This document shows positions 1-64,000 of a DNA stretch of 64,000 nt, piece by piece. The notes beneath the pieces are model-generated. The model saw only the letters and a program-made list of their open reading frames with translations, was not told where the DNA came from and did no database searches. How positions within the stretch are numbered: the stretch's first letter is position 1; each line of letters begins with the position of its first letter. Position numbers and translations under genes: made by a program. Origin of the DNA: Gammaproteobacteria bacterium (lineage in GTDB: Bacteria > Pseudomonadota > Gammaproteobacteria > GCA-001735895); the NCBI GenBank assembly GCA_029862005.1, contig JAOTYD010000004.1:62001-126000 (forward strand), read 5' to 3'.

Positions 1-600
1 AGTGCGTACCTGAAGCGCTCGAACCTGGATAGCCGGGTACTGGAAGCGATGGCAAGGGTACCACGACATGAATTCGTACCGAGCGACCGCCTTGACCAGG
101 CCTACCATAATCGTCCGCTGCCGATCGGGCATGGCCAGACCATTTCACAACCCTACATTGTCGCCATCATGACCGATCTGCTGGAACTTAAGCCGCAACA
201 CAGGGTGCTGGAAATCGGTACTGGCTCCGGCTACCAGGCAGCCATACTGGCCGCGCTCGATGCCAGGGTCTGGAGCATCGAAATCATCGAGCCACTCGGA
301 CAGCAGGCAAAAACACGCCTGCAGCGCCTCGGCTACGATGCCGTCGAGGTGCGCATTGGTGATGGTTACTACGGCTGGCCCGAGTACGCACCATTCGACG
401 CTATCATCGTCACCGCCGCTGCGAACCACATTCCACCGCCACTGGTAAAACAACTCGCGGTTGGCGGCAAGATGATCATTCCGGTGGGGAGCCGTTTTTC
501 AACCCAGGAACTGATTCTGATTACCCGCGTCAACGAGGATGAAGTGCTGACGCGCCAGGTACTGCCAGTTCGATTTGTACCACTGACCGGTGGACACTAG
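1..600 (+). CDS. pcm: Protein-L-isoaspartate O-methyltransferase, 5' end outside window
   Basis: Transfers methyl from SAM to L-isoaspartyl residues of damaged proteins, starting their repair in the cytoplasm. The frame stays open to base 1, and the 16 residues before the first internal Met (base 49) continue the family sequence (VLEAMARVPRHEFVP), so the true start lies upstream. Visible motifs are PIGHGQTISQPYIVA (about bases 118-165), which is the family hallmark, and the SAM-binding loop EIGTGSGYQAA (about 211-243). The protein ends with the usual FVPLTGG plus one residue. The TAG stop directly abuts the palindromic element at 601. Identification is secure; only the N-terminal end is missing. 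Confidence 0.95.
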   Translation, partial: SAYLKRSNLDSRVLEAMARVPRHEFVPSDRLDQAYHNRPLPIGHGQTISQPYIVAIMTDLLELKPQHRVLEIGTGSGYQAAILAALDARVWSIEIIEPLGQQAKTRLQRLGYDAVEVRIGDGYYGWPEYAPFDAIIVTAAANHIPPPLVKQLAVGGKMIIPVGSRFSTQELILITRVNEDEVLTRQVLPVRFVPLTGGH

Positions 601-863
601 TACTCCTTCAATGAGATATCTTAGGATTCGACCAGTCAGGAAGCAGTTAGCCGCTAGGCGTGCGACTGCAGGACTAGCCGTTGCTAATTCAAGGGAGCAC
701 AACAACGCAGCTGACTGCTTCCTGGCTGGCCCGGAGGGAGCGCCCCAGAAAGGCCAAGGCAAGGCGCAGTCCGCAGGGAATGGCATGCCCTTTACAAGGA
801 CTGCAACGCGGTATTGGCCTTTCTGGGGCGCTCTGCATCCCAAGATATCTCAATGAAGGAGTA
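601..863. mobile_element. 263-bp palindromic element, MITE-like, with nested hairpins
   Basis: The ends 601-622 and 842-863 are inverted repeats matching at 21 of 22 positions, and both outermost dinucleotides are TA. Inside are two more long inverted repeats. 632-651 pairs with 710-729 (18 of 20 Watson-Crick, and both exceptions are G.U if transcribed in the + direction). 738-757 pairs with 814-833 (20 of 20). Within the latter is a nested stem 766-772/798-804 and a small hairpin around 775-791. No protein is encoded. TA at both ends fits a target-site duplication of the IS630/Tc1-mariner type, so a non-autonomous element is the best reading, but a structured leader RNA is possible. The right arm contains AAGGAG (856-861), the apparent ribosome site of the next gene. 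I saw no second copy in this window. Confidence 0.7.
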
Positions 864-872
864 CCATCCGGG

Positions 873-3308
873 GTGAGTGCGAGCCAACAACCACGGTTCT
901 CGATCGCGCTGATTTCCGCCGCGGTGCTCGGCTACGAGGTTCTGCTGATGGCGCTGTTTTCGCAAATCCAGTGGCATCATTTCGCCTACATGGTCGTCAG
1001 TGTCGCGCTGCTCGGATTCGGTGTCAGCGGCAGCCTGCTGGTATTCACGGGTAAGCGGCTGGTTCGCCACTTTCGTGGCTTTGCCGTAAGCCAGGCCTGC
1101 CTGTTTGCGGTCAGCTCGTTACTGGGTTTCGCGCTCGCACAACTGCTTTCATTCAATCCCGAAGAGCTCATCTGGGATAACGACCACTGGTTACGACTGG
1201 CACTGGTAATTTTGCTGTTGACCATACCATTTATTTTTGCAGCTAACCTGATCGGCCTGGCCTTAATCGGGTACCGCCAGCACCTGGCGAGAATCTACGC
1301 GGCCGATCTGCTTGGCGCAGGAATCGGCGCACTGGGAATCATCGGGCTGCTTTACCTGATGCCGGCAGCGCATGCCCTTGTCGTTATTTCAGTACTCGGT
1401 TTTGCTGCTGCGGCAACGCTTTGGATCGAATGTGGGGGCAAACCCGCGCCGGCACTGGTCGGTTTCGCCGTCGCGGTAATCGTCCTGTATCTGCTGCCAG
1501 GTCCCTGGATTGAACCCCGGGTTTCTCCATATAAGGAACTAAGCCAGACTCTGCGAATACAGGGAACCCGTATTATCGAGGAACGCTTCAGCCCGCTGGG
1601 CAGGCTTACCGTGGTCGAGAGCAAGTCGATACCCTTACGCCATGCACCGGGGCTCAGTCTTAACGCGCGCAGCGAACCGCCAGCACAACTGGGACTGTTC
1701 ACTGACGCTGACGCAATGACTGCCATTACACGTTACCGCGGGGTGCGCGAGGACCTGGTTTACCTCGACGATATGACCTCCGCACTGCCTTATCACCTGG
1801 CACGCGTCCGCAGCGTGCTGGTTCTGGGAGCCGGCGGCGGCGCCGAGGTACTGCAGGCGATTTATCATGATGCCCAACATATTGGTGCTGTCGAAATAAA
1901 TCCGCAGGTGGTCGACCTCGTGCGCCACCGTTTTGCCGAATTCAGTGGCGGGCTATACGATCAGGAACGCGTCAGCGTACACATCGCGGAAGCACGCGGC
2001 TTTCTGCAGCGCGATGCCAGGGTTTACGATTTGATCCAGGTGCCCTTGCTCGATTCATTTAGCAGCGCAGCCGGTGGGGTGCATGGTCTCAACGAAAACT
2101 TTGTTTACACGGTCGAAGCCCTGCGACAAGCCCTGTCGCGACTCGAGACCAATGGATTTATCGCGCTTACGCGCTGGATCAAGTTACCCCCGCGAGACAG
2201 CCTGAAATTATTTGCCACCGCGATCGAGGCACTTGAACAATCGAATGCGACCAATGCCCGACAGCGCCTGGCTTTGATCCGGGGCTTACAAACGAGCACA
2301 CTCTTGATCAAGAACGGGGTGATCAACAGCAATGATATTGACCGGATCAAGTCCTTTTGCAAAACGCGCGCATTTGACCTGGCCTATTACCCAGGGATGC
2401 CCGCAACCGAGGCTAATCGCTTCAATCGACTCGAGTCCGCCTATTTTTTTGACGGCGTACAGGCATTACTGGGGGCAGATCGTGATCAATTTTTACAGGA
2501 CTACAAGTTCAAGCTCGAGCCAGCCAGCGACGATCAACCCTTCCATCATCATTTCGTCAAGTGGCGCTCGCTCGCGGAGTTGCTCAAACTGCGCCACCAG
2601 GGCGGTAGCGCTTTACTCGAAACAGGGTACCTTACGCTGCTGGTTACCCTGCCGGTTTGCCTGGTGCTTAGCCTGGTGTTGATACTGGTACCGATGTTGT
2701 TTGCAAAGCAGGATAAATCATCAGCTGTTCTCAGATTCAGCAATTACCGGGTGCTGACTTATTTTACAGCACTCGGGCTGGGTTTCCTGTTAATCGAGAT
2801 CGCATTCCTGCAGAAATTCATTTTGTTGTTGCACCACCCCCTTTACGCTGCCGCGGTGGTACTGGCGTCCTTTTTGATTGCGGCAGGAATGGGTAGCGCC
2901 TTTGCGCAGGGATATGCGGGAACCCTTCGCGCGCGGCGCGTTACTGGCTACGCGGTACTGATCATCATTACCTTTGGCGGTGCTTACCTGATGCTGCTGG
3001 AGCCATTGATGCAGCTAGCCGGTGCCTGGTCGTTGTCCACACGAATCCTGGTCAGCATTGCCCTGATCACTCCGCTGGGATTTGGCATGGGTATGCCATT
3101 TCCCCTCGGGCTATCGGCAATCGGTACCGGCCCGGCAATACTGACCCCCTGGGCCTGGGGCATCAATGGTTGCGCCTCGGTAGTCAGCGCGATACTCGCC
3201 TCGCTGCTTGCAATACACTTTGGTTTCAACCTGGTGATCCTGGTTGCCTTAACCTGTTATGCCGTCGCACTATTCAGTTATCCTATCGCAAAGCGTGGCC
3301 AGGGCTAG
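873..3308 (+). CDS. Fused membrane / spermidine synthase-like protein
   Basis: A polytopic inner-membrane protein of about 811 residues. It has roughly seven hydrophobic helices, a soluble Rossmann-type domain like spermidine synthase in the middle (VLVLGAGGGAEVLQ at about residues 316-329, followed by the acidic AVEIN), and about seven more helices at the C-terminus. Such fusions are known, but their substrate is usually not established, so aminopropyl transfer is only a possibility. I chose GTG at 873 because the frame upstream lies inside the palindromic element and AAGGAG sits 11 nt before this GTG. In the absence of the element the start would follow the pcm stop by only about 14 nt, which suggests an old operon with pcm. 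Confidence 0.75.
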   Translation: MSASQQPRFSIALISAAVLGYEVLLMALFSQIQWHHFAYMVVSVALLGFGVSGSLLVFTGKRLVRHFRGFAVSQACLFAVSSLLGFALAQLLSFNPEELIWDNDHWLRLALVILLLTIPFIFAANLIGLALIGYRQHLARIYAADLLGAGIGALGIIGLLYLMPAAHALVVISVLGFAAAATLWIECGGKPAPALVGFAVAVIVLYLLPGPWIEPRVSPYKELSQTLRIQGTRIIEERFSPLGRLTVVESKSIPLRHAPGLSLNARSEPPAQLGLFTDADAMTAITRYRGVREDLVYLDDMTSALPYHLARVRSVLVLGAGGGAEVLQAIYHDAQHIGAVEINPQVVDLVRHRFAEFSGGLYDQERVSVHIAEARGFLQRDARVYDLIQVPLLDSFSSAAGGVHGLNENFVYTVEALRQALSRLETNGFIALTRWIKLPPRDSLKLFATAIEALEQSNATNARQRLALIRGLQTSTLLIKNGVINSNDIDRIKSFCKTRAFDLAYYPGMPATEANRFNRLESAYFFDGVQALLGADRDQFLQDYKFKLEPASDDQPFHHHFVKWRSLAELLKLRHQGGSALLETGYLTLLVTLPVCLVLSLVLILVPMLFAKQDKSSAVLRFSNYRVLTYFTALGLGFLLIEIAFLQKFILLLHHPLYAAAVVLASFLIAAGMGSAFAQGYAGTLRARRVTGYAVLIIITFGGAYLMLLEPLMQLAGAWSLSTRILVSIALITPLGFGMGMPFPLGLSAIGTGPAILTPWAWGINGCASVVSAILASLLAIHFGFNLVILVALTCYAVALFSYPIAKRGQG

Positions 3309-3347
3309 CCTGTTATGGTGGAAATTGGCGCACGCTAAATTACTGAT

Positions 3348-3917
3348 ATGAGCAAGAATACGGTTATCGAAAATCAGCGCCGTCACCCGTTGGATGACGA
3401 TGCCCAGGTCTGGTTGTTTGGTTATGGTTCGCTGATCTACCTGGTTGATTTCCCCCATCTCGAATCGAGGCCTGCAAGCATTCGCGGCTGGAGTCGACGC
3501 TTCTGGCAGGGATCGCATGATCACCGGGGAACCGAAGCCAATCCCGGGCGCGTGGTGACCCTGATCGAAGAGGCAGGCGCGATCTGCGGCGGCGTTGCCT
3601 ACCGGGTCGAGGCACCGGTATTTGAACAGCTCGACGAACGTGAGAAAAATGGTTACCTGCGCTTCGCCACCGAGATGACATTTGACGACGGCTCGCATGC
3701 CACCGGGCTGATTTATATCGCAACCCCCGATAACGATGCCTACCTCGGTGAAGCCAGCGAATATGAAATCGCACGTCATATCTGTCGCGCCCAGGGCCCC
3801 AGCGGTACCAACAGCGATTACCTGCTCGATCTTGCCCACGCGTTGCGCGAACTGGGCCAGCACGATCAGCACGTGTTCGATATCGAAGCCCATATCCTGG
3901 AGATACTAAAACGGTGA
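3348..3917 (+). CDS. ChaC-like gamma-glutamylcyclotransferase
   Basis: Predicted to cleave glutathione (or another gamma-glutamyl compound) to 5-oxoproline in the cytoplasm. The 189-residue protein has the family's substrate-loop motif FGYGSLIY at about residues 24-31, the RGWSRRFWQGSHDHRG segment typical of ChaC, and LDEREKNGYLRF at about 95-106 holding the expected catalytic glutamate. The length matches bacterial ChaC. It stands 39 bp after the membrane synthase gene on the same strand. A glutathione synthetase and a glutaredoxin elsewhere in the window show that a glutathione pool is likely. Substrate specificity within the ChaC group is inferred, not shown. Confidence 0.85.
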   Translation: MSKNTVIENQRRHPLDDDAQVWLFGYGSLIYLVDFPHLESRPASIRGWSRRFWQGSHDHRGTEANPGRVVTLIEEAGAICGGVAYRVEAPVFEQLDEREKNGYLRFATEMTFDDGSHATGLIYIATPDNDAYLGEASEYEIARHICRAQGPSGTNSDYLLDLAHALRELGQHDQHVFDIEAHILEILKR

Positions 3918-4045
3918 CACTGGCTCGATGGTTCGCGAGCGATCGGATTTCATCAAGCTGCCAATCGGAAAAAATACTTGGATTCCGGTGGTAGTTACCG
4001 AATATCCTTAAAACATTCATCCCGGCGAGGCAACCTGAACCATCC

Positions 4046-4978
4046 ATGACCGGATACACCCACGGCGCTACCCTCGAGCGCGGCACCTTGCTGCCGACCT
4101 GCCTCGTGGTCCTGGCCTGCTTCTGTTTTGGAACGATTCCGTATTTTGCCAAATCCCTGACCGACTCCGGTATGGCGGCCTACGCCATCGCATTTTATCG
4201 CTACGGGCTCTCGGCACTGGTTTTATTTCCGTTGCTGCTGCGACTACCCGTAGCCCAAATGAAAACGGCTATCTGGGGAGTTATTTCGGGCGTATCCGTG
4301 GGGCTCGGCTGGATTGGTTTTGTCAGCGCATTGAAAACCGTACCGGTCTCGACCGTCGGTGTCCTGTACATGACCTACCCGGTGTTCACATTACTGATCG
4401 GCTGGATCTGGTTTCGCGACACACCTTCGAAAAGAGGCATAACCGGGGCATTGATGGTCATCATGGCCGCGTTGATTGCCAGTTCACCTGCCGCGGTCGA
4501 CCCCCGTCATCTCCCCGCCATGCTGATCTCGCTGTCTGCACCCATCAGCTTCGGTTTCGCAATTAACGTGTTGATACACAAGCTCACCTCGATCAGCCCG
4601 ATTGTACGGGTGGCATGCTTCTCGGTCGGCGCCTCGATCAGCCTGTTGCCATTGCTGCTCCTGTCGGCATCGAACACCGTGCTGCCACAAAATGCCGGCG
4701 AATGGCAGTTGATTGCGGGACTTGCACTGGGTACGGCATTACTGCCGCAGCTGGTTTATACCAGCTTCGCGCCAATGATCGGTGCCGCCCGTTCTTCAGT
4801 CGCCGGAAGTGTTGAGTTGCCCACGATGTTCCTTATCGGCTGGTATACACTGGGCGAGATAATCGGCACCGCACAATGGCTTGCCTGCCTGCTGATTACA
4901 ATGGCGATCCTGCTGACGCCAGCCCGCGCAACCCGTAATCTTTCGACCCAGATGGTGCTACCCCGCAAATCCCCATAA
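4046..4978 (+). CDS. EamA/DMT-family transporter
   Basis: A 310-residue inner-membrane protein with about ten hydrophobic helices arranged as two EamA repeats (first from LPTCLVVLACFCFGTIPYF, second from about residue 155). The DMT superfamily exports amino acids, nucleosides and other small metabolites; the substrate here cannot be told. The start at 4046 gives a normal family length, with a hydrophilic 15-residue lead. A 128-bp gap separates it from the ChaC-like gene. Its stop codon runs into the terminator of the convergent cytochrome gene. Confidence 0.8.
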   Translation: MTGYTHGATLERGTLLPTCLVVLACFCFGTIPYFAKSLTDSGMAAYAIAFYRYGLSALVLFPLLLRLPVAQMKTAIWGVISGVSVGLGWIGFVSALKTVPVSTVGVLYMTYPVFTLLIGWIWFRDTPSKRGITGALMVIMAALIASSPAAVDPRHLPAMLISLSAPISFGFAINVLIHKLTSISPIVRVACFSVGASISLLPLLLLSASNTVLPQNAGEWQLIAGLALGTALLPQLVYTSFAPMIGAARSSVAGSVELPTMFLIGWYTLGEIIGTAQWLACLLITMAILLTPARATRNLSTQMVLPRKSP

Positions 4979-4999
4979 AAAAGTCGGCAATTGCCGGCT
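4977..4999 (-). terminator. Intrinsic terminator of the cytochrome c gene
   Basis: A palindromic stem around CGGCAATTGCCG (4985-4996, extended by flanking pairs) is followed on the minus strand by a run of six T (4982-4977). It lies 26 bp downstream of the minus-strand cytochrome gene and touches the stop codon of the convergent EamA gene. Confidence 0.7.
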
Positions 5000-5024
5000 C
5001 TGAATAAACTGCGTTTAAACCCGT

Positions 5025-5330
5025 TTATTTCAGGCTATTAATATAATCGGCGATATTGTTGATATCCTCGTCTTTCAAGCCGGCTGCCATTGCGTTCATG
5101 ATGGGATTTTTACGGACCCCGCTGCGGAATTCGGTAAGAGTCTTGCGGATAAAAGCAGCATCTTTGCCCTTAAGTGACGGATTGGTGCTGACGACGCTAA
5201 CCCCACCCGAACCGTGGCAGCCAATACAGCCCTTGGCGGCATAAGTTGACTGCCCGGCAGCCGCATCTGCATGTACCGCACCGGCAAAGAGTATTGCCAT
5301 TGAAAAGCAGAACGCTAAAACAAATTTCAT
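5025..5330 (-). CDS. Small periplasmic class I cytochrome c
   Basis: A 101-residue precursor with an N-terminal signal peptide (MKFVLAFCFSMAILFAGAVHA, cleavage expected near residue 21) and a single haem attachment site CIGCH (Cys35, Cys38, His39). A Met in NPIMNAMA (residue 78 or 81) is the likely sixth ligand, followed by the usual C-terminal helix DEDINNIADYINSL. It should be a soluble electron carrier of the c-553/c-555 kind in the periplasm. It is monocistronic, with its own terminator and no oxidase genes nearby, so its redox partner is unknown. Confidence 0.88.
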   Translation of the reverse strand: MKFVLAFCFSMAILFAGAVHADAAAGQSTYAAKGCIGCHGSGGVSVVSTNPSLKGKDAAFIRKTLTEFRSGVRKNPIMNAMAAGLKDEDINNIADYINSLK

Positions 5331-5448
5331 TAAACCGGGCTCCCAGGTAGTAATCTTTTAATCGCCATTGGATAATGGCGCCCTAAAAACCGCGCCATTG
5401 TTACAAAGCCAAATGTCGATGTAAAGCATAGCAACCGGGGCTGAATCC

Positions 5449-6030
5449 GTGCTTAATGAACTGAATCAGTACAATCAAAAAATCCGCCAGGACCTGTTGA
5501 TCGAGCACCGTGGACTCGAGTTTTACACGACCTGGGGATTGTTTTCCCCACGCCAGGTCGATGATGGTTCACGCATGTTACTTGACTTTCTTGAGCTCTC
5601 GACCAACGACGATTGCCTCGACCTGGGCTGCGGCTACGGAGTGCTGGGATTGTGTATGGCAAAGATGACACCTGGCGGACACAGCTTGCTGGTCGACAAG
5701 GATTTCGTCGCGGTCGAGTACGCTGAAAGAAATCGACGACACAATGGCATCGACAACGCAAGTTGCATTTTGAGTAACGGTTTTAACCAGCTCCCCGCAC
5801 AACAATTCGATGTCATCGTGTCGAACATCCCTGCCAAGGTCGGCAAGGAGATGCTTTACATCTACCTGTTTGACGCGCTTGAATACCTGAAACCCGGGGG
5901 GTCCTTTTACATCGTCACGATCACGGGTTTACGCCAGTTTTTCAAACGTGGTTTCAACGAGGTCTTCGGCCATTACGAAAAAATCAAGCAGGGTAAAACC
6001 TACACCGTCGCGCGCGGTATCAAACAGTAG
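5449..6030 (+). CDS. Class I SAM-dependent methyltransferase, RsmC-like fold
   Basis: A 193-residue protein whose sequence follows the C-terminal domain of RsmC/RlmG-type RNA guanine methyltransferases: YTTWGLFSPRQVDDGSRMLL, then motif I LDLGCGYGVLGL (about residues 56-67), the acidic LLVDKD, and SNIPAK where N6/N2-type enzymes have NPPF. It is half the length of RsmC because the N-terminal non-catalytic domain is absent. The substrate is uncertain and the altered NPPF-like motif argues against simply calling it RsmC. The start is GTG at 5449. It stands alone between the divergent cytochrome gene and the convergent purK. Confidence 0.75.
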   Translation: MLNELNQYNQKIRQDLLIEHRGLEFYTTWGLFSPRQVDDGSRMLLDFLELSTNDDCLDLGCGYGVLGLCMAKMTPGGHSLLVDKDFVAVEYAERNRRHNGIDNASCILSNGFNQLPAQQFDVIVSNIPAKVGKEMLYIYLFDALEYLKPGGSFYIVTITGLRQFFKRGFNEVFGHYEKIKQGKTYTVARGIKQ

Positions 6031-6107
6031 TCTCGTTCCCGCGCGAGAATTCTCGTCATACCCGCTTGCGCCGCTTATCCTTAACTTGTTATTCCGAGGC
6101 TTGACTA

Positions 6108-7235
6108 TCAGGACAGGGTTTTACGAACTTTTTTCAGCAGTTTTTGCGCATCGGCGAGCGTCTCGCCAAGGCAATTAATATGTCCCATCTTGCGTCCTGG
6201 CCTGGCCTCGGCTTTACCGTAAAGATGCAGTTTCGCCAGCTCAAACTCTAAAATAGAGCTCCATTCGGGCGCCCCGCCCTCGGGCCAGATATCACCAAGC
6301 AGATTCCACATGGCTACCGGGCCATGCAGTTTGCAGGAGCCGGCAGGCAATCCGCAGACCATGCGCAGCTGTTGTTCGAACTGCGAGGTCGCGCAGGCGT
6401 CGAGGGTGTAGTGCCCCGAATTGTGCGGGCGTGGCGCCATTTCATTGACCAGCACGCGATCATCTGTCGAGATAAAGAACTCGACCGCGAGCACCCCGCA
6501 ATAATCGAGTCCATTCGCTATCCGGGTCGCTGCATCGATGACCTTATCGGCCAGCGTGGACGAAATCGATGCCGGTACCATCGTCACGTCCAGAATTCCG
6601 TTGGCGTGGCTGTTTTCAGCAATCGGAAAGCAGGTTACGTCACCGGCCGTCGAGCGTCCAAGCACCACCGAAACTTCACAGGCAAGATCAATGCGCTGTT
6701 CCAGCACGCAATGTTTACGACCGACCTGTTCGAACGCAGGCTCCAGGTTATCAAACTGCTCGCAATTCACCTGCCCCTTGCCGTCGTAGCCGAGGGTTGC
6801 GGTTTTAAGGATTGCCGGGAAGGTGAAATCGCGCGCGAGCTCCAGGTCGGCCTCGTTTTCAAGCGCAATAAAATCCACCGTGTCGAGACCCTGCTCACGA
6901 AAGAATTGCTTCTCCAGTTTGCGATGCTGCGCGATATGCAAAACGTTGGCGGAAGGATGCACGGTTACCAATTTTGCCAGATAAGCCAAAGTGAGCGCCG
7001 GAATATTTTCGAACTCGGTAGTCACCACCGCACAATGCTGCGCCAGGTAATCGAGCGCACTGGTATCATCGTAAACCCTGGAAAGATGCTGGCTGGCGAC
7101 ACCTCCGGCCGGACTGTTCGGGTCAGGATCGAGGACGATCACTTCATAACCCATGGTGCGGGCCGCGATAACGAACATGCGTCCCAGTTGCCCGCCACCG
7201 AGCATTCCGAGTGTGCTGGGCGGAAGGATCGCCAT
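6108..7235 (-). CDS. purK: N5-carboxyaminoimidazole ribonucleotide synthase
   Basis: ATP-grasp enzyme that joins bicarbonate to AIR to give N5-CAIR in purine biosynthesis. The 375-residue protein opens with the dinucleotide-like loop LGMLGGGQLGRM and shows the ATP-grasp features TATLGYDGKGQ, EFFISTDDRVLVNEMAPRPHNSGH and the family's HYT..CATSQFEQ. Length and order agree with PurK. It follows purE directly: the purE stop ends at 7236 and the purK ATG begins at 7235, so translation is probably coupled. Confidence 0.96.
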   Translation of the reverse strand: MAILPPSTLGMLGGGQLGRMFVIAARTMGYEVIVLDPDPNSPAGGVASQHLSRVYDDTSALDYLAQHCAVVTTEFENIPALTLAYLAKLVTVHPSANVLHIAQHRKLEKQFFREQGLDTVDFIALENEADLELARDFTFPAILKTATLGYDGKGQVNCEQFDNLEPAFEQVGRKHCVLEQRIDLACEVSVVLGRSTAGDVTCFPIAENSHANGILDVTMVPASISSTLADKVIDAATRIANGLDYCGVLAVEFFISTDDRVLVNEMAPRPHNSGHYTLDACATSQFEQQLRMVCGLPAGSCKLHGPVAMWNLLGDIWPEGGAPEWSSILEFELAKLHLYGKAEARPGRKMGHINCLGETLADAQKLLKKVRKTLS

Positions 7236-7730
7236 TTATGCGGTTGGTGGTAGCGTCATGGCAAGCACTGAATCGTGCTGGCTGGCACGGAAATCCGCCA
7301 GTTTTTGCGCGAGGGTCGAATCGTGCTGTGCCAGCATCGAGACCGCGAACAGTGCGGCATTAATCGCACCTGCTTTGCCAATTGCAAAGGTGGCCACGGG
7401 CACGCCCTTGGGCATTTGTACGATTGAGTACAGCGAATCCTGCCCCTGCAGATAATCGGTCGGCACCGGGACACCGAGCACTGGCACCACGGTGTTGGCG
7501 GCGAGCATGCCCGGCAGGTGAGCCGCCCCGCCTGCGCCAGCGATGATGCAGTGAATACCACTGGCGGCGGCAGTCTGCGCGAATTCGGCCAACAGGTCCG
7601 GGGTGCGATGCGCGGACACAACCCGCGCCTGGTATTCGATACCGAATTTTTCGAGGTATTCGGTCGCGTGCTGCATGACGGGCCAATCGCTGGTGCTGCC
7701 CATAACGACTGCCACAATAGGATTCGACAT
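7236..7730 (-). CDS. purE: N5-carboxyaminoimidazole ribonucleotide mutase
   Basis: Class I PurE, which moves the carboxyl of N5-CAIR to C4 to form CAIR, the step after PurK. The 164-residue protein shows the family motifs [11 protein letters not shown] near the N-terminus, VSAHRTP, and [13 protein letters not shown] around the active site. It is the first gene of purE-purK. The divergent purC, 124 bp away, makes the following intermediate, so three successive or near-successive purine steps share one intergenic control region. Confidence 0.97.
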
Positions 7731-7763
7731 GGCTTGCTCCGGGTTATCCCAAAAAAGCGGGCG

Positions 7764-7769
7764 ATTATA
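7764..7769 (-). promoter_or_regulatory. Candidate -10 box of the purEK promoter
   Basis: On the minus strand the perfect hexamer TATAAT lies 34 bp before the purE start. No good -35 box is seen at the right distance, so this is a suggestion only. A TATGAT in the same gap at 7826-7831 could serve purC in the other direction. Confidence 0.35.
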
Positions 7770-7854
7770 ACGCGAAACGGCTTAAAAACTTAATCCTGAA
7801 TTAACTATTCCCGCAAAAGCCCATGATATGATTCGCGGCGGATAAATCCCGGAC

Positions 7855-8745
7855 GTGGCAATGACCAGTAACACAATCTTTGAGACCCATATTGACAATC
7901 TCGAACTGCTCGCGCGCGGCAAGGTGCGTGATATCTATGCTATCGACGATACACATATGTTAATCGTGACAACCGACCGCCTTTCCGCATTCGATGTCGT
8001 CTTTGCCGAACCGATTCCGCACAAGGGTGAACTGCTGACCGAGGTGTCGAACTTCTGGTTTGCCAAAACGTCGCACCTGGTAGCGAATCATTTGACCGAT
8101 CTCGACTTGCGCGATCACGTCAGCACGGACGATTATCAGCTTCTAAGGGATCGTTCGATCATTGTCAAACGCCTCAAAACCCTACCGGTAGAAGCGATTG
8201 TGCGCGGGTATGTCATCGGCTCCGGCTGGAAGGATTACCAGGCAACTGGCGAAATCTGCGGCATCAAACTGCCGCCGGGACTGCAACAGGCGGCCCGGTT
8301 ACCCGAGCCGATTTTCACACCCTCGACCAAGGCCGAGGTCGGAGATCATGATATCAACGTCAGTTTCGACGATGTCATTGCCAGGATTGGCGCCGACAAG
8401 GCCAACCAGATCAGGGACAAAAGCATTCAGCTCTACCAGCTGGCCGCGGACTATGCGCGTGAACGCGGCATCATTATCGCCGACACCAAGTTCGAATTCG
8501 GCGTCGATGCCAACGACGAACTGGTGCTGATCGATGAAATATTGACCCCCGATTCATCGCGCTACTGGCCTGCCGACGAGTATCGCGTCGGTGCCAGTCC
8601 GCCGAGTTTTGACAAGCAGTTCGTACGCGATTACCTCGAAACCCTGGACTGGGACAAGACTCCGCCGGCGCCGCCGATTCCGGCTGACATCATCGCCAAG
8701 ACCCAGCAAAAGTACCAGCAGGTGCGTGACATTCTGCTGGGATAG
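7855..8745 (+). CDS. purC: Phosphoribosylaminoimidazole-succinocarboxamide synthase
   Basis: Condenses CAIR with aspartate, using ATP, to SAICAR. The 296-residue protein is of the longer (yeast-like) SAICAR synthase type. Recognisable segments are GKVRDIYAIDD, TDRLSAFDVVF, VEAIVRGYVIGSGWKDY and DEILTPDSSRYWPADEY. Two starts are possible, GTG at 7855 or ATG at 7861; the difference is two residues. It is divergent from purEK. Confidence 0.96.
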   Translation: MAMTSNTIFETHIDNLELLARGKVRDIYAIDDTHMLIVTTDRLSAFDVVFAEPIPHKGELLTEVSNFWFAKTSHLVANHLTDLDLRDHVSTDDYQLLRDRSIIVKRLKTLPVEAIVRGYVIGSGWKDYQATGEICGIKLPPGLQQAARLPEPIFTPSTKAEVGDHDINVSFDDVIARIGADKANQIRDKSIQLYQLAADYARERGIIIADTKFEFGVDANDELVLIDEILTPDSSRYWPADEYRVGASPPSFDKQFVRDYLETLDWDKTPPAPPIPADIIAKTQQKYQQVRDILLG

Positions 8746-8918
8746 ACGATCTGAACCTCAATCCCGCGCCTGCTGGATTGCGTCACCGTTACAAGATCCC
8801 GGCGATCCGACGCATCGATCTGGCCAGGCATGACGCCCGCAAACCTGCCATGCCCACGCAAGCGGGTATCTGCTAAAAGCTGTTAGAATCCAGCTATCAG
8901 GACCACAGGATTCAGATC

Positions 8919-9530
8919 ATGTTCAAATCAATCGGCACCACCATAATTACCGGGATAATCACCGTACTTCCGATCGTGCTGACGGTCTACCTGCTGTACT
9001 GGCTGGTGGTTTCATCCGAACAGGTAATGGGCACCGCATTGCGCTGGGCCTTACCCGAAATTATTTATTTTCCTGGACTCGGCACCATCGTGGGCCTGGT
9101 GCTCGTATTCATGGTCGGGCTGCTGATGAAAGCGGTGCTGGTAAGGCAATTGTTTGCTTTTAGTGAAGAGATCCTTTACCACTTGCCGATCATTAAAACC
9201 GTTTATCGTGCGATCCGCGACCTCTTCGATTTCTTTTCTCCGAAAAAAGAGAATTTTGACCGGGTTGTCATTGTCAATTTCAATAACATGGAGGTGATTG
9301 GTTTTATCACCCAGGAAGACCCGCATCGTTTGCCCGAATCGTTCCGTAAACCCGATAGTGTGCTGGTCTACATTCCGATGAGTTACATGATTGGCGGGTT
9401 CACCTTGTTGATTCCAAAGGCCGACGTCAGGCCCTGTCAGATGAACATGGAAGAGGCCATGCGGTTTGCTTTGACCGCGGGGATTACCAGCCAAAGTGAT
9501 GATCCAAAATCCCGGATAAAAAGCGCATGA
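8919..9530 (+). CDS. DUF502 family membrane protein
   Basis: A 203-residue protein with two strong transmembrane segments in the first 80 residues (TIITGIITVLPIVLTVYLLYWLV and LGTIVGLVLVFMVGLLMKAVLV). A soluble part follows with the family pattern LPIIKTVYRAIRDLFDF, then FITQEDP and VLVYIPMSYMIGGFTLLIP. DUF502 members are widespread in proteobacteria and without an agreed function. It overlaps the next gene by 4 nt (ATGA), so the two are probably co-translated, though no functional link is known to me. Confidence 0.85.
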   Translation: MFKSIGTTIITGIITVLPIVLTVYLLYWLVVSSEQVMGTALRWALPEIIYFPGLGTIVGLVLVFMVGLLMKAVLVRQLFAFSEEILYHLPIIKTVYRAIRDLFDFFSPKKENFDRVVIVNFNNMEVIGFITQEDPHRLPESFRKPDSVLVYIPMSYMIGGFTLLIPKADVRPCQMNMEEAMRFALTAGITSQSDDPKSRIKSA

Positions 9531-10522
9531 AGGCAATGATTCTCGAACAGCCCGGGGTACCACTAAAACTCGTGCAGCGACCCGATCCCGAGCCCGGCCC
9601 GGGCCAACTGCAGGTCACGGTTTCGGCCTGCGGTGTGTGTCGCACCGATCTGCATGTCGTCGATGGCGAATTGACCGAACCCAAACTGCCGATTATCCCC
9701 GGACATGAAATCGTCGGAACCGTGAGCGCTCTCGGTGCAGGCGTCGCAGATTTCAAGATTGGCGATCGCATCGGTATTCCCTGGCTGGGGCACAGCTGCG
9801 GATGCTGTGGCTACTGCAAAACCGGACATGAAAACCTCTGCGACGAGCCCGGTTTCACCGGATACCAGATCGATGGCGGATACGCCGACATGACCGTCGC
9901 CGACGCGCAGTTTTGCTTTACTTTGCCCGATGAATACGGTGATGCCGAGGCGGCGCCACTGCTGTGCGCGGGCCTGATCGGTTATCGTTCGCTGGTGATG
10001 GCCGGTGATGATTCGATGCGGCTCGGCATCTACGGTTTCGGTGCAGCCGCCCATATCGTCGCGCAGGTAGCGCGTTACCAGAAACGTGAGGTTTATGCCT
10101 TTACCAGTCCCGGGGACGAAGCGGCACAAGAATTTGCGATCGACATGGGCGCGGTCTGGGTGGGTGATTCCGACATCGCGCCGCCATGCGTGCTCGATGC
10201 AGCAATCATCTTTGCCCCGGTCGGCTCACTGGTGCCGGCCGCACTGCGCGTAGTACGCAAGGGTGGCATTGTCGTTTGCGGCGGTATTCACATGTCGGAT
10301 ATTCCGAGTTTCCCCTACGATATCCTGTGGGGCGAGCGCGTGCTGCGCTCGGTCGCCAACCTGACGCGCCAGGATGCAATCGATTTTCTCGCACTGGCAC
10401 CGAAGGTCCCGGTTCAAACCCACATCGAGGAGTTCAAACTCGAACAGGCTAACCAAGCCCTGCAGGCCCTGCGCAGCGGTAATCTCACCGGTGCCGCCGT
10501 GCTCCGCCCCCGGGATCATTAG
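9527..10522 (+). CDS. Zinc-dependent alcohol dehydrogenase family protein
   Basis: A medium-chain dehydrogenase of 331 residues. The catalytic zinc ligands are visible as Cys38 (ACGVCRTDLH) and His60-Glu61 (PGHEIVG). The structural zinc site is the four-cysteine stretch CGCCGYCKTGHENLC at about residues 94-108. The coenzyme-binding loop is GIYGFGAAAHI, an altered GxGxxG. It resembles the AdhA/YjgB-like group acting on small alcohols or aldehydes with NAD(P)H; the substrate is not determined by sequence. It overlaps the DUF502 gene by 4 nt and converges on the desaturase gene. Confidence 0.85.
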   Translation: MKAMILEQPGVPLKLVQRPDPEPGPGQLQVTVSACGVCRTDLHVVDGELTEPKLPIIPGHEIVGTVSALGAGVADFKIGDRIGIPWLGHSCGCCGYCKTGHENLCDEPGFTGYQIDGGYADMTVADAQFCFTLPDEYGDAEAAPLLCAGLIGYRSLVMAGDDSMRLGIYGFGAAAHIVAQVARYQKREVYAFTSPGDEAAQEFAIDMGAVWVGDSDIAPPCVLDAAIIFAPVGSLVPAALRVVRKGGIVVCGGIHMSDIPSFPYDILWGERVLRSVANLTRQDAIDFLALAPKVPVQTHIEEFKLEQANQALQALRSGNLTGAAVLRPRDH

Positions 10523-10548
10523 CGGCGAAACTGCGCAGTGAGCTCGAC

Positions 10549-11727
10549 CTAGGTGTTCACCAACTGGTATCCGCGCAGATAAGCCGCGAAATCTTCCAAC
10601 GCTTCTATCCCGCTTTGTTCACAGGCCGCACACCAGGCACGAAGGCGCTCGACGCGACCCGGTTCCTCTTTTGAGCCCCGGGTCCAAACTTCCTTCAACT
10701 GCTGCCTGAAGCGATAAATTGTCGCCAGGGTCTCGTCCTGCAGCAATACGCGGTCGATGGTTTGCACCGAGCGCGGGTCGGAAGGAATTCCCTCTCGCGT
10801 CATTAGCCGACGCGCCCGCCTGATGAGTCGACGACCCATGCGATCGGTATTACGTTTGGCCTCGCGCAACGCCGGCCTCACCACCATCTGGCCATATCGT
10901 TTCAGAATAAAAAAACGCTGGCTAACAACTGCTTGCGCAGTATCGCGATCGACCAGGCGCTTGCCGATTTTACTAATCGCGCGCGGGGCCAGGCGTTTCA
11001 CCTTCGCCAACTTGCACATGGCCAGCAACCGGATATAGGCCCAGCCGATATCGATCTCCCACCATTTATTCGACATACGCGCCGATGCCATGTAGGCGTG
11101 GTGGTTGTTATGCAGTTCTTCGCCACCGACCAGGATTCCCCAGGGCAGGATGTTCGTCGATGCATCCGGTGTTTCAAAGTTGCGGTAACCCAGGTAATGA
11201 CCCAGGCCGTTGATGACACCGGCTGCCCAGAACGGAATCCAGATCATCTGCACACCAAAGATAACCAGTCCGGGTAGTCCAAACAGAAGCACATCGATTA
11301 ATCCCATCAGGGCAATCCCCAGACTGGGATACGCCGCGTAAAGATGGCGCTCGAGCCAGTCGTCTGGTGTGCCCTGGCCAAATTTTGCAAGCGTTTCCTG
11401 GTTACGGGCTTCACGCCGATACAATACGAGCCCACCAAACAACACGGTCGTAATCCCCTTGTAACGAGGACTGTGTGGGTCGTCTGCAGTCTCGCAGGTA
11501 GCATGATGCTTGCGGTGAATCGCGACCCATTCGCGGGTAACGGTTCCGGTGGTAAGCCACAGCCAGAAACGGAAGAAATGACTGACCACCGGCTTGAGAT
11601 CCAGCGCGTTGTGCGCCTGGTGCCGATGCAGGAATATGGTTACGCTGGCGATGGTGATGTGGGTCAGGACTAACGCAATAACTACGTAGGCCCAGGTTGG
11701 TAAAACTAAAAAACCTTCAAATGACAC
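10549..11727 (-). CDS. Acyl-CoA/acyl-lipid delta-9-type fatty acid desaturase
   Basis: A membrane di-iron desaturase of 392 residues. Its three histidine boxes are HRHQAH (residues 34-39), HRKHH (71-75) and HNNHH (about 205-209, in GGEELHNNHHAYMA), and transmembrane helices lie at the N-terminus and around residues 150-180. It introduces a cis double bond in saturated acyl chains and so sets membrane fluidity. A positively charged C-terminal part of about 150 residues (VKRLAPRAISKIG, RRLIRRARRL) extends beyond the catalytic core. A hairpin with a T-run lies about 100 nt upstream on the same strand. Confidence 0.87.
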   Translation of the reverse strand: MSFEGFLVLPTWAYVVIALVLTHITIASVTIFLHRHQAHNALDLKPVVSHFFRFWLWLTTGTVTREWVAIHRKHHATCETADDPHSPRYKGITTVLFGGLVLYRREARNQETLAKFGQGTPDDWLERHLYAAYPSLGIALMGLIDVLLFGLPGLVIFGVQMIWIPFWAAGVINGLGHYLGYRNFETPDASTNILPWGILVGGEELHNNHHAYMASARMSNKWWEIDIGWAYIRLLAMCKLAKVKRLAPRAISKIGKRLVDRDTAQAVVSQRFFILKRYGQMVVRPALREAKRNTDRMGRRLIRRARRLMTREGIPSDPRSVQTIDRVLLQDETLATIYRFRQQLKEVWTRGSKEEPGRVERLRAWCAACEQSGIEALEDFAAYLRGYQLVNT

Positions 11728-11826
11728 GGGTTACCTCTCCGCATTGCGGACATATTTCCCTCTTCAGCAAGGGTGCGCACAGGAGAAACCCGAATGGAAC
11801 TCTAATGATGACAGGGAAAGCTGGAT

Positions 11827-11850
11827 AAAAAAGCCGCTCTTCGGCGGTTA
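11827..11850 (-). terminator. Hairpin with T-run upstream of the desaturase gene
   Basis: On the minus strand a short stem (ACCGC, loop CGAAGA, GCGGC, with one G.U pair) is followed by six T. No minus-strand gene lies upstream for it to terminate, and it is about 100 nt before the desaturase start, so it may act as a leader attenuator. The stem is short and the call is weak. Confidence 0.4.
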
Positions 11851-12013
11851 AAATAATAAGATATATTCTAGCTCAAAAAGTTCCTCGAGATACAGGTTTT
11901 TTGGAAACAGATTCTATTTCCAGTCGCAAGGGTTTATCCTGACCGTCAGCGTTGCCCGCAGCCGGGCAATAGTTCGATTCAGAAACCAGCCTATGAACCA
12001 GGAGCAATAAAAC

Positions 12014-12850
12014 ATGTCGTCTGTCAGTGAAGATCAGAATCTCGCCATTTTTTGCGATTTTGAAAATGTAGCGCTGGGCGTCAGGGATGCGAGGATAGAA
12101 AAGTTCAATATCAATCTGGTACTCGAGCGCCTGCTGGTAAAGGGGAGCGTAGTTGTCAAGAAGGCGTACTGCGACTGGGAGCGATATAAGCAATTCAAGT
12201 CGGTAATGCACGACGCGGCCTTTGAGCTGATCGAGATTCCGCACACCCGCCAGTCGGGTAAAAATTCGGCCGACATTCGCATGGTGGTCGATGCGCTCGA
12301 CCTCTGCTACACCAAGGAGCATCTAGACACCTTCGTTATCGTCAGTGGAGACTCCGATTTCTCACCACTGGTCAGCAAGCTCAGGGAGAATAATAAAACC
12401 GTGATCGGAGTCGGGGTGAAAAGTTCGACCTCGGACTTGCTGATGAGCAATTGTGACGAGTTCATTTTTTATGACGACCTGGCCCGGGACGAGGAGTCGA
12501 GCCGTCAACGCAAGCGCAAGCCACCGACCAAGAAGAAAGCAGCGGGCAAGAAAAGCAGCGGCACCGCGGCTGAAGCAGCAAAACCCGAAGAGGAAAAAAT
12601 CGATGATGCCATCAGCCTCGTCATGGAGACTGCGGAAGCGCTTTACGCGGAACGCGATGATCGGGACAAGTTATGGGGTTCGATGGTTAAGCAGGCCCTG
12701 AAACGGCGGCGTCCGGGCTTCAACGAACGTTACTATGGCGTTCGCTCTTTCAGCGACTTGCTGGAAGAGGCCGAGAGACGCGGACTGATTCGCCTGTCGC
12801 TGGATGAACGTTCCGGTGGTTACCTGATTCAGAAAATTGACGAAGACTAA
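12014..12850 (+). CDS. NYN-domain nuclease-like protein with OST-HTH/LOTUS domain
   Basis: A 278-residue soluble protein. Residues about 10-145 form a NYN (PIN-like, LabA/DUF88) domain, with acidic positions in FCDFENV, SADIRMVVDALD and IVSGDSDFSPLV that match the metal-binding pattern of PIN nucleases. A lysine-rich linker (about 155-185) follows, then an OST-HTH/LOTUS-type winged helix (about 195-275: DKLWGSMVKQALKRRRPGF, GGYLIQKI). The family is thought to bind or cut RNA. No partner gene is adjacent. The start ATG at 12014 puts the catalytic core at the normal distance from the N-terminus. Confidence 0.85.
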   Translation: MSSVSEDQNLAIFCDFENVALGVRDARIEKFNINLVLERLLVKGSVVVKKAYCDWERYKQFKSVMHDAAFELIEIPHTRQSGKNSADIRMVVDALDLCYTKEHLDTFVIVSGDSDFSPLVSKLRENNKTVIGVGVKSSTSDLLMSNCDEFIFYDDLARDEESSRQRKRKPPTKKKAAGKKSSGTAAEAAKPEEEKIDDAISLVMETAEALYAERDDRDKLWGSMVKQALKRRRPGFNERYYGVRSFSDLLEEAERRGLIRLSLDERSGGYLIQKIDED

Positions 12851-13006
12851 TTTCACCGCAGCTGCTGCTGGTATACCAACCCTCGCCCGGGTAAATTGCA
12901 GCTTGTTCCGGTTGAGCTAAACCAAATTAATCCTGAAGCTTACCTTAAATGGGGGATGCCGCAGTGGGTTTGTGGTTGTTATAGTTGTGCTCGAGGAGAG
13001 ACAAAA

Positions 13007-13135
13007 ATGCAACAGAATCACAAAGCGCAGCCGACTGCGAGATCAACATTACCGGAGCGTCACTTTGAAATGCGAATTGGCGAAGGACTGTTCGTTCTTG
13101 GTTTATTTGCCGTTCTGATGCTGGTGATATTTTAA
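13007..13135 (+). CDS. Hypothetical single-pass small membrane protein
   Basis: A 42-residue frame starting ATG at 13007 with a GAGGAG-type ribosome site at 12992-12998. The C-terminal half is one hydrophobic helix (GLFVLGLFAVLMLVIF) reaching the last residue, and the N-terminal half is polar and basic. Longer in-frame starts upstream exist but give an unlikely leader. I do not recognise it; the good ribosome site and helix are the only support. Confidence 0.45.
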   Translation: MQQNHKAQPTARSTLPERHFEMRIGEGLFVLGLFAVLMLVIF

Positions 13136-13202
13136 AAAGCCCGTAAGCGTGGGGTCATCGATAAATCGACATCACTGGTACCGCTAAAAACGCGGACGGT
13201 GT

Positions 13203-13454
13203 TCAGGGCCCGGCACCGATGCTGGACACAAGAAGCCAGATCAGGCAAAGCAGTGCGACTCCGTAGAAAATCATCGCAAACCAGTAGGTGCGCGGCTCAT
13301 CGTCGCGATTGCGCTTGTGCGCCCACTCACGAAAACTCACCAGGCCTTTGCGATTGCCCTTGACCCAGACCGAGCGCGTGAATAATCCATTTGCGATCAG
13401 GTAGCAAAGTATCAGGATAACGAAGGCAATGAAGAGTGACTCGAGTCTCGGCAT
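13203..13454 (-). CDS. Hypothetical two-helix membrane protein
   Basis: An 83-residue protein with one hydrophobic helix at each end (SLFIAFVILILCYLIANGLF and YWFAMIFYGVALLCLIWLLV) and a basic loop of about 30 residues between them (WVKGNRKGLVSFREWAHKRNRDD). No family is recognised. It lies downstream of the MFS transporter gene on the same strand, separated by 84 bp, and could be in its operon. Confidence 0.55.
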   Translation of the reverse strand: MPRLESLFIAFVILILCYLIANGLFTRSVWVKGNRKGLVSFREWAHKRNRDDEPRTYWFAMIFYGVALLCLIWLLVSSIGAGP

Positions 13455-13538
13455 GGATCAGGTCAGGACATCGTGCCGGCGAAATAGCAGGGCCTGAGCT
13501 TCAACTCGACAACGCCCGTTCCATTTTTAGAGACCACT

Positions 13539-14741
13539 TTAAACCTGCCGCCCGAAGGAATGATTAACCCTCGGCAGCAACAGTACCGCGCTGAAGATCA
13601 TCAATGCGGTTATTGCTAGCAGGTTGAACAACCTGGAAAATCCTCCGTTTGCGTGAATCCAGCCGATCAATGGAACCGCTGAAGCCATTACTGAAAAAGT
13701 AACCACGTAGCGCAGCGCATAGGCACGGCTGCGCCATTCGCTGCGCGCCATTCGGCCGACCAGTACATCGTTGATCGGAATCTGGCCAAACACCACAAAC
13801 ATGAAGGCGATCGACACGAGCAGCGCAGTCATTCCCTCGAGATGCGCCATCAGGTAGAAGAAGATTGCCTGTAACAGCGCCACCGCTGAAAAAACGAGAC
13901 GCAGCGAGTGATGATCGACCAGATAGCCAATGATGAGTTGAGCGAGCGCGGCGAGAGAAAATACCAGGAAAGCATACCAGCCCACCAGGGTAGCGGTGCC
14001 GGCCAGCTCGCCCAGGCGCTCGGCAAATATCCTGGGCAATGCGAAGGTAGTACTCTGAAAGATCAAGCCGCCGACTGCCGTGGTGAAAAAAATAATGGCA
14101 AATACTTTTATCAGGATCCGGCGCGGGATTACCTGGGCCTCCATCTTGTTATTGGAGCCACTGGTTTCGGTACGATCCGCCGCTCCCTGGTTGTCGTTAA
14201 CGATAAAAACCCAGTACGAGATGCCGAGCAGTATCGAAACAATTCCCGGCACATAAAAGGCGCTGCGCCAGCCCGCACTGTCGATCAGTAACCCCGTCAA
14301 TAGTGCAGCGCTGGCGACGCCGAGATTGCCGAACACGCCGTTCACGGCAATTGGAATCCCCGTTCGCGCGCGCCCATGCACCACCATGGCGAGTCCGACC
14401 GGGTGATAGATAGCCGCGAATATTCCAATCAAGGTCAGGCCCAGCGCAATCTGCAGCGGGGTATCAGCCATCCCGGCCAGTATCGAGCTGATGCCGATGC
14501 CAATAAAGAAAATTACGATCATCCCCTCCCGGCTCCACTTGTCGGCGATCCACCCGGCCAGCAAGGCGCATACACCGAAAGCGATAAAACCAGGCGTCGC
14601 GTAGGGAATCAGGGCCGCATAACTCATACCCCATTCGTCGGTAAGACGCAGTGCGGCGACCGATGCAAAAACCAGCATGAAAAGGTGGTCCAGGAAATGT
14701 CCCAGGTTGAGATAGAGAAATTTGACCTGACTGCGCTGCAT
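13539..14741 (-). CDS. MFS transporter, fosmidomycin-resistance-like
   Basis: About 400 residues and 12 hydrophobic helices in two halves, joined by a polar loop around residues 190-205 (DRTETSGSNNKMEAQ). The opening QVKFLYLNLGHFLDHLFMLVFA and the segment YHPVGLAMVVHGRARTGIPIAVNG resemble the Fsr-like branch of the major facilitator superfamily. The true substrate is unknown. I placed the start at ATG 14741 because the longer frame to 14834 would overlap the divergent gene and adds a non-family leader; no strong ribosome site distinguishes them. Confidence 0.8.
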   Translation of the reverse strand: MQRSQVKFLYLNLGHFLDHLFMLVFASVAALRLTDEWGMSYAALIPYATPGFIAFGVCALLAGWIADKWSREGMIVIFFIGIGISSILAGMADTPLQIALGLTLIGIFAAIYHPVGLAMVVHGRARTGIPIAVNGVFGNLGVASAALLTGLLIDSAGWRSAFYVPGIVSILLGISYWVFIVNDNQGAADRTETSGSNNKMEAQVIPRRILIKVFAIIFFTTAVGGLIFQSTTFALPRIFAERLGELAGTATLVGWYAFLVFSLAALAQLIIGYLVDHHSLRLVFSAVALLQAIFFYLMAHLEGMTALLVSIAFMFVVFGQIPINDVLVGRMARSEWRSRAYALRYVVTFSVMASAVPLIGWIHANGGFSRLFNLLAITALMIFSAVLLLPRVNHSFGRQV

Positions 14742-14818
14742 AAAAGACCCGTGGTAATTGACGAGCCCCGCATTGTGATAAAAAATGATCCCCAGTACAA
14801 AGCTTATTAAGCCAGGCC

Positions 14819-15991
14819 ATGTCGCTAGTACCAAAACTCAGACGTATCGCACTCAACCAGCAGGGCCTGTTGAGAGCCGATGCATTCGGCCGCGGCAAAC
14901 AGGCCACGCTGCGCGCTATCGAACAACTGGGTTACGTGCAAATCGACACGATTTCGGTTGTCGAACGTGCCCATCACCACGTCCTGTGGTCCCGGGTCGG
15001 TAACTACAGTCCCAGGTTCCTCGATCAACTGGTGCGCGAACGCAAGGTATTTGAGTACTGGTTTCATGCGGCGGCATGGCTACCAATGACCGATTATCGT
15101 TTCGCCCTACCGCGCATGGCTCAAATGAACGGCGAACGAGGCTGGTTTAAAGACAGCGATCAAAAACTGAAGCACGAGATCCTGGCACGTATTACATCGG
15201 AAGGCCCGTTGCGGGCGCGTGATTTTGAAGACGTACCGCGGAGTAACACGGGATGGTGGGACTGGAAACCCGCCAAGCAGGCGCTGGAGCAACTATTCAT
15301 GCAGGGCGAGCTCATGATCAGCGCGCGCGAGGGTTTTCAAAAAGTCTACGACCTGCCGGAGCGCGTTCTTCCCGACTGGGTGGATACGCACATGCCCGAC
15401 CTGGATGAATATGCCGACTACCTGGTCGACACCACGCTACGAGCACATGGATTTGCGAGTCTGGTTTCAATGACTTATCTACGCAAGGGGCAGAAACTAC
15501 GCGAGGCTGTCAAACGGCAGTTAATGCAGCGTATCGAGGACGGTTCACTGACCAGCGTAACCCTCAACAGCAGCACCGTTTACATCGATCCGGAACTGCT
15601 GGATTCCCGTGCCCCGCGTTGTCTCGCTCAGGTACGCATATTATCGCCTTTCGATAATACGGTTATTCAACGCCGACGCAGCCGCGACCTGTTCACCTTC
15701 GATTACCAGATTGAATGCTACGTGCCGAAGCCCCTGAGACAGTTCGGTTATTTCTGTCTACCGATTATGTATCGCGACCGACTGGTGGGCCGGGTCGATT
15801 GCAAGGCACATCGCGCTGCTAATAAACTCGAGGTAAGGTCCTTACATATCGAACACCGGGTCGAAAAAGACTTCACTGCCCTGCTTGGCCAGGCCCTGCA
15901 ATCATTTGCGACATTTAATCATTGTGACCAGATTCATATTCAGCCTGACGCTTCGAGTGATTATCTGAGCCACTCAGAAGTATGCCTGTGA
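14819..15991 (+). CDS. YcaQ-like winged-helix DNA glycosylase
   Basis: A 390-residue member of the HTH_42/YcaQ family, whose E. coli member unhooks DNA interstrand crosslinks by base excision. Family landmarks are QLGYVQIDTISVVERAHHH (about residues 38-56), which contains the catalytic QID-type motif, followed by VLWSRVGNY, FEYWFHAAAWLPM and, near the C-terminus, LGRVDCKAHR-like VGRVDCKAHR. It is divergent from the MFS gene with about 77 bp between the preferred starts, so they may share control, for example in resistance to a crosslinking agent. That link is an inference. Confidence 0.85.
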   Translation: MSLVPKLRRIALNQQGLLRADAFGRGKQATLRAIEQLGYVQIDTISVVERAHHHVLWSRVGNYSPRFLDQLVRERKVFEYWFHAAAWLPMTDYRFALPRMAQMNGERGWFKDSDQKLKHEILARITSEGPLRARDFEDVPRSNTGWWDWKPAKQALEQLFMQGELMISAREGFQKVYDLPERVLPDWVDTHMPDLDEYADYLVDTTLRAHGFASLVSMTYLRKGQKLREAVKRQLMQRIEDGSLTSVTLNSSTVYIDPELLDSRAPRCLAQVRILSPFDNTVIQRRRSRDLFTFDYQIECYVPKPLRQFGYFCLPIMYRDRLVGRVDCKAHRAANKLEVRSLHIEHRVEKDFTALLGQALQSFATFNHCDQIHIQPDASSDYLSHSEVCL

Positions 15992-16285
15992 CAAAGTCTG
16001 GCGGACTCCGCGGGATATTTCCGAAACGAAAATATAGTCTCAACGACGAGCCGACTTACCGATAACCGGCTTTGATAATCTGGTGACTCTTTTGTTCGAA
16101 TACCATCAAGCGCACGCGTCAGAGTATTCGGCACTAACGTCAACCGGGCTTATAAAAATCGCCAATTCTCAAACTCAATCCGAAATTTCATACTAAGCTT
16201 GCAGGTTAAGAGTAACTGTTACAGCAAGCCGGGCCCTCACGGGCGTTAATCCGTAAACGAACTAACTCAACAACGCGGAACTACT

Positions 16286-16516
16286 ATGGGAACAGAATTC
16301 TTTTCAGCATCAATGATCAATTTACTGATCAATTTGTGTTACACGATTGTCGCGCTGATCGTTGGTGTATATAGCCTGCTCTGGATCGATAAGCGGCTCC
16401 TGAAAAATATCGATTTTGAAGGAGAATTAAAGAAGGGCAATTTAGCCGTGGCGATATTTGCCTCAACTATTCTCATCTTTGTCGCCATCATCATTGCATT
16501 CGGATTTCGCGGCTAG
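16286..16516 (+). CDS. DUF350 small membrane protein
   Basis: A 76-residue protein with two transmembrane helices (INLLINLCYTIVALIVGVYS and LAVAIFASTILIFVAIIIAF) separated by a charged loop that carries DFEGELKKGNLAVAI, a DUF350 signature. DUF350 proteins typically have an even number of helices and are often found next to other membrane or transglutaminase-like genes. The next gene starts 11 bp downstream, indicating an operon. Function is not known. Confidence 0.75.
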   Translation: MGTEFFSASMINLLINLCYTIVALIVGVYSLLWIDKRLLKNIDFEGELKKGNLAVAIFASTILIFVAIIIAFGFRG

Positions 16517-16527
16517 GGACGAGTGAA

Positions 16528-17400
16528 GTGTTTAAGAATAAGGATCCTTTATTTCTGCATCCCTATTTTCCCTTTGCCCTGCTTCTGTTTCTGGTGGTGC
16601 TGGGATTGATTCATGAGCAGTTGCAGGAAGCGATCCCTGCCTGGAACATAGAGACACCTGTCCGGTCCGAACTTGATCTAAAAATCGAGGATTCGGCAAC
16701 TGCGCTGGCGCAACAGGACCTTTCACTGGAGACCGGGCGCTACAGCATTGATATTTTACCCCTGTCGATAAGCCGGGGTGATTCGGAAATGAACAAGCTG
16801 TTAAGAGACAGTGATCAGTATGACTACCCGATTACTTACTGGTATTTCCACGACAACAAGCAGCTGATATACACGATGTCTGCTTCGGGCGTGGACGGCA
16901 AACAAAAGCTTGCCAATGTCTATCTCGAAGGCTACGAGCCTTTCCCCGTGGACAACGTGATGATCCCACTACTGGTATTATCCCAGCGTAAAAGTTACCA
17001 GCTTGATTCCATCCATTATTTTGGCAGGCAGGATGTCTGGCAGTCCAGTCGACAGGCGTATCTATATTCGCGCGGTGACTGTGAAGATCACGCATTGATT
17101 CTGGCGGACTGGCTGATTGCGATGGGGGAGGATGCTCGCGTCGTAGTCGGTACCTGGAATGGCGAAGGACATGCGTGGGTGTCACTGTTAAAAGACGGTC
17201 GGGAGTACCTTCTTGAGGCCACGAAAAAATCCGGTCTCGGTCGAAACAAACCTTATCCTCTGGCGAGCCTGCATACGGACTACGTGCCCGAGTATATGTT
17301 TAACGACCGGTACTTCTGGGTGAATACCGGTACCAAATACACTCCACGCTACGCTGAAATCGCCTGGGAAAAACGCAGCCGTTTCAACTATCTCGACTAG
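16528..17400 (+). CDS. Membrane-anchored transglutaminase-like protein
   Basis: A 290-residue protein with an N-terminal signal anchor (PYFPFALLLFLVVLGLIHEQL) and a long extracytoplasmic part. The C-terminal third carries the transglutaminase/papain-like triad pattern: Cys in SRGDCEDHALILADWL, His in GEGHAWVSL and an acidic residue in EYLLEATKK. It is therefore probably a periplasmic cysteine peptidase or amidase-like enzyme of the transglutaminase-like fold. The start is GTG at 16528. It is paired with the DUF350 gene; substrate unknown. Confidence 0.7.
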   Translation: MFKNKDPLFLHPYFPFALLLFLVVLGLIHEQLQEAIPAWNIETPVRSELDLKIEDSATALAQQDLSLETGRYSIDILPLSISRGDSEMNKLLRDSDQYDYPITYWYFHDNKQLIYTMSASGVDGKQKLANVYLEGYEPFPVDNVMIPLLVLSQRKSYQLDSIHYFGRQDVWQSSRQAYLYSRGDCEDHALILADWLIAMGEDARVVVGTWNGEGHAWVSLLKDGREYLLEATKKSGLGRNKPYPLASLHTDYVPEYMFNDRYFWVNTGTKYTPRYAEIAWEKRSRFNYLD

Positions 17401-17750
17401 GCACACCCGGGACCTTACCTCGTCTCGATTTCGAAATCCCGTTATTAGTCTGCACGAGTTTGTCTTCCCTAAAGGAGACGCTGGGGAGCATCTCCTAAGC
17501 TTCGGTGATCGGCCATAATCAGACGTTGGCTTTTGTGACGGACTGAGAGAGAGGTATTCATATCTTTCTCCAACTCTGCTGAATAGACTGATTCCGGTTT
17601 AAAACAGTAGTAACTAAGCAGCCATTTTTATTTCCGTAGACGATATTTTCCACGCCAAGGTAATCACTCACTTGGTTTCCCGCTTACACTTATGTCCAAA
17701 CAAGGCTTACTTCTTGTATTTAAAACTTTCACATTTAAAATATAACATGT
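17401..17750. other. 350-bp intergenic region without a gene
   Basis: No convincing coding frame. An imperfect inverted repeat is present (AGGAGA at about 17475 with TCTCCT at about 17493). The last 80 bp before the PhyH gene are AT-rich and could hold its promoter, but no clear -35/-10 pair is seen. Confidence 0.5.
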
Positions 17751-18611
17751 ATGAATAGTGACGTACTTCGCCCTATAACATCAGAACAGATTACAACCTA
17801 TCAACGTGACGGAGTTGTTCTGCTTCGAGGGTTGTTTGACCTGGAATGGATTGATCTGCTGGATAAGGGGCTGAACGCCAATTGCGAATATCCGACAGAC
17901 CGCTCGCGCGTGTGGGACCGGGACGCCGAGGGACGTACTATGTTTTGGGATAGCCAGGCATGGCAGGGTATCGACGAATACCGGCAGTTTATTTTTAATT
18001 CGCCCGCCGCCCGAATTGCCGGTGAGTTGATGAAGTCGACACATATCAACTTTTATTTTGATGCGGTATTTGTACGCTCCCCAGGCAGCCAGTTTGCTAC
18101 GCCCTGGCATCAGGACGAGCCTTATTGGTCTGTTGAGGGGTATGACACCTGCACGCTTTGGATGCCACTGGTTCCGGTCAAACGGGAAAACGCATTGGCT
18201 TACGTGCCCGGCTCTCACCGACTCGACTCCGTGTTTTACCAGTACAACTTCGGAGATCTAAATCCGGATGGCAAAACGACGGTTGACCAGGTCGATTTCT
18301 CGGGTATCGCTGAAACTGCGCTCCCAGACATTGATGCTGATCCCGAAAGTTTCGGTGTCGTAAACTGGGATATGCAACCTGGCGACTGTGTGGCTTTCAA
18401 CAGCCGGATTATACATGGCGGGTCGGGCAGACTTCACAAAGACACCGACTTGCGCGTGTTTACCACGAAGTGGCTAGGCGATGACGTACGCATCAAGTTC
18501 AGGGACTGTGGGATGGATCCAGATCACAGCGCCATCATGACAGAACATGGACTCAAGCCGGGTGACCGACCGGGAACAGACCTATACCCGCGGGTTTGGT
18601 CGCGAACATGA
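17751..18611 (+). CDS. Phytanoyl-CoA dioxygenase (PhyH) family protein
   Basis: An iron(II)/2-oxoglutarate-dependent oxygenase of 286 residues. The iron-binding facial triad is visible: the HxD pair in PWHQDEPYW (about residues 119-127) and the distal His in IIHGGSG (about 221). The 2-oxoglutarate-binding Arg follows in DLRVFTTKW. PhyH relatives hydroxylate lipids, ectoine-like osmolytes or phosphonates, and sequence alone does not tell which. The gene stands alone between two long non-coding stretches in an AT-richer neighbourhood, which suggests recent acquisition. Confidence 0.88.
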   Translation: MNSDVLRPITSEQITTYQRDGVVLLRGLFDLEWIDLLDKGLNANCEYPTDRSRVWDRDAEGRTMFWDSQAWQGIDEYRQFIFNSPAARIAGELMKSTHINFYFDAVFVRSPGSQFATPWHQDEPYWSVEGYDTCTLWMPLVPVKRENALAYVPGSHRLDSVFYQYNFGDLNPDGKTTVDQVDFSGIAETALPDIDADPESFGVVNWDMQPGDCVAFNSRIIHGGSGRLHKDTDLRVFTTKWLGDDVRIKFRDCGMDPDHSAIMTEHGLKPGDRPGTDLYPRVWSRT

Positions 18612-19186
18612 TCTTTCGAATTGGTCAAAATCAAATGGTAGTAGATACATTACCGTTAAGTTCGTGGCTTAAAAATCAGCCACACTAGAAAAGGTAATAT
18701 GCCACATAACAAGTTCATGCAGTCGGATTCACCACTCGCGCTGATACTGCTTTTTCTCCAGAGCTGACACTGAAACGCGTCTGCTTAGCTTCATTCTTCG
18801 GCCAGTTTCGAACTCCCAGCCTGAACAAAATCCCCCGCACCGTGGCGGGGCTTATGAGTTGAAAGATTAAATGGTTAAAATGTCTGAACAGCTCGGGCCG
18901 GTTCATGGGAAATCCGTAGAACTCTCTACTTGCATGCTCTCTCAAGAGGTCTTTGCGGAAACATACCTTCAACTATCGGTCCCGATACACCGACATTGCA
19001 TCAACAACGAGCGCGATTCGACGCATGCTACGATTTCGGTACCTAGGTGCCAGACATGGTATTTATTTTTCCTATCCTGCAACTGTTTCACGGCAAGACG
19101 CTTCCTTGATATTAACGCAGATGCTAACATCGAATCGAACATCGTTATTCACTGCTGACAATTACCAGAATAGTGATTTTCTATAA
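18612..19186. other. 575-bp stretch with no supported gene
   Basis: Only short overlapping frames of unlikely composition occur on both strands. There is a 6-bp hairpin (GTGGCT/AGCCAC, 18664-18683) shortly after the PhyH gene, without a T-run. A GC-rich stem (CCCCGC/GCGGGG) lies near 18832-18849. The stretch may be decayed coding DNA, since its base use lies between coding and AT-rich spacer, but I cannot name the ancestor. Confidence 0.5.
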
Positions 19187-20953
19187 ATGCTAAAAAGAAT
19201 AATCCCGCCTTTACTGTTCCTGGCTTTTGCCTGGTTCGTGGTTTCGAATGACGATGCCAAAACGATTATTGCCGGTATTGCTATATTTTTGATCGGCATG
19301 CACTACATGGAAGACGGCTTTAAGCTATTCAGTGGCGGAGCTCTGGAAAATATTCTGGAGAAATTTACCAGTACGACACTGAAGGCTATCGGTACCGGAT
19401 TTTTGGCGACAGCCGTCGTCCAGAGCTCTTCATTGGTTTCGGTCATCATTATTTCCTTTCTCTCTGCTGAACTCATAGGCCTGACACAGGCGGTAGGTGT
19501 TGTTTTCGGTTCTAATATCGGCACCACTGCCACGGCCTGGCTAGTCTCCGCTTTCGGCCTGAAAATTAAAATCGCCCACTATGCCTTACCCATGCTCATT
19601 TTTGGCGTGATCATGCAATTTTCCAAACATATTACCTACAAGGGCTTAGGCAGCGTTTTGATTGGACTGGGTTTTATTTTCCTGGGAATCGCATACATGA
19701 AAGAGGGTTTTGAAACCCTCAAGCAGGGACTGGACCTGGCAGAGTATGCAATGGCCGGTTACCTGGGTGTGTTTGTTTATATTCTTTTCGGTGCTATCGC
19801 CACAATTGTTATCCAGTCTAGCAGTGCAACCATGGCGATCATTATTACTGCGCTCGCTACCGGCCAGATCGACTATATCAATGCACTCTCCCTGGCGATA
19901 GGTGCGAACATCGGTACCACGGTAACCGCAGCACTCGGAGCCCTGGCATCTAATAAAAATGGTAAGCGCCTCGCAGTGGCGCATTTTATCTTCAATATTA
20001 TTACCGGCCTGTTTGCGGTGATATTTATCTACCAGTTAAAAGATCTGGTTGATTTTCTGGCCCCGCTTTTATTGATCTCGAGTAATGACGACGCCATGCG
20101 GCTGGCACTCTTCCATACCATTTTCAATGTGGCCGGAGTGCTGATTGTTGCACCATTTGTCGTATATCTGGTCCGCTACCTGGAAACCCTGTTTCGTGAA
20201 GAAGCCAGGGGCCGTGGTCGGGCAAAATATTTAACCAGTGAAGTGATGGAAATCCCGGCTACCGCGTTGGCCGCACTGCGGAAAGAAACCATTCACCTTT
20301 ATGACAAGTCACTGGAGGCTATTGTCCATGCAATGAATCTGCATCGTACCGAGATTTTTTCCGATGCCGATATCGATGAAGTCGTCGAGCATTCCAATGC
20401 ACCGATAAAAATTGATGTTGACAAGGTATATCAGCAGGAGCTCAAGAGCCTGTATGGAGAGATCATCCAGTATGCGTCGATTTCACAAAACTATATGGAC
20501 CAGGAGGGCAATAACGAAATATACGAGTTGAAATTAACCGCCAGAAATATAATTGAAATGGTAAAAGATGTAAGGGAACTACAAAGAAACCTGAATTTTT
20601 ATTCAAAAGGTCACAATACTGTCACAATCGAAGAGTATGATAAGTTGCGCGCGCAATTGATCGCTGTTTTACGCAAGATACAACATGTAAGAGAGTTTAC
20701 GGGTGACGAAGAAGACATCCTGACGGAGATCGAGGTTCAACGGGATATTGTAAACGAAAACGAAATCAAACTGAATCACGAAGTGGATTCATTGATCAGA
20801 GAAAATAAAATAGATCCAAATACGGCATCTTCCCTGATAAATGATATTGGTTTTGCCCATAGTATCAGCAAAAAACTTCTTAGTTCTGCTATTACATTAT
20901 GGGTGAAAGACCAGGAAATCAAAGAACTTGGGGATGAATATGGATACGAATGA
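19187..20953 (+). CDS. Na/Pi cotransporter family protein with PhoU-like C-terminus
   Basis: A 588-residue PNaS-family protein. Residues about 1-345 hold the membrane part with two copies of the characteristic QSSS-type repeat: TAVVQSSSLVSVIIISFL and TIVIQSSSATMAIIITAL, each followed by GSNIGTT or GANIGTT. Residues about 360-588 are a charged helical PhoU-like domain. It should bring in phosphate with sodium, or regulate phosphate flux, at the inner membrane. The last 14 nt overlap the following lysine-rich gene, so their translation is probably coupled. Confidence 0.9.
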   Translation: MLKRIIPPLLFLAFAWFVVSNDDAKTIIAGIAIFLIGMHYMEDGFKLFSGGALENILEKFTSTTLKAIGTGFLATAVVQSSSLVSVIIISFLSAELIGLTQAVGVVFGSNIGTTATAWLVSAFGLKIKIAHYALPMLIFGVIMQFSKHITYKGLGSVLIGLGFIFLGIAYMKEGFETLKQGLDLAEYAMAGYLGVFVYILFGAIATIVIQSSSATMAIIITALATGQIDYINALSLAIGANIGTTVTAALGALASNKNGKRLAVAHFIFNIITGLFAVIFIYQLKDLVDFLAPLLLISSNDDAMRLALFHTIFNVAGVLIVAPFVVYLVRYLETLFREEARGRGRAKYLTSEVMEIPATALAALRKETIHLYDKSLEAIVHAMNLHRTEIFSDADIDEVVEHSNAPIKIDVDKVYQQELKSLYGEIIQYASISQNYMDQEGNNEIYELKLTARNIIEMVKDVRELQRNLNFYSKGHNTVTIEEYDKLRAQLIAVLRKIQHVREFTGDEEDILTEIEVQRDIVNENEIKLNHEVDSLIRENKIDPNTASSLINDIGFAHSISKKLLSSAITLWVKDQEIKELGDEYGYE

Positions 20954-21191
20954 CATCGTAAATAAGCTGGAAGATTTTTTTGATTTATCGAAAAAGAAGA
21001 AGAAGAAAAAACATGAAAAGTTATTAAAAATAATTAAAAAGCTGGAAAAAAAGAAATCCGATCTTGAGGTTGAGATTGTAGAAGAAAGTAAAAACAATGA
21101 AACTAGCACCCGGTATCATGATTTGAGCCAGGAACTGAAAATCATCTCCAAGCTTATCAGGAAAGCAAAGAAGCAGGACCGGGCTATCTAG
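20940..21191 (+). CDS. Lysine-rich coiled-coil small protein
   Basis: About 83 residues if started at ATG 20940 (ATG 20934 and TTG 20928 are also in frame). It overlaps the end of the Na/Pi gene. A run of seven lysines (SKKKKKKKHEKL, about residues 17-28) is followed by a heptad-like charged helix (LLKIIKKLEKKKSDLEVEIVEE). It is probably a cytosolic helical partner of the transporter or its PhoU-like domain, judged only from the overlap. The A-rich lysine codons are a potential slippage site. The frame ends with TAG and continues open after it (see the 21192-21311 entry). Confidence 0.6.
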   Translation: MDTNDIVNKLEDFFDLSKKKKKKKHEKLLKIIKKLEKKKSDLEVEIVEESKNNETSTRYHDLSQELKIISKLIRKAKKQDRAI

Positions 21192-21311
21192 CCAGCAATA
21201 ACCAACCCGTTTTTCTCTGGGCATCAGGCGAAATCAGAGTCATCAATAATTGCACTGTTCGGTCTCGGGGTTTTGGGGCTCGGGTTTTCTCGACGCAGAA
21301 AACGCAACTAA
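21192..21311 (+). pseudogene. Orphan PEP-CTERM-like sorting tail, no start codon
   Basis: In the frame of the preceding lysine-rich gene and directly after its TAG stop, 39 codons stay open to TAA at 21309. They encode SSIIALFGLGVLGLGFSRRR and a few more basic residues, the hydrophobic helix plus arginine cluster typical of PEP-CTERM exosortase signals, though the proline-containing VPEP part is missing. Without a start codon it is most likely the last remnant of a deleted exported protein. Confidence 0.45.
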
Positions 21312-21334
21312 TAATCAACAAATGAGATAAATAT

Positions 21335-21362
21335 AAAAGCCATCTCGATTAAGATGGCTTTT
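21335..21362. terminator. Bidirectional intrinsic terminator
   Basis: A perfect 11-bp stem (AAAAGCCATCT with AGATGGCTTTT, loop of 6) has T-rich sequence on both exits. It separates the Na/Pi operon from the convergent LysM protein gene and can serve both. Confidence 0.85.
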
Positions 21363-21430
21363 ATGGGTGTCCGCATTGGGTCGGTAGCGGAAGCTGAACT
21401 TTAAGTTTTGAGTGTCACCTAAATGGGAAA

Positions 21431-22645
21431 CTAAAATTTCCAGCTGTAATAAAGTTCGGCTCGTGATGCATCAAATGATTCACCGCTATCTTCCTCTTCA
21501 ATATCCAGAGAGGTGTAACTAAGCCCCCAACCAACCAGATCACCGTCGCCAATATTCTCCAGATACACAACCAGGCCATTTGCCGCATCGTATTTGATCG
21601 TGGAATCATCTTCGATCTTTGCGCCCTGATGGAAAACAACACCGATACCGTAAAGAAACGGATTCGCCCGATATTGATACGCCAATTGCAAATAGGTGTC
21701 TCGTAAAGTTACGCCGTCGCTCGTCCGACCGTATTGAAGACCGAGCGCTGCACGATAGCCGCCAGCCTGTTGATAGATTGGCTCATAACCCAGGCGCAAA
21801 TGGCCGCCAGCGCCCGCAGGGTCGTACGAACCATCTTCATATTCCAGCTTGTCTCCACCGAAAGAGTAACCAAGACTTAATACAAAATTGCCATCCTCGC
21901 CAAACAGGGAAAAAGCGAATGGTTCTTTCTTCACCTGGCTTTCCCCCTCCGGCTCCTCCTCCGGCTCCTTCTTCGGAACGGGCGCAACTTCGCGCGACGT
22001 TGCGGGCTCCGGCTTTATAACTACTTTGGGTGGCGCGGCTTTGGGTGGCGCGGCTTTGGGTGCTACATAATCGGGCAGTTTAAGTACAACACCGACGGCC
22101 ATATTATTCGCTCCATTGGCGAATACGGAGGGATTCAGCTTGATGATATCCTGCCTTAACCGTGCCTGTTTACTGGCATCCCCCGGGTAAACTGCGCGAG
22201 CGATCGCATATAGTGTATCGCCCCGCTTCACTTTCCATTCAGTGCCGCTCACTTTTGTCTTTCCCTGAATACCGGTACCTGTCTGGTCAGAAGTTGGCTT
22301 GGCTGGTTTACTGATATCTGTGGCTGCTTTCTGGGCCGGAGTAGTATCAGCTTGGCGGGCATCTTCGGTTGGTTGAGGGGGAGCAGGATCGATTATTTTG
22401 CAGCCCGGCAAGTTACACTGCCGCACACAGATACGTGCATCGGGCACCGTGATGGTGCCATCTGCGTCAGCATCGCGGGGATCGTCCGGTCCGCTAGCCG
22501 GTTTATTACGTGCGCTGACGATCAACCGCAGGTCCCGGCGATCCACGTCACCGTCTGTATCGACATCACAAACAGCAGCGCTTGCCAGGCTGGAAAATCC
22601 CATTGAAAGACAGGCCAGAAATATGGCAACCGTGCTACTACGCAT
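21431..22645 (-). CDS. Dockerin-like, LysM and outer-membrane beta-barrel fusion protein
   Basis: A 404-residue exported protein. In order: a signal peptide (about 1-23, ending ASA); two calcium-loop repeats of dockerin type I style (DVDTDGDVDRRD at about 27-38 and DADADGTITVPD at about 60-71) each near cysteines; a linker; a LysM-like domain (WKVKRGDTLYAIARAVYPGD, about 136-190, of the FimV kind); a proline/lysine/glutamate linker with a duplicated AAPPK unit; and from about 250 on an aromatic-rich beta pattern ending in the terminal Phe (YYSWKF) expected of an outer-membrane barrel. It could tie the outer membrane to peptidoglycan. The combination is unusual. Confidence 0.7.
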   Translation of the reverse strand: MRSSTVAIFLACLSMGFSSLASAAVCDVDTDGDVDRRDLRLIVSARNKPASGPDDPRDADADGTITVPDARICVRQCNLPGCKIIDPAPPQPTEDARQADTTPAQKAATDISKPAKPTSDQTGTGIQGKTKVSGTEWKVKRGDTLYAIARAVYPGDASKQARLRQDIIKLNPSVFANGANNMAVGVVLKLPDYVAPKAAPPKAAPPKVVIKPEPATSREVAPVPKKEPEEEPEGESQVKKEPFAFSLFGEDGNFVLSLGYSFGGDKLEYEDGSYDPAGAGGHLRLGYEPIYQQAGGYRAALGLQYGRTSDGVTLRDTYLQLAYQYRANPFLYGIGVVFHQGAKIEDDSTIKYDAANGLVVYLENIGDGDLVGWGLSYTSLDIEEEDSGESFDASRAELYYSWKF

Positions 22646-22899
22646 GAGAAATTTTTTTACGTAATTTCATTTTTATCCTTGTAGCGCCTAAGTTACCTCT
22701 AATGGCAGGACAACTACAAACATAAATTTGATGTAAGCCAGGTTATCGACGTAAATTCTTGATGCCGATCAACAGTTGCAGGTAAGTTTTCCCGTTCGCG
22801 TCTGCTTCTGGATTACTTTTGCCAGATTTCACGAACCAATATTTTATACAAAACACCAATCCCGACCACGGGAACAACCGCGCCGAGATAGCCAATAAT

Positions 22900-25569
22900 C
22901 TAAATCGACACGATCACCCGTACCGCGTCGAGCCTCAGACGAGCATGCTCAAGCGCGACTTCAAAGTGATCGAGCTGACTCTGAAAGAATTCGATCTCGT
23001 CGTTACGCACCCCGGGATTCACCTTTTGCAAGGCTTCCAGGCGCGCAACCTCGTGCCCGAGTAATTCGCGCCCACCGGATCGGGCCTGTGCAATTAACCC
23101 GGGTACACGGGTATCGGCGATCAATTCCGCCATCTCCAGCATACGCGCTAACTCGGTTTGCCGGGCTTTGACAATCTTGATTGCGGTATCCTTGTCAACG
23201 CGCTGTGACTGTTGCAAACTCAATTCCAGTTCCAGGCTTTCGGAATGGTCTTCCCCGGATTCGTCAATCACGACCCGGATGCTTGAATTGGGAAAGTAGC
23301 GCTCGTTGTGGCGGCCCGAATCATCACTGAACTCCATCAGGAAATGACATTCGGCTAGCACCGTGCCGGCTTTAACCCCGGCGTAATTCAGGGCGATTAG
23401 CGCAGTATTACCGAATTCGCTGCTCAGGATCATATCCATCGAATTGCGCACGAACGGATGCTCCCAGGTCAGGTAATGCAGGTCTTCGTTGGCGAGTGCC
23501 GCGCTACGATCGTAGGTCACGGTCATACCGTCTTCCGGCAGTCCCGGCATCTGGGTCAGCATATTATCTCCGGGAGTTATGACCCATCGGTCCTGTCCGC
23601 GAATCTCGCTGTTCACCCCGTAACAATCGTAAATACGTTCCATGTAATTGAACAGATCGAAGTCCAGTTCACGTTGCATCGCTTCTTCGATCAGCGATTC
23701 GGCAACCAGGGGCCTGCAGGAATTGATCTCCAGCAAACGATCACGGCCCTGCTGCAGCTCCTGATCGAGCGCTTGATGCAGTTCACGCGTCTGATCGATA
23801 AAAGCGTCAACGGGCAACTGTGGATTATCCAGGTAGCGTTCCAACTCGTTCCGGGTTTTCAGGTAAACCTGATGTCCGGCCGGGCAGGTATTTGAAAACG
23901 CGCCCAGGCTTTCGTGGTACCAGCGAAACAGGATCTGCCGCGCACTTCCCTTGACGAAGGGTACGTGGATGTTGATGACCGCGTTCTGTCCAATTCGGTC
24001 TAGGCGCCCGATTCGCTGCTCCAGCAAATCGGGATTGCGGGGTAAATCATAAAGCACCAGGTGATGGGCGAACTGAAAGTTGCGGCCTTCACTGCCGATT
24101 TCGGAGCAAATCAATACCTGCGCCCCGTCTTCATGGTCCGAAAACCAGGCCGCGGCACGATCTCGCTCCAGTAGCGTCAGTTCCTCGTGAAAGAGCGCCG
24201 CGCGCACGCCATAATACTGTTTCAAATCGGCAACCAGCTGCTGAGCGGTGACCGCCGCCGCGGTTATCACCAGTACTTTATTGGCCCTGTATTCTCGTAA
24301 AAACTCCCCCAGCCAATCCCGGTAGGGATCACCTTCACCGCCCGCGAGCGCCACCGGGTACACCTCGCGTGCCGGGAATCCCTTGACCACGTGGCGGGTA
24401 TTGCGGAATAAAACCCGCCCGGTGCCGTGCTGGTCGAGCAAATCGCTTAATGTCTCCGCCTGTTCCGGGTCGTCGAGCAAAGCCTGGGCCTCCTCGGCCA
24501 GCCGCAGATACCCTTTTTCTTCGCTCAGAAATCGATCCAGATCGTTGAACCGGTCCGGATCGAGCAGGCGCAAACGCGCAAAATGACTTTCCTTACCCAG
24601 CTGTTCCGGGGTTGCCGTGAGCAGCAATAATCCCGCAGTATTTTCGGCAAGATTCTCGACCAGTTGATACTCGGAGCTGGGTGCTTCGGGCGACCATAAA
24701 AGATGGTGTGCTTCATCCACCACCAGCAGGTCCCACTCACCGGCATGAGCGTGCGCCGCCTGTTCGGGGTGGTTGATCAGGTACTCCAGGCTGCAAAGCA
24801 CCAGCTGTTCACCGTGAAAAGGATTTTCGGTGTCGTCACCTTCGAATTCCTCGTGCTCGGGATCGTCCAGCCGCGCTTCATCGAAGATGCTGAACATCAG
24901 GTTAAAGCGGCGCAACATTTCGACCAGCCACTGGTGTACCAGCGATTCCGGCACGACGATCAATACCCGCCGCGCTCGCTCGAGCAACAACTGCTGGTGC
25001 AGTATCAATCCGGCTTCGATGGTTTTACCGAGACCCACTTCATCGGCAAGCAAAACCCGTGGCGCATAGCGGCGAGACACTTCATGCGCAATATAGAGCT
25101 GGTGGGCAATCAGGCTGGTGCGGCTGCCGGCCAGGCCGAATACGGCCGACTGCTGCAGGCGATTGGCGATTTCGCGGGTTTTACTGCGCAGACTAAACCA
25201 CTTGTTGCGATCAATCTGCGCATTCAGCAATCTTTCTCCGGGCTGATTGAGTTGTAGAAAATTACTCAACCTGCCTTCGGGAAGTTGAACCAGGTTGCCG
25301 TGCTCGTCTTCGCAGTGGTAGACAATCAAACCGTTGACTTCGGTCAACTCGATTACCTTCAGAATGAGGCCATCCTGTTTCTCAACCCAGTCACCCTCGC
25401 GGAAACGCACCCGCGTGAGCGGTGCATCGGCGCGTGCATATATACGGGTTTCACCCGTCGCCGGGAATACGATAATGACCGTACGGTGCTCGATTTCGAT
25501 CACCATACCAAGACCAAGCTGAAGTTCAGCCGCACTGATCCAGCGCTGACCTACCACAAATTCCTGCAT
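22900..25569 (-). CDS. rapA: RNA polymerase-associated SNF2-type ATPase RapA
   Basis: Recycles RNA polymerase from stalled post-termination complexes, using ATP. The 889-residue protein begins MQEFVVGQRWISAAELQLG, matching RapA's N-terminal Tudor-like region. The helicase core has Walker A DEVGLGKTIEAG (about residues 170-181), DEAHHLLW (motif II), LLTATPEQLG (motif III) and, in the second lobe, EIGSEGRNFQ and QRIGRLDRIGQ. The C-terminal part corresponds to RapA's spacer and last domains. I took ATG 25569; ATG 25578 would add three residues. It is divergent from bioD. Confidence 0.95.
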   Translation of the reverse strand: MQEFVVGQRWISAAELQLGLGMVIEIEHRTVIIVFPATGETRIYARADAPLTRVRFREGDWVEKQDGLILKVIELTEVNGLIVYHCEDEHGNLVQLPEGRLSNFLQLNQPGERLLNAQIDRNKWFSLRSKTREIANRLQQSAVFGLAGSRTSLIAHQLYIAHEVSRRYAPRVLLADEVGLGKTIEAGLILHQQLLLERARRVLIVVPESLVHQWLVEMLRRFNLMFSIFDEARLDDPEHEEFEGDDTENPFHGEQLVLCSLEYLINHPEQAAHAHAGEWDLLVVDEAHHLLWSPEAPSSEYQLVENLAENTAGLLLLTATPEQLGKESHFARLRLLDPDRFNDLDRFLSEEKGYLRLAEEAQALLDDPEQAETLSDLLDQHGTGRVLFRNTRHVVKGFPAREVYPVALAGGEGDPYRDWLGEFLREYRANKVLVITAAAVTAQQLVADLKQYYGVRAALFHEELTLLERDRAAAWFSDHEDGAQVLICSEIGSEGRNFQFAHHLVLYDLPRNPDLLEQRIGRLDRIGQNAVINIHVPFVKGSARQILFRWYHESLGAFSNTCPAGHQVYLKTRNELERYLDNPQLPVDAFIDQTRELHQALDQELQQGRDRLLEINSCRPLVAESLIEEAMQRELDFDLFNYMERIYDCYGVNSEIRGQDRWVITPGDNMLTQMPGLPEDGMTVTYDRSAALANEDLHYLTWEHPFVRNSMDMILSSEFGNTALIALNYAGVKAGTVLAECHFLMEFSDDSGRHNERYFPNSSIRVVIDESGEDHSESLELELSLQQSQRVDKDTAIKIVKARQTELARMLEMAELIADTRVPGLIAQARSGGRELLGHEVARLEALQKVNPGVRNDEIEFFQSQLDHFEVALEHARLRLDAVRVIVSI

Positions 25570-25670
25570 CTCAACCACGTTCCGATAAATCGCGCGCGAT
25601 TATAACAGGTGGTCCGTACCGACCACCATCATTGCTTGCAGTTGACGATCAAGTTGCACAAAATGCGATC

Positions 25671-26327
25671 ATGATTGCGCTTGATGACAGCGGTTACTTC
25701 ATCACAGGATCCGATACCGATGTCGGTAAAACCTATATCGCCTGCGAAATCGTCAGACAGCTGCGCCAGCTGAGTATCGGCATCGAAACCCGCAAACCGA
25801 TAGAATCAGGATGCGCGGTTTCGGCGACGGGAGACCTGCTCACCCGGGACGCGGCAGCGCTGCAGGCGGCCAATGATCATCGCGAAACTATCGAGCGGAT
25901 TACGCCCTACCGCTATCGCGCGGCGCTTGCGCCACACCGGGCTGCGCGTCTTGAACAGCAGCAAGTTTACCTCGAGTCTCTGGTTGACGCCTGCAGCCGC
26001 GACCACGTCGAACATCGACTGATCGTCGAAGGCGCCGGAGGATTTTACTCGCCGCTGGCCGAGAATGGTTTGAACGCAGACCTCGCGAGCGCACTCCAAC
26101 TACCGGTTATCATCGTTGTCAACAACCGTATCGGTGCGGTAAACCAGGGCCTGATGACGCTGCACGCGGTACAAAGCAGGCAGCTGCGCGTCGCCGCCAT
26201 GGTATTGAACCAGGTTAACCCGGAGATCGACACCGACATGGACAACGAATCCGATCTGAAGTCATATTGCGACCTGCCCCTGTTTTGTTGCGGGCATGAT
26301 GCCCCGTTGCCGAAGTTGTTCAGCTGA
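25671..26327 (+). CDS. bioD: Dethiobiotin synthetase
   Basis: Closes the ureido ring of dethiobiotin from diaminopelargonate, CO2 and ATP, the next-to-last biotin step. The 218-residue protein carries the P-loop FITGSDTDVGKTYIA near the N-terminus, RKPIESG, and VEGAGGFYSPL, all typical of BioD. Start ATG 25671 is preferred over an in-frame TTG at 25632, which would add 13 residues upstream of the P-loop. Other bio genes are not in the window. The next gene follows after 4 bp. Confidence 0.92.
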   Translation: MIALDDSGYFITGSDTDVGKTYIACEIVRQLRQLSIGIETRKPIESGCAVSATGDLLTRDAAALQAANDHRETIERITPYRYRAALAPHRAARLEQQQVYLESLVDACSRDHVEHRLIVEGAGGFYSPLAENGLNADLASALQLPVIIVVNNRIGAVNQGLMTLHAVQSRQLRVAAMVLNQVNPEIDTDMDNESDLKSYCDLPLFCCGHDAPLPKLFS

Positions 26328-26331
26328 CTTC

Positions 26332-26883
26332 ATGGCCAGGTCTCGTCTCGATCGTTTTCTCGCTCCCTGGGTGTTCGTATTAACGGGAATTATTTTCAAC
26401 ATACTTTCCGCGGTGATCACCCATTACTTCATTGGGCTCAACAATGACACCATTAATGACATCGATCGGGAAATCCAGAGCAAGGAGGTCTTGATTGACA
26501 GCCTCTGGCAGACAAAAACCGAGATCGAACGCAAGAAGGAATTCTTCATACTGTTACTCGCGAAGCAGCCCGATAAGACCACCGTAATCGATTCCATTTA
26601 CCGGGATTACCTGCAGGAGCTGCTCGAGAATCATGGATTGAAGGAATTTAGCGCTCGTATGAACCGGGACACCGGTAGCGACCTCGATTTGCTGCTCGAC
26701 CTCAGCAAGGCGGCACAAAAATCAACCATCGAATCCATCAACGACACTTACTTCGAAACCCTGGAATTGCAGGAATCCAAAATGCCGCTGGTCCGTAACA
26801 ACTCGCGCCTGTTCAGTATCGCGATCTTCCTGCAGGTCATCGGCCTGATCCTGGTATTGGCACGAGATTTAAGGCGCAGCTAG
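26332..26883 (+). CDS. Hypothetical membrane protein with coiled coil
   Basis: A 183-residue protein with a hydrophobic helix at about residues 10-35 (PWVFVLTGIIFNILSAVITHYF) and another near the C-terminus (LFSIAIFLQVIGLILVLARDL). The 110 charged helical residues between them include DIDREIQSKEVLIDSLWQTK, suggestive of a coiled coil in the periplasm. I do not recognise a family. ATG 26332 was chosen since it comes right after the bioD stop; an ATG at 26296 would overlap bioD. The arrangement bioD, this gene, rarD with tiny gaps looks like one transcript. Confidence 0.65.
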   Translation: MARSRLDRFLAPWVFVLTGIIFNILSAVITHYFIGLNNDTINDIDREIQSKEVLIDSLWQTKTEIERKKEFFILLLAKQPDKTTVIDSIYRDYLQELLENHGLKEFSARMNRDTGSDLDLLLDLSKAAQKSTIESINDTYFETLELQESKMPLVRNNSRLFSIAIFLQVIGLILVLARDLRRS

Positions 26884-26890
26884 AAGCCGC

Positions 26891-27775
26891 ATGAACCGGG
26901 GCTATGCTGTCATACTTAGCGGCTACGTCGGCTGGGGATTGTTCCCCCTCTACTGGGCCTTGTTGGCCCATGTCCCCGCGATCGAAGTGCTACTGCACCG
27001 CATGTTATGGTCGCTGCCGGTTCTTTTACTGCTGGTATGGCTGAACGATCGACGCCGATCGCAGGTTAAGAACGCGTTGTTATCCTGGCATGAACTCAGA
27101 TGGCTGGCACTCTCCAGCCTGGTCATTTGCCTGAACTGGGGCATCTATATCTGGGCCGTTGCCAACCAGCGCGTGGTTGAGGCCAGCATGGGCTATTTCC
27201 TGACACCGCTGTTAAACGTCGTTGCCGGAGTCGTCATGTTCAAAGAAAGGCTGACCCGTCTTAATATCGTCGCAATCATGTTTGCCGCGACGGGCGTCGC
27301 CTACTATGTATTCACCACCGCCACGATCCCCTGGACAGGACTCGCGGTCGGGTTGACCTTTGCCGCCTACGGATTGATGCGTAAACAGATGAAGACCAAT
27401 GCCGTACCCGGGCTGCTGGTCGAGATACTGCTGCTACTGCCGTTTACGCTGGCGCTGATCGCATGGCTTCATTACCAGGGAGAAGCAATATTCTTGAATA
27501 CTACGCTAGATACCAATCTGCTGCTGGTTCTCGGCGGGCCGGTGACCGTGATCCCGCTCGCATTCTTTACCGCCGGGACGCGCATGTTGCCGATGACGAC
27601 GGTCGGGATACTGTTCTACGTCACCCCGTCATTACAATTCTTATCGGGCGTGGTTGTGCTCGGAGAGGCTTTCAATTACAACAAGTTACTTGGATTTTTC
27701 GGGATCTGGATCGGGCTGGCTATTTTCAGCTATGACCTGCTCACGCGCAGGGCCACGCCCGGCGCCAGGGTCTAG
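26891..27775 (+). CDS. rarD: EamA family transporter RarD
   Basis: A 294-residue inner-membrane protein with ten hydrophobic helices. The sequence follows RarD closely: GYVGWGLFPLYWALL at the N-terminus, EVLLHRMLWSLPVLLLL, NWGIYIWAV, and GILFYVTPSLQFLSGV near the end. RarD proteins are often labelled chloramphenicol-sensitive proteins, but the natural substrate is not settled. It starts 7 bp after the coiled-coil membrane gene and its stop overlaps the convergent pyk stop by 4 nt. Confidence 0.88.
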   Translation: MNRGYAVILSGYVGWGLFPLYWALLAHVPAIEVLLHRMLWSLPVLLLLVWLNDRRRSQVKNALLSWHELRWLALSSLVICLNWGIYIWAVANQRVVEASMGYFLTPLLNVVAGVVMFKERLTRLNIVAIMFAATGVAYYVFTTATIPWTGLAVGLTFAAYGLMRKQMKTNAVPGLLVEILLLLPFTLALIAWLHYQGEAIFLNTTLDTNLLLVLGGPVTVIPLAFFTAGTRMLPMTTVGILFYVTPSLQFLSGVVVLGEAFNYNKLLGFFGIWIGLAIFSYDLLTRRATPGARV

Positions 27776-29226
27776 GCAACGAAATCCGGCATGTTGCCAA
27801 CTTCGACAATCTTCATCGCGTTGGTACCACCCCCGGTTCCCATCAGGTCGCCCTTGGTGATAATCACGAGATCACCCTCTTCGACCGCGCCGCGCCTTCT
27901 CATCAATTCGACCGCTTCCTGGTTAGCCTCGGCGTGATTGGTATGTATGGTCGGGAAATAGACCGGGAACACGCCACGATAAAGGTTGACCTTGCGATTG
28001 GTCGATTCATGGCGCGACAGTGCATAAATCGGTATCGCCGAGCTGATACGAGACATCCACAATGATGTCGACCCGGATTCAGTCAGGGTTGCAATGGCAC
28101 GCACTTCAAGATGATTGGCGGTATACATGGCAGCCATCGCGATAGCTTCGTCGACTTTTTCGAAGATGTCGTCGAGGCGATGCCGGGATTTGATCGCGCT
28201 GCTTTGCCGCTCTGCATTAAGACAAATATCGGACATCGCAAGCACGGTCTCGCTCGGGTAGGCACCGGTCGCGGTTTCCGCCGACAGCATCACCGCGTCG
28301 GTTCCGTCGAGTACCGCGTTGGCGACATCGAAGACTTCGGCGCGCGTCGGGATTGGGTTTTCGCGCATCGACTCCATCATCTGGGTTGCGGTAATGGTCA
28401 CGCAGTTCTGAGAACGCGCCTTGCGAATAATCTCCTTTTGCACCGCGGGTAAATTGGCGTCACCGATTTCGACTCCCAAATCGCCGCGCGCAATCATTAG
28501 TGCTTCCGAGACACTAATAATCTCTTCCAGGTTTTCGAGTGCCTCGGCACGCTCGATCTTTGCCACGAGGCCCGCCGTACTACCCTCGGCTTCGAGCAAC
28601 ATGCGCGCCTGCTTCATGTCGGCTGCGTTCCTCGGGAAGGAGACTGCGACATAATCGGCATCGATCAGTGCCGCAGTCTTGATGTCAGCCTTGTCCTTGT
28701 CGGTTAACACCTCGGCGGTCAGGCCACCGCCCTTGAGATTGATACCCTTGTTATCGGAAAGTTCGCCACCGACCTGCACCGTGCAGCTGATTCGCGATCC
28801 TTCGACCGCGTCAACTTTCAACACGATACGACCGTCATCGAGCATCAGGATATCGTCCTTTTCGACATCCTGCGGCAGCTTGCCGTAGGTTACCCCAACC
28901 TCGTTACTGTCACCCTCCCCATCCGCGCACTCGGTATCGAGGCAAAAGCTGTCGCCGATGGCGAGATCGACGGAACCCTGTTTGAATTTCCGGAGACGAA
29001 TCTTGGGTCCCTGTAGATCGGCAAGAATGGCGAGATGGCGGTCGTTCTCGAGGCCGATGCGCCGGATTTTCTCGGCACGGGCCCTGTGTTCGTCCGCGGT
29101 ACCATGCGAAAAATTGAGCCGTACAACGTCAACCCCGGCTTTGATCAGGCTGTCGATGGCTTCTTCCGATTCCGTCGCCGGACCCATGGTCGCGACGATC
29201 TTGGTTCTACGTTGCGCTATTCTCAT
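27772..29226 (-). CDS. pyk: Pyruvate kinase
   Basis: Converts phosphoenolpyruvate and ADP to pyruvate and ATP. The 484-residue protein starts [20 protein letters not shown]. The active-site segments are [42 protein letters not shown] and ATQMMESM. A longer open frame running back to 29532 is not the gene, because the extra 102 residues only mirror pgk. The start overlaps the pgk stop by 20 nt, so translation is likely coupled. Last gene of tkt-gap-pgk-pyk. Confidence 0.96.
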
Positions 29227-30406
29227 ATTCCTGGTACCTCTGCTCCAGCATGGCCACAGCCGGCAATTGTTTACCTTCCAGGAACTCGAGGAAAGCGCCA
29301 CCACCGGTAGAAATATACGAAATCCGATCCGAGATTCCGTACTTGTCGACAGCTGCCAGGGTATCGCCGCCGCCCGCGATCGAAAAAGCGGGTGAATCCG
29401 CAATCGCATGTGACAACACCCGGGTGCCTTCTCCGAACTGGTCGAACTCGAAAACCCCGACCGGGCCATTCCAGACAATGGTTGCTGCCTGTTGCATGAT
29501 TTCGGCGAAACGAGCGGACGTCTCCGGGCCAATGTCGAAGATCATGTCATCGTCTTCAAGCGCGGAAACCGGTTTAACCGTCGCAGCTGCCGATTCCGAA
29601 AACTCCTTGCCACAAACGACATCAGTGGGGACCGGAATTTCGCCGCCCCGTGCCTGCGCCTGCTCTATCAGGCGTTTCGCTTCAGCAACCAGAACCGGTT
29701 CGAACAGGGATTTGCCGACATTGTAACCCGCGGCCGCGATAAAGGTATTGGCGATTCCGCCACCGGGGATCAGCTGATCCACAATTTCCGCAAGCGAATC
29801 CAGCACGGTCAGTTTAGTCGAGACCTTCGAGCCACCGACGATCGCAACCATCGGCCGCGCCGGCTCATGCAAAGCCCTGGCCAACGCGTCGAGCTCGGCT
29901 GAAAGTAGAGGTCCGGCACAGGCCACGGGTGCAAAGCGACCGACACCGTGGGTCGAGGCCTGTGCGCGATGCGCTGTCCCGAAAGCATCCATAACAAAAA
30001 TATCGCACAACCCGGCATATCGTTGTGAAAGACTTTCGTCGTTCACTTTCTCTCCTCGATTGAAACGCACGTTTTCGAGCAGCACGACGTCGCCATCGGC
30101 CATCTCGGGCGCCCGTTCGAGATAGTCACTCACCAGGCGCACATCCTTGCCAAGTGCCTGGCCGAGGTAATTCGCGACTGGTTGCAGTGAGAACTGCGGC
30201 TCCGGATTGCCTTCTTCGGGACGGCCGAGGTGGGACATGATCATCAGACGCGCACCCGCCTCGACGCAGCGTTGAATTGCCGGGAGCGACGCCTTGATCC
30301 GCTGGTCGCTCGTCACGACACCATCCTTGACCGGAACATTCAGGTCCTGTCGAATCAATACGCGTTTACCGGCCAGATCCAGGCCGGTCATTTCCAGTAC
30401 TGGCAT
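29207..30406 (-). CDS. pgk: Phosphoglycerate kinase
   Basis: Makes ATP from 1,3-bisphosphoglycerate, or runs in reverse for gluconeogenesis or carbon fixation. The 399-residue protein shows [15 protein letters not shown] at the N-terminus, [24 protein letters not shown], and the nucleotide-binding end [17 protein letters not shown] took ATG 30406; a GTG at 30412 is also in frame. It lies 52 bp after gap in the same operon. Confidence 0.96.
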
Positions 30407-30458
30407 TAGCACACCTTCAGAATTGTATAGACGGATTCAGCGTATCAGGAAACCGGTT

Positions 30459-31475
<1,017 letters not shown>

Positions 31476-31484
31476 TTAAAAAAT

Positions 31485-33485
31485 CTAATCTGTGCCCAGC
31501 AGGTTGCTGACCGCTTCCACCACTTTATCGACGGTAAAACCGAAGTAGGCAAATAATTCCTTGGCCGGCGCCGATTCACCAAAGGTGTCGATGCCAATAA
31601 CAACCCCGTCCATACCAATATATCGATACCAGCCCGTGGTGACCGCCGCTTCGACCACAACGCGAGCACTGACATCAGGCGGCAGGACCGAATCACGGTA
31701 ATCTTGCGGTTGCCGGTCAAATACCGCGGTACAGGGCATCGAGACCACGCGTATATTTTCGTCCACCAGCGCATCAGACTCGTATGCGGCAACCGCCAGC
31801 TCAACTTCGGAACCGGTGGCGATAATGATCGCGTCCGGAGTACCCTCACAATCACGCAGAATGTAGCCGCCGCGTACAATGGCTTCAATCTGTTCCGGGC
31901 TGCGCGCCTGGTGCTTCAAACCCTGGCGTGAAAACACCAGGCAACTGGGTCCATTGCTGCGCTCAATCGCTGCTTTCCAGCTAACCGCCGTTTCGACCGT
32001 ATCGCAGGGGCGCCACAGATGCATGTTGGGGATCATGCGCAAGGACGGAATATGCTCCACTGCCTGGTGCGTCGGGCCATCTTCGCCGAGACCGATCGAA
32101 TCGTGGGTATACACGAAAATACTCGGTATTTTCATCAGGGCGGCCATGCGAACCGCATTGCGTGCATAATCGGAAAACACCAGGAATGTCGCTCCAAACG
32201 GGATCAGGCCGCCATGCAGCGCAATACCATTCACCATTGCCGACATGCCGAATTCGCGTACACCGTAGTTAATGTAATTAGCGTCCGGTAATTCCGCGCG
32301 CATTGGCCGGTACCCGGACCACTCGGTACCGTTGGAACCACCCAGGTCTGCCGAGCCTCCAAAAAGTTCGGGCAGCAAAACGGAATAACTTTCAAGCGTT
32401 GCCAGCGAAGCCTGGCGAGTGGCCTTGTCCTCCGCCGCTTCATCGAGCTCGGCAATGAATGATGCTGTGGCCTCATCCCAGTTTGGCGGTAACTCGCGCT
32501 TGACGCGACGTTCGAATTCAGCGGCCAGTTCTGGATATTCTTCCCGGTAGGCATCAAATTTCTGCTGCCAGGCATCTTCATGGGCCTGTCCGGCATTGCG
32601 ATGGTCCCAGCCCTGGTAAACCTCTTCGGGGACCTCGAACGGTGGGTGCTCCCAGCTGAGTTCGACCCGCGCGAGTGCAACCTCGTCTTCGCCGAGCGGC
32701 GCGCCATGCACGGCATGTCCGCCCGCCTTGTTCGGCGCACCGAAGCCGATAATCGTCTTGCAGCAGATTAAAGACGGTTTGGCGGTGATTGCCCGTGCTG
32801 CTTCTATCGCGATCTTGATCTCGTCCGGGTCGTGCCCGTCAACTTCGACCACGTGCCAACCATAGGCTTCAAAGCGTTTCGGGGTATCATCGAGGAACCA
32901 GCCTTCCACCTTGCCATCGATCGAGATACCGTTGTCATCCCAGAACGCAATCAGTTTGCCAAGGCCCAGGGTACCCGCGAGTGAACAGGCTTCATGAGAA
33001 ATACCCTCCATCATGCAACCGTCGCCGAGGAAAACATAGGTGAAATGATTAACGATATTAAAATCGTCGCGGTTAAACGTGGCCGCAAGCACACGCTCCG
33101 CTATCGCCATGCCAACGGCATTGCTGATGCCCTGTCCGAGGGGTCCGGTCGTGGTCTCAATCCCCGGTGCGTAGCCGTGCTCTGGGTGTCCGGGCGTTTT
33201 CGAGTGCAGCTGGCGAAAATTCTTGAGGTCTTCGATGGTGACATCGTAGCCGCTCAGGTGAAGCACCGAGTAAGCCAGCATCGAACCATGTCCGTTTGAC
33301 ATCACGAAGCGGTCGCGATTACTCCAGTCGGGGTTTGCCGGATTATGCCGCATGAAGTCGCTGTAGAGGACTTCGGCGATATCAGCCATCCCCATCGGAG
33401 CCCCCGGATGCCCCGAATTGGCCCTCTGCACAGCATCCATGCTCAAGGCGCGGATTGCATTCGCAAGCAGTTTACGTGATGACAT
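31485..33485 (-). CDS. tkt: Transketolase
   Basis: Thiamine-diphosphate enzyme moving two-carbon units between sugar phosphates in the pentose phosphate or Calvin cycle. The 666-residue protein has [15 protein letters not shown] near the N-terminus, the ThDP motif [32 protein letters not shown] beginning near residue 154 and, in the second half, [15 protein letters not shown]. It is the first gene of the minus-strand tkt-gap-pgk-pyk operon; its promoter should lie in the 280-bp gap it shares with divergent metK. Confidence 0.97.
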
Positions 33486-33726
33486 CGGTTGCCCTCAAAA
33501 TCGGTTTAGTGCATTTAACTTTTTGATTATTATTGGCTTTTCCTTGCCTATGCATAATTGACTAAAACCTCGAGTCAAAAACACATGTTCGCCGCGACGC
33601 CTACACCGCCGACAAGGCGCGATATTCTCCCCTAAATGGAAATTGACGGCAACTCATAAAATTTATATCGGTATTCACCATAAATAACGATACTTACGCG
33701 AAGCTGTTAATTTTCATCGCGTTCCC

Positions 33727-33732
33727 TATAAT
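33727..33732 (+). promoter_or_regulatory. -10 box of the metK promoter
   Basis: A perfect TATAAT lies 33 bp before the metK ATG. The -35 region (CTGTTA, 17 bp upstream of it) is weak. It gives a short leader with a GGGAG ribosome site at 33755-33759 and no room for a SAM riboswitch. I see no other strong signal in 33486-33765, which also has to carry the tkt promoter. Confidence 0.5.
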
Positions 33733-33765
33733 GCCCCTCTTTGTTACCTGGGTTGGGAGATTAGA

Positions 33766-34932
33766 ATGTCGGGTTCATATATTTTCACATCCGAATCCGT
33801 ATCCGGCGGACATCCGGACAAGATGGCTGATCAGATTTCTGACGCGGTCCTTGACGCGCTGCTGGAAAAAGATCCACGCTCCAGGGTAGCCTGCGAAACG
33901 CTGGTCAAGACCGGCATGGTGCTGCTGGCAGGTGAAATCACCACCCATGCCGAGGTCGACATGGAAGCGCTGGTACGCGATACCGTTTGTGAAATCGGTT
34001 ACGACAACCCGGAATGCGGTTTCGACGGCAAGACCTGTGCCGTTCTCACCGGCCTCGGCAAGCAGTCCAGCGATATCGCGATGGGCGTCGACGAGGGCAA
34101 TGAAAAGGAACAGGGCGCCGGCGATCAGGGCCTGATGTTCGGCTACGCCTGCAGCGAAACCGACGTGCTGATGCCGGCACCCATCACCTACGCCCATCGC
34201 CTGGTGCGTCGCCAGCACGAAGTTTTCAAATCGGGCGAACTGGACTGGCTGCAGCCCGACGCCAAGAGTCAGGTTACGCTGCGTTACGAGCATCACAAGC
34301 CGGTTGGTCTCGAGGCCGTGGTATTGTCGACCCAGCACAACGAGTCGGTCGACCTGGCAACCCTGCGCGAGGGCGTGATCGATACCATTCTTAAGCCGAT
34401 ACTTCCGGAGGCATGGATCGCGCAGTGCAAGAACGAAAACATCCACGTCAACCCGACCGGACGCTTCGTCGTCGGCGGACCCGTGGGTGACGCCGGTCTG
34501 ACCGGGCGCAAGATTATCGTCGATACCTATGGCGGCATGGCGCGTCATGGTGGCGGTGCCTTTTCCGGCAAGGACCCCTCCAAGGTCGACCGCTCGGCAG
34601 CATACGCGGCGCGATACGTGGCGAAAAACATCGTCGCCGCGGGCATCGCCGAGCGCTGCGAAGTACAGGTTTCGTATGCGATCGGGGTTGCCGAACCGAC
34701 CTCGATCAGCGTCGATACCTTCGGCACCGGCGTTATCGCCGACGAGCGCATCATCGCGCTGATTCGGGATCATTTCGATCTGCGCCCCAAGGGATTAATC
34801 GAGATGCTGGACCTGCTGAAGCCGATATACAAGCCAACCGCGGCCTATGGCCATTTCGGTCGCGAAGATCTCGACCTGAGCTGGGAGCGCACCGACAAGG
34901 CCGATGCGTTGAAAGCCGACGCGGGTCTGTAG
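33766..34932 (+). CDS. metK: S-adenosylmethionine synthetase
   Basis: Makes SAM from methionine and ATP. The 388-residue protein shows [21 protein letters not shown] at the N-terminus, the hallmark [12 protein letters not shown] (about residues 118-129) and [16 protein letters not shown] further on. It begins the methyl-cycle block with ahcY downstream, but ahcY has its own promoter and riboswitch. It is divergent from tkt. Confidence 0.98.
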
Positions 34933-34962
34933 CCGATAGCAGTAATCAAGACCAATCCAAAA

Positions 34963-34990
34963 TTGACAGTGTGACGTATATCGATACAAT
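34963..34990 (+). promoter_or_regulatory. Sigma70-type promoter of ahcY
   Basis: A consensus TTGACA (34963-34968) and TACAAT (34985-34990) are spaced 16 bp. Transcription would start near 34997, only about 15 nt before the riboswitch, as expected for an ahcY leader. Confidence 0.8.
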
Positions 34991-35011
34991 ATTACGCCCC
35001 CTTAAAGGGGA

Positions 35012-35081
35012 CTGTGTGCGAGGAGCGCTGCGACAGCCCGTCTGCCAGGCTCGCCCACAGGTCAACACCAACGGCGCTCAT
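35012..35081 (+). ncRNA. SAH riboswitch
   Basis: It matches the ahcY-leader riboswitch that binds S-adenosylhomocysteine and turns expression on. The outer stem is 35012-35022 with 35050-35060 (10 of 11 pairs). The conserved core reads GAGGAGCGCTGCGAC, and the pseudoknot GAGCGC (35023-35028) pairs with GCGCTC (35074-35079) in the CAACGGCGCTCA segment. The ahcY ribosome site (GGAG, 35092-35095) lies just after it. No T-run hairpin is seen, so control is more likely by ribosome access than by termination. Confidence 0.93.
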
Positions 35082-35102
35082 AAATAGATCTGGAGATTAT
35101 TT

Positions 35103-36521
35103 ATGAGTGCTAACGCCAAAGACGTTATCAAACAAAATTTCGCAGTTGCAGACCTTGCCCTTGCGGCCTGGGGTCGCAAGGAAATCGCTATTGCCGAGAC
35201 TGAAATGCCCGGCCTGGTTTCGCTGCGTGGAAAATACGGCAAGGACCAACCACTGAAAGGCGCCCGTATCGCGGGTTCCCTGCATATGACCATTCAGACA
35301 GCGGTTTTGATCGAAACCCTGGTCGCCCTCGGTGCCGAAGTGCGCTGGGCTTCCTGTAATATTTTTTCCACCCAGGATCATGCGGCGGCGGCCATCGCAG
35401 AATCGGGTGTACCGGTATTCGCCATCAAAGGTGAGTCGCTCGAGGATTACTGGCAGTACACCCACAAGATCATGGAATGGCATGACGGTGGTACCCCCAA
35501 CATGATTCTCGATGACGGTGGCGATGCGACCATGCTGATCAACCTCGGCAGCAAGGCCGAGCAAGACATCTCGGTGCTGGACAATCCTGGTACCGAGGAA
35601 GAGGAAATCGCGTTCGCGGCGATTCGCGCCAAACTCGCCGAATCGCCCAACTGGTACTCGAACATCCTGCAAAACATCCGGGGCGTTACCGAGGAAACCA
35701 CCACCGGCGTGCATCGTCTTTACCAGATGCAGGCGCGCGGTGAATTGCCGTTTCCGGCCTTCAACGTCAACGATTCGGTCACCAAGTCCAAGTTCGACAA
35801 CCTCTACGGTTGCCGTGAATCGCTGGTCGACGGCATCAAGCGCGCCACCGATGTCATGATCGCCGGCAAGATTGCGGTGGTTCTGGGTTACGGCGACGTC
35901 GGCAAGGGTTGTGCGCAGTCACTCAAGGGCCTCGGCGCTACCGTACTGGTCACCGAGATCGATCCGATCTGCGCGTTGCAGGCAGCAATGGAAGGTTTCC
36001 GCGTGGTTACCATGGACGACGCCTGCAAGGAAGCCGACATCTTCGTCACCGCAACGGGTAACTTCAATGTCATTCGCAAGGATCACATGGAGCAGATGAA
36101 GGATCAGTCGATCGTTTGCAATATCGGCCACTTCGACAACGAGATCCAGGTTGCCGAAATGAAGAGCTACGATTGGGAAAACATCAAGCCGCAGGTCGAC
36201 CACATCATCTTCCCCGACGGCAGACGCATCATCCTGCTGGCCGAGGGCCGGCTGGTCAACCTGGGTTGTGCTACCGGACATCCGAGTTTCGTGATGTCGA
36301 ATTCGTTCACCAACCAGGTGCTGGCCCAGATCGAGATCTTCTGTAATCCGGGCAAGTACCAGAACGAAGTCTATGTCTTGCCGAAGCACCTGGATGAAGA
36401 GGTCGCGCGCCTGCACCTTGACAAGATCGGCGCGAAGTTGACCACGCTAAGTCAGGAGCAGGCCGACTACATCGGTGTCAAGGTCGAAGGTCCCTACAAG
36501 CCCGAGACTTACCGGTACTAG
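35103..36521 (+). CDS. ahcY: Adenosylhomocysteinase
   Basis: Hydrolyses SAH to adenosine and homocysteine, removing the inhibitor of SAM methyltransferases. The 472-residue protein carries the NAD-binding loop [18 protein letters not shown], the substrate region [19 protein letters not shown], the family segment [16 protein letters not shown], and the C-terminal PYKPETYRY. It is downstream of an SAH riboswitch and its own promoter. The usual neighbour metF is absent; rsmE follows after 14 bp. Confidence 0.98.
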
Positions 36522-36535
36522 CCAGCACCCCGTAC

Positions 36536-37267
36536 ATGCGGATTTCCCGCGTCTACATCGAAACCGAGCTTGTCGTCGGTGAGGAAATAACCCTCGACAG
36601 GCCTCAAATTCATTACCTCGAGCACGTGCTGCGCCTGAAATCAGGCGCAGCATTGCTTTTATTTAACGGGCAGGATGCAGTTGACTACGAGGCAGCACTT
36701 GTAATCGAGGGCAAACAGCACAGGGCCATTATCAACGCGGCAATACCTTTAACCACCGAGTCCAACCTGGATTGCGAAATAATACAGGGGCTGGCGCGCG
36801 GCGATCACATCGACTGGATGATCCAGAAAACCACCGAGCTCGGGGTTAACAGGATCTCGATGTTTAATGCGCAACGCACCCAGTCTCCGATGAAACCGGT
36901 GCATCTCCAAAAAAAGCTTGGGCACTGGCATCGCGTTGCTATCAGTGCCTGCGAACAAAGCGGACGGGCGGTCGTTCCAACGCTCGAATTTTACGTTGAC
37001 CTGGAGCAGGCTGTCGCAGCCTCGAACGGAGCCACGAAATTACTGCTCGATTTCGACGGCGACCCACTCGCTTCGATAGCGCAACCTCCAGGTTCATCGA
37101 TATCGATGCTGCTCGGCCCGGAAGGTGGGCTTTATCCTGCGGAAATTGAGATCGCCAGGGCTGCCGGTTTTGTACCGGCCAGGCTGGGCCCACGGGTGTT
37201 ACGCACCGAAACCGCGGCCACGGCAGCACTTGCTATCATCCAGTCAAATTTCGGCGACCTGTCCTGA
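36536..37267 (+). CDS. rsmE: 16S rRNA m3U1498 methyltransferase
   Basis: SPOUT-class enzyme methylating N3 of U1498 in 16S rRNA. The 243-residue protein has the N-terminal PUA-like part with HYLEHVLRLKSG, then IQKTTELGVNRI, SACEQSGRAVVP and the knotted SAM site LLGPEGGLYPAEIE and LGPRVLRTETA. It starts 14 bp after ahcY and may be read from the same riboswitch-controlled transcript, which would tie a methyltransferase to SAH level. Confidence 0.95.
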   Translation: MRISRVYIETELVVGEEITLDRPQIHYLEHVLRLKSGAALLLFNGQDAVDYEAALVIEGKQHRAIINAAIPLTTESNLDCEIIQGLARGDHIDWMIQKTTELGVNRISMFNAQRTQSPMKPVHLQKKLGHWHRVAISACEQSGRAVVPTLEFYVDLEQAVAASNGATKLLLDFDGDPLASIAQPPGSSISMLLGPEGGLYPAEIEIARAAGFVPARLGPRVLRTETAATAALAIIQSNFGDLS

Positions 37268-37272
37268 CCTTA

Positions 37273-37401
37273 CCCAGGGGAAAACCTCATCCACAAAAGA
37301 CGCTCCCAAACGGCGCAAGCGCCGGGTGGTCCATCCATGGAATCGCTTAGAGCGCGGCATCCCTGCCGCGCTACACTTTTGTGGATGAGGTTTCCGCTGG
37401 G
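37273..37401. repeat. 129-bp palindromic element between convergent genes
   Basis: The arms 37282-37299 and 37376-37393 are an 18-bp perfect inverted repeat. Imperfect extension to CCCAG (37273) and CTGGG (37397-37401) continues the pairing. Inside are two smaller hairpins, GGCGCAAGCGCC (37312-37323) and AGCGCGGC with GCCGCGCT (37351-37372). It codes for nothing and sits between the rsmE end and the chpC end. It could be a small repeat of the BIME/MITE kind or a transcription-ending structure; no U-tract is present. I see no second copy in the window. Confidence 0.7.
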
Positions 37402-37491
37402 CGGTATCTGTAAAAGGAACGATACCGATAGTTCAGGGTAACTTGAGTCACGTCCCGTCAATCGACCCTATCAGATACTGATGGGCTGGTT

Positions 37492-37977
37492 CTAAGTCGC
37501 CAGCTCTTCGAGCCGGCCCGGGTTGAATTCAAGCTTGAGATCGCCAATGATTTTATCGAGATTCGGGATTACCCGGCCAAGTTGCTCGTCATCGACCCGG
37601 GCGAGCAAATATTCGCTCATTCCCTCGTCACTGCCCGCTTCCATACTATCGGCTTCGGCCAGGTAGGCGCGCGGAATATCCTGCATTTGAATTCCAAGAT
37701 AAGGAAGGTCCGGATCTCTCTGCGGATTGTAGATAATCGCAATCCTCGCGCGCGGTCCTGTTTGCGCTGCACTCACGTCACACATTTGTTCGACCGTAAC
37801 CACCGGGATGTATACCCCGCGCCATAGCACGACCCCGGCAAACCAGTCGCTGGTATCGGAAAGCTGGCGCGGTGTCGAATAGCCAATGATTTCGGCAACC
37901 GCCGAGTTCGGAACTACCAGATTAAGCGATGTCAGGGGCAGCAGCATGCAGCGCACCGATTTTTTCTTTTCGTCCAT
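37492..37977 (-). CDS. chpC: CheW-like adaptor protein, ChpC-type
   Basis: A 161-residue CheW-domain protein (MLLPLTSLNLVVPNSAVAEIIG, WFAGVVLWRGVYIPVVTVEQM). CheW adaptors link receptors to a CheA kinase. It is the last gene of the minus-strand pil/chp operon, 12 bp after chpA, where Pseudomonas has its ChpC, hence the name. Its sequence is more divergent than PilI, as ChpC is. Naming rests on position as much as on sequence. Confidence 0.75.
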   Translation of the reverse strand: MDEKKKSVRCMLLPLTSLNLVVPNSAVAEIIGYSTPRQLSDTSDWFAGVVLWRGVYIPVVTVEQMCDVSAAQTGPRARIAIIYNPQRDPDLPYLGIQMQDIPRAYLAEADSMEAGSDEGMSEYLLARVDDEQLGRVIPNLDKIIGDLKLEFNPGRLEELAT

Positions 37978-37989
37978 GGGCCTGAACCT

Positions 37990-40900
37990 TTAACCCGCGC
38001 CCAGTGCAGTTTGAATATTCTCTATCAATTCTTCTTCCTGGTATGGCTTGCCCATGTAGTTATTCACCCCGATTTCAAAAGCGCGGTCGCGATGTTTTTC
38101 CCCGGTACGCGAGGTAATCATGATAATCGGGATCCTGGAAAAGCTTTCCTCGTTTTGCATATGCGTCGCCAGTTCAAATCCATCCATGCGCGGCATTTCT
38201 ATGTCCAGCAACATCACATCCGGACGCAAGTCCTGTAGTTGAGCAAGCGCGTCCACACCGTCCTTGGCGGTAACAACTTCGTAGTTGTGACGTTCAAGCA
38301 GTTTACTGGCAACCCGGCGCATCGTAATCGAATCATCGACGACCATGACCACGTTGCGCTTTTGCGTTCCGCTTTCGTCTTGCTGTTGATACACAATTTT
38401 GACAGCGTTCGACACGCTGTGTCTTATCAACCCGTTGATATCAAGAATCAGAACAATGCTGCCGTCGGCAAGAATACTCGCTCCCGCAAGACCCTTGACC
38501 TGGCTCAGTTGTTTGCCCAGCGATTTAACCACGATTTCACGGTTACCGAGAATTTCATCGACGTGTAAAGCAGCCCGAACATCTCCTGCGCGACTAAAAA
38601 TAATCGGTAGTTTTTCAGCTTCACTGGCGGGTTTGAACGGGACACCCCCTTCCACCAGTTCTGACAGGCTGTGCAACGCGAACTGTTGTCCCGCATATTC
38701 GAGTTCGGGTTTCTCCTCGCGGTAATAGCCCAGCACCTGGCGTGCTTCCAGGCGGGTGATTCCTTCGATATTCATCAGCGGAATCGCATAGATCTCCTCA
38801 CCGGTGCGCACCAGGATAGCCTGGTTAATCGAGAGCGTGAAAGGCAGACGCGCGATAAACGTCGTTCCTTGTGGATTGGTTTCAATCTGCAGGGTTCCAC
38901 CCAGTTGCTTGATTTCAATATCGACGACATCCATCCCCACACCCCGCCCCGATAGCTGGGTCACGTGTTCGGCGGTACTGAAACCCGGTTCGAGGATGTA
39001 CTGAACCAGATCCGCGTCAGACGTCTGGTGCTTCCTGTCGAGCAATCCCAGCTGAACTGCTCGACTGCGCACCTTTTCGATATCCACGCCGGCACCATCA
39101 TCACTCACACGGATGACGATATCAGAGCCATCACGCGTAATGTCGATGGCAATCTTCCCGGTTTCCGGCTTTCCCTTTTTTACCCGTTCTACCGGGGTTT
39201 CGATACCGTGCGACAGGGCATTGCGAATAATATGCTCGAGTGGTGCAACCATGCGATCAAGCACCTTGTTGTCGACCTCGTTTTGTTCACCCGTAATGAG
39301 AAGATCGGCCTTCTTGCCCAGTTCCTGGCTACTTTGTCTGACTAATCGCCGCAGCCTTGACAACAGTCCCGAAAACTTGACCATGCGGCTTTTTATCAAG
39401 CCATCCTGCAGGTCCGTGTTTACCCGGGATTGCTGTAATAACAGTGTCTCGGAATCCCTGACCTGCTCACCCAGCATGGCCTGCAGACTGGACAGGTCAT
39501 TGACCGACTCACTCAGGGAACGCGACAACTCCTGGATCATCGTGTAGCGATCCATCTCTAGCGGGTCAAATTCACCCCTTTTCACAGACTCGGTACGATG
39601 GCTGAAATGAATCTGCGCATCGGTTTCGGCCTCGAGACTACGCAATTGCCCCTTGAGACGGGTGATGGTTTGTCCCAGCTCGCCGAGGTGTGAACCCAGA
39701 CCCGCGATCTGCTGTTCCATGCGCGCGCGGTAAATACTGACCTCACCCGCTGAGCTTACCAGGTTGTCAAGGAGGTCCGAGCGAACCTTGATGACATCCT
39801 GGGAAGGGCGTTCCAACGTTGAAAGTGGTTCTCCGGGTAAATTTTCGCTGACGATATCGATATCCTCACTGTCCATATCGAAGTTGTCTTCTGCATCCGT
39901 TTCGTCAAATCCGTTATCGGCATCACCACGACGCAATTCCCTGAGAAATTCAACCAGGCGTTCGGATTTACTGGTCTCCCGTCCTTCCTGGGCTTCGATA
40001 ACCTGTTGATGCAGCAGATCGAAACAGTCTTTCAACAGCTCGATCAAATTATCGTTCTTCTCGACCCGTCCATCGATAACCGCGATGAACATTGATTCCA
40101 TCTCGTGCGAAAGGTCACTGATTTCCTTCAGCTCGGCCATGCGCGCGCCGCCCTTGAGTGTATGCAGGTAACGCTGCAGTTCCATCACCGCGTTGTAGTC
40201 CTGGGTTCCCTGCTCATCTGCTTTCTGTTGCGACCACTGGTGCAAGGTATTGTCACTCATTTCCAGCAATTCATTCGCTTCGTCGACGAAAATGCTCAGT
40301 AACTCGTGATCCTGTTCCCTGTGCACATCGTCGCCCAACATCGTCAAGGTATCGATGAAGTCACGGGCTGGTTCTGCTTCGTCTTCAGGTATTTCAACCG
40401 TATGTTCTTCAAAATCCTCCGCCAGTGCCTTGAAGCTTATCGCGAGATCTGCGGAAATATCCGGCAGCTGCCGGCTGGTAACCAATTCCTGGGTCATGCG
40501 GGAGAGCGCAAGCTGACCTTCACGGTAGAGGGCCACAATTTCATCATCGAGCGCCATTTTCTGCGAGATGGCTGATTTCAGGGGTTTTTCCATCAAGCCC
40601 GCGAGTTCGCCGATCGTACGTATATCGGCGGTACGCGAGGCACCGTTAATCGTGTGCAGCGCTCGATATATTTCTTCACCGGGAACTAGTTCGTGGATCT
40701 GTTCGGCATGATCAAGGGCGAAACTTACTGTGTCGAGGTGCTGTTCTACCTCTTGTTGGTAAATGATCAGAAGTTCCGGGTCCAACGACAGGTCGGTTGG
40801 TTCTGGCTCCTCTTGGTTTTCGGGCTCGATCGTCCCTGCCCCTTCTCCAGGCATTCGGCTCTCTTTCGTTTCGACGAAAGGGTCGTGGGGGGTCTCCTGT

Positions 40901-43900
40901 TCGGCTTCCAGGGTTTCCGGGTTTTCGATTTCTGCTAAAGCTGGCTGCTCTGGTTCTTCTTCTGGCTCCGCGATGCCCTGGGCCACTTCTTCTTTCGACC
41001 CTGCGCTGTCCTCGACCACTTCCCCGGCTTTCGATTCCGCTGGCTCCAATGCCCCGTCCACGGACGCATCCTCGGCCGTTTCCTCGGTCTCCGGTACATG
41101 CCCGGCATGCTCTTCAGCTGTGGACGACTCCAGGTCTATCACTTCCATCCCGGCCGACGCATCGACCGATTCTTCAGGTATATCCGGAACCTCGTCCGCT
41201 GTTTCGACGGCGAAAGATTCGCTGTCTACCTGATCATTTTCGTCTTCGTGGTATTCGGCAGCTGCCGCATCGATACCCTCGTCCGTCGCGGCAGCTTCCC
41301 CTGGAACCCGATTCTCCCCTACAACCTGGCCGTCTAATTCATCATCAAAATCATTGCCCAGGAAATCTTCGCCGATTGCCTCGATCCTAATGGCTTCCCT
41401 GGAAACGGGCTCGACGTCGTCAAGCTCCAGCGCCTTTATCTCGTCCGCTTCGCTACCGGTCTGGTCGTCGATCTGACTGCCGTAATCCGTTGCCTGCAGG
41501 TAATCCTCGCTGGAATCCGATGATTCAGATCCGCCAGCAGCCTTGGTAGCGTTAATCTCATCCAGGATTGTCCTTTTATGCACCAGCTGCGTATCATCGA
41601 GACCAGAATCTTCATCAAAGTCCAGAAACTCTTCGCCCTCGTCTCGAACTTCCTCATCGTCGACCTCGAAATTCGTCGGATCTACTCGCATGGTATCGGG
41701 TTCAATTTGCTCGAGAATCATGTCATTCAATCTGTCCGGTGGAATGACCTGCGTGGTTGCACCCAGATCTATTCCCGGCAACTCGGTTTCATCACCATCA
41801 GTGATCCGGTCATAGGGCGATTCGATCGCAGTGTCGGTCTGGGTGTGATCGATCAGCACCTGTTCAGCCTTGAACTCCGCCAACGCCCGTGCCAGGCCTC
41901 TCAAATAGCCGATATCAGCCGTGGGCGATTCCGAGGTCTTGAGCTCACGCACCATTTCCTTCAATGCCCCGGCTGCCTTGCCGACTGCCTCGATCGACCG
42001 TTTGCCGGGAGGAATCGTTTTGTCGATAATCCGATTCAACAGTTGTTCATAATCCCAGGCAAACTCTCCCAGCTTCATTGCACCGACCAGGCGCCCGCTG
42101 CCTTTTATCGTATGGAAAGCGCGACGAATGTTTTTTACCGCATTCTCATCTTCCGGATGCAGCAACCAGTCCCGTTGCAGGCGCGCGATATTCTGCGCTT
42201 CTTCCTCAGCTTCCTCCAGGTAAATCTCGAGAATTTCCGGGTCACTACCCGGCTTAAGCACATCCAGTTCGTCAATTACAGGCTGGACTTCAAAACGGTC
42301 ATCGGGCGGCACCACGGTTGCCTCAATCCCTGTCTCCGTCAACACGGTCGAATCGCCTGTCGCCTGATCAAGGACAGCACCGACATCGATCGGTTCTGCA
42401 GCAGTCTCAGAATCACCGGTATCAACTGAATCAGGGCCTGGCTCAATCGTCTCACCCGGCGTGACCGGAGTTTCCGATTCAACCGCAGCTTGAACACTTG
42501 CGATCGTCTCGTCAGCATCGGCAACCGGCACGGGCATTTCCTCGATAACCTCCTCGTCCGTGGCTTCGTCTATAACGACCAGTAGTTCCTGGCTTGTTTC
42601 ACCCTCGGCCCGGATATGAACCCCGGATAACAATTCCTGCAGTTGCACATCGGCAAAGTCGAGAATATTGGCAGCATCACTACGGTGTTCACCCAGTGCT
42701 TCGAGATAGTACTCGAGGCTAACCACGACCTGCGACAGGGCATCGAGCCGACTGGCCTCCATGAATTCGACAATGTCGTAACCCTTGAGATAAGTCAGCA
42801 ATCCATCAATTACCGCTACCGCACGCTGCTGGTTCAATAACGCCAGTGCTCCGTGAGACTCTTCCATCAGGGCTACACACAGATCAATGTTTTCGCTACG
42901 GCTGGGATCCTTGATAAAATCTAGAATCGCATTCTTGGTTTTCTGGATGTCGTCAAGTGTCGCGGTGACAACCGCCGTTAATACGCTATCAAGCTCGTAG
43001 TCTCTCGAAGCATCGGCTTCTGACCTGGGTTGCTCCGCACCAACCGGCTGGCGTTTTTGCATTTGCTCGAGGGCCTGCTCAACCTGCAGAAGTTCTGCGG
43101 CCATCGACAGCAGCCGTTCTTCATCGGCGACCTGGTTTCCGGCCAGGATATCCTTGACGACATCAATTTGTGCTTCGATCAGTTTTCGTTGCGAACCCAG
43201 TCCAACCATCGCCAGCGTGTCGGAAATGACATGCATTTCCTGGGGTAGATCTTTTAGCGCCTCAACTTTCGACAAGTCCCCGTTGACATACACTTCGAGT
43301 GTCGACTTTACTACCTCGATATCGGCTTTGACCGCCTCTGCAACTGTTTTCAACAGCGCCTGGTTGGGGCCCGCGATGTTACTCAAAACCTCGCTGCGCA
43401 CAGATTCAGATGGTAGAAACTGCTCAAGCCGATAGGCAGTCTTTATCGCTTTCGCCTTTGGTCCATCGCACTCAGGCTGAGCAACATAAAATAAAAAATT
43501 CTTGATCAGCTCGATCGGCTGGCGCTGCAGTAAACCGCGCTCACCGATGATCAGGATTACCCTGAACAGGGCATCGACCTTACCCAGCAAATTCTTTATC
43601 GATACTCCGAGCTCAAGCTGCTGGCGCGAAACAGATTCGATGAGCGCTCCCACTATCCACCAGATACGGGCAATCTGCTCCGAAAAAGAACGCTCTTCCA
43701 GGGTTTCACAAATCTTTTCCAGACGCTTCAGGCCCTCCTCGACCGACTGGTCCTTGATGATATTCAACAGCGCCAGTTGATAGGCCGGACGTAACTTCTT
43801 CACCAGCAGTTTGGATGCCTGGTTGCTGTCGTCATCGATTGATTCAACTTCGGCCTCTTCCTGATGCATGGAAAGATCGGGTAAAAACAGCAGTTTCTCG

Positions 43901-44307
43901 GAAAATAAATCCTGGTCTCTGACCGCGCGTATATCGTTTAAAATCGGCAATATTGCGATTGGTATGTCGCGATGTCCTGACTGAATATGTTCGAGGTAAT
44001 CGGGTAGCTGCAGAACCGCCCGCAGCATTATCTCGAGGGCCTGTTCGCCCTTTTGCTGCTTGTTGTCGATAATGAAATCTGCCAGCGAAACCATTTCCTC
44101 GGTCAGCATTGCGGCGCCATATTGCTCGATCATCACCAGTACGCCCTGGATAACGTCTAACCTTTCCTTGATGCGCGACATCAAGGTACTGTCATCTTCT
44201 TCGATATAAAGCTTTAGATCAGTCTTGATGTCAGACAGGTTGTCATCGATGGATTTTTTAACCCATCCAAGCGCACTGTGTTTAATCGAATTTTCCGCCG
44301 AATCCAT
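37990..44307 (-). CDS. chpA: ChpA/PilL hybrid histidine kinase of the twitching chemotaxis system
   Basis: A 2105-residue CheA-type kinase of the Pil-Chp pathway controlling type IV pili. Residues 1-560 form a helical N-terminal region. His-phosphotransfer domains show HTIKGSG (His732), HTINGAS (His1218, where the usual Lys is Asn1221) and HTLKGGA (His1382), separated by very acidic linkers (about 560-700 and 830-1130). Then come a dimerisation region, the ATPase domain (NALSHGIETP near 1700, DDGAGVD), a CheW-like domain (TLSINQAILVRTGEEIYAIP), and a C-terminal receiver (VVDDSITMRR, with the phospho-Asp in LLDIEMPRMDG near 2034). Pseudomonas ChpA has more transfer domains. It lies 8 bp after pilJ. 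Confidence 0.93.
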   Translation of the reverse strand: MDSAENSIKHSALGWVKKSIDDNLSDIKTDLKLYIEEDDSTLMSRIKERLDVIQGVLVMIEQYGAAMLTEEMVSLADFIIDNKQQKGEQALEIMLRAVLQLPDYLEHIQSGHRDIPIAILPILNDIRAVRDQDLFSEKLLFLPDLSMHQEEAEVESIDDDSNQASKLLVKKLRPAYQLALLNIIKDQSVEEGLKRLEKICETLEERSFSEQIARIWWIVGALIESVSRQQLELGVSIKNLLGKVDALFRVILIIGERGLLQRQPIELIKNFLFYVAQPECDGPKAKAIKTAYRLEQFLPSESVRSEVLSNIAGPNQALLKTVAEAVKADIEVVKSTLEVYVNGDLSKVEALKDLPQEMHVISDTLAMVGLGSQRKLIEAQIDVVKDILAGNQVADEERLLSMAAELLQVEQALEQMQKRQPVGAEQPRSEADASRDYELDSVLTAVVTATLDDIQKTKNAILDFIKDPSRSENIDLCVALMEESHGALALLNQQRAVAVIDGLLTYLKGYDIVEFMEASRLDALSQVVVSLEYYLEALGEHRSDAANILDFADVQLQELLSGVHIRAEGETSQELLVVIDEATDEEVIEEMPVPVADADETIASVQAAVESETPVTPGETIEPGPDSVDTGDSETAAEPIDVGAVLDQATGDSTVLTETGIEATVVPPDDRFEVQPVIDELDVLKPGSDPEILEIYLEEAEEEAQNIARLQRDWLLHPEDENAVKNIRRAFHTIKGSGRLVGAMKLGEFAWDYEQLLNRIIDKTIPPGKRSIEAVGKAAGALKEMVRELKTSESPTADIGYLRGLARALAEFKAEQVLIDHTQTDTAIESPYDRITDGDETELPGIDLGATTQVIPPDRLNDMILEQIEPDTMRVDPTNFEVDDEEVRDEGEEFLDFDEDSGLDDTQLVHKRTILDEINATKAAGGSESSDSSEDYLQATDYGSQIDDQTGSEADEIKALELDDVEPVSREAIRIEAIGEDFLGNDFDDELDGQVVGENRVPGEAAATDEGIDAAAAEYHEDENDQVDSESFAVETADEVPDIPEESVDASAGMEVIDLESSTAEEHAGHVPETEETAEDASVDGALEPAESKAGEVVEDSAGSKEEVAQGIAEPEEEPEQPALAEIENPETLEAEQETPHDPFVETKESRMPGEGAGTIEPENQEEPEPTDLSLDPELLIIYQQEVEQHLDTVSFALDHAEQIHELVPGEEIYRALHTINGASRTADIRTIGELAGLMEKPLKSAISQKMALDDEIVALYREGQLALSRMTQELVTSRQLPDISADLAISFKALAEDFEEHTVEIPEDEAEPARDFIDTLTMLGDDVHREQDHELLSIFVDEANELLEMSDNTLHQWSQQKADEQGTQDYNAVMELQRYLHTLKGGARMAELKEISDLSHEMESMFIAVIDGRVEKNDNLIELLKDCFDLLHQQVIEAQEGRETSKSERLVEFLRELRRGDADNGFDETDAEDNFDMDSEDIDIVSENLPGEPLSTLERPSQDVIKVRSDLLDNLVSSAGEVSIYRARMEQQIAGLGSHLGELGQTITRLKGQLRSLEAETDAQIHFSHRTESVKRGEFDPLEMDRYTMIQELSRSLSESVNDLSSLQAMLGEQVRDSETLLLQQSRVNTDLQDGLIKSRMVKFSGLLSRLRRLVRQSSQELGKKADLLITGEQNEVDNKVLDRMVAPLEHIIRNALSHGIETPVERVKKGKPETGKIAIDITRDGSDIVIRVSDDGAGVDIEKVRSRAVQLGLLDRKHQTSDADLVQYILEPGFSTAEHVTQLSGRGVGMDVVDIEIKQLGGTLQIETNPQGTTFIARLPFTLSINQAILVRTGEEIYAIPLMNIEGITRLEARQVLGYYREEKPELEYAGQQFALHSLSELVEGGVPFKPASEAEKLPIIFSRAGDVRAALHVDEILGNREIVVKSLGKQLSQVKGLAGASILADGSIVLILDINGLIRHSVSNAVKIVYQQQDESGTQKRNVVMVVDDSITMRRVASKLLERHNYEVVTAKDGVDALAQLQDLRPDVMLLDIEMPRMDGFELATHMQNEESFSRIPIIMITSRTGEKHRDRAFEIGVNNYMGKPYQEEELIENIQTALGAG

Positions 44308-44315
44308 CGAATCGC

Positions 44316-46463
44316 CTATTCGTCGGGCTCAGGCTGTAATCCCAATGCGGCTAAATCATCGGAATCGTGCACAATGGTACTTTCGAGCGAGTCGACGCCG
44401 GGGAGCTTGAAGCCGGCAACCGAAGTCTGCATTTCCTTGACCATGGCCGAGAGTTCGCCAATCGAGCCTGAAGCCTTATTTGCGCCTTCCGAGGTCTTGG
44501 CGGTTATTTCCTGTATCACGTCCATGGTTTCGGCAATTTTCACGCTCTCCTGGGCCTGGTCACGCGTTGAATCGGATATCTCCAGGATTCGCTGTGCCAG
44601 GTTCATCGATACTTGCTCTATCCGGTCCAGCGCGCCGCCCGCGTTCTCGGTCAGGCTGGCGCCTTTTACAACGTTAGCCGTACTTTGTTCCATGGAAACC
44701 GTGGCCTCGTTGGTATCCGCCTGTATCGTTTTCACCAGGGCCTCGATTTGCTTGGTGGCATCGCCGGTGCGTTCCGCAAGTCTCTGCACTTCGTCCGCCA
44801 CAACCGCAAATCCGCGACCCGCCTCACCCGCCATCGACGCCTGGATCGCGGCATTTAGAGCAAGAATGTTCGTCTGATCGGATATCTCGGTGATCAGGTT
44901 TACGATGTCACCGATTTCCTGTGACGACTCACCCAGTCGCTTGATACGCTTGGAGGTTTCCTGTATCTGCTCACGAATGGTCTCCATACCGTCGATAGTT
45001 TGCCGCACCGTCTCGCTGCCCTTGTGCGCAATACTGACAGACTTGCGCGCCACCTCGGCCGAATCAGATGCACGCTCAGACACCTGCGACATCGACCTTG
45101 AAATTTCGGTAATCGCGTTACTGGCCGTGGTTATCTGTTGTGCCTGGGCTTCACTCGCCTCGGCAAGTTCACCCGTCATATTCTGGGTATTACGCACCGC
45201 GGTCCGTACCTGGTTTGCGGTATTGTTGATGGTACCGACCAGGTCGCGCAGCGCATCTATGGAGTAATTTACCGAGTCTGCGATGGCGCCGGTAATGTCT
45301 TCGGTTACCGTTGTATGCGTCGACAGGTCACCATCGGCAAGGTTAGTCATTTCATCAAGTAGTCGCAGAATTGCGCGCTGGTTTTTTTCATTCTGCTCCC
45401 GGGATTCCGTCAGGCTGGCCTGCGATCCACGCGCGATAATCACGATCAGTAACAATAATAATAGAACTGCAATTAAGCCCAGGACATAGCCGAACAGAAT
45501 ATAGATTCTCCCGGCTTCGCCGCTGCGTTCGAGAACCTGGTTTAGCTCGCCCGAGGCGGCTAGCAGCAACGGACTCAATTCATCGATTTTCAACGCCGCT
45601 TCGTGTACCTTGAAAATCTGTGCTGAATTTTCGAGTATCTCGCGCACATTCTTTCTGACCACCGAGTAAAGATCGGCAAACTGCAACAGGTTACCGATCA
45701 CGGTTGGCCCGGTGAACTTGTTGATGCCCTGCGAGGCATCGCCTTCAAGCATCGCCAGCAACTGGGCTTCTATCTGGGTTGCGTCCGCAGAGAAGCGATC
45801 CGCTGCCGCCATTACCACTTCCCCGTCGTTGAGTATCTGGTTGAGACTGTGTTCGATGCTACGCACCAAGATAACCTGGCGTGCGGCGACTGCAATATTC
45901 CTGCGCGGCGCACCTGACTTGACCAGTTCATCCACGACCCGGTCGGACAGCGACATAAGCTCCGGTAGGGATTCATTGATTTGCGTGACATAATCACTTA
46001 CCGTCGCAATCGACGATTTGGCTGCTACCACGGTAGCGATGTGCTTGTCATAATCATTCCAGAGCGACTTCAAATTCGAGAATTCAACCGAAAACTCCTC
46101 GGGTAATGGCGGCAATGCCTGCGTTAAATCTCCATTGTTGAATTTATCAAGCGTATTGAGGTAGCGATTCTGGTTCTCTCCCAACCGATCGAATGCCTGC
46201 TGCTGACCCGCGGCTGCTTCCAGTGCATTAACCGCAATTTGCTGGGATATAACCTGTTGCTCCGAGGCGATAGTGGTGTAGAGTTTATTCTTGCGCGCCT
46301 GGCTGCTTTCAATACTGAACATTGCGACCATCGCCAGCACCGAGATAATCAGCAAGGCACCTACGGCAACCGCTTTTTTATTGAAAGTGCTCCCCTGACG
46401 CACAACAGTCGAGACAGGACCCGATTTACCGCCGGGGAAAAAATGTTTAATTTTATTGAACAC
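44316..46463 (-). CDS. pilJ: Type IV pilus methyl-accepting chemotaxis protein PilJ
   Basis: The receptor of the Chp system, 715 residues. A first membrane helix (about 33-50, [19 protein letters not shown]) and a second (about 325-350, [19 protein letters not shown]) flank a periplasmic sensor of PilJ type. The cytoplasmic part ends in a coiled-coil signalling domain with the conserved tip [17 protein letters not shown] followed by [21 protein letters not shown]. It sits between pilI and chpA as in Pseudomonas. No CheR-like pilK gene is found next to it. Confidence 0.93.
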
Positions 46464-46496
46464 TGCTAATGCTTCCTCGAAACCTCAATAAACGTG

Positions 46497-47030
46497 CTAA
46501 ACAACGCGCAGAAAATGTTCAGCCCGGGTTAGTTTCTTGACACTGAACACGTTCCAGCGACGTACCTGATCCACAAATATTCCCGACAGGTAGGCGCCAA
46601 TCGTACCAGCGTCCTGCATGACTTCCTGCTTGTGTTCCTCCGGTTTGAATCGTCGCAGTCCAAAAACTTCGTCCACCAGCAATCCCGCAACCACGCCCGA
46701 CTTATTGATCACCAGGATCCTGCTTTCCTTGCGAATCTTGGTGGATTCACCATAAAGAAACTCGTTCATATCGAGTACCGGCATCAGGTTACCACGAACG
46801 TTTGCCAGGCCCTTGACCCAGTGTGTTACCCCGGGTACGCGGATCGTTTCCGGCGGGGGCAAGATTTCACTGACGTCATCCATCTTTGCCAGCAGGGGGG
46901 TATCTCGTATCAGGAACCCGATGCCTATCCAGTCGTCGACAACCGTCTTGGCCACGGGCAAACCAGCGGAGTTTTTGCGACAACGCGAATCAAGTTCTTT
47001 CAGTAATTCGAATGGTGATGAAATGGGCAT
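46497..47030 (-). CDS. pilI: CheW-like adaptor PilI
   Basis: A 177-residue CheW-domain protein that couples PilJ to the ChpA kinase. Landmarks are WIGIGFLIRDTPLLA, RVPGVTHWVKGLANVRGNLMPV (the typical CheW strand-loop) and VAGLLVDEVFGLRRF. It is third in the operon, 10 bp after pilH and 33 bp before pilJ. Confidence 0.9.
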   Translation of the reverse strand: MPISSPFELLKELDSRCRKNSAGLPVAKTVVDDWIGIGFLIRDTPLLAKMDDVSEILPPPETIRVPGVTHWVKGLANVRGNLMPVLDMNEFLYGESTKIRKESRILVINKSGVVAGLLVDEVFGLRRFKPEEHKQEVMQDAGTIGAYLSGIFVDQVRRWNVFSVKKLTRAEHFLRVV

Positions 47031-47040
47031 CGGGTTTCGG

Positions 47041-47424
47041 TCAGTCTTCGTAGCTGCGATCGAAACCCAGAACCTTGTTAATACGTTCGATCAAGTCCCG
47101 TTCCTCCGCCGGCTTGACGATGTAATCCTTCGCACCCTGGCGCATGCCCCATATCTTGTCGGTTTCCTGGTCCTTGGTGGTTATGATGATCACCGGAATT
47201 GTCGAAGTTGCAGGATTACGGCTTAGATCACGGGTTGCTTGAAAACCATTCTTACCCGGCATGACCACGTCCATTAATATGCAATCGGGCTTGATCTCAA
47301 TTGCTTTCTCGATACCCTCTTCCCCATTTTTGGCAACCGACACTTCAATATCATTATTCAGAAGCATGCTTTTGAAAACGTGAACCTCCGTCGGGGAATC
47401 ATCAATTATTAAAACATGCGTCAT
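47041..47424 (-). CDS. pilH: Response regulator PilH
   Basis: A stand-alone receiver domain of 127 residues. It has the acidic pair in VLIIDDSPTE, the phospho-acceptor Asp in CILMDVVMPGKNGFQ (about residue 52), Thr in VIIITTKDQETD and Lys in DYIVKPAEERD. In Pseudomonas PilH works with PilG to balance pilus extension and retraction. Second gene of the operon. Confidence 0.92.
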   Translation of the reverse strand: MTHVLIIDDSPTEVHVFKSMLLNNDIEVSVAKNGEEGIEKAIEIKPDCILMDVVMPGKNGFQATRDLSRNPATSTIPVIIITTKDQETDKIWGMRQGAKDYIVKPAEERDLIERINKVLGFDRSYED

Positions 47425-47460
47425 TCTAAACTTACCTCAAGCTCCGTTGACCGTTTCCGT

Positions 47461-47874
47461 TTAGCCGACATGCGTCGTTATCGCATTGATCAGATCTTCC
47501 TTGGAAAAGGGTTTGGTTAAGTATTTTTCTGAGCCGACTATGCGCCCGCGTGCACGATCAAAAATACTGTCCTTGCTGGACAGCATGATGACCGGGGTTG
47601 CCTTAAAGGTTTGATTATTTTTTATCAGCGCGCAGGTCTGGTAGCCATCCAGTCGCGGCATCATAATGTCAACGAATATAATGTCTGGCCTGTGCTCGGT
47701 TATCTTGGCCAATGCCTCGAAGCCATCGATCGCGGTAACGACCTCGCAGCCCACTTTTTTCAACAGGGTTTCAGCACTGCGTCGGATGGTTTTGCTATCG
47801 TCGATCACCATCACTTTTACATTAAGGTTGACCGATTCCTGTGCTCCATCTGCTGTCTGAGACTCGGTGTTCAC
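47461..47874 (-). CDS. pilG: Response regulator PilG
   Basis: A 137-residue receiver protein with a short N-terminal tail. The acidic pair is in VMVIDDSKTIRRSAETLLKK, the phospho-Asp in IIFVDIMMPRLDGYQTC and the conserved Lys in KYLTKPFSKED. It is the first gene of pilG-pilH-pilI-pilJ-chpA-chpC, so the operon promoter should lie in 47875-48181. Confidence 0.92.
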   Translation of the reverse strand: MNTESQTADGAQESVNLNVKVMVIDDSKTIRRSAETLLKKVGCEVVTAIDGFEALAKITEHRPDIIFVDIMMPRLDGYQTCALIKNNQTFKATPVIMLSSKDSIFDRARGRIVGSEKYLTKPFSKEDLINAITTHVG

Positions 47875-48181
47875 GTAACCCCCAGGGATTATAAGTGGAG
47901 TTTCCCCACATTATCAGGACTAGATTATATGGATATTTATATGTTAAACCAGTGATTTAATTAGACTATATGATGTAATTTCTACGATTTTGGGCAGATA
48001 TTCACTGGCTATTTTTTAAAATTCCATTACCCTCAAAAATAGTTCAATAATGAGGTTTTAACAAGCGGCATTAGCACGGATCCGCCTTGCGAAAACGCGA
48101 TATATTAATGTGCCCGGGCGGATTAGTTCAGTAGAATTCCCCAGGCCGCATCCGAATCGTCAAACATAAACATTCTCTCCC
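47875..48181. other. Divergent control region of pilG and gshB
   Basis: A 307-bp AT-rich gap with no coding frame. TA-rich tracts around 47925-47980 (for example ATATGGATATTTATATG) are suitable for promoter melting on either strand. I cannot fix a -35/-10 pair with confidence. Confidence 0.5.
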
Positions 48182-49138
48182 ATGCCTAAAGTTCACAAGC
48201 TTGGAATCGTGATGGACCCGATTGAATCCATCAAACCCTGGAAGGACTCAAGCTTCGCTATATTGCTTGAGGCACAGGCGCGCGGCTGGCAGATATTCTA
48301 CTTTGAACTCGGCGATATATTCATGGACAACGGTATTGCCCGGGGGCTCTACCAGACACTCACGCTTTACGATGACAACCAGCACTGGTTTGATTACGGC
48401 GAGGCCGGTCGCTGCCGACTGGATGAGCTCGACGTTATCTTGATGCGCAAGGATCCCCCCTTCGATCTGGAGTATATTTATGGAACCTATATCCTCGAAC
48501 AGGCGGAGGAAAACGGTGTGCTGGTAGTGAACAAGCCTGCTAGCCTGCGCGACTGTAACGAAAAACTGTTTACCCGTGTCTTTCCCCAATGCTGCGTTGA
48601 TACCCTGGTCAGTCGTAATCCGGAGATTCTCAAGGGCTTTATCGAGCAACACCGGGATATTATTATCAAACCGCTGGATGGCATGGGTGGCCAGTCAATA
48701 TTCCGGGTGCAGGCCGGTGATCCAAATACCAACGCAATCATCGAGGCCGTGTCAAAGCATGGTCGATCGCAAACCATGGTGCAGCTTTATATTCCCGAAA
48801 TCCGGGACGGTGACAAGCGCATTTTGCTGGTCGATGGCGTAGCCATACCCTACGCGCTGGCACGCCTGCCGGCTGCAGGTGAGCATCGCGGAAATATCGC
48901 GGCCGGAGCCAGCACCCGCGGACAGCCCCTGACCGAGCGTGATCAATGGCTATGTGAACAGATCGGTGACGAGTTGCGCAGGCGCGGCCTGCTGTTTGTA
49001 GGGATCGATGTCATCGGTGATTATATTACCGAAATCAACGTTACCAGCCCAACCTGCATCCGCGAGCTGGACCGCGATTTCGATATTAACATCAGCGCAG
49101 AACTCTTAGAGTGCATCGAGCAACGCTTTTCAGTCTAA
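48182..49138 (+). CDS. gshB: Glutathione synthetase
   Basis: Adds glycine to gamma-glutamylcysteine with ATP, the second glutathione step. The 318-residue ATP-grasp protein has LGIVMDPIESIKPWKDSSFA at the N-terminus, VLMRKDPPFD-like VILMRKDPPFDLEY, IIKPLDGMGGQSIFRV and the C-terminal EINVTSPTCIRELDR. gshA is not in the window. Its end overlaps the apbE start by 28 nt. Confidence 0.97.
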   Translation: MPKVHKLGIVMDPIESIKPWKDSSFAILLEAQARGWQIFYFELGDIFMDNGIARGLYQTLTLYDDNQHWFDYGEAGRCRLDELDVILMRKDPPFDLEYIYGTYILEQAEENGVLVVNKPASLRDCNEKLFTRVFPQCCVDTLVSRNPEILKGFIEQHRDIIIKPLDGMGGQSIFRVQAGDPNTNAIIEAVSKHGRSQTMVQLYIPEIRDGDKRILLVDGVAIPYALARLPAAGEHRGNIAAGASTRGQPLTERDQWLCEQIGDELRRRGLLFVGIDVIGDYITEINVTSPTCIRELDRDFDINISAELLECIEQRFSV

Positions 49139-50121
49139 GCTGCCTGTTTTTACTCGTCTTCAACCTTAGCGGCTGCGAACCCCGACAGCATCTGGTTGAA
49201 CAGCATTTACTCGAGTTCGGTACCATCATCAAAATCACGATGATCACCGACGATCTGAACCATGCCGAGCATTTGCTCAGCGAGATCGAGCGACGACTCC
49301 ACCAACAGCACCAGCAATGGCACGCCTGGGAAGAGAGTGAGCTTACGCGCTTCAATACAGCGCTGGAGCAGAATTCGAGGGCCGATGTGCCCGCGAGCCT
49401 GGCCCCGTTAATAGAATTGAGCCGGTACTATTACGATGCTACCGGTGGCCTGTTTAATCCCGCACTCGGCAAGCTCATAGCCGCATATGGATTTCACGGC
49501 AGCGCAGCCGACCTGGGCAAGGTTGCCGAGATCAAGCGCGATATCCCTGGTATGGACGATTTAACATTCGTCGGCAATTCAGCCATCAGCAATAATCCGC
49601 ACCTGCGCATCGACCTGGGCGGAATCGCCAAGGGCTATGCGCTGGGATTAATCCGTGCCTACCTCGACGAAAATGGAATTGACAACTATATCGTAAACGC
49701 CGGCGGTGATATGGCGCTCGCGGGGAACCGGTTTGGTCGTCCCTGGCGAGTCGGCATTCAGAATCCGTTCGCTCCAGGCGTTGTTGCAAGCCTGGAAATC
49801 GAGGGCAGGAAAAACCTGTTTACCTCGGGGAATTACGAACGACGCTACCGGCAAGGTGAATTTCGTGCGCATCACATCATCGACCCGCGCAGTGGCGAAC
49901 CTTCTAGTGGACGAAGTTCGGCAACGGTTCTCAGCGACGACCCGGTTCGTGCCGATGTCGCCGCAACTGCATTAATGATCGACGGCTCCCGGGAACTGGC
50001 GTCATCACTACGTATCGAAGACTTCATCGTGATCAGCGAAGCAAGAGAAATCATGCTAAGCCGGTCTCTTGCCAACAAAATCAAAATTGCGGTTTCGTGG
50101 CCAGCCACTATTATCAACTAG
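49111..50121 (+). CDS. apbE: FAD:protein FMN transferase, lipoprotein
   Basis: Attaches FMN covalently to threonine in target proteins such as NqrB/RnfG-type subunits, in the periplasm. The 336-residue precursor has a lipoprotein signal ending LSGC (lipobox, Cys about 22). The Mg/FAD-binding segments are ATGGLFNPALGKL, RIDLGGIAKGYAL, YIVNAGGDM and HHIIDPRSGEPS. Start GTG 49111 lies inside gshB; it gives a proper lipoprotein signal, which supports it. No Nqr/Rnf genes are in the window. Confidence 0.9.
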   Translation: MHRATLFSLSCLFLLVFNLSGCEPRQHLVEQHLLEFGTIIKITMITDDLNHAEHLLSEIERRLHQQHQQWHAWEESELTRFNTALEQNSRADVPASLAPLIELSRYYYDATGGLFNPALGKLIAAYGFHGSAADLGKVAEIKRDIPGMDDLTFVGNSAISNNPHLRIDLGGIAKGYALGLIRAYLDENGIDNYIVNAGGDMALAGNRFGRPWRVGIQNPFAPGVVASLEIEGRKNLFTSGNYERRYRQGEFRAHHIIDPRSGEPSSGRSSATVLSDDPVRADVAATALMIDGSRELASSLRIEDFIVISEAREIMLSRSLANKIKIAVSWPATIIN

Positions 50122-50176
50122 TACAGAACGATTTACTGGTGATAGCGACCTAATCTTGGCACAATAGACTTCCAAT

Positions 50177-51067
50177 ATGGCACAAGCTCAAGCAATCCGA
50201 CCCCGGATCTCTGCTAGTGATCGCCTCGGCTTCACTCTCTTTCTAGCCCTCACGCTGCATGCCATCGTGGTGCTCGGCGTGGGTTTCAAGCATTCGGATC
50301 GCAGCAACGTGGAACCCTTACCCAGCCTTGATGTCATCCTGGCAAATTCCAAAACCATCGAGATGGTTGAAAATCCCGATTTCCTGGCCCAGGAAGACCA
50401 GGCAGGCGGCGGCAGTGCCGAGGACAAGGCTCGTCCCGGAGCGCCAGTTTCGTCCCCGACGCCGGTGGATCAGAAAGGCCTGTCTGACCAGGATCGTGCC
50501 GAACTGCGCAAGCAACAGCTGGCAATCAGCAAGCTTTATTACCTGACCCAGTTAGAATCCGATAACCGCGCAAACCGTCAAAAACAACAACACGCCCAGG
50601 ATACAGACAACCAGGAAACCAGTGAAACCGAACAGCGTCAAACCAGGATAGCCCGCCTGCAGGCCGAAATCAGGCAGATGGCGATCGATTACGCCAAACG
50701 ACCCAAGATCGTAACGCTGACCGCAAGTACGCGTAAGGCGGCTGAAGCGAGCTACCTGAATTCCTGGGTAAAAAAGATCGAACACACCGGAAATTTGAAC
50801 TATCCGCACGAAGCCAGACTCAAAAACCTTGATGGTCGTTTACGAATGAGTGTCCGAATCAATGCAGCAGGCGAAGTTCTCGACATGCAAATCACGAATT
50901 CGTCCGGCACCACCTTGCTGGATGAAGCCGCCAGGCAAATCCTGCGCATGGCACAACCCTTCGCCCCGTTTTCCGACGCACTGCGGGAACGCGCGGACCA
51001 GATCGTTATCATTCGGACCTGGGACTTCAAAAGCAATCGATTTAGAACCAAAAGCGGAGTAAGCTAG
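50177..51067 (+). CDS. TonB-family energy transducer protein
   Basis: A 296-residue protein with one N-terminal membrane helix (GFTLFLALTLHAIVVLGVGF), a long periplasmic helical stretch rich in Gln, Glu and Lys (about residues 90-190), and a C-terminal TonB-like domain (YPHEARLKNLDGRLRMSVRI, then VLDMQITNSSGTTLLDEAARQILRMA). TonB proteins pass inner-membrane energy to outer-membrane receptors. exbB and exbD are not adjacent. This coiled-coil version resembles the TonB homologue found near yqgE/gshB in many gammaproteobacteria. Confidence 0.83.
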   Translation: MAQAQAIRPRISASDRLGFTLFLALTLHAIVVLGVGFKHSDRSNVEPLPSLDVILANSKTIEMVENPDFLAQEDQAGGGSAEDKARPGAPVSSPTPVDQKGLSDQDRAELRKQQLAISKLYYLTQLESDNRANRQKQQHAQDTDNQETSETEQRQTRIARLQAEIRQMAIDYAKRPKIVTLTASTRKAAEASYLNSWVKKIEHTGNLNYPHEARLKNLDGRLRMSVRINAAGEVLDMQITNSSGTTLLDEAARQILRMAQPFAPFSDALRERADQIVIIRTWDFKSNRFRTKSGVS

Positions 51068-51076
51068 AGCCTGGAC

Positions 51077-51643
51077 ATGTCACAGCAACCTGCCAGTCTT
51101 GTGGATAAATGCCTGATCGCTACACCCGCGATCAAGGACCCGATTTTTGCCTCCAGTCTCATTTACATGTGCGAGCACAATGAAAATGGCAGCATGGGGC
51201 TGGTGGTCAACCATGAAACCTCACAGGTTCTGGACGATATCTTCCAGCAACTGGATATCAGTTGCGAGGATGACGTCATTAAAAACCAGCCTGTTTTTAT
51301 CGGTGGCCCGGTGCAGCTCGAGCAGGGTTTCGTGCTGCATTCCAGCGAGGGTCGATGGCAGAACAGCATCGAAGTCTCGTCCGGTATCAATCTAACCAGC
51401 TCATTAGACATACTCCAGGCAATCGCCAATGGAAAGGGCCCGCAGGATTACCTGGTAATTCTTGGATTTTCGGGCTGGGCCTCGGGTCAGCTCGAATCGG
51501 AGCTGCAACAAAATTCATGGCTGACATCCACCTGCAATCCTGACCTCCTGTTCCACGAAAAGCCAGAAGATAAATGGCAGGTCGCTTTCGACACACTGGG
51601 CTTCGATATCAATATGCTCTCGCCCGTGAGCGGGAATGCCTGA
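51077..51643 (+). CDS. YqgE/AlgH family protein
   Basis: A 188-residue DUF179 protein with LVDKCLIATPAIKDPIFASS, SMGLVVNHETSQ, VFIGGPVQLEQGFVLH and LVILGFSGWASGQLE. The family is conserved and its role remains uncertain (AlgH was once named a regulator in Pseudomonas). It overlaps the ruvX gene by 8 nt, the usual yqgE-yqgF arrangement. Confidence 0.93.
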   Translation: MSQQPASLVDKCLIATPAIKDPIFASSLIYMCEHNENGSMGLVVNHETSQVLDDIFQQLDISCEDDVIKNQPVFIGGPVQLEQGFVLHSSEGRWQNSIEVSSGINLTSSLDILQAIANGKGPQDYLVILGFSGWASGQLESELQQNSWLTSTCNPDLLFHEKPEDKWQVAFDTLGFDINMLSPVSGNA

Positions 51644-52049
51644 TCAGTTAAAGACGGTCATGGGATTTGATTTTGGCACTGACTGGATCGGTGTCGCCAT
51701 AGGACAGACCCTGACCCGGCAGGCCCGACCGCTCAAAGCGGTAAAAAACAACGACTGGAAAAGCATCAAACGACTCCTGGAAGACTGGCAACCTCAAAAA
51801 CTGGTCGTCGGACTGCCGCTCAGCATGGTTGGACAGGATCAGGAGATGACTGCCAGCGCAAAACGTTTCGGTCGTCAGCTTGAGGGTCGTTTCGGAATTG
51901 ATACCGCGATGGTTGACGAAAGACTGACGACCCGCGAGGCTTACCAGATAGCAATCGAGAATCAGAGCAACAAGACCAAACCGGAAATCGACAGCCTGGC
52001 CGCGGCGTTGATTACCGAGTCCTGGCTGCAAAACTATTCCGAGGACTGA
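51636..52049 (+). CDS. ruvX: Holliday junction resolvase-like protein YqgF
   Basis: A 137-residue RNase H-fold protein of the YqgF/RuvX family, also implicated in pre-16S rRNA processing. The catalytic acidic positions are in GFDFGTDWIGVAIG, VDERLTTREA and the C-terminal EIDSLAAALI. VVGLPLSMVGQDQEM is the family loop. It overlaps yqgE and is followed by pyrR after 77 bp. Confidence 0.92.
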   Translation: MPDQLKTVMGFDFGTDWIGVAIGQTLTRQARPLKAVKNNDWKSIKRLLEDWQPQKLVVGLPLSMVGQDQEMTASAKRFGRQLEGRFGIDTAMVDERLTTREAYQIAIENQSNKTKPEIDSLAAALITESWLQNYSED

Positions 52050-52126
52050 GATTGTCACCCGGATATTACTGTTTTCACAATGGATTTATGCTATAAAGCC
52101 ACCGCAATTAGTCAAGCGGAGCTCGC

Positions 52127-52636
52127 GTGTCCCTACCTTCAGTTGAATCGCTGATCGAAAAGCTGGCCCAGGCACTCACTCCCTATTTCACTTCCCAGTC
52201 CCAACCCGTCATTGTCGGCATCGAAACAGGCGGAGCCTGGATCGCCGAGCACCTGCAGAGACGCATTGCCCCGGAAGCCGAGTTCGGCCGACTTAATATT
52301 TCCTTCTACCGCGATGATTTTACCCGCACCGGACTGCATCCAACCGTACGGCCGTCGAGCCTGCCCACCAACATCGACGACAGGACGATCATCCTCGTTG
52401 ACGATGTTCTGCAATCGGGTCGCACCGTGCGTGCTGCCATGAACGAATTGTTCGACTATGGACGCCCCAGGCGAATCGTACTCGCGATCCTGATCGATCG
52501 TGGCGAACGTGAAATACCCATACAGGCGGACGTGGTAGGCGATACCATCAAGCTCGATTCCGGCAGTCATATTAAGCTCGAGGGACCGGAACCCCTCAGG
52601 CTGGTCATAAAAACCCTGGAGAACCATGCCAAGTAA
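52127..52636 (+). CDS. pyrR: PyrR-type uracil phosphoribosyltransferase/regulator
   Basis: A 169-residue PRPP-binding protein with the PRPP motif [17 protein letters not shown] (about residues 88-104) and [13 protein letters not shown] near residue 65. PyrR makes UMP from uracil and in Gram-positives binds pyr mRNA; in proteobacteria the regulatory role is less clear, and I see no PyrR-binding leader here. Start GTG 52127. The end overlaps pyrB by 11 nt, consistent with pyrR-pyrB-pyrC'. Confidence 0.92.
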
Positions 52637-53603
52637 CAATATCCAGTTCGACGACAATGGCAAGCTCCAACATTTTCTCAGCATCGAGGGTTTGAACCAG
52701 ACCATACTGAACGAGATACTGGATACCGCCGATTCATTTACCTCGGTTACCGACCGCAACATCAAGAAAGTTCCAATACTGCGCGGAAAAACAGTCGCCA
52801 ACCTGTTTTTCGAGGCGAGCACACGTACGCGATCGACCTTCGAACTCGCTGCCCAACGCCTGTCGGCGGACATTCTGAGCCTCAACCTCGACACCTCGGC
52901 AACGGTCAAGGGTGAGTCACTGCTCGATACACTGCAAAACCTGGAGGCCATGCAGATCGACATGTTTGTTATTCGTCACCAGGACAGCGGCAGCGCCCAT
53001 TTTATTGCGCAACATGTGCGTCCAGGCGTATCGGTTCTCAATGCGGGTGACGGGCAGCATGAGCATCCAACCCAGGCGATGCTCGACATGTATACGATTC
53101 GTCACCACAAGCAGGATTTCAGCAACTTGCGTATCGCGATCGTCGGCGACATTTTGCATTCACGCGTGGCACGCTCGCAGATACACGCGCTAAACCTGCT
53201 CAATACCGCCGAAGTACGCGTCATTGCTCCCCGTACTCTCCTGCCGATGGATACCGAGTCCCTCGGAGTTTCGGTTTACGAGGATCTTGAACAGGGTCTC
53301 GACGGGGTCGATGTCATCATCATGCTGCGCCTGCAGAAGGAACGCATGCGCGGTGCCCTGCTCCCCAGCGAAAAGGAGTACTTCCGCAAGTTCGGCTTAT
53401 CGCAGCAGCGCCTGGAACTTGCCAAACCCGATGCCATCGTCATGCACCCGGGACCGGCAAATCGCGGCATCGAAATTGAATCGAGCGTGATGGATGGCAA
53501 CCAGTCGGTCATTCTGCAGCAGGTCAGCTTCGGAATCTCGGTACGCATGGCGGTCATGTCGATGATCGTCGGTCAATCCGGCCTGCAATCAGGTGACACA
53601 TGA
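52626..53603 (+). CDS. pyrB: Aspartate carbamoyltransferase catalytic subunit
   Basis: Joins carbamoyl phosphate and aspartate in pyrimidine synthesis. The 325-residue protein shows [20 protein letters not shown] (carbamoyl-phosphate site), [17 protein letters not shown], and the aspartate-site LRLQKERMR and [11 protein letters not shown]. No pyrI is present, and an inactive-looking dihydroorotase follows with a 4-nt overlap, the arrangement known from Pseudomonas where the two proteins form a complex. Confidence 0.97.
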
Positions 53604-54877
53604 GCCTGAGAATTAACAATGGCCAGGTCGTCGATCCACTGGAAGCGACGGTACGCAAAACAGATCTCTTTTTGCGGGATGGAAAAATTGTCGGCATCGG
53701 TTCAGCACCAAAAGGCTTCAAGGCCAGGCAAACCATCGACGCCACCGATCACTGGATACTGCCTGGTCTGATCGATTGCCAGGCGCGTTTACGTGATCCC
53801 GGCGAACCGGAAAAAGCCAATATCGAGAGTGAAACAGAAGCCGCGATCAAAAACGGCATCACCAGCCTGTGTATTCCTCCCGACACGCAACCACCGATTG
53901 ACAATTCGGCCACTGTCGAACTGATTCATCACCGCAACGAAATGTTCGGCCACCAGGCGCGCATATACCCGATTGGCGCAATAACTCGCGGTCTCGGCGG
54001 CGAACAGCTCAGCAACATGGCGAGCCTGCGTGCCAACGGCTGTATCGCGTTCAGCAATGCCAAGAGCCCGTTTGCCAGTAACCTAGTGCAACGTCGCGCC
54101 ATGGATTATGCCGCGGGCCAGCAGTCCCTGGTTATTATTCAGCCGCTCGACCACGATCTACTGGGGAACGGTTGCGCACATGAAGGCGCCATCGCCACCC
54201 GACTCGGCTTGCCCGCGATTCCCGAAGCCGCAGAAACCGCTGCACTCGCAAAGGATATCGAACTGGTCGCACAAACCGGCGCGCGTACGCATATCGGACA
54301 GCTATCCTGTGCACGCTCGGTCGACATGGTTCGTCGCGCCAAGGCCAAGGGATTACCGATCACTGCCGACTGTGCAATCCATCAACTTTTCCTGACCGAT
54401 CACGACATCGGAGATTTTGACAGCAACATGTTCACGATTCCGCCACTGCGCAGTCAGTCCGACCGCGATGCTTTGCGCGAGGGGATCGCCGACGGTACCA
54501 TCGATTGCCTGTGTTCGGATCACCAGCCGCACGAGGTTGATGCCAAGCTAAAACCCTACCCTTCTGCCGAATCCGGAATCAGCGGGCTCGACACCTTGTT
54601 GGCATTGGCATTGCGCCTGGTCGAAGAAGATGTCGTTTCGCTGCCCGAAGTAGTCGCCAATTTGACTCTTAACCCTGCGCTCATTCTGGGCCTGCCCGGT
54701 GGCAGGATCGGCATCGACGAAGTCGCGGATCTGATTATCGTGAACCCGGGGTCGCACTGGATCTGCAGTGCCAGCAAGTTCATTTCCAAGGGCAAGAATA
54801 CCGCGTTCGAGGGCTGGGATTTCAACGGCAGCGTGACCCACACCCTGGTCGACGGCGCCGTAGTTTACACCGCATAG
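53600..54877 (+). CDS. pyrC': Dihydroorotase-like protein PyrC', likely inactive
   Basis: A 425-residue dihydroorotase homologue in which the metal-binding HxH of the active site (PGLIDxHxHLRDPG) is replaced: here it reads [12 protein letters not shown], with Gln61 and Arg63. The later His of HxxH is also changed (HIGQLS), while SDHQPHE is kept. Pseudomonas pyrBC' codes for such an inactive subunit that is needed to assemble aspartate carbamoyltransferase. A separate functional pyrC should exist elsewhere in the genome. It overlaps pyrB by 4 nt. Confidence 0.88.
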
Positions 54878-54908
54878 TTAGTTCACAATCATCCCTGGGA
54901 GGTTTGGA

Positions 54909-56072
54909 TTAACCTTCTTCGGAGGGGAGACTCAGTTCTTCCAGGTCGCCCTGCTGATTGAGGTTGTGGCGCGTATCCTGCGACTTGTGGTCACCGCCAA
55001 AATTGATCTTCCATTCGAGGTTGGTGCTCGAATCTGCATAGGCAAGCGCATTCTTGATCGTGATCGCATCGGACTTGTAGAGATCATAAAGCGATTGGTC
55101 GAAGGTCTGCATACCGGTGGTATCGCCTTTCTCCATAATCTCCTTGATCTCGTTGAAGTTACCCTCACGCAACAATTCTGAAATATAGGGTGTGTTCATC
55201 ATGATCTCGACCGCGCAGGCCAGCTTGCCCTGCATGCCCGGCACCAGGCGTTGCGAGATGACGCACTTGAGGTTAAGTGACAAGTCCATCAGCAACTGTT
55301 CACGTGTATCGGTCGGGAACATGTTCATTATCCGGTCCATCGCCTGGTTCGAGTTTACCGCGTGCAGGGTGGTCAGCGCGAGATGCCCGGTATCGGCAAA
55401 TTCGATCGCCGCCTTCATCGTCTCCCGGTCCCGTGCCTCACCGATCATGATAACTTCCGGAGCTTCACGCAGTGCCTCACGCAGCGCATTTTCGTAACTC
55501 AGGGTATCGATACCGACTTCGCGTTGCGAAACAACAGACTTCTTGTGACGGAAAACGAATTCGATCGGATCTTCGATTGTCAGAATATGTCCGCCAACTG
55601 ATGAGTTGCGGTAATCCAGCATCGACGCAAGCGAGGTCGATTTACCCGAGCCGGTCGACCCTACTACCAGCACCAGGCCGGTCTGATTCATGATCACTTC
55701 CTTGAGCACCTGCGGCAGCCCGAGCTCATCGAGCGTTGGTATCTCCCACTTGATATAGCGGATAACCATCGACACTTCCGAACGCTGAATGAAAATATTG
55801 ACCCGGAAACGACCCACGTCGTTGAGCGTGAAACCCAGGTTCAGTTCACGGCTGATCTCGAAATCACGGACCTGCTCGTCGTTGAGCAGGCTGTAAGCCA
55901 GTTTTTGTACTTGCCCACCTTGAAAGGCATTCTTGGCGATCGGGGCGGTATTACCCTGAGTTTTCATATTGGGCGGTGCACCAGTCACGAAATAGAGGTC
56001 GGACGCCTGTTTGTCCACCATGATTTTGAGATAAGGCTCGAGCAGGGCCGTGGTCGGTTCTCTCGCCATCAA
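54909..56072 (-). CDS. Second PilU-like twitching motility ATPase
   Basis: A 387-residue PilT/PilU-family hexameric ATPase. It has Walker A GSTGSGKSTSLASMLDY (about residues 140-156), Walker B-type IMIGEARDRETM and the His box TGHLALTTLHAVNSNQAMD. It keeps all catalytic parts and the PilU-type NDKQ-like NDEQVRDFEISREL, but Walker B reads GEARD where its neighbour has GEIRD. It overlaps the preceding pilU by 4 nt. It may be a third retraction motor or a modulator of PilT; its acidic tail SLPSEEG resembles the extended PilU end. Confidence 0.85.
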   Translation of the reverse strand: MMAREPTTALLEPYLKIMVDKQASDLYFVTGAPPNMKTQGNTAPIAKNAFQGGQVQKLAYSLLNDEQVRDFEISRELNLGFTLNDVGRFRVNIFIQRSEVSMVIRYIKWEIPTLDELGLPQVLKEVIMNQTGLVLVVGSTGSGKSTSLASMLDYRNSSVGGHILTIEDPIEFVFRHKKSVVSQREVGIDTLSYENALREALREAPEVIMIGEARDRETMKAAIEFADTGHLALTTLHAVNSNQAMDRIMNMFPTDTREQLLMDLSLNLKCVISQRLVPGMQGKLACAVEIMMNTPYISELLREGNFNEIKEIMEKGDTTGMQTFDQSLYDLYKSDAITIKNALAYADSSTNLEWKINFGGDHKSQDTRHNLNQQGDLEELSLPSEEG

Positions 56073-57238
56073 ATCATACCTCCCGCCTGCTCATCATCGG
56101 TTTCCTCGAGTTCAAATTCACGATGATCTTCAACCACCCCTGTCTTGCGTGCGGTATCACTTTCGAGCTTGATGCGCAGTCGAATATCATTCACCGAGTC
56201 GGCATTACGCAATGCATCTTCAAAGGTAATCTGCTCCGTCTCATAGAGTTCGAACAGCGCCTGGTCAAAGGTCTGCATACCCGCCTCGTTCGATTTTGCA
56301 ATCAGGGATTTCATTTCGTGGACTTCGCCCTTGAAGATCATGTCAGCCATTAAAGGCGTGTTCAGCATAATCTCGATCGCGGGGATACGACCGACGCCAT
56401 CAATCTTCGGGATCAGGCGCTGCGATACCAGCCCTTTCAGGTTCAACGATAAATCCATTAACAGCTGCATGCGGCGTTCGTCCGGGAAAAAGTTGATGAT
56501 CCGGTCCAGCGCCTGGTTGGTGCTGTTAGCGTGCAGTGTTGAAAGGCAGAGATGCCCGGTCTCGGCGAAGGCGATCGCGTGATCCATGGCTTCGCGATCA
56601 CGAATCTCGCCAATCAGAATCACATCCGGCGCCTGGCGCAAAGTATTCTTCAGCGCAATCGCGTAAGATTCGGTATCCACGCCAACCTCGCGCTGCGTGA
56701 CCAGACAGTTTTGATGGTCATGCACGAATTCCACCGGATCTTCAATCGTGATGATATGGCCCTGCGAGTTGCGGTTGCGATAATCGACCATCGACGCAAG
56801 CGATGTTGACTTACCCGAACCGGTACCACCCACGAAAATTACCAGCCCACGCTTGGTCATGGCAATATCCTTCAATATCGGCGGCAGGTTTAAATCTTCA
56901 AAAGTTGGTATTTCAGAATTGATGATGCGCAGTACCATGCCCGAACTGCCACGCTGCACGAAGGCGTTGACACGAAAACGGGCCACGCCGGGTAACGCAA
57001 TCGAGAAGTTGCACTCCTGGTTTTCTTCAAACTCTGAAACCTGCTTGTCGTTCATGATCGAACGCGCCAACATCTGCGTATGATTGGGCGAGAGGTTTTG
57101 CTTGGAAACCGCCATCACCTTGCCGTCGACTTTCATCGCCGGTGGTGATCCGGTAGTAATGAATAAATCCGAACCATCCTTGCTCACCATCATGCGGAGC
57201 AGGTCGTGCATAAAACTGATTGCTTTGTTACGGTCCAT
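56069..57238 (-). CDS. pilU: Twitching motility ATPase PilU
   Basis: A 389-residue retraction ATPase working with PilT at the base of type IV pili. Walker A is GGTGSGKSTSLASMVDY, followed by the Asp box TIEDPVEFVHDHQNC, VILIGEIRDREAMD and the His box TGHLCLSTLHANSTNQ. The C-terminal acidic tail (EDHREFELEETDDEQ, about 370-385) is a PilU trait. It lies 28 bp after pilT and overlaps the second pilU-like gene by 4 nt. Confidence 0.92.
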   Translation of the reverse strand: MDRNKAISFMHDLLRMMVSKDGSDLFITTGSPPAMKVDGKVMAVSKQNLSPNHTQMLARSIMNDKQVSEFEENQECNFSIALPGVARFRVNAFVQRGSSGMVLRIINSEIPTFEDLNLPPILKDIAMTKRGLVIFVGGTGSGKSTSLASMVDYRNRNSQGHIITIEDPVEFVHDHQNCLVTQREVGVDTESYAIALKNTLRQAPDVILIGEIRDREAMDHAIAFAETGHLCLSTLHANSTNQALDRIINFFPDERRMQLLMDLSLNLKGLVSQRLIPKIDGVGRIPAIEIMLNTPLMADMIFKGEVHEMKSLIAKSNEAGMQTFDQALFELYETEQITFEDALRNADSVNDIRLRIKLESDTARKTGVVEDHREFELEETDDEQAGGMI

Positions 57239-57266
57239 TGAAATCCTCTACGACTGCAAGCCGAGA

Positions 57267-58301
57267 TTACAGGGCATCGGGGTTTGCTGCCTTACGCTGT
57301 GCTTCATCCTTGGCAACAACTCCCGACGCAAGCAAGGTTTTGAGGTTTTGATCCAGTGTCTGCATACCGACATTCTGGCCAGTCTGAATCGCCGAATACA
57401 TTTGCGCAATCTTATCCTCTCGAATCAAGTTGCGAATCGCTGGCGTTCCAATCATGATTTCATGGGCGGCTATCCGACCACCACCGATTTTCTTCATCAG
57501 CGTTTGTGAAATTACCGCTTTCAAAGACTCCGACAGCATCGAGCGCACCATCGCTTTTTCAGCCGCCGGAAAAACATCAACAATACGGTCAATGGTCTTG
57601 GCCGCTGAACTGGTATGCAAGGTGCCAAAAACCAGGTGCCCCGTTTCAGCCGCTGAGAGTGCCAGTCGAATGGTTTCGAGGTCGCGCATCTCGCCCACCA
57701 GGATCGTATCCGGATCTTCTCGCAATGCCGAGCGCAAGGCTTCGTTAAAGCCGAGGGTATCACGGTGAACTTCACGCTGATTGACCAGGCATTTCTTGCT
57801 CTCGTGAACAAACTCGATAGGATCTTCCACGGTTAGAATATGGCCGTACTCGCTATCATTCTTGTAGTCGACCATTGCTGCCAGGGTGGTCGATTTCCCG
57901 GACCCGGTAGGTCCGGTTACCAGTACGATACCGCGAGGATATTCAGAAATTTCCTGAAATATCTTTGGCGCGCTCAAATCCTCCAGGCTCAGGATTTTGG
58001 ACGGGATGGTACGAAACACACCACCCGATCCTCGATTATGATTAAAGGCATTGACGCGAAAGCGTGCCAGCCCCGGGATTTCGAATGAAAAATCTGTCTC
58101 CAGAAATTCTTCATAATCCTTGCGCTGCTTGTCACTCATGATGTCATAAATCATGTCGTGCACCTGCTTGTGATCCATCTCTGGGACATTGATTCGACGT
58201 ATGTCGCCATCGACACGAATCATCGGTGGCAATCCCGCTGACAGATGTAAATCAGATGCGCCTTGCTTGACGCCAAAAGCCAGGAGTTGAGCAATATCCA
58301 T
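57267..58301 (-). CDS. pilT: Type IV pilus retraction ATPase PilT
   Basis: The main pilus-depolymerising motor, 344 residues. Starts MDIAQLLAFGVKQGASDLHLSAG; Walker A is GPTGSGKSTTLAAMVDY (about 132-148), followed by VEDPIEFVHESKKCLVNQRE, DTILVGEMRDLETI, the His box TGHLVFGTLHTSSAAKT and the PilT AIRNLIRE motif near 285. First gene of the minus-strand trio pilT-pilU-pilU2. The chemotaxis genes controlling it are about 7 kb away. Confidence 0.96.
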   Translation of the reverse strand: MDIAQLLAFGVKQGASDLHLSAGLPPMIRVDGDIRRINVPEMDHKQVHDMIYDIMSDKQRKDYEEFLETDFSFEIPGLARFRVNAFNHNRGSGGVFRTIPSKILSLEDLSAPKIFQEISEYPRGIVLVTGPTGSGKSTTLAAMVDYKNDSEYGHILTVEDPIEFVHESKKCLVNQREVHRDTLGFNEALRSALREDPDTILVGEMRDLETIRLALSAAETGHLVFGTLHTSSAAKTIDRIVDVFPAAEKAMVRSMLSESLKAVISQTLMKKIGGGRIAAHEIMIGTPAIRNLIREDKIAQMYSAIQTGQNVGMQTLDQNLKTLLASGVVAKDEAQRKAANPDAL

Positions 58302-58412
58302 GGAGTTTCCTTTATCGTATTACAGGTAGTATAGAATTCATGGCGGGTTTTGTTTTTCGCCCACCAGCAAACGGTTATAATCGATCCGCTCGCAACTAAC
58401 TTGTGTTAACAG

Positions 58413-59114
58413 ATGACTATAGCAAAACATATGAATAACATGGGAAAAAAACTAAATCAGGTTCGCGAGCAGATAGTACAGGCCGCAGTGGCCCACGACC
58501 GGGATCCAGAATCGATATTACTGCTCGCCGTCAGCAAGAAAAAGCCAGCCAGCGATATACGCCTTGCGTGGCAACTGGGACAACGGGATTTCGGTGAAAA
58601 TTATCTGCAGGAGGCGCTGCAGAAAATGGAGGAACTGAAGGATCTCGACATTCAATGGCACTTCATAGGCGCTATCCAGTCCAATAAAACCCGTCACATA
58701 GCCGAAGAATTTCACTGGGCGCACTGTATTGATCGTGCCAAGATTGCCAAACGTCTCAGCGCACAACGTCCCGCAGACATGGCGCCACTCAACGTGTGCA
58801 TTCAGGTCAATATCGATCACGAATCCAGCAAGGCAGGTATTGACCTTGCCGAGTTGCCGAGCCTGGCAATGCAGATTCACGAGTTACCCGGCATCAGCTT
58901 GAGGGGACTCATGGCAATTCCGGCACCACAAGCAACATTCGAATTGCAGCGCGTTGCCTTTGCCAACCTGTCCGCGGCCCTGACCTCGTTAAGGCAACAG
59001 GGGATTGACTGTGATACCTTGTCGATGGGCATGACACAGGATATGGAAGCTGCGATCGCAGAGGGATCAACACTAGTGAGAATTGGGACCGCTATTTTCG
59101 GGGAACGGGATTGA
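58413..59114 (+). CDS. yggS: YggS family pyridoxal phosphate homeostasis protein
   Basis: A 233-residue PLP-binding barrel protein of the YggS/PLPHP family, which stabilises the cellular PLP pool rather than catalysing a known reaction. The PLP lysine is in LLAVSKKKPASDI. GQRDFGENYLQEAL, WHFIGAIQSNKTRHIAE and the phosphate-binding DTLSMGMTQDMEAAIAEGST are all family marks. ATG 58413 gives an acceptable N-terminus; ATG 58431 and ATG 58440 are alternatives. It overlaps proC by 4 nt (TTGA). Confidence 0.94.
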   Translation: MTIAKHMNNMGKKLNQVREQIVQAAVAHDRDPESILLLAVSKKKPASDIRLAWQLGQRDFGENYLQEALQKMEELKDLDIQWHFIGAIQSNKTRHIAEEFHWAHCIDRAKIAKRLSAQRPADMAPLNVCIQVNIDHESSKAGIDLAELPSLAMQIHELPGISLRGLMAIPAPQATFELQRVAFANLSAALTSLRQQGIDCDTLSMGMTQDMEAAIAEGSTLVRIGTAIFGERD

Positions 59115-59929
59115 ATCAGTCAATTTACTTTATTGGTGCAGGTAATATGGCAACCAGCCTGATCGGTGGGTTGATCGCGAACCAGCATGAAGCAATCCGG
59201 ATAACCGCATGTGATATAAATCATGAACGACTGCAGGAACTGCAGGAGCGCTTCCAGATCAATACTTCGGATAACAACCTGGCCGCTGTGAGCACCGCCG
59301 ACATCGTCATGCTTGCGGTCAAGCCACAGGTCATGCGCACGGTTTGCGAGAGCCTTTCCGGGTTAGCGTCAAATCCCGACCAACTGTTTATCAGCATCGC
59401 CGCAGGCGTGCCTGCAGAGGCGATCGATAACTGGCTCGGGGGTAACAGGGCCATCGTACGCTGCATGCCGAACACCCCGGCACTCGTGCAGCTTGGCGCG
59501 ACGGGCCTCTATGCCAACGCGCGCGCGACTGAAGCCCATCAGCAGGCTGCCCGGCTCGTTATGCAGGCGGTTGGTATCAGTATCTGGGTCGATAAGGAAT
59601 CCGATCTTGACGCGGTGACTGCCATATCCGGAAGCGGGCCTGCTTACTTTTTTTACTTTATCGAGCTGCTTGAAGCAGCCGGCGTGAAGCTGGGTTTACC
59701 GCAGAAAACTGCCGCGACTCTCGCGCGCCAGACCGCGTTAGGCGCCGCGACCATGGCCCGGGATGAAGACGTGGTCAAACTGCGCGCCCAGGTAACATCA
59801 AAAAAAGGCACCACGGAACAGGCCATAATCTCCTTTCAGCAGGATCAACTATACCAGCTGGTCGACAGGGCCACCGCGGCAGCACATCAACGCTCGCTGG
59901 AACTGGCGCACGAGTTAACCAAAGAGTAG
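59111..59929 (+). CDS. proC: Pyrroline-5-carboxylate reductase
   Basis: Last step of proline synthesis with NAD(P)H. The 272-residue protein begins with the nucleotide fold YFIGAGNMATSLIGGL, then VMLAVKPQVM, RCMPNTPALVQLGATGLYA and ITAISGSGPAY-like VTAISGSGPAYFFY, ending with a typical VTSKKGTTEQAI stretch. TTG 59111 is the start because the fold begins at residue 5 and no other initiator precedes it; it overlaps the yggS stop. Confidence 0.95.
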   Translation: MNQSIYFIGAGNMATSLIGGLIANQHEAIRITACDINHERLQELQERFQINTSDNNLAAVSTADIVMLAVKPQVMRTVCESLSGLASNPDQLFISIAAGVPAEAIDNWLGGNRAIVRCMPNTPALVQLGATGLYANARATEAHQQAARLVMQAVGISIWVDKESDLDAVTAISGSGPAYFFYFIELLEAAGVKLGLPQKTAATLARQTALGAATMARDEDVVKLRAQVTSKKGTTEQAIISFQQDQLYQLVDRATAAAHQRSLELAHELTKE

Positions 59930-59940
59930 GTAGCAGCGAT

Positions 59941-60546
59941 ATGGGTTCGGCTTATTTGACATCACCGTTAATGCTGATCATTAACACCTTGTTCGATTTA
60001 TACATTTTGCTGGTGCTGTTGCGTTTTTTGTTGCAGATGTTACGCGCCGATTTTTATAACCCGGTCTCCCAGTTTATCGTCAAAGTGACGACACCACCGC
60101 TGCGGATATTACGTCGCATCATCCCGAGCGTTGCGGGACAGGATACCGCGTCTGTCGTGTTGTGCCTGGTATTGATTTATGCCAAGTTCCTGTTGATGCG
60201 CGCATTGTCGATCCCGGCGGTCCATATCGGTGGGATGATGGCACCGATTGAAGGCGTCAGCTATGCCGGCCTGCTGGTATTCTGCATCGCAGACCTGATT
60301 GCACTGGTACTGACCGTTTTTCTGGTCGCCGTCATAATCCAGGTCATTCTAAGCTGGATCAGCCCGGGTCAATACAATCCGATAATCGGACTCGTACACA
60401 AGCTGGCAGAACCAGTTCTCAAGCCAATCCGTAGATTAGTCCCACCGATCGGCGGGCTCGACCTGTCGCCCCTGTTTGGCACCCTGTTGATACTGGTCGC
60501 AAAAATGCTGATCGTGCCGCCAATTATAGTTCTCGGCAATTTCTAG
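59941..60546 (+). CDS. yggT: YggT family integral membrane protein
   Basis: A 201-residue protein with two YggT repeats. Each has a hydrophobic helix pair and the pattern LLRFLLQMLRADFYNPVSQF...PPLRILRRIIP in the first half and VILSWISPGQYNPIIGLVHKLAEPVLKPIRRLVPPIGGLDLSP in part in the second. It commonly follows proC and is linked to osmotic or divalent-cation tolerance, though the mechanism is unclear. It ends by overlapping the convergent TerB-like gene by 4 nt. Confidence 0.9.
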   Translation: MGSAYLTSPLMLIINTLFDLYILLVLLRFLLQMLRADFYNPVSQFIVKVTTPPLRILRRIIPSVAGQDTASVVLCLVLIYAKFLLMRALSIPAVHIGGMMAPIEGVSYAGLLVFCIADLIALVLTVFLVAVIIQVILSWISPGQYNPIIGLVHKLAEPVLKPIRRLVPPIGGLDLSPLFGTLLILVAKMLIVPPIIVLGNF

Positions 60547-60998
60547 CGATCGATACTGACCTCGGCCTTGTGCCGGGCCTGAATGAATTCACCGTGTGAC
60601 AGGTAGAGCAATTCGGCAACCTGCCGTATCAGGTGCTCTTCGTAGTGATCCTTTTCGCCATCGGCATAGACCAGCTGCCACATCATTTCGACAATCCGCA
60701 GTTTCATGGCATGATCGTAGTGCTCGTTGAGTAAGCGGGTAACGTGCTGGATAGAAACCATGCGGTCAGCATCGTCCTCTGCTTTTTCCAGCAGCGCTTC
60801 CAGCTCCATTTCGGACAGGTTAAATTGCTGCTCCAGTAATTCGCGAAGCTTGAGTTTTTCCGAGGCATCAACGATGAAATCAGCACGCGTAACTTCGACC
60901 AGCAGTACCGCGGTCGCGACTTGCAGTGCGTGCTCAATGTCTTCCAGGCTGGTCTCGATACGCTCGATGGTCAGGAATTTGAGTAAAATTTTTCTCAT
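60543..60998 (-). CDS. TerB-like protein
   Basis: A 151-residue helical protein of the TerB/DjlA N-terminal type. It shows ADFIVDASEKLKLRELLEQQ and a second acidic segment, VYADGEKDHYEEHLIRQVAELL, positioned like the metal-binding helices of TerB. The family is associated with tellurite resistance, but most members are chromosomal proteins of unknown function. Start ATG 60998 is preferred; ATG 61016 would begin inside the gap to oxyR. No other ter genes are nearby. Confidence 0.8.
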   Translation of the reverse strand: MRKILLKFLTIERIETSLEDIEHALQVATAVLLVEVTRADFIVDASEKLKLRELLEQQFNLSEMELEALLEKAEDDADRMVSIQHVTRLLNEHYDHAMKLRIVEMMWQLVYADGEKDHYEEHLIRQVAELLYLSHGEFIQARHKAEVSIDR

Positions 60999-61070
60999 AG
61001 CAATAATTGATTGCAAACACGATGGTTTTATGCAAAATCTATCACAAGAATTAATAAGTTTTATCTATAT

Positions 61071-62000
61071 ATGACGCTAACCGAACTTCGTTACATCGTC
61101 GCTGTATCTCAGAAGAATCATTTCGGGAAAGCTGCACAGGCCTGTTTCGTCAGTCAGCCTACCTTAAGTATCGCGATAAAGAAACTCGAGGAAGAACTGG
61201 ATGTGCGCCTTTTTGAGCGCAGCTCAAAAAACGAAATCCGTATTACAGAAATTGGACAGCAGGTGATCAACCAGGCCTACATCGTGCTGCAGGAAGCGCA
61301 GATACTGATGGAGATTGCACAGCAGGGAAAGGATCCGTTATCGGGCCAGTTCAAGCTCGGCGTTATCTATACCATCGGTCCTTACCTGCTGCCCAGTCTG
61401 ATTCCCAAGCTGCGCAAAACGGCGCCCAAGTTGAAACTCATCATTGAAGAAAATTTCACTGCGAATCTGTTGCAATCGCTCAAGCAGGGATCGCTGGACG
61501 CCATCATCATTTCTTACCCGTTCGATGAACCCGGGATCGAGACGGCGCCGCTTTACGACGAACCCTTTATCGTGGCGCTACCACCGAATCATGAATGGAA
61601 GGATCGTAACCAGATTCAACCGGGGGACCTGGCCTCGCAGGATTTAATGCTGCTTGGCGCGGGACATTGCTTCCGCGACCAGGTCATTAAAGCTTGCCCT
61701 GACTGCATGTCGGGTGACAGCGAGCTGACCCGCACTCTCGAGGGGGGGTCACTGGAAACCATGCGCCACATGGTAGCAGCTGGCACGGGTATCACCGTAT
61801 TGCCGCGCAGTAGTATCTTGCACAATCGGAAAAACGAATCCCTGATCGAGGTCAAGCCGTTCGCGAAGCCCTCGCCCCACCGCACCGTGGCGGTCGCATG
61901 GCGCAAACACTATCCTCGAAAAGAGGCGATATTCACGATTCGCGATACGATCCAGACAAGCCCATTGGAAGGCGTTGACATTATCCAGTCGGTTGCGTGA
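61071..62000 (+). CDS. oxyR: Hydrogen-peroxide-sensing LysR regulator OxyR
   Basis: A 309-residue LysR-type activator. The N-terminal helix-turn-helix is LRYIVAVSQKNHFGKAAQACFVSQPTLS in part, and the sensor domain has the redox pair Cys200 (GAGHCFRDQ) and Cys209 (KACPDC), matching E. coli Cys199/Cys208 spacing. SLETMRHMVAAGTGITVLP is also family typical. A further Cys212 lies nearby. ATG 61071 was chosen because the extra residues from 61011 do not fit LysR starts. It is coupled to the following DUF2288 gene by overlap. Confidence 0.93.
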   Translation: MTLTELRYIVAVSQKNHFGKAAQACFVSQPTLSIAIKKLEEELDVRLFERSSKNEIRITEIGQQVINQAYIVLQEAQILMEIAQQGKDPLSGQFKLGVIYTIGPYLLPSLIPKLRKTAPKLKLIIEENFTANLLQSLKQGSLDAIIISYPFDEPGIETAPLYDEPFIVALPPNHEWKDRNQIQPGDLASQDLMLLGAGHCFRDQVIKACPDCMSGDSELTRTLEGGSLETMRHMVAAGTGITVLPRSSILHNRKNESLIEVKPFAKPSPHRTVAVAWRKHYPRKEAIFTIRDTIQTSPLEGVDIIQSVA

Positions 62001-62320
62001 TCGAGGAATTACTGCGGCAGGACCGCGAGCTCAAGCGCGCCAGGATAATTAGTGAAACCGCCAAAATTCCGTGGCTGGAATTGCAGCGCTTTTTTGCAGC
62101 CGGCAAAGTCATGCTGGTTACCCCCGAACTCGATCTGGTTGACGTTGCTTTCGCATTACAGGAGGACGATATCGAACAGGTGAAGATCTGGACCGAAGCC
62201 CTGCAGGTTTTTCCAGTGACTGATGAAGATGCCGGGAACTGGGTGGCCAGTGACGCCTCGCTGTGGGCCGTGGTCGTCAAGCCCTGGGTGCTGGTACAGG
62301 TAATCAGCAAGGAATCCTGA
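61997..62320 (+). CDS. DUF2288 family protein
   Basis: A 107-residue soluble protein with the conserved ETAKIPWLELQRFFAAGKV and the C-terminal LWAVVVKPWVLVQ. Function unknown. The start GTG (61997) overlaps the oxyR stop by 4 nt (GTGA), so it is co-expressed with the peroxide regulator. The association may point to a redox role, which is an inference only. Confidence 0.85.
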   Translation: MIEELLRQDRELKRARIISETAKIPWLELQRFFAAGKVMLVTPELDLVDVAFALQEDDIEQVKIWTEALQVFPVTDEDAGNWVASDASLWAVVVKPWVLVQVISKES

Positions 62321-62432
62321 GACAGGCGGTTTAAAGAAAGGATTTACATACCCCCGACAGCTCGCGACAGATACTATGGTAGCGGTTCGTTTCTGTAGTA
62401 GAATTGCGAGCCAGTTTTTAGGCTAAACCGAC

Positions 62433-62693
62433 ATGTCCCGAGTCACCGTTTACAGCACCGCCAACTGTCCGTATTGTACCAATGTCAAGACCTTGCTCGA
62501 CAAATGGAAGATTGCGTTTGACGAGGTTCGTATCGACGAAGACCAGGCAGCTATGAAACAATTCGCTGAACAGACCGGGGGCGCACGCACGGTGCCACAG
62601 ATTATTATCGATGGTGAATCCATCGGCGGTTTTACCGAGCTCACCGAGCTGCATATGGATGGTGAGCTTGACGCGTTAATGCAGTCGGACTAG
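62433..62693 (+). CDS. grxC: Glutaredoxin (dithiol, GrxC-like)
   Basis: An 86-residue glutathione-dependent thiol reductase with the CPYC active site (residues 12-15), the cis-Pro loop GARTVPQIIIDGESIGGF and a family-size chain. It should reduce protein disulphides or glutathionylated proteins with glutathione from gshB. It starts 112 bp after the DUF2288 gene. Confidence 0.93.
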   Translation: MSRVTVYSTANCPYCTNVKTLLDKWKIAFDEVRIDEDQAAMKQFAEQTGGARTVPQIIIDGESIGGFTELTELHMDGELDALMQSD

Positions 62694-62702
62694 TTTGTCA
62701 CC

Positions 62703-63035
62703 ATGACGAAGACAATAAAATCTACTTTTCGCATCCAGTTTCATAACAACAACAAGATTTATGAGCTCTATGCGCATGAAGTCGGCCAGTCGCACATGGC
62801 GGGCTTTATCGAGATTGGAGAAATCATATTTGGCGAGCATTCCAAGCTCCTGATTGATCCCGCCGAAGAGAAGCTCAAGCATGAATTTGGCAACGTGAAG
62901 CATACCTATGTGCCGCATTTCGCGGTGATTCGCATCGATGAAGTTGAAAGCAGCGGCAAGAACCGCATCCTGGACAATGACGGTTCAACGGTAACCAACT
63001 TCCCGGGGCAAGCAACTATTCCACAGAAAACCTAG
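62703..63035 (+). CDS. DUF1820 family protein
   Basis: A 110-residue protein matching DUF1820 in FRIQFHNNNKIYELYAHEVGQS, GFIEIGEIIFGE and HTYVPHFAVIRIDEVE. The family is found in gammaproteobacteria and has no agreed function. It starts 9 bp after the glutaredoxin stop, so probably in the same transcript. Confidence 0.82.
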   Translation: MTKTIKSTFRIQFHNNNKIYELYAHEVGQSHMAGFIEIGEIIFGEHSKLLIDPAEEKLKHEFGNVKHTYVPHFAVIRIDEVESSGKNRILDNDGSTVTNFPGQATIPQKT

Positions 63036-63057
63036 GCAGGCACTGCCACCGGCAGCC

Positions 63058-63897
63058 ATGCGTATTTCCGTCGTTATTCCGAGCTACAATCGCAGGCCTA
63101 CGCTTGCGCGGGCACTGCAATCGGTTTTTGATCAGACCTCGACGGTTGACGAGGTTATCCTCGTCGATGATGGTTCGACCGATGGTAGTAGCGATATGGT
63201 CGATCAACAGTTCCACCAGGTTAAAATTCTTCGCCAGCCGAATCGCGGCGTCAGCGCGGCCCGCAATCGCGGTATCGTTGCCGCGCAGTTCGAATGGATC
63301 GCCTTGCTGGACTCCGACGATAGCTGGATGCCGCAAAAAATTGAGCAAGTGCGGAAAGCCTGGCAGCAGCAGCCGGAGTTCGTGCTGTATCACTCGGATG
63401 AAATCTGGATCCGCCGCGGGATTCGCGTCAACCCGAAGCACAAGCACCGTAAGAGCGGGGGCTGGATCTTCGAGAACTGCCTGCCCCTGTGTGCGATATC
63501 ACCCTCGGCTTCGGTGATCAGCAAAACAGCGCTGCAATCCGTTGGCATGTTTGACGAAAATCTGCCGGCCTGCGAGGACTATGATCTATGGCTGCGATTG
63601 TGTCACCAATATCCCGTCAACTACATCGACAAGGCGCTAATCACCAAGTACGGGGGGCACCAGGACCAGCTTTCAAGGCAACACCCTGCCATGGATCGTT
63701 TTCGTATTCGCGCACTGTACCGACTGCTGAAAACATCGGCACTGCAGCCGGAGTATTTCTGCGCTGCCGAGGCGACTTTGCTAGGCAAACTGGATATCCT
63801 GATCAAGGGCGCAGTCAAGCATCGCAACCGGACCCTTATCGAGGAGTTTGTTACGCTGCGTGATAGCTGGTGTCGGGAACGGGTGATGCAATGCTAA
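63058..63897 (+). CDS. Family 2 glycosyltransferase
   Basis: A 279-residue GT-A enzyme. Opens ISVVIPSYNRRPTLARALQS with VILVDDGSTDGS, and the metal/nucleotide-binding DxD-type stretch is ALLDSDDSWMP (about residue 83-93). CEDYDLWLRLC further on is typical of family 2. No membrane helix, so it is probably cytosolic and adds a sugar to an unknown acceptor. It overlaps the next, cut-off gene by 7 nt. Confidence 0.88.
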   Translation: MRISVVIPSYNRRPTLARALQSVFDQTSTVDEVILVDDGSTDGSSDMVDQQFHQVKILRQPNRGVSAARNRGIVAAQFEWIALLDSDDSWMPQKIEQVRKAWQQQPEFVLYHSDEIWIRRGIRVNPKHKHRKSGGWIFENCLPLCAISPSASVISKTALQSVGMFDENLPACEDYDLWLRLCHQYPVNYIDKALITKYGGHQDQLSRQHPAMDRFRIRALYRLLKTSALQPEYFCAAEATLLGKLDILIKGAVKHRNRTLIEEFVTLRDSWCRERVMQC

Positions 63898-64000
63898 TCT
63901 GGGTCTGCGCATTGCACTGCGAAGCCAAGCCGATCATCGATTATTACCGCTTGAAAAAATCGCACGATGACAACGCCTTCGAACTTTATCGTGGCGACAA
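63891..64000 (+). CDS. Cut-off gene, perhaps nucleoside phosphorylase-like
   Basis: The first 36 codons of a gene that continues beyond the window: starts MLIWVCALHCEAKPIIDYY. The AL-x-CEAKPII pattern recalls the N-terminus of the MTA/SAH nucleosidase and phosphorylase-like group, but the segment is too short to be sure. ATG 63891 overlaps the glycosyltransferase stop. Confidence 0.5.
   Translation, partial: MLIWVCALHCEAKPIIDYYRLKKSHDDNAFELYRGD

Follow-up and report, generated by a model that had tools for sequence, protein, structure and literature searches.

A 404-residue protein encoded in the window, by which we mean the whole 64,000-nucleotide stretch of DNA analysed here, appears to join known parts in a new combination that was found in only one genus, and for which we infer a function. 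A signal peptide is followed by a dockerin-like calcium module, a FimV-type LysM domain and a small C-terminal barrel (Table 1). We read this protein, with a probability of about 0.62, as a peptidoglycan tether of an outer-membrane barrel of OmpX/OmpA size, whose N-terminal domains would be periplasmic and whose dockerin-like module would serve as a cap and not as a cohesin dock. The initial annotation had pointed to two DxDxDG loops near Cys residues, a FimV-like LysM domain, a Pro/Lys/Glu linker, and a beta-rich C-terminus ending in Phe, and all of these features are borne out by the sequence and its conservation.

Table 1. Positions of the gene, its start signal and the domains of its product in the window.
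Feature	Coordinates	Strand	Basis
Whole gene, 404 aa: signal peptide, dockerin-like module, LysM, barrel	21431..22645	-	ORF and orthologues
Signal peptide, residues 1-24, cleavage most likely ASA|AVC	22574..22645	-	Read from sequence
Dockerin-like double calcium-loop module, residues 26-82, Cys 26, 73, 77 and 82	22400..22570	-	PF00404 and invariant ligands
Calcium loop 1, residues 27-38	22532..22567	-	Invariant D27, D29, D31, D35, D38
Calcium loop 2, residues 58-69	22439..22474	-	Invariant D58, D60, D62, D69
Linker 1, residues 83-134, weakly constrained	22244..22399	-	dN close to dS
FimV-type LysM, about residues 135-193	22067..22243	-	Profile scores, AlphaFold2, lowest dN/dS
Pro/Lys/Glu linker, residues 194-252, length differs among orthologues	21890..22066	-	Orthologue comparison, dN/dS
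Predicted C-terminal 8-strand outer-membrane barrel, residues 253-404	21434..21889	-	Homology and models
Conserved AGGA...ATG start signal 5' of the gene, window frame off by one base	22668..22679	-	Orthologue comparison

Gene boundaries and genomic context

A conserved start lies upstream of ATG 22645 and is out of frame with it. This upstream ATG (22668-22670), with its Shine-Dalgarno-like AGGA, is kept in two orthologues (L029 and L031). In the window (22650-22670, minus strand) the start codon is one base out of frame and adjoins a run of seven A residues. Either the window lineage now starts at ATG 22645 or the assembly carries a homopolymer error, so the protein may begin slightly away from the N-terminus given here. 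A signal peptide is present under both readings. A lipoprotein reading of C26 was ruled out: the residue at -1 is V, there is no lipobox, and the same Cys is also conserved where copies of the module are C-terminal.

Sequence searches of solved structures with the whole protein and with the barrel profile gave no match, no RNA families were found in the region of the gene, and no plasmid or viral relatives of the protein were found. A RapA-like neighbour was considered as an operon partner and rejected, as this arrangement is common to the nearest relative only and the other orthologues sit elsewhere. Positions 17400-21430 hold PhyH-like dioxygenase-looking, Na/Pi cotransporter-like and lysine-rich ORFs; the genes that flank this region have no such segment between them in the nearest relative (L029). 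An orphan tail on the plus strand (21234-21311; ...SESSIIALFGLGVLGLGFSRRRKRN followed by a stop) resembles the end of a PEP-CTERM sorting signal, lacks both a start codon and the PEP motif, and was not seen in the matching region of L029; it is probably a gene remnant.

Conservation of the domain order

Within a set of 31 genomes of the genus, five besides that of the window encode full-length orthologues with 63-80% identity. The gene is dispensable in the genus, since it was not seen in the other 25 of these genomes, some of which are incomplete. The order of domains is the same in all six proteins, as are all nine Asp ligands of the calcium loops and all four Cys residues. Because the five orthologues keep the whole order, the ligands and the Cys residues, the architecture is not a product of chance, and the initial annotation's expectation that relatives would keep the order holds.

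Pairwise dN/dS comparisons place the strongest constraint on LysM (dN 0.02-0.11 against dS 0.3-0.8), while the calcium module and the barrel are also clearly constrained. In linker 1, dN nears dS in many pairs, and the second linker is intermediate. These values indicate that purifying selection acts on the three domains and far less on the linkers, a pattern that points to three folded units joined by two flexible linkers.

In the collections searched, only members of this genus showed the order of dockerin-like module, LysM and small barrel. One search covered 84,980 species genomes by peptide pattern and detects only close relatives, which means that more distant copies may have escaped it. 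Among the four papers found that join dockerin, LysM and barrel, none describes this architecture in its title or abstract. The statement in the initial annotation that no named family has this order is thus true for the libraries searched, although the partial order of LysM followed by a barrel is known from intimin and YeeJ.

The C-terminal domain as a predicted outer-membrane barrel

The last 152 residues make up a beta-rich stretch that ends in ...AELYYSWKF. A direct Pfam search with the window barrel yielded nothing convincing and no match to PF13505. Stand-alone secreted proteins of about 190 amino acids emerged from a profile search of the class, and the profile of the window barrel and its orthologues aligns with that of this stand-alone family over 150 columns (hhalign 98.3%, E 2.4e-14). 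This GGD-motif family, for which no NCBIfam name was found, is common in the class: an extended search recovered it in 24 of 274 class genomes, including the genome of the window, where a paralogue resides at G000:C13:85076-85576 (L105). Of five family members tested, three exceed the PF13505 OMP_b-brl cut-off with matches that span almost the whole protein, and two fall below it; the homology of the window barrel to PF13505 is thus indirect, through the stand-alone family.

Structural models are consistent with this homology. AlphaFold2 yields eight long strands for the barrel alone (mean pLDDT 62.7) and eight barrel strands in the full protein (pLDDT 43), a low confidence that reflects the availability of only five usable related sequences. 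The best structural matches of the barrel model are mostly 8-strand barrels (OmpA, NspA, OmpW, Ail, OmpX and PagL). Their Z values of 6-7 to 8-strand outer-membrane proteins are suggestive rather than strong, as a common arrangement of strands can give such values. The barrel fold proposed in the initial annotation was therefore recovered by modelling, at modest confidence, and no non-barrel fold was obtained.

If the domain were instead a periplasmic beta-barrel or a lipocalin-like domain fused to LysM, it would not be inserted in the membrane. The presence of some soluble beta proteins in the structural lists fits such a domain, as does the weak result of the alternation test, in which in/out alternation in the predicted strands is only slightly above that of shuffled sequences (p 0.08). 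Lipocalin-like and tailspike folds appear solely among the weak structural matches and were rejected as candidates. We nevertheless judge a soluble barrel to be improbable, given that some homologues pass the OMP_b-brl cut-off over nearly their full length, that the top structural matches are mostly outer-membrane proteins, and that the C-terminus reads W-x-F, as in Bam substrates. The signs of a putative outer-membrane location are the signal peptide and the C-terminal Phe. We conclude, mostly on homology, that the C-terminus is a predicted 8-strand outer-membrane barrel.

The LysM domain

Among the profiles, the LysM of the window protein is nearest to the FimV type. It matches TIGR03505 FimV_core with an E value of 3.9e-5 and a score of 23.4, which is below the cut-off of 43.45. 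With PF01476 it scores 17.3 bits for the protein alone, against a cut-off of 20.9, and 21.4 bits with its frame neighbours. The AlphaFold2 model has the beta-alpha-alpha-beta fold of LysM (E136-138, H145-152, H157-170 and E187-189/E193-196). No other part of the full-length prediction is modelled as well: pLDDT is mostly 70-78 here, and 57-63 in two blocks of 10 residues. Peptidoglycan binding has been shown for the LysM domains of YeeJ (PMC5595812) and FimV (PMC5285504), and the domain in the window protein may bind in the same way. Several congeners also encode proteins of about 340 amino acids or longer (L010, L012, L016, L021, L025 and L027) in which a FimV-like LysM is followed by a FecR-looking domain.

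The dockerin-like module as a candidate terminal cap

The window module scores 20.0 bits with PF00404 alone, against a cut-off of 22.9, and 24.2 bits in frame context; all six orthologues match this family at E<=0.01 (best 1e-5). The two calcium loops with conserved ligands that mark dockerin type I are found in the six orthologues. Each loop comprises 12 residues and is followed by a predicted helix, and the two are about 31 residues apart (D27-V-D29-T-D31-G-D-V-D35-R-R-D38 and D58-A-D60-A-D62-G-T-I-T66-V-P-D69). A profile of the module gave weak matches to solved structures, all of which are EF-hand proteins or dockerins, whereas NCBIfam models gave no match to the modules and Pfam scores of isolated modules are below cut-off. 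The invariance of the ligands makes calcium binding by the module likely.

A profile search of class and phylum samples found the module in about 3%, usually with one or two copies in each genome that has it. In most carriers, which are secreted proteins, it occupies the extreme C-terminus or immediately follows the signal peptide, and in two matches it is internal. The carriers (L054-L079, L009 and L033) are diverse, unrelated secreted gammaproteobacterial proteins, and some look like extracellular nucleases. The word dockerin is absent from the paper on the nuclease ExeM. A comparison of 27 modules found the first Cys accompanied by the second in 16 and both missing in 11, with neither ever present alone (0/0; Fisher p 8e-8, which is indicative because the test ignores kinship among modules). 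The C-x4-C pair is kept in all but one of the 27, and a two-Cys variant with C-x4-C only also exists. From this paired presence and absence, disulphides C26-C73 and C77-C82 are predicted.

The initial annotation had proposed that the protein offers a calcium-dependent docking module. The calcium-binding part of this proposal is likely, as set out above, but docking in the cellulosome sense is unsupported, because the search for cohesin (PF00963) that the annotation suggested found none in the 31 genomes of the genus, with the control found in Methanosarcina, and because the genome of the window holds a single dockerin match. It might still be argued that the module is a true calcium-dependent dock for an unrecognised periplasmic partner or secreted protein, and the protein a scaffold anchor, given that both loops are complete and invariant, that cohesin-like folds can escape sequence searches, and that the module is common to many secreted proteins and usually terminal, as a docking tag would be. 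We consider this unlikely: one dockerin match in its own genome means that there is no set of clients, module-bearing genomes in general usually hold only one or two copies, and the disulphide-forming Cys residues suggest a role in stability. Moreover, an even-stranded barrel would put the N-terminus in the periplasm, which would keep the module from being presented on the cell surface.

The module, which recurs at the termini of unrelated secreted proteins, is better explained as a terminal cap stabilised by calcium and disulphides than as a dock. More speculatively, and with a low likelihood in our estimation, the four-Cys module might be an uncharacterised terminal tag on secreted proteins of many Gammaproteobacteria that has a calcium-dependent partner other than cohesin. 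Placed here in the periplasm on a wall-tethered barrel, it might trap such a partner, or else an exported client, at the outer membrane.

A proposed tether between the outer membrane and the wall

Under the wall-tether reading that we favour, Sec would export the protein, and Bam would fold its C-terminal ~150 residues into an 8-strand OMP_b-brl barrel. Everything N-terminal of the barrel would remain periplasmic, as expected for a barrel with an even number of strands whose C-terminus carries the periplasmic Bam signal. The FimV-type LysM, on a flexible Pro/Lys/Glu linker of about 60 residues, could then reach the wall and bind peptidoglycan, and would thereby tether the barrel and the outer membrane to the wall. 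The dockerin-like module would form a calcium-loaded cap with two disulphides, kept folded by calcium and the oxidising environment, that stabilises or protects the free N-terminus and may contact another envelope component. The link between wall and outer membrane suggested in the initial annotation is thus supported by the anatomy of the protein, namely OMP_b-brl homology, eight predicted strands and LysM.

If this reading is right, a small barrel with an N-terminal LysM would join OmpA, Lpp, Pal and intimin among the means by which the outer membrane is fastened to peptidoglycan. The window protein also brings to notice an uncurated four-Cys dockerin-like module that recurs at the termini of proteins secreted by Gammaproteobacteria. 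Annotation would tend to label this module 'dockerin', which hints at cellulosome-like docking where cohesin is absent.

Comparison with known systems

The module differs from dockerin type I (PF00404) in its four Cys residues, its C-x4-C tail, its placement as a terminal cap, and the lack of a cohesin partner in the 31 genomes of the genus. The window protein appears to share its LysM subtype (TIGR03505 core) with FimV/HubP, a polar landmark that sits in the inner membrane and extends into the cytoplasm. The inner-membrane helix and cytoplasmic TPR part are not found in its 404 residues, as the models give no helix after LysM and a beta C-terminus, and the FimV-like protein of the same genome is separate (L002). 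The stand-alone OMP_b-brl members of Gammaproteobacteria (~190 aa) resemble the window barrel in their GGD-L...AG...G...YTS-D motifs and, in most, a C-terminal aromatic residue. In these relatives the signal peptide leads directly into the barrel, and none was seen with the LysM or dockerin-like domains of the window protein.

Intimin has a 12-strand barrel and a C-terminal surface passenger. The window protein would share with intimin and YeeJ a periplasmic LysM N-terminal to an outer-membrane barrel, and it could accordingly be viewed as an inverse autotransporter-like (type Ve) adhesin in which the barrel loops act as the surface adhesin. The order of signal peptide, LysM and barrel is as in these proteins, and the intimin barrel is among the Foldseek matches. 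However, the window barrel has about 150 residues and eight predicted strands rather than twelve, it has its homologues in the stand-alone OMP_b-brl-like family, and the protein ends in Phe with the last barrel strand, which leaves no passenger. We regard such an adhesin as highly improbable.

OmpA, which comprises an 8-strand barrel, a linker and a peptidoglycan-binding domain, resembles the proposed wall tether in linking a barrel to a domain that binds peptidoglycan, and in tethering. The binding domain of OmpA is C-terminal and has the OmpA-like fold, whereas the window protein has an N-terminal LysM.
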